DNA of 24,922 bases from assembly GCA_002418595.1 (NCBI GenBank), contig DIEK01000119.1, positions 1-24,922 on the forward strand, given 5' to 3'. The notes under the pieces are model-generated. The model worked only from the letters and a program-made list of their open reading frames with translations. It was not told the DNA's origin and did not search any database. The position numbers and the translations under genes are program-made. Shown here one piece after another: positions 1-24,922 of the stretch (the first letter of the stretch is position 1; the number at the start of each line of letters is the position of its first letter). The stretch comes from Candidatus Omnitrophica bacterium UBA5776 (lineage in GTDB: Bacteria; Omnitrophota; Gorgyraeia; Gygaellales; Profunditerraquicolaceae).

Positions 1-626
1 CGGGTGGAAGAGGCGCGTATGCCGAGCTTCTCCTCTTTTTTGCCGAAGGTGAAACCGGGCGTGCCTTTCTCCACGATGAAGGCCGAAGCGCCCCTGGCGC
101 CTTTGTTCTTGTCGGTCATCGCCACCACGGTATAAGTCTCCGCGTCCCCCCCGTTGGTTATGAAATGCTTCATACCATTAAGAATGTAATGATCCCCTTT
201 CTTGACGGCCGTGGTCTTGATCGAGGCGGCGTCGGAGCCGGCTTCCGGCTCAGTCAGTCCGAACGCGGCTATCTTCTTTCCCTTTGCCAGATCCGGAAGG
301 TATTTCTTTTTCTGCTGGTCGTTGCCGAAAAGCACTATCGGGAACGTCCCCAGCGCGGAGGCCGCGTAGCAGACGGCGATACCGCCGCAGGCGCGCGAAA
401 ACTCCTCGGTGGCCAGGCAGAGGTTAAGCACGTTGACCCCCATACCGCCGTATTCTTCCGGGATAAACAACCCGAACATGTCGGATTCACCGGCAACCTT
501 CATCACGTCCCAGGGGAATTCTTCGGTCAAATCGTATTTGGCGGCGACCGGGCGGATCTTCTCCTCCGCGATCTTGTGCGCCAATTCCTTTATCATTTTC
601 TGTTCTTCCGTAAGTAAATAATCCAT
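1..626 (-). CDS. Acyl-CoA dehydrogenase, N-terminal 208 residues (cut by window edge)
   Basis: The frame opens with ATG at 626-624 behind an AGAGGTC ribosome-binding site and stays open to the window edge, so only the N-terminal half of a normally ~380-residue flavoenzyme is visible. It begins MDYLLTEEQKMIKELAHKIA, the standard helical N-terminal domain. It then shows the mid-domain signatures CYAASALG, AAFGLTEPEAGSDAA and HFITNGG, and reaches the conserved KLGIRASST segment near the window edge. The family oxidises acyl-CoA to enoyl-CoA with FAD, passing electrons to electron-transfer flavoprotein. Short-chain (butyryl-CoA type) enzymes look closest, but the substrate cannot be fixed because the catalytic Glu lies in the missing part. 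The gene follows the acetyltransferase gene after 72 bp on the same strand. Confidence 0.93.
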   Translation of the reverse strand, partial: MDYLLTEEQKMIKELAHKIAEEKIRPVAAKYDLTEEFPWDVMKVAGESDMFGLFIPEEYGGMGVNVLNLCLATEEFSRACGGIAVCYAASALGTFPIVLFGNDQQKKKYLPDLAKGKKIAAFGLTEPEAGSDAASIKTTAVKKGDHYILNGMKHFITNGGDAETYTVVAMTDKNKGARGASAFIVEKGTPGFTFGKKEEKLGIRASST

Positions 627-698
627 TTTATGACCTCTCTTCTTTGGTTACAGGTTCATTCCTTGTGCGGGATACCACCTGCCATGCCGCGCATTATA

Positions 699-1187
699 TT
701 ACAATTTCTTCAAAAGCGCAACTTCTTTGCAATCGGGGAACTTCGGACAGTGAATACATTCCGCCCATATCTTGTGCGGCAGTTTTGAATGCGCGATCCT
801 GCGGAATCCCATCTTTTGGAAAAAACCCGGCTGGTAGGTAAGCGCGAAAATGCTTTCCGCTCCCATCTTCGCGGCATCCTTAATACAATTCTCGACCAGC
901 TGCCTGCCTATTCCTTTCTTCCAATGCCCGCGCTCCACAGCCAGAGACTTAACCTCTGCCAATTCCTCCCAGCAAAAATGCAGGGCGCAGCATCCGATTA
1001 TCCTGCCTCCCCGCTCATAGACCCAAAAATCCCTGATGTTCTCATAGAGCTCGTTCAGCGCGCGCGGAAGCATCAGGTCCCGGCGCGCGAATCTGTTGAT
1101 CAACAGTTGTATCGGTTTAATATCTTTGATACAGGCCTTACGGATCAGTCCCTGCCGTGAAACCGCTTTAATCTTATAGGTCTGCAT
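699..1187 (-). CDS. GNAT acetyltransferase, short N-acetylglutamate synthase type
   Basis: This 162-residue GNAT-fold protein starts one base after the glgC stop codon. It shows RKACIKDIKPIQLLINRFA at residues 17-35, LMLPRALNELYENIRDFWV (38-56), the acetyl-CoA-binding segment RGHWKKGIGRQLV, and the tail LTYQPGFFQKMGF followed by a Cys-rich CIHCPKFPDC. That combination is typical of the small single-domain enzymes that make N-acetylglutamate, the first step of arginine synthesis, in bacteria lacking full-length ArgA or bifunctional ArgJ. No other arginine genes are in the window, so the role rests on family resemblance. A different amino-acid N-acetyltransferase activity remains possible. Confidence 0.85.
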   Translation of the reverse strand: MQTYKIKAVSRQGLIRKACIKDIKPIQLLINRFARRDLMLPRALNELYENIRDFWVYERGGRIIGCCALHFCWEELAEVKSLAVERGHWKKGIGRQLVENCIKDAAKMGAESIFALTYQPGFFQKMGFRRIAHSKLPHKIWAECIHCPKFPDCKEVALLKKL

Positions 1188-1188
1188 T

Positions 1189-2415
1189 TTATTTTATCTC
1201 CGTGCCTTTTGCCACCACCACGATCCCGTTGTCCGTCACGAAAAACCTTTTCCTGTCCTCTTGCGCGTCGTAACCGATAACCATCCCCTGCGGGATGTTC
1301 ACGTCTTTATCTATGATGGCGTTCTTTATCTTTGCGTATCTGCCGACGTTGACCCCTTCCATAAGGATCGAATCGGATATTTGAGAATAACTGTTGACGC
1401 GCACCTGAGGAGCAAGCACACTGCGCTGGACGCGGCCGCCGCTGACGATACAGCCGCCGGAAACCAACGAATCCAGCACCAGCCCCACCCTTCCGGTTAT
1501 CTCCTCTCCGGCGAAGACCGTCTTGGCGGGCGGGCACTGTTCTTGGTAAGTCCGCAAAGGCCATTCCCTGTCGTAAAGGTTGAAAACCGGATCCACCTGC
1601 ACCAGGTCGAGATTGGCCTCGTAATACGCGGATATCGTGCCTATATCCCTCCAGTACGCCGGGCAGCCGCTTCTCTTGTCGAGAAAATTATACGCGGATA
1701 TCCGCATCCCTTTACGGATCATGCGCGGGATGATATCTTTGCCGAAATCGTGGCTGGAATCTTTTCTTCGCGAGTCGTCCTGCAGTTCCTGAAGCAGGAT
1801 TTTGCTGTCGAAGACGTATATCCCCCGAGAGGCATATATCGTATCCGGCTTGCCGGGAATAGTCTTGGGCAGGGCGGGCTTTTCCTCAAAACCCGTGACC
1901 AGACAATCGCCGTCCACCTGCACCACGCCCAGGCTGCGGCTGTTTTCCTTAGGCACCTCTACCACTCCAACCGTAAGATCGGCCTCAGTGTCGCGGTGAA
2001 AATCTATCATCGAATAATAATTCATCCTGTAAATGTGATCGCCGGAAAGGATAAGGACCTCGTCCGGCTTATCCATCTCCAGGGCATAGACGTTCTGAAA
2101 AATGGCATCCGCCGTCCCCAGATACCAGGTTTCCCCCACCCTCTGCTGGGCCGGGAGCAACTCTATGTATTCGCCCAATTCGCTGGCAAGAATGTTCCAG
2201 CCCAGGCGGATATGCCTATGCAGGGAAGCCGATTTGTATTGGGTAAGTATGTAAACGCGGCGCAGTCCGGAATTGATGCAGTTGCTCAAAGAAAAATCTA
2301 TAATCCGGTATATCCCGCCGAAAGGCACGGCCGGTTTAGTGCGATCCTTGGTCAACGGCCAGAGCCGTTCGCCCTTGCCGCCGGCCATAATAAAAGTAAG
2401 CACCCTGCGCATCAT
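1189..2415 (-). CDS. glgC: Glucose-1-phosphate adenylyltransferase (ADP-glucose pyrophosphorylase)
   Basis: The 408-residue protein makes ADP-glucose from ATP and glucose-1-phosphate, normally the committed step of glycogen synthesis. Near the N-terminus are the nucleotide-binding loop AGGKGERLWPLT (11-22) and the conserved KPAVPFGGIYRIIDFSLSNC. The mid part has LSGDHIYRMNY and the glucose-1-phosphate region GFEEKP. The C-terminus has the left-handed beta-helix repeats expected for the regulatory domain. Length is normal. Its ATG overlaps the marC stop by 4 bp, and the acetyltransferase starts 1 bp after its own stop, so the three genes are cotranscribed. No glycogen synthase is in the window, but the TreT-type enzyme at the other end can use ADP-glucose. 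Confidence 0.96.
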   Translation of the reverse strand: MMRRVLTFIMAGGKGERLWPLTKDRTKPAVPFGGIYRIIDFSLSNCINSGLRRVYILTQYKSASLHRHIRLGWNILASELGEYIELLPAQQRVGETWYLGTADAIFQNVYALEMDKPDEVLILSGDHIYRMNYYSMIDFHRDTEADLTVGVVEVPKENSRSLGVVQVDGDCLVTGFEEKPALPKTIPGKPDTIYASRGIYVFDSKILLQELQDDSRRKDSSHDFGKDIIPRMIRKGMRISAYNFLDKRSGCPAYWRDIGTISAYYEANLDLVQVDPVFNLYDREWPLRTYQEQCPPAKTVFAGEEITGRVGLVLDSLVSGGCIVSGGRVQRSVLAPQVRVNSYSQISDSILMEGVNVGRYAKIKNAIIDKDVNIPQGMVIGYDAQEDRKRFFVTDNGIVVVAKGTEIK

Positions 2416-3011
2416 GGAAATATCACTCCCGTCACCCCCCGCCTGACCATCATCACCCCGATGGCGGCAAGCAGGATATACATTATCTTGGAAAAAGCGC
2501 GCGTCCCGCCCTCGCCGAAAAACTTGATCAAGAAATCAGCTTTCTTAAGCGTAAACCAGACAATCAGCATATTCAACGCCAGCGATACCATGCTCGGGAC
2601 TATCCCGTAGCTGTCCAGCATAATTAAAGTGGTGGTCAACACCGCCGGGCCGGTGATTAACGGCATCCCCAGGGGGAAAACCCCCACGTCCTTTTCTTTC
2701 TCCCCGTATAAAGGCATTTTAGATGCCCCCGGGAACAACAGGCGCAGGGAGATCACGAAAAGAAGCAGGCCTCCGGCGATCTGAAAATCGGAGATGGTGA
2801 TCCCCAGAAAACGCAGGACAAGTTTGCCGATCAGCATAAAAAGAACGGCAACCGCGGCGGCGGTACGCACGGATTCGGCGATGACGCGTTCCCTCGCTTT
2901 AGTCCCCAGATTATTCACCAGGGAAATGAACAAAGGAATATTACCGATGGCGTCAACGGCAACAAACAGTGGTATGAAAGCGAGAAAAAACGGCTCCAGC
3001 ACCTTGAACAT
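2412..3011 (-). CDS. MarC family integral membrane protein
   Basis: This 199-residue, six-helix membrane protein carries the MarC/NAAT family signature FPLGMPLITGPAVL at about 113-126 and an N-terminal VDAIGNIPLFISL segment. Members were once linked to multiple antibiotic resistance in E. coli; that link is now doubted, some are reported as amino-acid transporters, and the function of most is unknown. GGAGG sits 7 nt before the ATG. It is the first gene of a minus-strand unit with glgC. The 305-bp upstream region contains inverted repeats and a terminator that insulates it from the toxin-antitoxin module. Confidence 0.93.
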   Translation of the reverse strand: MFKVLEPFFLAFIPLFVAVDAIGNIPLFISLVNNLGTKARERVIAESVRTAAAVAVLFMLIGKLVLRFLGITISDFQIAGGLLLFVISLRLLFPGASKMPLYGEKEKDVGVFPLGMPLITGPAVLTTTLIMLDSYGIVPSMVSLALNMLIVWFTLKKADFLIKFFGEGGTRAFSKIMYILLAAIGVMMVRRGVTGVIFP

Positions 3012-3083
3012 CTACTGCCCTCCGCTACGAACTCAAGGGATATGACATTAAAATGCTTTACGAGGATTGTTTTAAGTTAACAC

Positions 3084-3114
3084 AAAAACGCCTCTGCCGC
3101 AAGGGAAAAGGCGT
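3084..3114 (-). terminator. Intrinsic terminator after the HigBA-like module
   Basis: On the minus strand ACGCCT (3114-3109) pairs with AGGCGT (3093-3088) across a 15-base loop and is followed by TTTTT. It lies downstream of the antitoxin stop (3317) and just before marC, so it should separate the TA transcript from the marC-glgC unit. The stem is only 6 bp with a large loop, hence moderate confidence. Confidence 0.5.
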
Positions 3115-3174
3115 AAAAGCGGATTTTGGGTTTTAGGTTCTGGGTTCTACGAAAAATAATCCCGGGTTTATGTA

Positions 3175-3248
3175 TATATTGCGTCTCAATATACCGCTGA
3201 ACGTATGTTAGTTTAAGTTTTAGCGCTATATAACGCTAAATGTTAAAC
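3175..3248. repeat. Two inverted repeats in the 3012-3316 gene-free stretch
   Basis: The 305 bp between marC and the antitoxin gene have no credible gene. TATATTG (3175-3181) and CAATATA (3187-3193) form a perfect inverted repeat with a 5-bp spacer. A larger 38-bp palindrome spans 3211-3248: GTTTAA/TTAAAC outer arms, TTTAGCG/CGCTAAA inner arms, and an AT-rich centre. They could be operators, a recombination site, or remnants of a transposable end. Nothing in the neighbourhood decides which. Confidence 0.5.
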
Positions 3249-3316
3249 GAGACTATAATAAGTATCCCTTATTTAAACGTATATACAAGTTTTCCCACAA
3301 TCAGATAAGCGGTAAT

Positions 3317-3649
3317 TCAGGCGGCAAGCAAGACATTAGTTGAAGCGGATTTTTCGTCTTTAGTCTTGGGCTTTATAATAATCTCCACATCTCTATCCAA
3401 TCTGTTAAGCAGAACCAAAAGCAGATCTAAAGAGAACATACTTAGCTTTCCGTTCACCAGACAGGAAATTTTTGATTGAGGAAGCCCGAGTAATCCAGAA
3501 GCCTCCTTTTGCGTGAGACCGCGTTCTTTTATAATTTCCGCGATACGCGACATTATCTGAGCGCGGGCTAACGTTCTTTGCGGATAAACGACACCAATAT
3601 CGGAGAATACATTACCACTGCCTCTATGAATGATCTTTTTTATTCTCAT
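3317..3649 (-). CDS. XRE-family antitoxin of a HigBA-like pair (COG5606 type)
   Basis: This 110-residue DNA-binding protein has its helix-turn-helix at about 46-65 (LTQKEASGLLGLPQSKISCL), preceded by an NVFSDIG motif and followed by the KLSMFSLDLLLVLLNRLDRD helix. These features mark the group of antitoxins paired with Gp49-like toxins. It should neutralise the upstream toxin and repress the shared promoter at the palindrome 4032-4049. The ATG follows the toxin stop by 3 bp and has its own site, AGAGGTGA, 7 nt upstream, which allows translational coupling. Gene order is toxin first, as in HigBA and unlike most type II modules. Confidence 0.88.
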   Translation of the reverse strand: MRIKKIIHRGSGNVFSDIGVVYPQRTLARAQIMSRIAEIIKERGLTQKEASGLLGLPQSKISCLVNGKLSMFSLDLLLVLLNRLDRDVEIIIKPKTKDEKSASTNVLLAA

Positions 3650-3652
3650 AAT

Positions 3653-4012
3653 TTATTCACCTCTCGCATAATTAGCTATATAATCCAGTTCCGCTATTTT
3701 TAATCGCCTTTTGATTAAATCCAAATCTTGTTTTGCTGTTTTAATACCATGCTTTGATTTCTTCTGAAAACAATGTAAAACATATATAACTTCTTTAAAA
3801 CTTACGGTATATACTGCACGATATGTATCCCCAGAGAAATCCTCAACGATCTCTAAAACTCCGGCGCCTCCAAATCCTTTCAATGGTTTTGCAATTGCAG
3901 GTTTTTCTCCCTTTTGCGCTTCGCGAAGAGCATAACCTATATCATCTTTCACTTCTTCAGGGAAACTCCTGATATCTTCGCGAGAAGAACCGATGAAATC
4001 CAACCTTTTCAT
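3653..4012 (-). CDS. HigB/RelE-superfamily toxin, phage Gp49-like (COG4679 type)
   Basis: The 119-residue product belongs to the phage-derived Gp49-like branch of the RelE/ParE fold, usually ribosome-dependent mRNA endonucleases. Visible features are FPEEVKDDIGYALREAQKG (17-35), AKPLKGFGGAGVLEIVED (41-58), the core strand TYRAVYTV (63-70) with a likely functional Arg65, and CFQKKSKHGIKT (81-92). The frame could open at 4039 or 4018, but 4012 is preferred. An ATG at 4039 would lie upstream of the predicted transcription start, inside the promoter spacer, whereas GGAG (4023-4020) sits 7 nt before the ATG at 4012. The antitoxin gene follows 3 bp after the stop. Confidence 0.86.
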   Translation of the reverse strand: MKRLDFIGSSREDIRSFPEEVKDDIGYALREAQKGEKPAIAKPLKGFGGAGVLEIVEDFSGDTYRAVYTVSFKEVIYVLHCFQKKSKHGIKTAKQDLDLIKRRLKIAELDYIANYARGE

Positions 4013-4029
4013 CTTCATTCTCCATTCAA

Positions 4030-4058
4030 AATATACCATATTTGGTATAAGATGTCAA
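4030..4058 (-). promoter_or_regulatory. Sigma70 promoter of the HigBA-like pair with operator in the spacer
   Basis: On the minus strand TTGACA (4058-4053) and TATATT (4035-4030) are separated by exactly 17 bp. A perfect inverted repeat, TATACCA-TATT-TGGTATA read on plus (4032-4049), covers most of the spacer and part of the -10 box. A repressor bound there would exclude RNA polymerase, which fits classic autoregulation by the antitoxin or the TA complex. Confidence 0.82.
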
Positions 4059-4153
4059 GTATACTGCTTTACTGCAGAATCTTCATCGGCTGCTTCAACT
4101 TTTCCAGAAGAGCATACTCCTTCATCATCTCTTGCACGATAATTAAAGAACAT
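4055..4153 (-). pseudogene. N-terminal relic of a GspF/PilC-type secretion protein
   Basis: An ATG at 4153 opens a 32-codon frame ending in TGA at 4057-4055. The peptide contains FNYRARDDEG, SGKVEAADEDSAVKQ and a final YT, which matches the start of type II secretion/type IV pilus F proteins (pattern YkArd..G....G.ieA.sedeAv.qL). The remaining ~370 residues are absent, and the stop codon is built from the TTGACA promoter element of the TA module. The simplest reading is that the TA cassette arrived by a junction inside an F-type gene. The stretch is short, so chance resemblance is possible. The rest of 4154-4233 holds nothing recognisable. Confidence 0.42.
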
Positions 4154-4233
4154 CGGGCTGGCCCTTTCAACTTATGTATTCGCTGCTATAACACACAAGA
4201 ATATTAAGTGTCTTATCGGAAACTTAAAGTATC

Positions 4234-4656
4234 CTAACCATGTAATACGAATGGTGTCCCGGCTTTTATAATCATAGCGCCTAAGAAAGAAAAAATAATG
4301 TTAATTGCATTACCGATAAGAAATATATTAAAAGTTCTACCCGTGTCATTTTTCCATCCAGCCCAATGAACACTCGTTTTTACTCCCAACCAAACTGCAA
4401 TCCCTTGAGGCCAATTGTTTATAAAAGCGATTGTAAACATAAGTAATTCACAGCGTCCCAACCACCCAACTATTTCTCGTCCTTTAGGATGAATAACCTT
4501 TTCGTCAGGGAAATCGCTTTTAAATCTCGGCCAAAGTTCTTTATCAACTATATGGCTACAAACATAGTGCCCAATGATCAAAGAAATCCAAGATCCTATA
4601 ATCCACAAAAACACTCCTAAACCCCAGCCATAAAAAGGTACTTTTAATTCTAACAT
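4234..4656 (-). CDS. Small three-helix membrane protein of unknown function
   Basis: I do not recognise this 140-residue protein. Hydrophobic segments lie at about 11-33, 70-92 and 109-131. Between the first two is a polar, charged loop (VDKELWPRFKSDFPDEKVIH). Trp is frequent (GWLGR, WPQG, HWAGW). A frame could start at 4692, but AAGGAG lies 6 nt upstream of the ATG at 4656, so that start is used. The gene sits between two toxin-antitoxin modules and 48 bp below a strong terminator, and its sequence is AT-richer than the housekeeping genes. Both points suggest an acquired gene. A role in defence or as a membrane effector is only a guess. Confidence 0.62.
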   Translation of the reverse strand: MLELKVPFYGWGLGVFLWIIGSWISLIIGHYVCSHIVDKELWPRFKSDFPDEKVIHPKGREIVGWLGRCELLMFTIAFINNWPQGIAVWLGVKTSVHWAGWKNDTGRTFNIFLIGNAINIIFSFLGAMIIKAGTPFVLHG

Positions 4657-4703
4657 GGTAACTCCTTTCCCAGAATATAGACTATAAAACACTTTTATCC
4701 AAT

Positions 4704-4732
4704 AAAAAACCTCCGCTTTTTAGGCGAAGGTT
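4704..4732 (-). terminator. Strong intrinsic terminator just upstream of the small membrane protein gene
   Basis: In minus-strand RNA AACCUUCGC (4732-4724) pairs with GCGGAGGUU (4716-4708), using one G-U wobble, and is followed by six U. It ends 47 bp before the ATG at 4656. Two readings are open: it ends a transcript coming from the hipBST side or from an unrecognised RNA in 4733-5512, or it is an attenuator in the leader of the membrane protein. A 27-codon minus frame (4803-4720) runs into the stem, as leader peptides do, but it has no clear ribosome-binding site. Confidence 0.72.
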
Positions 4733-5025
4733 ATGGTATCCGACATACAGATTGATTCTTCACGTCGCGTTGCGAGTAATCGGCAACGGATTCCTTGCGG
4801 CATAGTATGAGGCCCCTTCTCACAAACAAATGTTAAACTTCTTTTATTTGACTGAAGGAAGAATAGACGTTACCTATTACCACAAATAATGTTATGTCAT
4901 TCTCTCATCGCAGACAACAGGCGTCAAGGAATTTCATTTACCCCCCCTCCATTCAAACGATTTCGAGGTACGGAGTCCTATTATTTTATTCTCCTACGCA
5001 AAAACCTCGGGCACCTGGTCTGAAC

Positions 5026-5086
5026 CCTTCGACAAGTTTTAATGGTAAGCAAAGTCGAATCCGATCGGGATAAACTTCGTCGAAGG
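5026..5086. repeat. 61-bp inverted repeat with CCTTCGAC ends
   Basis: CCTTCGAC-AAGTTTTA (5026-5041) and TAAACTTCGTCGAAGG (5071-5086) are inverted copies differing by a one-base bulge, with a 29-bp centre. The termini resemble short palindromic repeats scattered through many environmental bacterial genomes, so a REP/MITE-like unit is likely. Copy number elsewhere is unknown. Confidence 0.62.
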
Positions 5087-5156
5087 ATTAACCCGAAGAG
5101 CTTCATATTCACTTAAAACGATGTTAAAGAACAGTTACAAAATGAATATTTGCAAC

Positions 5157-5379
5157 AAAATGGAAACGGCAATTTTTGAGAGAATGCCGATTTTAGCCAA
5201 AGCATGCTTTTGTGGCTGAGGAAATCCCGTATTATGCTTTACGACATACGGGACGGCGAGGATGTCTGAGTCCGTCCTGGCGAAAGCCGACGGACGAGTT
5301 CCGCAGCCGCCGAGGACATCAAAAGAACTTTGGCGTAAAGAAATCGGCCCTGAACGAACAAATTTGGCGTTTTCATTTT
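5157..5379. repeat. 223-bp nested palindrome (MITE-like element or structured RNA)
   Basis: Paired segments nest from outside in: 5157-5176 with 5360-5379 (20 positions, about 17 paired), GCCGATTT 5186-5193 with AAATCGGC 5341-5348, and GCCAAAG 5196-5202 with CTTTGGC 5328-5334. The interior holds CCCGTAT 5226-5232 with ATACGGG 5246-5252, GATGTC 5261-5266 with GACATC 5315-5320, and a compact hairpin GTCCGTC 5270-5276 with GACGGAC 5289-5295. That hairpin is capped by GGC-GAAA-GCC, a GNRA-type tetraloop. The order of arms is consistent with one branched fold. No open frame lies inside. It could be a MITE able to form a cruciform, or a noncoding RNA with a terminal-pairing stem. Confidence 0.75.
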
Positions 5380-5470
5380 AAACCAGCCTGAACATTAGTT
5401 ATTAAATATTTCTTGTCACGATACTTTTTGTGGCAACTCTTGATCCTTGCCTATCTCAGTTATGCACCTT

Positions 5471-5511
5471 AAGGGTATCAGGGTTATGCGCCGCATAACC
5501 TACGTACCCTT
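5471..5511. repeat. Two-tier palindrome abutting the hipT stop codon
   Basis: AAGGGTA (5471-5477) pairs with TACCCTT (5505-5511), and inside it GGTTATGCG (5482-5490) pairs perfectly with CGCATAACC (5492-5500). On plus it is followed by a short T run, so it may terminate plus-strand transcription into hipT. On minus it has no U tract and may instead protect the 3' end of hipBST mRNA. The outer AGGGT/ACCCT words echo the operators upstream of hipB. Confidence 0.6.
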
Positions 5512-5512
5512 T

Positions 5513-6385
5513 TTATAGCTCAAGCCGTTGGAAGCGCTCAACCAGAAGTTTGTCGAACGCTTCGGCCAATTCCCCGGGAAGCAATGACTCCGCAAGCCTT
5601 GAACGAAACAGTTCTTTCTTCCCCATGAATTTCTCAAATCTGATCTTCTCGGGGATGCCAAGATAGTCCGCCAAAAGATCGATATCTCCCCGTTTGATCC
5701 GGCCCTTTTTCCCCTGAATGGTCAAAGCGGATTCCTCGGCCTCCTCAGGAATCACAATCCTGGAACAGACCAGATCATAGGCAGGCGCCAGACGCGCCAG
5801 TCCTTCTTCGTTATAAATAACGGAGTAATTCTTTACATGCGCGTCGCCGTTACCGATGAGAAAGTTGAACACGACGCGTTCAAAGAACAACTGCGCATCA
5901 AGCCCCGGGACCTCGGCGACGGTCTTTAACTTCTTTCCGATCTCCTCAACAGAGCCGTTGTATTTATCCTGCTTCTCCAGTATCTGGGAAAAATCCTCCT
6001 GATGGATCTTCCGCCGCCCCTCCCGGTCAAAACGCTTGACCACATAGGCCAAGCTTTGGTCCTTTAAATGCACCAAACAATGCGCCGGCACGGAGATCCC
6101 GATATCATCGGCGATCGTCATGCAAAGCTCTTCATTCTCCGGCAGGTTCGCGAACGCCTGCACCTGCGGCTTAAGAATGTATTGTCCGCCCTCAGCGGTC
6201 ACTTTCAGATGCGGATCACCTGAGCGGTCAGCCAATTTCACGGAAAGTTTTGGCTGCACTCCGGAGATCGACATCTTCCCGACCATCTCCTGGGCCTTTA
6301 ACGACACCCCGGCCAACGTCAAGTCAATAAACGGCTCTTTATCGACACCGAAAACCTTTCGCCATGCTGTTCTTCCTTTGTTCAT
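5513..6385 (-). CDS. hipT: HipT-type serine/threonine kinase toxin (short HipA)
   Basis: The 290-residue HipA-fold kinase lacks the N-terminal subdomain of classical HipA (~440 residues); that part is encoded by the preceding separate gene. It has the Gly-rich loop SISGVQPK (39-46), the ATP-site segment YILKPQ, the catalytic loop GNGDAHVKN (178-186, Asp181 the expected base) and the metal-binding PAYDL (201-205, Asp204). The SIS tripeptide at 39-41 matches the loop whose two serines are autophosphorylated in the E. coli HipT toxin. Known HipA/HipT kinases phosphorylate aminoacyl-tRNA synthetases and halt translation; the target here is unknown. The ATG overlaps the hipS stop by 4 bp, indicating coupled translation. 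Confidence 0.9.
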   Translation of the reverse strand: MNKGRTAWRKVFGVDKEPFIDLTLAGVSLKAQEMVGKMSISGVQPKLSVKLADRSGDPHLKVTAEGGQYILKPQVQAFANLPENEELCMTIADDIGISVPAHCLVHLKDQSLAYVVKRFDREGRRKIHQEDFSQILEKQDKYNGSVEEIGKKLKTVAEVPGLDAQLFFERVVFNFLIGNGDAHVKNYSVIYNEEGLARLAPAYDLVCSRIVIPEEAEESALTIQGKKGRIKRGDIDLLADYLGIPEKIRFEKFMGKKELFRSRLAESLLPGELAEAFDKLLVERFQRLEL

Positions 6386-6714
6386 TTTGCACCGCTTTCC
6401 CGGACAGTAACGGCGCCGATCGTGCTCTCACCGGTCATAAGCAATATCCCGAATTCATCCGTGCGATCGATCTTCTTCGTTGCGCACACGATGTCCCGAT
6501 ACCATCCTTCTGAATTCAAACCGGCAAAGAAAGGAAAAAGTATTGTTGATTCAAAAGGCTCCTCCCGCAAAGGCAAAGAAAGAGAAACCGCCTTCCCGCT
6601 CTTGAGATACGCGGCATCATAAATGAACCTGTAGCCCGCATCCGTTTCCTCAAGAATCCCTACAAAACGGTCTTGATAAAAGACATCCGCTTTTCTTATA
6701 TTATTCCTTGCCAT
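6382..6714 (-). CDS. hipS: HipS-type antitoxin (HipA N-terminal subdomain as a separate protein)
   Basis: This 110-residue protein corresponds to subdomain 1 of HipA: ADVFYQDRFVGILEE (9-23), YRFIYDAAYLKSG (28-40), SLSLPLREEPFES, LPFF-like FPFFAGLNSEGW (60-71) and GILLMTGESTIGAV near the end. A frame could extend to 6750, but the ATG at 6714 with GAGG about 9 nt upstream gives the normal family N-terminus. It overlaps hipB by 14 bp and hipT by 4 bp. In the E. coli HipBST system HipS, not HipB, is the main inhibitor and inserts a Trp into the HipT active site; Trp71 in SEGW is a candidate equivalent, though that residue is common in the domain generally. Confidence 0.86.
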   Translation of the reverse strand: MARNNIRKADVFYQDRFVGILEETDAGYRFIYDAAYLKSGKAVSLSLPLREEPFESTILFPFFAGLNSEGWYRDIVCATKKIDRTDEFGILLMTGESTIGAVTVRESGAK

Positions 6715-6904
6715 TACGCACGACCTCAAGATGATGTCCCAGGAACTCAAGGACCTGATTGACCTTGTCCAAACGCACCGTGTTCTTCCCCTGCTCGAGC
6801 TCTCTCACGAAACGAAGCCCGACGCCGACCCGCCTCGCGAACTCAATCTGGTCGAGACCAGCCTTCTTCCGAAGTAGCTGTATTGTCTTTCCAATGCTTT
6901 TCAT
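6701..6904 (-). CDS. hipB: HipB-like XRE repressor (y4mF group)
   Basis: The 67-residue helix-turn-helix protein fits the y4mF-type HipB group: IGKTIQLLRKKAGLDQIEFA, then VGVGLRFVRELEQGK (27-41) containing the recognition helix, then TVRLDKVNQVLEFLG. It should dimerise and bind the ACCCT/AGGGT palindrome inside its own promoter at 7126-7143. It is shorter than E. coli HipB (88 residues), ending soon after the DNA-binding domain. The ATG at 6904 uses AGGA seven bases upstream, which directly abuts a 20-bp hairpin (see 6916-6935). Confidence 0.9.
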   Translation of the reverse strand: MKSIGKTIQLLRKKAGLDQIEFARRVGVGLRFVRELEQGKNTVRLDKVNQVLEFLGHHLEVVRNGKE

Positions 6905-6915
6905 AAATGAATCCT

Positions 6916-6935
6916 CCCCGGACTAAAGTCCGGGG
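6916..6935 (-). promoter_or_regulatory. Hairpin overlapping the hipB ribosome-binding site
   Basis: CCCCGGACT (6916-6924) and AGTCCGGGG (6927-6935) form a perfect 9-bp stem with a 2-base loop. In hipB mRNA the 3' arm ends in GGGG directly joined to AGGA, so the extended Shine-Dalgarno GGGGAGGA is half inside the stem. Such a structure would restrain translation initiation of hipB. It also resembles the subterminal hairpins of IS200/IS605-type ends, so its origin may be a mobile element. Confidence 0.65.
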
Positions 6936-7000
6936 TTTCTTTCCTGAATTATTACCCGCCACTGAGACTTTGGCGAGGTTAATCTTTGCGCATTCATCTT

Positions 7001-7083
7001 AGCACGAGCTAACACTTAGCCTTCCGATAGGCTAAGGTGTTAAGCACGAGCGAATACTTGGCTATCCAATTGGCCAAGGTACA
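7001..7083. repeat. Tandem pair of 42/41-bp hairpin units in the hipB leader
   Basis: Both units start AGCACGAGC (7001 and 7043) and fold into a stem with the same single bulged G. Unit 1 pairs 7011-7021 with 7030-7041. Unit 2 pairs 7055-7062 with 7073-7081. Where the units differ in the stem the change is compensated: A7018-T7033 becomes G7060-C7075, and C7013-G7039 becomes T7055-A7081. A further palindrome GGCTTTAAAGCC (7087-7098) plus GGGG follows, echoing the hairpin at 6916-6935. The whole 6905-7115 leader holds no gene. Confidence 0.68.
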
Positions 7084-7121
7084 GTAGGCTTTAAAGCCGG
7101 GGATTTCTGCGCTCCGATTAA

Positions 7122-7150
7122 AATATACACCCTAAAGGGTATAAATGCAA
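7122..7150 (-). promoter_or_regulatory. hipBST promoter with operator in the spacer
   Basis: On minus, TTGCAT (7150-7145) and TATATT (7127-7122) are 17 bp apart. The inverted repeat ACCCT-AA-AGGGT (7129-7140), extended by TA/TA at 7126-7127 and 7142-7143, fills the spacer and touches the -10 box. The predicted start near 7115 gives a leader of about 210 nt before hipB. The spacer is the expected place for HipB repression. Confidence 0.78.
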
Positions 7151-7198
7151 GATTTATTATTCAAAATATGCAGAATCAAGAAACTACAAGCCGCTAAA

Positions 7199-7214
7199 AT
7201 ACCCTATAGGGTAT
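7199..7214. promoter_or_regulatory. Second HipB-type operator, perfect 16-bp palindrome
   Basis: ATACCCTATAGGGTAT is a perfect palindrome sharing ACCCT/AGGGT half-sites with the operator in the hipB promoter; the centres are about 72 bp apart. Paired operators are usual for HipB, allowing cooperative binding or looping. It lies between oppF and the hipB promoter. A TATAAT (7212-7217, plus) overlaps it, but no -35 box is evident. Confidence 0.68.
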
Positions 7215-7283
7215 AATAATGAGGCCCTCCGGGCTGATCCAAGGTATGCATCCCTCACCTCCTCATCCTTCTTTATTACTTCC

Positions 7284-8033
7284 CTATCCCCGCGCTACGG
7301 AAAGCAACTGCCGCGTATACGGATGTTGCGGCGCCGAGAATACCCGCCCGGTCTCCCCCTGTTCGACAACCCTACCGTCCTTCATCACCGCCACCCTCGC
7401 CGCTGTCTTTTTCACGAGACAGAGATTATGCGTGATAAACAGGTAAGTCATTCCAAGCCGCTCCTTCAACTCCATCAGCATATCCAGCATGCGCGCCTGT
7501 ATGGTGAGGTCAAGGGACGAGAGCGGTTCGTCCAGTATCAGGAACTTCGGAGCAGTCGCCAGAGCCCTGGCAATACAAATTCTTTGCCGCTGGCCTCCGG
7601 AAAGCTGTGAAGGCAGTCTCTCCGCCGCATCCGAAGGCATCTCTACCATTTTTAGCAACGAAACGACTTTTTCACGTAAAGATACCTTTTTCACAAGACG
7701 GTTTATCATCAGCGGTTCGGCTATTATATCTCCTACCCGCATACGCGGATTCAGACTGGCGTAGGGATTCTGAAAGACTATCTGCACCCCTTTACGGAAG
7801 GACTCTTCGTTTATCCCGTTGAAAAGCACTTCCCCGGAAGTCGGAGGAGTCAAGCGGGCGATGATCCTGGCCATGGTGGTTTTGCCTGAACCGGACTCAC
7901 CTATCAAGGCAAAGGTCTCTCCTTTCCGGACATCAAAAGAGACGCCCCTCAATGCCGCGACGATGCCGGACCGGATACCCAGAACACCGCCGCTTAAAGT
8001 AAAATCCTTGCTCACATTTCTGACAGAGAGCAT
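7284..8033 (-). CDS. Oligopeptide-type ABC transporter ATPase, OppF/DppF-like
   Basis: The 249-residue ATPase shows Walker A GESGSGKT (45-52), the Q-loop VFQNPYASLNP (86-96), signature LSGGQRQR (144-151), Walker B FLILDEP (164-170) and the switch His in FITHN (H202). The NP-ASLNPR motif is typical of the oligopeptide/dipeptide/nickel group. It is the shorter of two ATPases and the last gene of the operon; the upstream stop and this ATG are directly adjacent (TAGATG). It stops soon after the HPYTRQLL segment, so it lacks the longer C-terminal extension of many OppF proteins. The substrate is not determined by the ATPase. Confidence 0.94.
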   Translation of the reverse strand: MLSVRNVSKDFTLSGGVLGIRSGIVAALRGVSFDVRKGETFALIGESGSGKTTMARIIARLTPPTSGEVLFNGINEESFRKGVQIVFQNPYASLNPRMRVGDIIAEPLMINRLVKKVSLREKVVSLLKMVEMPSDAAERLPSQLSGGQRQRICIARALATAPKFLILDEPLSSLDLTIQARMLDMLMELKERLGMTYLFITHNLCLVKKTAARVAVMKDGRVVEQGETGRVFSAPQHPYTRQLLSVARG

Positions 8034-8852
8034 CTAAAAACGCCCCACTTTCTCGTAAGCTGCCAGCAGTTCCCTGGTATGCGCGTGCTCCGGGCAAGCG
8101 AACAATTCATCCTTCTTCCGGTTTTCCACCAGTTCCCCTTTAAACATCACCGCGACCTTGTCGGCGATGCGCTCGGCGATCGCCAAATTATGGGTAATGA
8201 ACAGAAGTGAGAACCGCATTTCCTGCTTGAGCCGCATCAGTAGCCCGATGATCTCCGCTTCCGTGGTCATGTCAAGTGATGTGGTCGGCTCGTCCGCCAC
8301 CAGCAGTTCAGGTTTACAGGCCAATGCCATGGAGATCGCCGCCCGCTGATTCATCCCCCCGGAGAGCTGGTGCGGATAACTTCGCGCCGCCCTTTGAGCG
8401 TCCGATATACCGGACATCTCAAGCAGTTTCACCGTTTCCCGCAGGGCCGCGGCGCGCCCCGCTCCGCGGTGCAAGCGGACGGCTTCGGCAATCTGTTCAC
8501 CGATGCTGTAAACCGGGTTCAAAAAACTCGACGGCTCCTGGAAGATATAAGCGATGCGTCCGCCGCGGAAAGTGCGCAGACGCTCCTCCGGCATACCTAT
8601 CAACTCTTCTCCGTAGAACAACGCGCTTCCGGAAACCGACGCCGCGCCTTCCGGGAGCAAACCGCAGATAGCTAATGAAGTGACGGTCTTGCCGGAACCG
8701 GATTCCCCTGCCATAACCAGGGTCTCTCCGCGGCCGATATCAAAACTCACCCCGCGCGCCGCGGCTACCTCTCCTGCGCCGCGGCCGAATGTCACGCTTA
8801 AATCCCTCACCGAAAGCAGCGGTCCCGACACTCCGGTAAATCCTTCTTTCAT
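8034..8852 (-). CDS. Oligopeptide-type ABC transporter ATPase, OppD/DppD-like
   Basis: This 272-residue partner ATPase has Walker A GESGSGKT (49-56), Q-loop IFQEPSSFLNPVY (103-115), signature LSGGMNQR (163-170), Walker B LLVADEP (183-189) and switch His221. The EP-SFLNP Q-loop and LSGGM signature are OppD hallmarks; the signature has Asn where LSGGMRQR is usual. The C-terminal region has only one Cys (FACPEHAHT), so the iron-sulfur motif seen in some OppD proteins is not present. The start codon overlaps the end of the OppC-like gene by 4 bp. It forms the nucleotide-binding heterodimer with the OppF-like protein. Confidence 0.94.
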   Translation of the reverse strand: MKEGFTGVSGPLLSVRDLSVTFGRGAGEVAAARGVSFDIGRGETLVMAGESGSGKTVTSLAICGLLPEGAASVSGSALFYGEELIGMPEERLRTFRGGRIAYIFQEPSSFLNPVYSIGEQIAEAVRLHRGAGRAAALRETVKLLEMSGISDAQRAARSYPHQLSGGMNQRAAISMALACKPELLVADEPTTSLDMTTEAEIIGLLMRLKQEMRFSLLFITHNLAIAERIADKVAVMFKGELVENRKKDELFACPEHAHTRELLAAYEKVGRF

Positions 8853-9637
8853 CCCAATTCCTTTCTGATCCCTTCGGCGATGAAATTAAAACCGATGATG
8901 GCCAGAAAGATCGCGCCGCCGGGGAAAACCGTTATCCACCAGGCAACGCCCAGGGTAGCTTTGGCCTCCGTCAGCATATTACCCCAGCTCGGCACAGGCG
9001 GTTGCACCCCCAGGCCCAGAAAACTTAAGCCCGATTCCAGCAATATCGCTCCCGCAACGGCAAGCGTGGCATTCACCAGCAGAGGACCGCAGGCATTAGG
9101 CAAAATATGCCTGACGATTATCCTCAAACTGCCGGCGCCTGACGCGCGCGCCGCCTCCACGAATTCACGTTCTTTCAAAGCCATTATTTCCGCCCGCACA
9201 AGCCTGGCCGGCCCCATCCAGCTGGTCAGACCGATGATGATCATTATGTTGAAAATGGAAGAATCAAGAAAAGCCACCGCCGCCAGGATAAGGAAGAAAG
9301 CCGGAAAACAGAGCATGACGTCCACGCAGCGCATTATGAACGCGTCCACGCTTCCGCCGTAAAAACCGGACAGGGAACCAAAAACAACGCCCAAAAGAGT
9401 TGAGATACCGACGGCGATCATCCCGACGCTGAGCGATATGCGCGCCCCGTAGATCAACCGGCTCAAAACATCCCTTCCCAAACTGTCGGTTCCCAAAAGA
9501 TGCGCGGAAGACGGGGCGCAAAGTATACTGCCCGCATCTATCTGCGCCGGCTGGTATGGGCTTAGCAACGGCGCCGCCAGCGCGGCCAGCGCCATTATCC
9601 CTACTATACATATTCCGGTCAAAATCGGTCTATTCAT
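8849..9637 (-). CDS. Oligopeptide-type ABC permease, OppC/DppC-like
   Basis: The 262-residue inner-membrane permease starts with one N-terminal helix and the family segment HLLGTDSLGRDVLSRLIYGA (46-65). It has about five further helices and the EAA coupling loop EFVEAARASGAGSLRIIVRH (158-177). The C-terminus carries SFLGLGVQPPVPSWG, which is characteristic of OppC/DppC. It is shorter than E. coli OppC (302), mainly because the cytoplasmic N-terminus is short. It overlaps both neighbours by 4 bp. Confidence 0.94.
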   Translation of the reverse strand: MNRPILTGICIVGIMALAALAAPLLSPYQPAQIDAGSILCAPSSAHLLGTDSLGRDVLSRLIYGARISLSVGMIAVGISTLLGVVFGSLSGFYGGSVDAFIMRCVDVMLCFPAFFLILAAVAFLDSSIFNIMIIIGLTSWMGPARLVRAEIMALKEREFVEAARASGAGSLRIIVRHILPNACGPLLVNATLAVAGAILLESGLSFLGLGVQPPVPSWGNMLTEAKATLGVAWWITVFPGGAIFLAIIGFNFIAEGIRKELG

Positions 9638-10608
9638 CTTTTATCTCTCAAACGCGGGTCAATCCAGGCGTAACTCAAATCCGCGAGTAGATTTGCCGTC
9701 ATGGTTAAAAGAGAGACTATCACCACTTCCGCCATGATCAACGGATAATCGCGCATCATCACCGCTTCGTAAAAAAGCCTGCCGGCTCCCGGAATGGCGA
9801 ACACGGACTCAAAAATAACGCTCCCTCCCACCAGACCGGGAAGAGAAAGACCCATTATCGTTATCAGAGGCATCACCGCGTTGCGGAAAGCGTGCTTATA
9901 AAGCACACTGCGCTCCGTCAATCCTTTTGCCCTGGCCATGCGTATATAAGGCTGTGCCAGCGCCTCTATCATCGAAGAGCGCATATATCTTGCCATCGCC
10001 GCTATTCCCCCCAGGCTGGATACCGTGACCGGAAGGAACAAATGCCGGAAGATATCTACGGCCTTTCCGGCCGGGCTTAAATACTCGTAATCCAAGGAGG
10101 TTATACCGGAGACGGGAAGCCAACGCAGATTTATACCGAAGAAATTCATCAGCAAAAGCGCCAGCCAAAAAGTGGGTATGGCGAACAAGAAGAACATCAC
10201 GGCAGTCATAACTTTGTCCAGCATACCGTCCGGCTTCAAAGCGCAGCGCACACCAAGCGGGATTGCCGCTGCAAAGATCAAAAACAAAGAAAGCAGGTTT
10301 ATAGTTATGGTTACCGGAAGGCGCTCCGCGATCTTTTCTATCACCGGACGATTATCACTAAACGATCTGCCGAAATCCAAAACAGCAGTTCGTTTCAGCC
10401 AGTGCCAGTAACGTTCATACACCGGCTTGTCCAATTCATAAAGCTTCTCAAGCCGCTCAAGCGCCCGGGCAGAGATGCGCGGGTTAAGAGAATTCTCCAG
10501 CGCGCCGGGCTTGCCGGGCGCGAGGTTTATAACCGCGAAACTAAGCAGGCTGATGCCGAACAGTAACGGAATGATCCCTGCGAACCTGCGTAATATATAT
10601 TTTCCCAT
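9634..10608 (-). CDS. Oligopeptide-type ABC permease, OppB/DppB-like
   Basis: The 324-residue permease begins MGKYILRRFAGIIPLLFGIS, a typical OppB first helix, with DFGRSF at 78-83 before the second helix. The EAA loop is YIRMARAKGLTERSVLYKHA (221-240), and ESVFAIPGAGRLFYEA lies near 267-282. About six membrane helices are apparent. It is separated from the binding-protein gene by 153 bp containing a large hairpin and overlaps the OppC-like gene by 4 bp. Confidence 0.95.
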   Translation of the reverse strand: MGKYILRRFAGIIPLLFGISLLSFAVINLAPGKPGALENSLNPRISARALERLEKLYELDKPVYERYWHWLKRTAVLDFGRSFSDNRPVIEKIAERLPVTITINLLSLFLIFAAAIPLGVRCALKPDGMLDKVMTAVMFFLFAIPTFWLALLLMNFFGINLRWLPVSGITSLDYEYLSPAGKAVDIFRHLFLPVTVSSLGGIAAMARYMRSSMIEALAQPYIRMARAKGLTERSVLYKHAFRNAVMPLITIMGLSLPGLVGGSVIFESVFAIPGAGRLFYEAVMMRDYPLIMAEVVIVSLLTMTANLLADLSYAWIDPRLRDKR

Positions 10609-10652
10609 ATTGATTTTATTCAGTTAACCCCGGCAACGGCCAGGGTAACGAA

Positions 10653-10719
10653 GCCCGTATCGGTCGTCGGTCACGGTAACGTCTAAAAACGTGACCGCTT
10701 GACGATAGACAAAACGGGC
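10653..10719. repeat. Large hairpin between binding-protein and permease genes
   Basis: In the 153-bp gap GCCCGT (10653-10658) pairs with ACGGGC (10714-10719), TCGTC (10664-10668) with GACGA (10701-10705), and GGTCACG (10669-10675) with CGTGACC (10690-10696). An alternative arm GTATCGGT (10657-10664)/ACCGATAC (10733-10740) competes. The words CGGTAACG and CGTGACC recur, giving a REP-like look. In transporter operons such intergenic hairpins often stabilise the upstream binding-protein message; here that is an inference from position. No U tract follows, so it is not a simple terminator. Confidence 0.62.
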
Positions 10720-10761
10720 ATCGTAACCGTTAACCGATACACGACTAAATACAGACATCCG

Positions 10762-12390
10762 CTATCGCATCCTGTATCTCTGTTCCGCCGGCGGGACCCA
10801 CCAGTCGATAAAATTATACCCTATACCCGCGGCCGCCGGCGCCACTTCCCGGAAACGTCGGTGAACCACATACAGACTGTCCGGGACGTAAATGAACATA
10901 TACGGCTGGTCGGCGTAGATGAGTTCCTGTATCTTCCGGTAAAGTTCCCGCCTTTTCTGCTGGTCGAAAACGCGGCGCGCCTCCAGCAGGAGAAGGTCAA
11001 CCTCCGGATTGGTATAACCGGCAAAATTGAATTCACCTTCTCTTGTGCGCGACGAATGCCAGATATCGTAGTTATCCGGTTCCCGCGGCAAAGCCCAACC
11101 CAGCAGGATCACATCGAAATCGCGTTTGTTGACGAACTCCCCGATAAAAACGCTCCATTCCACAACTTTTATCTTCACCTTTATTCCGATATCGGACAGC
11201 CTGCGCTGGATTATCTCGGCGGTCTTGATACGTTCTTCATTACCCTGGTTGGTAAGAATGGTAAATTCAAACTTTCTGCCGTTATTATCCAGTATTCCGT
11301 CTCCGTCGCTGTCTTCCCATCCGGCCTCCTTGAGCAGACGGAGCGCCCCGGGGGGATCGCAAGGTGAAGGTTTGACGGATGGATTGAACGCCCAGGACTG
11401 CGGCGTGAACGGCCCGGTAGAAACAGTGCCCAGCCCGAGCAGAACGATCTTGATTATTTCATCCTTGTCCACGGCCAGATTAAGGGCCTTGCGCACTCTG
11501 ATGTCGGAGAAAAGCGGTGAACGGAGATTATATCCCAGATAGACGTAAGTATCGCCCGGTAAACGGAATTTACGGTATTCTCCCCGGAAATAGGGAGTGT
11601 CGGTCTGCCGCGTATATTGTAGAGGAGTAAGGCCGCAAAGATCCACGCCCCCGGTTTGCAGTTCCAGAAAAAGCGTGGACGGATCCGGTATGACCCGTTG
11701 CACCACGCGGTCTATGTTGGGGCGGTGCAGAAAATAGTTTTCGTTGGCATCCAGCTCTATTTTTTCCTGGGTCTTCCAGGATCTGAATTTATAGGGGCCG
11801 GTGCCGACAGGCACCCTGGAAAAAACTGAAGTATTCAAGTCCTCCTTCTCCAGTAAATGCTCCGGCACGATGGAAACGCTCCAGCTCGAAAGCGCCGGAG
11901 CAAAAGGCTCCTTGTAGAACACACGCACCGTATGGTCGTCCGGGGTCTCCAGTCTTTCCACGCGCTCGAAATCACCGCTATAAGGAGTACGCACCTGCGG
12001 ATCAACCATCTTACGGTAAGTGAAGTCCACGTCGCGGGAGGTGAACGGCACGCCGTCCTGCCAGAACACCCCTTTCCTCAGATAGAATACTATCTGCAGG
12101 CCTCCGTCGAGAACCTCCCAGCGTTCCGCCAGATCTCCGGTCAAATTAAGGTCTTTATCGTACTTAACCAGCCCGTTGAAGATATAACCGCAGATACCGG
12201 CTGAAGCGATATCGGAAGCAAGCATAGGCATCAGGGTCCTTGCGTCTGCGGTGGAAGCGCAGATAAAGGCGTCCCCTTTATCTGCCGCTTTTGCCTGCGG
12301 CGCGGCAATAAAAAAGACTACCGCCGCTATAAAAGGCGATAGTCTTTTTACTGGCTTCTTCGACACCAGGCGTGCCTGGTTATTTTTCAT
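10762..12390 (-). CDS. Extracellular solute-binding protein family 5 (oligopeptide-type)
   Basis: The 542-residue periplasmic binding protein feeds the adjacent permeases. It has a Sec signal peptide: basic stretch KKPVKR (11-16), hydrophobic core to about 30, and likely cleavage after PQAKA (31-35). There is no lipobox Cys. Family 5 motifs follow: AERWEVLDGGLQIVFYLRKG, FTSRDVDFTYRKMVDP, PVGTGPYKFRSW, VRKALNLAVDKDEIIKIVLLG and LLKEAGWEDSDGDGILD. The ATG at 12390, 10 nt after the secG stop, is chosen over one at 12435, which lies inside secG and would put 15 odd residues before the signal. The likely ligand class is peptides, but family members also bind nickel, sugars and opines. A terminator-like hairpin overlaps codons 14-27. 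Confidence 0.92.
   Translation of the reverse strand: MKNNQARLVSKKPVKRLSPFIAAVVFFIAAPQAKAADKGDAFICASTADARTLMPMLASDIASAGICGYIFNGLVKYDKDLNLTGDLAERWEVLDGGLQIVFYLRKGVFWQDGVPFTSRDVDFTYRKMVDPQVRTPYSGDFERVERLETPDDHTVRVFYKEPFAPALSSWSVSIVPEHLLEKEDLNTSVFSRVPVGTGPYKFRSWKTQEKIELDANENYFLHRPNIDRVVQRVIPDPSTLFLELQTGGVDLCGLTPLQYTRQTDTPYFRGEYRKFRLPGDTYVYLGYNLRSPLFSDIRVRKALNLAVDKDEIIKIVLLGLGTVSTGPFTPQSWAFNPSVKPSPCDPPGALRLLKEAGWEDSDGDGILDNNGRKFEFTILTNQGNEERIKTAEIIQRRLSDIGIKVKIKVVEWSVFIGEFVNKRDFDVILLGWALPREPDNYDIWHSSRTREGEFNFAGYTNPEVDLLLLEARRVFDQQKRRELYRKIQELIYADQPYMFIYVPDSLYVVHRRFREVAPAAAGIGYNFIDWWVPPAEQRYRMR
12310..12349 (-). terminator. Intrinsic-terminator hairpin inside the binding-protein signal-peptide codons
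   Basis: In minus-strand RNA a 15-bp stem (12349-12335 with 12325-12311, one U-G wobble) with a 9-base loop is followed by a U tract, at codons 14-27 of the binding-protein gene. The wobble pairs only in the minus-strand RNA; on plus it is a C-A mismatch. It may be an attenuator opened by ribosomes translating the signal peptide, or a partial terminator that lets pgk-tpiA-secG outproduce the transporter. Confidence 0.7.
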
Positions 12391-12400
12391 CTTTCGAGCG

Positions 12401-12784
12401 TTACGGGGTTGCCTTTTGCGGCCCGTTAGCCTCAACCTGCGCAGCGGACGTATCCGGCGCGGAAGGGATTTCCTGGGCTTGTCCGGGAGAAGCCGCGGCC
12501 GGCTCAGTCTTGGCTCCGGCCGCCGCCGGGGCCGATTTTACCCCGCTCATCAGCGACCGGCTCTGGCGCACCGAAAGCAGGGCCAGCGTAAGACAGGTCA
12601 AAAGAAATATCACAGAGAGTATGGACGTCAGTTTTGTCATAAAACTGCTGGTCTTTGTTCCGAAAACCGACTCCATCCCGGAGAAAGACTCGATCAGTCC
12701 TCCGCCTCTGCCGGATTGGACCAGGATCATACAAATCAACAAAAAACAGACTACCACGTGTATTCCGATAATTATCACCATCAT
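12401..12784 (-). CDS. secG: Preprotein translocase subunit SecG
   Basis: The 127-residue protein has the two-helix SecG layout: helix 1 at about 2-22, the conserved cytoplasmic loop QSGRGGGLIESFSG (23-36) followed by VFGTKTSSFMTKLT, and helix 2 at about 52-72. Past residue 80 it has a Pro/Ala-rich low-complexity tail that is longer than in E. coli (110 residues). SecG assists SecYE during protein export. Its ATG overlaps the tpiA stop by 4 bp. The pgk-tpiA-secG order is widespread in bacteria, and the exporter subunit directly precedes the secreted binding protein. Confidence 0.95.
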   Translation of the reverse strand: MMVIIIGIHVVVCFLLICMILVQSGRGGGLIESFSGMESVFGTKTSSFMTKLTSILSVIFLLTCLTLALLSVRQSRSLMSGVKSAPAAAGAKTEPAAASPGQAQEIPSAPDTSAAQVEANGPQKATP

Positions 12785-13554
12785 TTTTTTACCTCTGCGG
12801 CTTTTTTGATTATCTCCACGAAGCTTTCCACTTTCAGGCTTGCCCCTCCGACGAGCGCGCCGTCCACGTCCGGCTGGCGCATCAACTCCGCGATATTCTC
12901 AGGTTTAACGCTGCCGCCGTATTGTATCCTGATCTCACGCGAGATATCCCCGCCGAACAATTTATTCAAAACCCCCCGTATGTATTTATGCACCTCCTGC
13001 GCCTGTTCCGGGGTAGCCGTCTTGCCTGTGCCTATCGCCCAAACCGGCTCATAGGCTATAACAAGCTTCAAGGCGTCTTCCCCCGACAAACCGGCCAGGC
13101 CGCCGTTCAACTGCGCGTCCAGGACCTTGAAAGTAAACTCTTTCTCTCTCTGTTCAAGCGTCTCTCCCACGCAGACTATCGGGGTAAGGCCGTGCTTGAG
13201 GAGCGCCTTCAATTTATTGTTTACCGCGGCGTCGGTCTCGCCGAAATACTGCCTTCTTTCCGAGTGGCCGATAATGACAAAACCGCACCCGGCATCCTTG
13301 AGCATCGGCGGCGACACTTCCCCGGTAAACGCCCCCTCATCCTGCCAGTAGGTATCTTGTGCCCCTACGCTAATGTTGTTCCCGAATACCACCTCGGCGG
13401 TCTCGCTCAGAGAGGTAAAAGGAGGACAGATAACGACGTCCACGAGTCCTTCCTCAAGGTCGAAAAGGTTCCTTTTCAGGCCGTTGGCCAGTTCTATTGC
13501 CTCCCCTATCTTTTTATACATCTTCCAGTTACCGGCTATTATCGTCTTGCGCAT
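12781..13554 (-). CDS. tpiA: Triose-phosphate isomerase
   Basis: This 257-residue TIM barrel interconverts dihydroxyacetone phosphate and glyceraldehyde-3-phosphate. The catalytic residues are visible: Lys11 in GNWKM, His97 in VIIGHSERR and Glu169 in AYEPVWAIGTG. The phosphate-binding loops are in YGGSVKPEN (212-220) and GALVGGASL (232-240). Length and motifs are standard. It sits 29 bp downstream of pgk, in the usual glycolytic cluster. Confidence 0.98.
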   Translation of the reverse strand: MRKTIIAGNWKMYKKIGEAIELANGLKRNLFDLEEGLVDVVICPPFTSLSETAEVVFGNNISVGAQDTYWQDEGAFTGEVSPPMLKDAGCGFVIIGHSERRQYFGETDAAVNNKLKALLKHGLTPIVCVGETLEQREKEFTFKVLDAQLNGGLAGLSGEDALKLVIAYEPVWAIGTGKTATPEQAQEVHKYIRGVLNKLFGGDISREIRIQYGGSVKPENIAELMRQPDVDGALVGGASLKVESFVEIIKKAAEVKK

Positions 13555-13583
13555 TATCTCTCTCTCCAGTAAACAGCGTATTA

Positions 13584-14768
13584 TTATTTAACTTCGGCAA
13601 GCGCCGCCACACCGGGTAATTCTTTCCCTTCCAGGAACTCCAGGCTCGCGCCGCCGCCGGTGGAAATATGCGTCATCCTTCTTTCCAGACCGAATTTTGC
13701 CACGGCCGCGGCCGTGTCGCCTCCTCCGATAATCGTCACCGCGTCAAGGCCGGCGATGAATTCCGCCACGGCCTTCGTGCCTTTGCTGAAGGGCTCCATC
13801 TCGAATATCCCCAGCGGTCCGTTCCAGACGATAGTTTTGGCCCCCGCCAGTTTGGCGTTGAAGAGCTTGACGGTCTGCGGCCCGATGTCCACAGCAATTT
13901 TTCCCTCCGGGATGTCCTCGCCGCAAATCTCGCTTTTCGCCGAAACGTCTATGCTCTCTACTATCAAATTATCCACCGGCAATAGAATCTCCTTCTTAAG
14001 CTCCGCGGCTTTAAGGAGTATCTCTTTAGCCAATCCCAGTTTATCCTGCTCGAGCTTGGATTTACCGATGTTCTTACCCTGGGCCTTGAGGAAGGTGTAC
14101 GCCATGCCTCCGCCGATAATGATGCTGTCGCATTTAGGCAGGAGGTTCTCTATAACCGCTATCTTGTCCGAAACTTTTGCCCCGCCCAGAATGACGATGA
14201 AAGGCCGGCGCGGATCGGCCACCGCGCTGCCGAGATACTCGATCTCTTTGCCGAGCAGAAAACCGGCGGCGGATTTCAGGTAATGGGTCACTCCTTCCGT
14301 AGAAGCGTGCGCCCTATGCGCCGTGCCGAAAGCATCGTTGATGAAAATATCGCCGAGATCGGCCAGCTGTCCGGAGAACTCCGAATCATTCGCTTCTTCT
14401 TCGGAATGAAAACGCAGGTTCTCCAGAAGCACCACTTTCTCTTTTGCCGCCGAGACTTCTGCCTTCACCGTTTCACCCACGCAGTCGGAAACGAATTTCA
14501 CCGGCTGTCCGAGCAATTCGGCGAGTCTCTTGGCGACCGGCGCCAGGCTGTATTTAGCCACCGCTTTCCCGTCCGGCCTGCCGAGATGACTCATCAGCAC
14601 CAGCCTGGCGGCTCCGTTATTCAGGATATATTCTATCGTCGGCAGAGTGGCGCGGATACGCGTATCGTCGGTAATGTTCAACGAAGCGTCCTGCGGTACA
14701 TTAAAATCAGCCCGCATAAGAACGTTTCTACCTTTAAAGTCAATGTCTTTTACCGTCATTTTGCCCAT
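13584..14768 (-). CDS. pgk: Phosphoglycerate kinase
   Basis: The 394-residue glycolytic kinase transfers phosphate from 1,3-bisphosphoglycerate to ADP. It shows the N-terminal substrate site RADFNVP (19-25), DDTRIRATLPTI, LMSHLGRP, AFGTAHRAHAST, the hinge LGGAKVSDKI, and the C-terminal nucleotide site STGGGASLEFLEGKELPG. GGAGG lies 5 nt before the ATG at 14768. It is the first gene of the operon, with a promoter at 14858-14884. Confidence 0.98.
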   Translation of the reverse strand: MGKMTVKDIDFKGRNVLMRADFNVPQDASLNITDDTRIRATLPTIEYILNNGAARLVLMSHLGRPDGKAVAKYSLAPVAKRLAELLGQPVKFVSDCVGETVKAEVSAAKEKVVLLENLRFHSEEEANDSEFSGQLADLGDIFINDAFGTAHRAHASTEGVTHYLKSAAGFLLGKEIEYLGSAVADPRRPFIVILGGAKVSDKIAVIENLLPKCDSIIIGGGMAYTFLKAQGKNIGKSKLEQDKLGLAKEILLKAAELKKEILLPVDNLIVESIDVSAKSEICGEDIPEGKIAVDIGPQTVKLFNAKLAGAKTIVWNGPLGIFEMEPFSKGTKAVAEFIAGLDAVTIIGGGDTAAAVAKFGLERRMTHISTGGGASLEFLEGKELPGVAALAEVK

Positions 14769-14857
14769 TCCCGCCTCCGTTGGATATTAAATCCCTGCAA
14801 CTGCATATAATAAAAGATGACAGCGTCTATTGAATTATTACCTTTTAAAGGCTTTAT

Positions 14858-14884
14858 ATTATAATATTCGCGCGCGCTTGTCAA
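14858..14884 (-). promoter_or_regulatory. Predicted promoter of the pgk operon
   Basis: On minus, a perfect TTGACA (14884-14879) is followed 15 bp later by a perfect TATAAT (14863-14858); TAATAT two bases on would give a 17-bp spacer. The spacer contains an alternating GC run (GCGCGCGCG). It lies about 90 bp upstream of the pgk ATG. The rest of 14769-14977 holds no gene. Confidence 0.68.
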
Positions 14885-14941
14885 TCCCTTCTACAAAAAA
14901 AAGGTGGGGAGAGATATTTGAATGTAGATAAGTATAAATAA

Positions 14942-14964
14942 TTAAGTATTGTGTCCCCGGAATT
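14942..14964. repeat. 23-bp direct repeat, copy 1
   Basis: This 23-bp sequence (core AAGTATTGTGTCCCCGGAAT) recurs exactly at 19828-19850 in the same orientation. It lies just beyond the stop codon of the 1193-residue protein gene, next to a CCCGC/GCGGG inverted repeat (14965-14987) that includes that stop. It may be a REP-like unit or a recombination scar. Confidence 0.8.
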
Positions 14965-14977
14965 CCCGCTATTTCCT

Positions 14978-17900
14978 CTACTGCGGGACTATTTTATGCG
15001 CGGCGACTGCGTCGTAGGTTATTATTTTGGTATTCGAACATTCCGGATCAGAACATATCCCTCCCCGGCTGTATTTCACTTGTGAGATCTGTTTAGACTG
15101 GTCAAAAACCAACTCGACTCCCCCGGTTGTATCAACCGGCCCAACCACCATGCGCGGGCTGCTGCCCTTAAAAACAGTATATACCTTATCCACCAGATTC
15201 TCATACGTGTGGTCTCCGCCGCCTGCCGAACAACCGTCCACGACTATCACCCCACCGGCATTCAAGCTGTCCCCCACCGGCTGGAGCGTATCAATATTAT
15301 GGGTGCCTATACTGCTGCCGTCTTCACCCAGAGTCAAAGCGTACGAATTGGCATGCCCCATAATGATTATCTCATTGGCCTTCTGGGCATAACTGACCTG
15401 ACCGTCTTTTTCCGTCCTTCCGGTAGCGTCCGCCAGGGCCTGTTTGGCCTCCTCAATGTTCGAAACTTCATAATACAGCACCCGCCTGTCGTTGGCTATC
15501 AGAGGAGGAATAAAAGAACCGCCGAATGTAAAAGCTCCGTTCCAGTCATGCCTGGCCGCGATCAAAACCGTCAACTGTCTTCCGTCGGGTTTATTTTCCA
15601 GGCGGTTCATCAGCATATCCTTGCGTATGCTCGAATCGAATCTTTCCCACCTGATATCCTCCAATAATAACCCGGAAGCTTTTTCCAGTCCGTAGGTTGA
15701 AACCAATTCCTCGATCTTCGCGGCGCCGCCGATCTCCTTGACCGTATTAACAAGAACCGAAAAACTCGAATCTATTATGTGCGCTTCCCCGTCTATTATC
15801 CTGTCCTGAGTGAATGCCGCCTTAATCTTATCCCTTCCCAACAGTCCGCATACCCGGCTAAAATCACTGTACCCCAGCGCATTGACCTGCTTCAAGACTT
15901 CGGCAAAACGTTCGATATTCGTATTCAACACGTTCCCGGCATCATCCTTGCCCAAGATTTCGCAAAACTCCTTAAAATTATCCACACCCATGGTATTAAT
16001 ACTTTTCATCACGTCATTAAAAGGAGTGGTTATGCCCGCCTCTTCATCCGCTATCGTAAGAGAGAAATAATAATCCTTGTTGTATGCCGCGAAGACCTTT
16101 TCCGTACCAAACAGCTCAACCGCGGCCTTAAAAGGTTCCAGCCCGATCTGGTCGACGGTCTTCAGGAAATAGTTGTACTGCTCCATATTCGCGGACAGCG
16201 TGTTCACCGTATCCTGCCCGAGATCACAAACAATAGCATCGTATTTGTCACTGCCCATGGACTGCACGGTTCTATAAACTTCTATCACCGAATAATTGCC
16301 GCTCACCAGCGCGTTGGCCACCTTATCCTTGCCGAACATATCGGCTACGGGGGCAAGATCCGGAAGATCCGCATCCATCACACTGTACATTGAGTTGAAA
16401 AAGAACGACTCCTCGGCGCGGATATGCTCTCCCATGTCCTCCTGCCCGATAATATCAACCACATTCCTGAGATTCTCTAAAAATTTATCCGTACCCCACT
16501 CTTCATCGGCAACAAATATATACATGCTTAATACCGCCGGGTTCTGCTCCAGTAAAACCAGGGTATTGTCCTTGCCCAGGATATCCTCGAAATCATTCAT
16601 GAACCCGGAAAAAGCATCGACGCCCATGTCTCCGCATACCTGGGCCAGATACACTACGCCGCAGGGATCTTTTTCGAAAGAAGCCTGAATGGTATCAGCC
16701 CCGAACACATCGACCACGGCCTCATAATTCTCTTTGAACTTTTCTATATCATTGTCCTTTGCAAGCATCTGCAGAAAACACGCGCAGGATCGGGGATCCC
16801 CGGTCATCAAAGCAATCATCTTGTCCTTGCCCGCAAACGCGTTGATCTTTGCCAGGTTATCCTCTCCCAGAACCGCCACGCTCTTCAGCAACTCGGTAAA
16901 ATCCCCGTCTTCATGCGTAAAAGCCGCAGCCACCGCCTCTTTGCCATACGTATTGACAAGGGTATTCAGCATATCAAAGCCGTTGTCGGCCAGAAACTGC
17001 AGCGTGTTTTGAAAATCATAATGGCCGTTGGCAAACGCCTTTCCCACCGCCTCCCGGCCCATAACACCGGAAAGCTCGTTCACCTTTTCCCTGTACGCCT
17101 GTTCCCCTCCCATCGCATCCATCTGTTTAGAAAGCCAGATAAATCCCTCGCTCATGCCCAGCCCGGGGTACTTGTTATAATCGGCGCGGAGATTTTCCAT
17201 GCCGAATATATCCGCAAGCACCCAGACTTTTTCGAGCGCTCCCGCCCATTCATGGTAATATTCCACGGACGGCTTTTCGGTAGTCCGGCTGGCTTCCGTA
17301 TATGGATCACTCTCCACATATTGATGCATCACCATTTCTCTGGTCAGACCGCCGCCGCGCACATACAATGTTTTGGCCGAGGCATCGTATAATGAAATAA
17401 AATCCTCGAATTCCGTGCCCTTGACATCCGCGTAATCGACGCTTTTCACGGTTACGCTGTCCGAGGGCCAGATAAAATCATCCCCGGACAGGGCTTTCCA
17501 GGCGGCGGCCACCTCGCTAAAAATTCCCCCGGTATTCTCCATAACCGCGCCTTTATCCCGGTATTGCGCGAAAAAGCGGTCCTGTTTTTCCTGGGGATAA
17601 TTATTGTCGGACGCGGAAGACCACAAAGCATCCTTCCCGGAAACCGCATCCAGATACCGGGTATTTTCTCCCCGGGCCTGTTTATCCGCCGCAGACCAGT
17701 CTAAACCGGCACCTATAAGCTCCTGCTCAACCGCTCCGTGTATGACCGCGCTTACCGCGGCCTGGATACCCTCTGCGCCCGCAATATCTTTGCCCGAGAA
17801 GATCCCTGCGTTCACCAGCAAAACATCTGTTCCGTCCGCTGTCTGCGCACGCAAAGACTCGAATTTGCCGATATCAATCTTGGTCAAATCCTCGACGCTC

Positions 17901-18559
17901 ATTTGTCCGGGATCAACCAACCTGACCTCGTAATCCAGATCGTACGCTCCGGCAGGCAGATATTCTTTCGCTTCTTCCAGGGCATCAGTGAACAACTTCC
18001 CCGCCCCGGGTAAAATCTCATCCGGAGAGCCCGCGTTCGGCATAAGAACGGACGCATATAACTCATACTCCGTGCTTAAAGAACTGTACCCCAAAACCCC
18101 CTGTTCAGCCGAATATCCCGCCTCAAACCCGGCATTTTGCATGCCAGGGGAAATTACCCCGTTGCCCGCAGTCTGACCGATAGCGTTGAGCGTGTCCGAC
18201 GCAAGTGGAGATTCAACAACGGGAGCATCCTTTTCAACGGCAGAAATATCCGTACGCACTAATTTCATCTCGCTTATCGCGCTTTCAGAAAGGACATTAA
18301 ATTTAACGGCGTTCCGCGCATCTCCTTTGAAATCGGAAAGAAGCACGAAATAGGAATTAGACTGATAAAAATCCTCCAACGCCTTAACCGAACCTCTCCA
18401 GCCGCTATTGCCGCTGATCCCCGCAATCACTCCCTTCCTGGTACCCACCGCTGGAATTGCCGCTTCGCCAAAAGACTCCGCGCGCAGAACAGAAGGCAGG
18501 ATAAGACACACCGACAGAACAATCAGCACGAAAATGATCTTATTGCTTATTTGCCTCAT
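14978..18559 (-). CDS. Large secreted repeat protein with C-terminal caspase-like (clan CD) domain
   Basis: I do not recognise this 1193-residue protein as a named family. A Sec signal peptide covers residues 1-27 (hydrophobic IIFVLIVLSVCLILP, likely cleavage after LRA). Residues 30-480 are unassigned; they contain H274 in VIHGAVEQELIGAG and H412 in MHQYVESD, which might be degenerate metallopeptidase-like segments. From about 500 to 957 there are eleven helical repeats of roughly 37-52 residues, each opening with G-[KRQ]-[DE]-x-[VI], with a central F..LL..V..MG and a following F.....LG. The C-terminal part (995-1155) has strands LTVLIAA, EIIIMGHANS (His1069) and GVIVVDGCSAGG (Cys1110). That His-Gly/Cys layout is typical of caspase, gingipain and CHAT peptidases. 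AAGGG precedes the ATG. It appears monocistronic and extracytoplasmic. Confidence 0.78.
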   Translation of the reverse strand: MRQISNKIIFVLIVLSVCLILPSVLRAESFGEAAIPAVGTRKGVIAGISGNSGWRGSVKALEDFYQSNSYFVLLSDFKGDARNAVKFNVLSESAISEMKLVRTDISAVEKDAPVVESPLASDTLNAIGQTAGNGVISPGMQNAGFEAGYSAEQGVLGYSSLSTEYELYASVLMPNAGSPDEILPGAGKLFTDALEEAKEYLPAGAYDLDYEVRLVDPGQMSVEDLTKIDIGKFESLRAQTADGTDVLLVNAGIFSGKDIAGAEGIQAAVSAVIHGAVEQELIGAGLDWSAADKQARGENTRYLDAVSGKDALWSSASDNNYPQEKQDRFFAQYRDKGAVMENTGGIFSEVAAAWKALSGDDFIWPSDSVTVKSVDYADVKGTEFEDFISLYDASAKTLYVRGGGLTREMVMHQYVESDPYTEASRTTEKPSVEYYHEWAGALEKVWVLADIFGMENLRADYNKYPGLGMSEGFIWLSKQMDAMGGEQAYREKVNELSGVMGREAVGKAFANGHYDFQNTLQFLADNGFDMLNTLVNTYGKEAVAAAFTHEDGDFTELLKSVAVLGEDNLAKINAFAGKDKMIALMTGDPRSCACFLQMLAKDNDIEKFKENYEAVVDVFGADTIQASFEKDPCGVVYLAQVCGDMGVDAFSGFMNDFEDILGKDNTLVLLEQNPAVLSMYIFVADEEWGTDKFLENLRNVVDIIGQEDMGEHIRAEESFFFNSMYSVMDADLPDLAPVADMFGKDKVANALVSGNYSVIEVYRTVQSMGSDKYDAIVCDLGQDTVNTLSANMEQYNYFLKTVDQIGLEPFKAAVELFGTEKVFAAYNKDYYFSLTIADEEAGITTPFNDVMKSINTMGVDNFKEFCEILGKDDAGNVLNTNIERFAEVLKQVNALGYSDFSRVCGLLGRDKIKAAFTQDRIIDGEAHIIDSSFSVLVNTVKEIGGAAKIEELVSTYGLEKASGLLLEDIRWERFDSSIRKDMLMNRLENKPDGRQLTVLIAARHDWNGAFTFGGSFIPPLIANDRRVLYYEVSNIEEAKQALADATGRTEKDGQVSYAQKANEIIIMGHANSYALTLGEDGSSIGTHNIDTLQPVGDSLNAGGVIVVDGCSAGGGDHTYENLVDKVYTVFKGSSPRMVVGPVDTTGGVELVFDQSKQISQVKYSRGGICSDPECSNTKIITYDAVAAHKIVPQ

Positions 18560-18598
18560 GCGGGACCCTTTTCATCCTCCATTGAGATATAGAATGGT

Positions 18599-18641
18599 AA
18601 AAAAAGCCACGATCCAGTATTCGTAATACCGTGACCGTGGC
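18599..18641 (-). terminator. Terminator-like hairpin in the leader of the large secreted protein gene
   Basis: On minus, GCCACG (18641-18636) pairs with CGTGGC (18611-18606), with an inner GTATT/AATAC stem (18629-18625/18621-18617), followed by seven T. It ends 39 bp before the ATG. With no gene upstream on this strand for several kilobases, an attenuator in the gene's own leader is as likely as a plain terminator. Confidence 0.65.
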
Positions 18642-18696
18642 ATCCATTTGTTCGATAATGAGGAATTATCAAACAGTTATGATAACTCGCATTTAA

Positions 18697-18724
18697 AGTG
18701 TATCATATAATGATGTTATTACAA
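18697..18724 (-). promoter_or_regulatory. Weak promoter candidate for the large secreted protein gene
   Basis: TTGTAA (18724-18719) and TACACT (18702-18697), 16 bp apart on minus, each match four of six consensus positions. This would start RNA about 50 bp upstream of the hairpin at 18641. The neighbourhood is AT-rich, so chance matches are likely. Confidence 0.35.
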
Positions 18725-18743
18725 GACTAATAAACAGTCCTGC

Positions 18744-18757
18744 TGAAAGCGCTTTCA
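18744..18757. promoter_or_regulatory. LacI/CcpA-type operator palindrome
   Basis: TGAAAGCGCTTTCA is a perfect 14-bp palindrome matching the classical catabolite-responsive-element consensus and the general LacI-family pattern around a central CG. It lies 20 bp upstream of the candidate -35 box of the large secreted protein gene. The regulator is not in the window. Confidence 0.55.
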
Positions 18758-19036
18758 CGGGGCCAAATTGCGGGATCACACATTACAAACACATATGGCA
18801 GAGGATTTACATTTACCGGATCTACCTACAGAGGACGCTGCCTGGAAACACCTATAATATTTAGGGTTACAGAAATAATACTCCTTGAAGCCCTACCCGG
18901 ATTATTTTTATAACTCGCTGTTTTACATGTTGTTGGACACAGCTTCTGCATTACCACAGCGACTGCATTACATTTCTATATATCCATTACAACTATGATG
19001 ATTATAATACTTCCCTAAATTCAGACCACTGGTTAG
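18758..19036. other. Gene-free stretch between the large gene's control region and the IS
   Basis: No plausible frame, RNA gene or long inverted repeat was found here. Composition is AT-rich with no strong promoter. It ends in TTAG, directly against the left end of the insertion sequence. Confidence 0.5.
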
Positions 19037-19827
19037 CAGTTTGCCGAAAAAGTCCCCAAGGCATGGCATAATATTCTCGTCGTAGAAAAATCATTATACA
19101 GACGAGTAGAATAGAAGCCATGATGGGGATGACCAATAAACAAAGGCAGATGTTTCGTATGGTTCAGATAACCGATCTTGTGCCTGAGGAACATCCGTTG
19201 CGAAGAATTCGACCTTTGATAAATAGCGAGCGTATTCGTGAATTGTGCGAGCCGTTTTATTACGAGAATAACGGACGCCCGTCTATTCCCCCTGAGCAAT
19301 TGTTTCTTGCGCTTGTGGGAGGATATCTTCTGGGAGTCCGCTCCGACCGGAAATTGATTATGGAATTGCAATGCAACATGGCGTTTCGCTGGTTCGTAGG
19401 GCTGGATATCAATTCTCCCGTGTGGGATGCTTCCACATTTTCCAAGAATAGGGAGCATCGGTTTGATGAATCCGGGGTTTTGGAACAACTTTTTGACGAC
19501 ACGGTTAAACATGCGATAGCCGAAGGGCTGGTTTCGACGCATTGGAGCGTTGATGGGACGCTCGTCAGAGCAGATGCCGGTTATAAAAGTCTTGCGCCGA
19601 TTGAAGTATACCAGTCCGTAAACGAATACAAGAAGACGATTCGCGGGAAATCCGCATCGAAGAATGGTTCTGCTCAAGAAGATTCCGATTCCGGCAATCC
19701 GACGGTGACTTGGCAAGGGGGAAAACGGATTTTTAGGTTCCTCCGGTAATGATGTGTATGTTTTCTTACTTCTTTTTCTGTTCATGGTAAGAGATTCTTT
19801 CAAAACAATGGCTTTTTCAGCAGACTG
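19037..19827 (+). mobile_element. Internally deleted IS1182-like insertion sequence
   Basis: Terminal inverted repeats of 19 bp bound the element: CAGTTTGCCGAAAAAGTCC (19037-19055) and the complement of CAGTCTGCTGAAAAAGCCA (19809-19827), 15 of 19 positions identical. Flanks are TTAG on the left and TTAA on the right, which could be a decayed 4-bp target duplication or an extension of the repeats. At 791 bp it is about half the usual IS1182-family length, and the transposase inside is truncated, so it cannot move on its own. Intact relatives could still act on its ends. Confidence 0.82.
19120..19749 (+). pseudogene. Truncated IS1182-type transposase
   Basis: The 209-residue frame matches the N-terminal half of IS1182-like DDE transposases: the DUF772-type segment FYYENNGRPSIPPEQLFLAL (46-65), LMELQCN-like helix, FVGLD, then HWSVDGTLVRADAG (141-154) carrying the first catalytic Asp (D145). 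After TVTWQGGK the family normally continues into the DPDAR and second-acidic-residue region. Instead a few unrelated residues and a stop follow, and the last ~75 bp to the IS end look like the C-terminal tail in the +1 frame (ending FSADC at the terminal repeat). So an internal deletion with frameshift removed most of the catalytic core. Confidence 0.88.
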
Positions 19828-19850
19828 TTAAGTATTGTGTCCCCGGAATT
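19828..19850. repeat. 23-bp direct repeat, copy 2, abutting the IS right end
   Basis: This is an exact copy of 14942-14964 and begins at the first base after the right terminal repeat of the IS. Because the other copy has no IS beside it, the sequence is probably a pre-existing dispersed unit used as the target, not part of the IS. It is followed by AAAGGC/GCCTTT (19852-19875), a weak hairpin before tatD. Confidence 0.8.
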
Positions 19851-19903
19851 AAAAGGCTTTTCTACCCTTGCCTTTAACGGTGGGTTTGGGTATCATATAA
19901 GTT

Positions 19904-20671
19904 ATGATGCAGGACGCGCATTCGCATATACAGGATTGCGGAGCAGCCGCCGCGGTTGAATTACTGCGCGAGGCTTCTTCCGCCGGGATAAAACGCATAT
20001 TCTGCGATTCCACTTCGCCGCTCAATTTTCAACTCCTGAAAGACCTGGCATCCGATCAAATGATAGTCCCTTTCTTCGGCCTGCACCCCTGGCACGCAAA
20101 TTCCGCCCCGGCCGGATGGTTGGAATCACTTTCGGAAATAATGGCAACGTTTTCATCCTGCGCAATCGGGGAGATCGGGCTCGACAAAGGTAAACGCGGG
20201 CCGGATATCTCCCTGCAGGAAGATATCTTCCGCAAACAACTGGAACTCGCAATTCAAGCCCGCAGGCCGGTAACGATACACTGCGTGAAGGCCTGGAAAG
20301 AGCTGCTGGATATCCTTAAATCATACGGCCGGGAATTGCCGCCGTTCTTGCTGCACGCCTTTTCCGGCATGTCCGGGGAGCTTGCGGAACTCGCGGCCCT
20401 GGGGGCTTTCGTGTCCTTCTCTCCCCAGGCGCTCTTCTCCGGCAACCCGGAAGTCGAAACGGCGCTTCACTCCGTGCCGGCAGACCGGCTGCTGCTGGAG
20501 ACCGACTTCCCCTACAGGTTTAACGGAGAGGTGAACGGTCCAGCGTACGCCGGGCTGTTATCCCGGGTGTACGGAAAGGCCGCGGGAATATTGCGCGTAG
20601 AACGCGAAAAAATGGAAGAAAGGATTTGGAATAATGGATCGCTTTTTACGCACGGAATTACTGCTCGGTAA
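19904..20671 (+). CDS. TatD-family metal-dependent hydrolase
   Basis: The 255-residue TIM-barrel hydrolase carries all family metal ligands: DAHSH (D4, H6, H8), GEIGLD (E90), TIHCVKAW (H126), LLHAFSG (H151) and LLETDFP (D201), plus GLHPWH (59-64). TatD proteins are 3'-5' DNA/RNA exonucleases or related deoxyribonucleases acting in the cytoplasm. It is near normal length (~260). The start has only a weak ribosome-binding site, and a second ATG follows at once. Its 3' end overlaps tcdA by 38 bp. Promoter signals between the IS and the ATG are poor. Confidence 0.92.
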   Translation: MMQDAHSHIQDCGAAAAVELLREASSAGIKRIFCDSTSPLNFQLLKDLASDQMIVPFFGLHPWHANSAPAGWLESLSEIMATFSSCAIGEIGLDKGKRGPDISLQEDIFRKQLELAIQARRPVTIHCVKAWKELLDILKSYGRELPPFLLHAFSGMSGELAELAALGAFVSFSPQALFSGNPEVETALHSVPADRLLLETDFPYRFNGEVNGPAYAGLLSRVYGKAAGILRVEREKMEERIWNNGSLFTHGITAR

Positions 20672-21371
20672 GAAAGCATTGTCCCTCCTGCGCAAAAGCC
20701 GCGTGACGATAATCGGTCTCGGGGCGGTAGGCAGTTATTGCCTGGAAAGTCTGGCGCGCGCCGGGATAGGGAATTTCATCCTGGCGGATTTCGACGTGAT
20801 AAAAAAAAGCAACTTCAACCGCAACATGCTGGCTCTGGAAGAAACAGTAGGCAAATACAAAACCGAGGCCGCCGCCGAGCGCGTGTTTTCCATAAACCCT
20901 TCCTGCGGGATAACGCTCTTCAACGAAATGGTTGACGGGAGTAATATCGGCGAAATCTGTTCGGGAAGCGATGTGGTGCTGGACGCGGTCGATTCTCTCG
21001 GGCCAAAAGCGGAAATACTCGCTTATCTGGCGGCCCATAGAATACCTTCGGTCTCGTCCATGGGCGCCGCGTTAAGAAAAGACCCCTCTGCGGTGCGCTC
21101 GGGAGACATCTCACAGGTTATCTTCTGCCCTCTGGCGCAGAGACTGCGCAAACGCCTCAGAAAAAACGGCACAACTTCAGGCATACTCTGCGTTTACTCC
21201 GAAGAGGAACCCACAGCGGCCTCAACCGCAGGAGAGGAAGAAGAATATTTCAAAAGAGGCCGCCAACGACGGATACTCGGCAGTCTGCCGACAGTGCCGG
21301 CGGCCTTCGGGGCAACGCTCGCCTCTCTGGCCCTGGAAATACTGCTCAACCCTAAAAGGATAAAACGTTAA
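20634..21371 (+). CDS. tcdA: tRNA threonylcarbamoyladenosine dehydratase (TcdA/CsdL-like)
   Basis: This 245-residue E1-like enzyme cyclises t6A at tRNA position 37 in an ATP-dependent reaction. It shows the nucleotide-binding GLGAVGSY (28-35), the acidic ADFDVIKKSNFNRN (51-64) with the adenylation Asn and Arg, INPSCGITLFNE, and DAVDSLGPKAEIL (117-129). The latter part has SSMGAALRKDPS and GILCVYSEEEP, which separate TcdA from MoeB/ThiF. There is no cysteine pair for zinc, as expected for TcdA. It overlaps tatD at the 5' end and the DUF3568 gene tail-to-tail by 4 bp. Confidence 0.88.
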   Translation: MDRFLRTELLLGKKALSLLRKSRVTIIGLGAVGSYCLESLARAGIGNFILADFDVIKKSNFNRNMLALEETVGKYKTEAAAERVFSINPSCGITLFNEMVDGSNIGEICSGSDVVLDAVDSLGPKAEILAYLAAHRIPSVSSMGAALRKDPSAVRSGDISQVIFCPLAQRLRKRLRKNGTTSGILCVYSEEEPTAASTAGEEEEYFKRGRQRRILGSLPTVPAAFGATLASLALEILLNPKRIKR

Positions 21372-21769
21372 CGGCGTTCCGGCAGATGCACGGCGATACT
21401 GTCCATCAGGATTCTTGCCGCCGCCTTGTTGCCTTTCGCCCCTACGCGCACTTCTATACGGGAAACACTCGGCGAAATACGATGGATATCCACCCAGACC
21501 GTGCTGCCGTCGTAATAAGTACTGAGCAGCTGCGCCATATCGCTCTTGACGGTCTCCTTTCTTATAAGCATCGCCTTATCTCTCAACCCTTCTTTAGAGG
21601 CGCGCAGAGCTTCCTCAAAAGGAACTCCGGTTTCATAAACGAGTTTTCCCGACAGCCAGACCGCGGTCCCCACGCCTCCTCCGACAGCGCCTGCCAGCAG
21701 TGCCACGCAGCCGCAAAGGTTGAGAGCCAGGCCGGCACAGACTATGGAAAGAGCTATTCGCTTGAACAA
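21368..21769 (-). CDS. Small DUF3568-type lipoprotein
   Basis: The 133-residue protein begins with a lipoprotein signal: basic FKR, hydrophobic stretch, and a lipobox ending at Cys21 (NLCGC). Next comes the glycine-rich VALLAGAVGGGVGTAVW and the DUF3568 core GKLVYETGVPFEEALRASKE. The rest is a mixed alpha/beta fold ending in RILMDSIAVHLPE. The start is TTG at 21769, supported by GGAGGTG about 6 bases upstream; there is no ATG in a suitable place. DUF3568 proteins are small envelope lipoproteins of unknown role. The stop overlaps that of tcdA. Confidence 0.78.
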   Translation of the reverse strand: MFKRIALSIVCAGLALNLCGCVALLAGAVGGGVGTAVWLSGKLVYETGVPFEEALRASKEGLRDKAMLIRKETVKSDMAQLLSTYYDGSTVWVDIHRISPSVSRIEVRVGAKGNKAAARILMDSIAVHLPERR

Positions 21770-21794
21770 ATCCCACCTCCGTATGAAAAGGATG

Positions 21795-21828
21795 AATAAC
21801 TTCCCCGGACGCGGGGAATTATTTTTTT
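21795..21828 (+). terminator. Intrinsic terminator, plus direction
   Basis: AATAA-TTCCCC (21795-21806, one bulged C) pairs with GGGGAA-TTATT (21813-21823) around a 6-base loop, and a run of seven T follows on plus. It would stop plus-strand transcripts passing tcdA antisense to the lipoprotein gene. The T run overlaps the stop codon of the VTT gene; on minus it lacks a U tract but could still act weakly. Confidence 0.68.
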
Positions 21829-22438
21829 ATCCTGCCGCATGCTTCAGCAATAAATAACCGCCGATAAGCATGATGAGAAAAACCACGGAAAAGATATCAA
21901 AATATTTCTCGACCGTCTTCTGGATCCCGGCCCCAAATATCCTGATGGACCCGGAGACCATGAAAAATCTCCCGGCCCTGCCGACCAGGGAAGCGCACAC
22001 CAGCACCGGCAGGGATATTCTGAAGACCCCGGCGGAAATAGTTATCGCTTTGTAAGGTATGGGAGTAAAGGCGGCGGTAAAAACGGTAAAAAAAGCGTTC
22101 TCGCCGTATTTCCTGCCGATAACCGATATCACTTCCCGCAGATTATAAGTATTTATGATCCATTTCCCGATAGTCTCGTATAAAAAGAACCCGATAGAAT
22201 ATCCCAGAAGAGCGCCCAGGACCGATCCCGCTGTGCATATACAGGCATATTTCAACCATTTCTCCCTCTTGGCCGCGGTCATCGCCACCAGCAGGACGTC
22301 CGGGGGAACCGGAAAAACCGAACTCTCTATGAACGCCACCCCGAAAAGCGCCCGAGGCGCGTGCGGCGAACCGGACTGCCGCAGCGTCCAGTTATACATT
22401 CTTCTCAGCCAGTAAAAAGGAGAAATCTTTCTTAACAT
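21827..22438 (-). CDS. VTT-domain (YqaA/DedA-like) membrane protein
   Basis: The 203-residue membrane protein has the VTT/SNARE-associated pattern: VAFIESSVFPVPPDVLLVAM (34-53), a glycine-rich GSVLGALLGYSIGFFLYE (71-88) and FTVFTAAFTPIPYKAITISAGV (117-138). A hydrophobic C-terminal helix precedes the end. The PVPPDV motif and the lack of a longer N-terminus place it with YqaA-type members rather than full DedA. DedA-superfamily proteins act in lipid-carrier transport or membrane homeostasis; a precise role here is unknown. It lies downstream of the trehalose genes on the same strand. Confidence 0.88.
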   Translation of the reverse strand: MLRKISPFYWLRRMYNWTLRQSGSPHAPRALFGVAFIESSVFPVPPDVLLVAMTAAKREKWLKYACICTAGSVLGALLGYSIGFFLYETIGKWIINTYNLREVISVIGRKYGENAFFTVFTAAFTPIPYKAITISAGVFRISLPVLVCASLVGRAGRFFMVSGSIRIFGAGIQKTVEKYFDIFSVVFLIMLIGGYLLLKHAAG

Positions 22439-22449
22439 ATTTTTTAGCG

Positions 22450-22554
22450 TTATTGATTCCGCTCAGCCAGTGTATTATCCTCTATTCGGCCTAAAAGTCC
22501 AGCAAAAGCCGTGATCACAAGGCCGCCTATCATCCCCTGTGGTCCGTTCATCAT
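22450..22554 (-). CDS. Possible 34-residue membrane peptide
   Basis: In the 137-bp gap between the trehalose synthase and VTT genes a minus frame opens with two ATG codons and encodes a short peptide with a glycine-rich hydrophobic stretch (GMIGGLVITAFAGLLG, about 7-22) and a charged tail. It is co-oriented with its neighbours. There is no clear ribosome-binding site and no family I recognise, so it may be chance. Confidence 0.22.
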   Translation of the reverse strand: MMNGPQGMIGGLVITAFAGLLGRIEDNTLAERNQ

Positions 22555-22575
22555 TCGGCCGGACGATCTTTTAAA

Positions 22576-23787
22576 CTATATTCTGATCACATCTCCGCTG
22601 GTGTACAACGAAACGAAAAGCAGCAGATAATTCCTCAAATGCGTGGTGAGGAGAAAGTTGTTGCGGACGTGCCGGCGGCCGTTCTCGCCGAGCCCGGCGG
22701 CGTAAGCCGGATTTCCGAGCAGTTGTTTCAAGGCGAAAGCCGCCCCGTCTATTGAATGACACAAGAGTCCCGAATAACGATGTTTTATCTGCAGAGGTAT
22801 CCCGCCGACCCCTGAAGCCACCACGGGCTTGCCTTTCCATAGCGCCTCGGTAACCGTCAAACCGAACCCTTCCTTGAGCGACTTCTGCATGATCACCGTG
22901 GAGCCTCTTTGCAGGGCGTTTATCTCGAGATCGTTCTGCTTCATCAGCAATATGTGTATATCGGGATCTCCCTGCGCCTTTTCTCTGACTTCAGAAAGGA
23001 CCGACATACCTTCCGGGTCGTCGGAAGCGGTGCCTCCGGCAAGCACGAGCCGGCAGTCGGCGTGCTTGCGCGCCAGACGGAAGGCTTCGATCACCCCTAC
23101 CGGATCCTTCAGGCGGTCGAAACGCGATATCTGGGTGATCACCGGCTTATCGCGCGGGATACCGTATTTATCCATCACCCGCTTGACGGTCTCATCCGGC
23201 AGTTCCCGGTTTTTGTCGCTTAAGGGATCTATAGAAGGAGAAATAAGAAACTGCCTGATGGGAAGCCGCATGGAGAAAGAAGGCGCCGAAAAAACTGCGG
23301 AGTCGTAACGCGGGATGAAATCCATGAGAAAATCCCAAACCCTGCGCGAAGGATTGGAAACGTCGATATGACAGCGCCAGAGCCACTTGTTCCCGGATTT
23401 CTTCTCCACAAGCATTATCGGCTGGGGGTCGTGGACGAAAACGATGTCCGCGCCGGTATCCATTTCCTGCGCGTTCTTCCTGCCGGTCTCGCGGAATATC
23501 TCAAAATCGGCGGCGGTCACTTCTTCCGGTCTGCCGTGCAGCGCGTTGTGGAATTTCTTGGTCACTTCGAAAAACTGCTCTCCGCCCTTTATCACGTCCC
23601 AGCGGGTATCGACCCCTACCTCCTTAAGCAGAGGGACCATCCGGTTCAATATCTCGGCCACCCCGCCTCCCACGGCGGTCGAATTAACATGCTGTATTCT
23701 TTTACCTCGCAGCCTTTCCGCCAGGATATTGAGGTCGTCCACTGCCGCCTGTCCCACTACCGGTATATAATCCTTCAGCTCCGACAT
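22576..23787 (-). CDS. treT: Trehalose synthase, TreT-type GT4 glycosyltransferase
   Basis: The 403-residue GT-B glycosyltransferase matches trehalose glycosyltransferring synthases, which join glucose and an NDP-glucose to give trehalose. Family signatures are HVNSTAVGGGVAEILNRMVP (33-52), FFEVTKKFHNALHG (72-85), VHDPQPIML (118-126) and CHIDVSNPS (139-147). The C-terminal domain has ISRFDRLKDPVGVIEAF (220-236) and the GT4 E-x7-E motif EGFGLTVTE (306-314). ADP-glucose made by GlgC is a plausible donor. It overlaps the DUF5752 gene by 13 bp, downstream of otsB. Confidence 0.9.
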   Translation of the reverse strand: MSELKDYIPVVGQAAVDDLNILAERLRGKRIQHVNSTAVGGGVAEILNRMVPLLKEVGVDTRWDVIKGGEQFFEVTKKFHNALHGRPEEVTAADFEIFRETGRKNAQEMDTGADIVFVHDPQPIMLVEKKSGNKWLWRCHIDVSNPSRRVWDFLMDFIPRYDSAVFSAPSFSMRLPIRQFLISPSIDPLSDKNRELPDETVKRVMDKYGIPRDKPVITQISRFDRLKDPVGVIEAFRLARKHADCRLVLAGGTASDDPEGMSVLSEVREKAQGDPDIHILLMKQNDLEINALQRGSTVIMQKSLKEGFGLTVTEALWKGKPVVASGVGGIPLQIKHRYSGLLCHSIDGAAFALKQLLGNPAYAAGLGENGRRHVRNNFLLTTHLRNYLLLFVSLYTSGDVIRI

Positions 23788-24458
23788 AGACAGCCTATCC
23801 TTTTCTCCACTATAGACACTATGCTGTTTTTTAGTCCATCAAGGCTCTGGATATAAGGATCGAGCCTGGATATCAATCCGGCGGTTGCCTCATCGCCCAG
23901 GGAAAGCCTTATCCAGCTGGAAAAATCGTTGTCGTTATGGTCAAGCCTCAGTTTCGCCTCTATAAAGTGAAAATATATGCAGTCCACGCTCACCTGCTTC
24001 AATATGTCCAGGAATTCTTTCAGCGTGTAAGCCTGCCTACCGAGTGAATAGATGAAACTCACCGATTTGATAAAATGGAACTCCTCCCCCTCGCCGGAAA
24101 ACCGGAATTGGGCAAGCGGCGATTCTTTCAGATGCCCTTCTATCACGGAAACGATGGCCGCTCTTATTTCGTGTATGGAAGAGAACTGCACGGTGTCTAT
24201 CGCCGCCAGTTTTTCCCCCAGTCTGACGTCCCCGACGGCCGAGGAGACCCAATAAGCGAAATCGTTCAAAGGTTCTGAGACGAAGGCGTCGTGCTGCTGC
24301 AGAAAACTGTGCGTGTGATGATAAATGGCCGCGCCCGTAGCCTCTTTGATCAGACCGAGCAGCTGCGGGATGGTCGCGGCCTTCAAACCGGTCAATTCCG
24401 GCAAATTAAGACGCGAAAAGAAAACGAAAGGTTCCGCCGCCCTCTTTAGCTCCGGCAT
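23775..24458 (-). CDS. DUF5752 family protein of the trehalose locus
   Basis: This 227-residue soluble protein appears to belong to DUF5752, which is regularly found beside trehalose synthase and trehalose-phosphatase genes. It begins with AAEPFVFFSRLNLPELTGLKA (7-27), then AIYHHTHSFLQQHD (44-57) and NDFAYWVSSAVGDVRLGEKL (65-84), and has a second similar stretch NDFSSWIRLSLGDEATAGLI (178-197). The protein may therefore be an internal duplication of a ligand-binding module. No catalytic motif is evident. Its start overlaps otsB by 13 bp and its end overlaps treT by 13 bp, so the three products are probably made in fixed proportion. Confidence 0.75.
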   Translation of the reverse strand: MPELKRAAEPFVFFSRLNLPELTGLKAATIPQLLGLIKEATGAAIYHHTHSFLQQHDAFVSEPLNDFAYWVSSAVGDVRLGEKLAAIDTVQFSSIHEIRAAIVSVIEGHLKESPLAQFRFSGEGEEFHFIKSVSFIYSLGRQAYTLKEFLDILKQVSVDCIYFHFIEAKLRLDHNDNDFSSWIRLSLGDEATAGLISRLDPYIQSLDGLKNSIVSIVEKRIGCLCRS

Positions 24459-24922
24459 ATGCTTTCCTCCCTGAGCGCGAGTAATTCCCGCAGAAAAAGA
24501 ACAGCCTCCCGCGGCGAATTCAGATAATATCCGGCCGCCGAAGCGCGTTTAGCGCCCACGTAAACGGTTATTCCCCGGTGTTTGAGCGCGCGGAAGGCGT
24601 CCTCGTCGGTCCTGTCGTCTCCCAAATAAAGCGAAGTTACATCTCCGGCGCCGCGCAATATCTCTTTAACGGCCGTGCCTTTATTATGCCTGCCCGGCGG
24701 CAATATCTCCAGAACTTTTTTGCCTTTTTTAACGGCGGCCGCGCCTTCGTCTACGGACCGGGCGACCGCGCCCCGAAAGACCTTCTTCGCCAGCGACGTC
24801 CCTCGCTTATCCGCCAGCCGGAAATGCAGCGCCAGAGATATACGTTTGTCTTCGCAGACGATCCCCTTGATTCCTTTCACTCCGGCGGTGATCCTCCTCT
24901 TTATGCCGGACAATACCGCCCG
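24446..24922 (-). CDS. otsB: Trehalose-6-phosphate phosphatase, C-terminal 158 residues (cut by window edge)
   Basis: The frame is open to the window edge, so the true start lies outside; a TTG at 24913 is not taken as the start. Visible HAD-phosphatase features are GIVCEDKRISLALHFR (substrate-cap strand with the family EDK), the catalytic Lys region HNKGTAVKEIL and the metal-binding YLGDDRTDEDAF. The protein then ends with the usual VYVG and SPREAVLFLRELL segments. The enzyme converts trehalose-6-phosphate to trehalose. Presence beside treT suggests either two trehalose routes or a phosphatase working with an upstream OtsA outside the window. Confidence 0.9.
   Translation of the reverse strand, partial: RAVLSGIKRRITAGVKGIKGIVCEDKRISLALHFRLADKRGTSLAKKVFRGAVARSVDEGAAAVKKGKKVLEILPPGRHNKGTAVKEILRGAGDVTSLYLGDDRTDEDAFRALKHRGITVYVGAKRASAAGYYLNSPREAVLFLRELLALREESICRS

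What the first reader, a model, noticed from the sequence alone, without database searches (positions are those of the whole stretch)
14978..18559. Secreted 1193-residue protein pairing a helical-repeat solenoid with a caspase-like C-terminal domain
Seen: signal peptide, about eleven repeats opening G-[KRQ]-[DE]-x-[VI] between residues 500 and 957, and C-terminal GHANS and VVDGCSAGG motifs after hydrophobic strands. Known: clan CD peptidases place the catalytic His in an HG-type turn and the Cys after a D-x-C-type strand. Inferred: an extracytoplasmic protease or adaptor whose repeat array binds a partner. The His here is followed by Ala, not the usual Gly, so it could be an inactive or divergent member. 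The gene stands alone and carries its own regulatory region.
Basis: partly seen in the sequence, partly recalled or inferred. Interest (0 to 1): 0.82.

Follow-up and report, generated by a model that had tools for sequence, protein, structure and literature searches.

The report
Secreted caspase-fold protein with helical repeats
An uncultured Omnitrophota bacterium carries a gene for a large, probably exported protein whose tail folds like a caspase-type protease and keeps the active-site residues, joined to a chain of helical repeats; the same kind of tail recurs, unannotated, in giant proteins of this phylum.

Summary
The 1193-aa ORF has one hydrophobic segment (signal peptide), 11 repeat units (residues 501-957) and a C-terminal domain with His1069 and Cys1110. 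The whole protein matches no Pfam family at E<=1. AlphaFold2 gives a confident core for the C-terminal domain, and the 50 PDB entries listed by the second-look aligner are all caspase-fold (clan CD/CHAT) proteins; plain Foldseek was indecisive. Asp1005, His1069 and Cys1110 are kept in 36 of 36 distinct near-full-length copies, this one included. The domain occurs in 25 of 384 Omnitrophota genomes, in 9 of them inside frames of 4,891-25,804 aa. Some relatives carry quite different repeats: HEAT, ankyrin, MgtE/FliG-like (4 of 22 scanned). The gene is accessory: a sister genome with about 93.5% identical flanks has another ORF in its place. Best reading: an exported clan CD cysteine peptidase of an undescribed family, aimed or regulated by its repeats, probably cutting after Arg/Lys. 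Activity is inferred, not shown.

The parts
14978..18559 (-). gene: probably exported protein of 1193 aa, N-terminal orphan region + helical repeats + clan CD domain
   Evidence: open frame; no Pfam match at E<=1 for the whole protein; the only protein found in 5.8 billion is its own 90% cluster, 8 member sequences on 9 contigs
18479..18559 (-). signal peptide, about residues 1-27
   Evidence: only hydrophobic 17-residue windows of the protein; the cleavage site is my reading
17120..18478 (-). N-terminal region, residues 28-480
   Evidence: 1 of 384 phylum genomes, the own one (query residues 27-470); residues 333-405 match a G004 ORF that also has the C-terminal domain
15680..17071 (-). array of 11 units with starts 37-52 residues apart, residues 501-957, predicted all-alpha apart from short pieces
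   Evidence: motif count against shuffles; unit profile; mostly helical but low-confidence model there, pLDDT mostly 50-70
15065..15592 (-). clan CD (caspase-fold) domain, about residues 990-1165
   Evidence: AlphaFold2, 106 of 233 residues at pLDDT 90 or more; structural matches; relatives
15545..15547 (-). Asp1005, invariant, in the loop after the first strand; candidate P1-specificity residue
   Evidence: 36 of 36; position by analogy with MALT1 Asp365 and RgpB Asp163 (PMC4357240, passages)
15353..15355 (-). His1069, candidate catalytic His (G-H-A)
   Evidence: 36 of 36; two residues after strand 1061-1067 in the model
15230..15232 (-). Cys1110, candidate nucleophile (D-G-C-S-A-G-G)
   Evidence: 36 of 36; two residues after strand 1099-1108 in the model
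14782..19813 (.). variable block: no counterpart in the sister genome G001, which has 1.37 kb with another ORF there
   Evidence: blastn of the window against G001:C12, junctions read
19120..19749 (+). short (209 aa) transposase gene with a DUF772 domain near the upstream edge of the variable block, probably truncated (typical length recalled)
   Evidence: PF05598 E 7.6e-24

Best explanation
The gene encodes an exported cysteine peptidase of clan CD belonging to a family without a Pfam model, carried on an accessory segment of an Omnitrophota genome. SHOWN by computation: the C-terminal ~175 residues are predicted with the caspase fold; Asp1005, His1069 and Cys1110 are invariant across the relatives found in bacteria and archaea; some relatives join the domain to repeat arrays of other kinds; it sits either at the end of 0.5-1.2 kaa proteins or inside giant reading frames. 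INFERRED: the protein leaves the cytoplasm by Sec; the helical array holds or senses a partner or substrate and positions or gates the peptidase, as the helical N-terminal halves of separase and TPR-CHAT do; Cys1110 attacks and His1069 activates it; the invariant Asp after strand 1 fills the S1 pocket, giving cleavage after Arg or Lys. Targets are probably surface or giant proteins of its own cell or of a neighbour.
Against: No assay exists. Plain Foldseek gave no PDB match at E<=0.001 and mixed flavodoxins and dehydrogenases with caspases; the clan CD picture comes from the second-look aligner, which can only re-rank Foldseek's own list. The window protein has Ala after the His where 32 of 36 copies have Gly. 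hhalign probabilities are low (9-12% for C14, under 5% for CHAT). By sequence the nearest solved structure is caspase-4 at E 0.11. The repeat model is low-confidence, and 18 of 22 relatives scanned showed no Pfam repeat over cut-off. The relatives were found with profiles that themselves hold the motif, so decayed copies are under-counted. No export or cleavage site was predicted by a dedicated program.
Confidence: 0.6

Rival explanations
1. Catalytically dead clan CD domain used as a binding or scaffold module in surface proteins; the repeats and the domain together form an adhesin.
For: His-Ala instead of His-Gly in this protein; giant Omnitrophota ORFs have been proposed to serve in adhesion (PMC10066038, passages); one decayed copy exists (L031).
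Against: Asp, His and Cys all kept in 36 of 36 copies although the 16 Omnitrophota rows of A2 share only 15-29% identity with this one, which a pure scaffold would not require; Ala follows the His at three places of the tree without loss of the others.
Confidence: 0.2
2. Self-processing module: the domain cuts its own long protein (or a neighbouring giant protein) after export, releasing or maturing the parts, as MARTX/TcdB-type peptidase domains do. This overlaps with the best explanation and differs in the target.
For: In 9 of 25 positive genomes the domain, or a piece of it, is inside frames of 4,891-25,804 aa; structural neighbours include Tce1, for which its authors name TcdB's cysteine protease domain as a top match (PMC13323088, passages).
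Against: In this protein and in five others (L023, L013, L020, L066, L028) the domain ends 2-14 residues before the stop, leaving little to release downstream; no cleavage site was looked for by a program.
Confidence: 0.25
3. Delivered effector: the protein is put into or onto a prey or host cell and its peptidase cleaves a target there. This too overlaps with the best explanation and differs in the target.
For: Second-best structure is the T6SS effector candidate Tce1 = PA0256, a DUF4347 protein, and sub-threshold DUF4347 matches recur (E 2.6e-4 to 0.029; 3 of 7 domains, 2 of 7 relatives); accessory location with another ORF in the sister genome; predatory or parasitic life is proposed for parts of the phylum (PMC10066038, passages).
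Against: Sec-type signal rather than a recognised delivery domain; no secretion-system gene among the 20 window proteins scanned besides this one and the transposase (two of those were spurious or unmatched, small ORFs not scanned); PADLOC finds nothing for the protein.
Confidence: 0.2

Closest known systems
Tce1 (PA0256, DUF4347 protein of Pseudomonas aeruginosa, PDB 9qpe)
   Different: 16.8 bits against the DUF4347 cut-off of 24.6; Tce1 is a 310-aa T6SS cargo, here a Sec-type signal and a repeat array
Separase (N-terminal helical repeats, C-terminal caspase-like domain)
   Same: overall plan: helical repeats then C-terminal caspase-like domain (PMC4852461, passages)
   Different: no Pfam match at E<=1 of any kind (that Pfam holds a separase model is recalled); probably exported here; no death-like domain seen; 6-13% identity in the listed structural alignments, none of them a separase
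TPR-CHAT / Csx29 and SAVED-CHAT
   Different: of 7 domains scanned only one relative matches the CHAT profile, at E 0.033 below cut-off; no CRISPR gene among the window proteins scanned; probably exported
Caspases/metacaspases (C14), gingipain (C25), clostripain (C11)
   Same: fold; His after one main strand, Cys after the next; candidate S1 residue after strand 1
   Different: none of the family profiles recognises the protein; C11 found in 0 of 97 phylum genomes
Giant ORFs of Omnitrophota (PMC10066038)
   Same: the domain lies inside frames of up to 25,804 aa in this phylum; repeat units match frames of G049 and G055
   Different: the passages read speak of adhesion domains, and 'peptidase' occurs 0 times in the main text; this gene is a stand-alone 1193-aa protein

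Membership tests
Clan CD peptidase fold | caspase-type alpha/beta core | tested here: met
Clan CD peptidase fold | catalytic His at the end of strand 3 and Cys at the end of strand 4 (caspase numbering) | tested here: met
   His1069 two residues after strand 1061-1067, Cys1110 two after strand 1099-1108; 36 of 36
Clan CD peptidase fold | His-Gly motif (recalled as usual in the clan, not strictly defining) | tested here: not met
   His-Ala in the window protein; His-Gly in 32 of 36 copies
Clan CD peptidase fold | His and Cys side chains within reach | not testable with these tools
   no model coordinates released
Clan CD peptidase | peptidase activity | not testable with these tools
   needs an assay
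C14 caspase/metacaspase (PF00656) | profile score over the curated cut-off | tested here: not met
   no match; hhalign with 4 C14 sequences E 0.0035 but probability 9%
CHAT (PF12770) | profile score over the curated cut-off | tested here: not met
   no match for the window protein; one relative at 14.1 bits against 24
DUF4347 (PF14252) | profile score over the curated cut-off | tested here: not met
   16.8 bits against 24.6; best relative 21.2; 0 of 145 phylum genomes, but the control rang nowhere
C25 gingipain / C11 clostripain | profile score over the curated cut-off | tested here: not met
   no match; hhalign with C25 does not reach the Cys
Separase-like plan | helical solenoid followed by C-terminal clan CD domain | tested here: inconclusive
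   order met; repeats supported by sequence, their solenoid fold only at low confidence
Sec-exported protein | signal peptide and no further membrane segment | tested here: inconclusive
   hydropathy only

The most novel reading that the evidence does not exclude
An undescribed family of exported, solenoid-guided clan CD peptidases with Arg/Lys specificity is the processing enzyme class of the giant surface proteins of Omnitrophota: built into many giants and supplied in trans by stand-alone members such as this one, it would cut and release parts of the cell coat during contact with other cells, an extracellular counterpart of the separase plan found in bacteria and archaea.
Probability: 0.2. 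Interest if true: 0.8.

Novelty: new variant of a known kind. Interest (0 to 1): 0.58.

Why it matters
Giant ORFs of Omnitrophota (one of 39,678 aa is described in PMC10066038, passages) have few assigned domains; here is a recognisable catalytic-type domain, with three invariant residues to mutate, that recurs in them and in a stand-alone protein small enough to express. Relatives in records named Micrarchaeota, Woesearchaeota, Bacteroidales and Anoxychlamydiales extend the plan of repeats plus clan CD domain, best known from separase and TPR-CHAT, though a repeat family was recognised in only some of them.

Tried and rejected
Whole-protein search of 5.8 billion proteins found only itself (only the 7994 candidates sharing most words were scored), a search with the C-terminal region only itself, and one with the 16-row alignment nothing at E<=1e-5. 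Viral contigs: 5 stretches matched the pattern, none encodes a relative. PADLOC: nothing for the window protein. Solved structures by sequence: caspase-4 at E 0.11, not significant. Rfam (at gathering scores) and tRNAs: nothing in the window. NCBIfam: only chance-level matches (SeqA, E 0.014, for the window protein). Relation of the repeats to those of a Micrarchaeota relative: only E 0.055, not claimed. No fold search was run for the repeat array, because its model is mostly at pLDDT 50-70. A metallopeptidase reading of residues near 400 was considered by eye and dropped: no HExxH. Absence of other families from the structural list is not taken as exclusion.

Rows dropped: A2 uses 16 of 17 domain copies, the decayed L031 left out; one of the 16 (L029) is a fragment without the His region. 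The 36-copy count leaves out 12 rows shorter than 140 residues (some of them duplicates), among them L031/L082 (Ser in place of Cys, no His), and its profile was built from A2 and A4, so many rows are in the model. In the profile comparison 4 of 5 C14 matches, 13 of 15 CHAT matches and 3 of 5 C25 matches were used. Pfam was run on 22 relatives or stretches of relatives (7, 8, 7), not on all 36. Counts of genomes include the own one.

Literature: no paper in the library holds both 'Omnitrophota' and 'caspase' (0 papers); six terms on ankyrin and CHAT effectors together gave 0. Papers PMC10066038, PMC4357240, PMC10028731, PMC4852461, PMC8262886 and PMC13323088 were seen as found passages only; others appeared only in listings.
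Full report
WHAT IS THERE. The finding's coordinates hold one uninterrupted frame of 1193 codons on the minus strand. It begins with the only strongly hydrophobic segment of the protein, so export by Sec is likely and a further membrane anchor is not seen. Residues 27-470 match only the own genome among 384 genomes drawn from the phylum; in an earlier search of 59 relatives residues 333-405 matched a protein of G004 that carries the same C-terminal domain. A profile of the units finds eight more in a paralogue on contig C37 of the same genome (E 2.4e-33) and three to four in long frames of G049 and G055 (E 7.1e-6 and 1.7e-4), while the best shuffled control is at E 1.1. The modelled array is almost all helical but mostly at pLDDT 50-70, as it had no alignment depth.

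WHOSE GENOME. The window's assembly has 1.4 Mb in 131 contigs. A genome of the same family (G010) has a contig of 106,617 bases that a scan of named genomes returned, with a 100% match, as JAPLLN010000049.1, Candidatus Omnitrophota.

CONSERVATION. A search of the order with seven copies found the domain in 14 of 128 genomes, a search of the phylum with 16 copies in 25 of 384, the own genome counted. A scan of one genome for each of 84,980 named species gave nine loci: three records named Omnitrophota, two named only 'bacterium', and one each named Woesearchaeota, Bacteroidales, Micrarchaeota and Anoxychlamydiales; the Micrarchaeota locus has five such genes in a row. Counting distinct copies of at least 140 residues, the window's own included, Asp, His and Cys are kept in 36 of 36; Gly follows the His in 32 and Ala in 4. 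On a FastTree tree the Ala copies lie at three places: this protein, a tandem pair in G349, and one copy in L080 (supports not examined). Twelve shorter rows were left out; among them one copy (L031/L082) has Ser for the Cys and no His. Because the searches used profiles that contain the motif, decayed copies are under-counted.

RELATION TO KNOWN FAMILIES. The window protein matches no Pfam family at E<=1 and its domain alone matches DUF4347 only below the cut-off (16.8 bits against 24.6; a relative reaches 21.2). The Pseudomonas protein PA0256 contains DUF4347 (PMC8262886, passage) and is Tce1 (PMC13323088, passages), the second-best structure here, so a weak sequence signal and a structural one point the same way. 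DUF4347 itself was found in 0 of 145 phylum genomes, but its control also found nothing. Profile-profile comparison with four Omnitrophota metacaspase-type sequences aligns His with His and Cys with Cys (E 0.0035, probability 9%); CHAT gives the same registers without significance (E 0.57); C25 does not reach the Cys. I therefore place it in clan CD by fold and residues, and in none of the described families.

ARCHITECTURE. In this protein and in L023, L013, L020, L066 and L028 the domain ends 2-14 residues before the stop. In 9 of the 25 positive phylum genomes it lies inside frames of 4,891-25,804 aa (stop-to-stop frames, not curated genes): in six of them (G123, G010, G122, G349, G096, G294) as a full-length copy, in G269 and G084 in pieces, in G013 as the decayed copy. 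Of 22 relatives or stretches scanned with Pfam, four show repeat families over cut-off: HEAT on both sides of the domain in G349 (E 1.1e-32) and before it in G216 (3.4e-16), ankyrin in the Anoxychlamydiales relative, MgtE_N with FliG_M in G004; 18 show none, one of these a C39 peptidase. The own paralogue, counted among the 18, has the window's repeat by its own profile. Giant ORFs of Omnitrophota have been described as having few annotated domains and as possibly adhesive (PMC10066038, passages).

GENOMIC SETTING. pgk and tpi stay together in 8 of 8 relative loci read, in three of them (G001, G003, G015) with the solute-binding-protein gene that follows here; in the window this begins a peptide-type ABC transporter set (SBP_bac_5, two BPD_transp_1, two ABC_tran). 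The finding's protein has no match in any of these 8 loci nor elsewhere in G001. In G001, of the same genus, both flanks are 93.4-93.6% identical to the window, and 5.0 kb (14782-19813) have no counterpart; 1.37 kb with another ORF of 296 aa lie there instead. A short DUF772 transposase gene lies near the far edge of the block. The gene is thus accessory.

HOW IT PROBABLY WORKS. Shown: predicted fold, invariant residues, repeats, recurrence. Inferred: Cys1110 and His1069 form the working pair; the invariant Asp1005, three residues after the first strand, lies in the region from which MALT1 Asp365, RgpB Asp163 and caspase Arg87 read the P1 residue (PMC4357240, passages), which predicts cutting after Arg or Lys; the helical array recruits or senses a partner, by analogy with separase (PMC4852461, passages) and Csx29 (PMC10028731, passages), where helical repeats govern the peptidase. 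An active exported peptidase of any target gets 0.6. The self-processing (0.25) and effector (0.2) readings are mostly special cases of it, so the figures do not add to one; a dead scaffold gets 0.2.

VERDICT. A real and unannotated branch of a known fold class with an unusual architecture; new variant of a known kind, interest 0.58, mainly because it gives the giant proteins of a barely known phylum a testable catalytic-type domain.

Noticed in passing
L012 (own contig C37) 6331-6773: Directly downstream of the paralogue with eight repeats and an intact GGHG/ESCSTG domain lies a second, broken copy of the domain (split frames, one stop).
   Followed up: partly
L014 residues 683-772; L012, start of the 911-aa frame: C39-type peptidase sequence in the same frame as the clan CD domain: Pfam Peptidase_C39 E 9.6e-11 in L014; a similar-looking stretch upstream in the own paralogue is not recognised by Pfam.
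   Followed up: partly
G025:C53, G015:C32, G005:C35, G001:C8: Second phosphoglycerate-kinase-like stretches lie inside longer frames (2505, 2031, 2400, 798 aa) in relatives: a glycolytic enzyme domain embedded in large ORFs.
   Followed up: no
L046 607-10638: Five tandem genes in a Micrarchaeota contig, each ending in this domain, with helical-looking repeats before it by eye.
   Followed up: partly
window 19120-19749 +: Short DUF772 transposase gene between the finding and tatD, inside the block that the sister genome lacks.
   Followed up: yes
L058 4361-5251 -: ORF that occupies the finding's place in G001; begins with a dockerin-like DMNGDGSLNASD stretch (recalled pattern), only a sub-threshold PUA match (E 8.1e-4).
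   Followed up: partly
G000:C83 12562-13266; G000:C71 28423-28827: The own genome also has a CHAT protein (704-aa frame, E 5.3e-21) and a borderline C14 match in a 2918-aa frame (E 1.1e-4).
   Followed up: no
window 5513-6385 -: HipA-like kinase gene (HipA_C, E 1.4e-48) with a small ORF just upstream at 6382-6750, possibly a toxin-antitoxin pair (the small ORF was not scanned).
   Followed up: no
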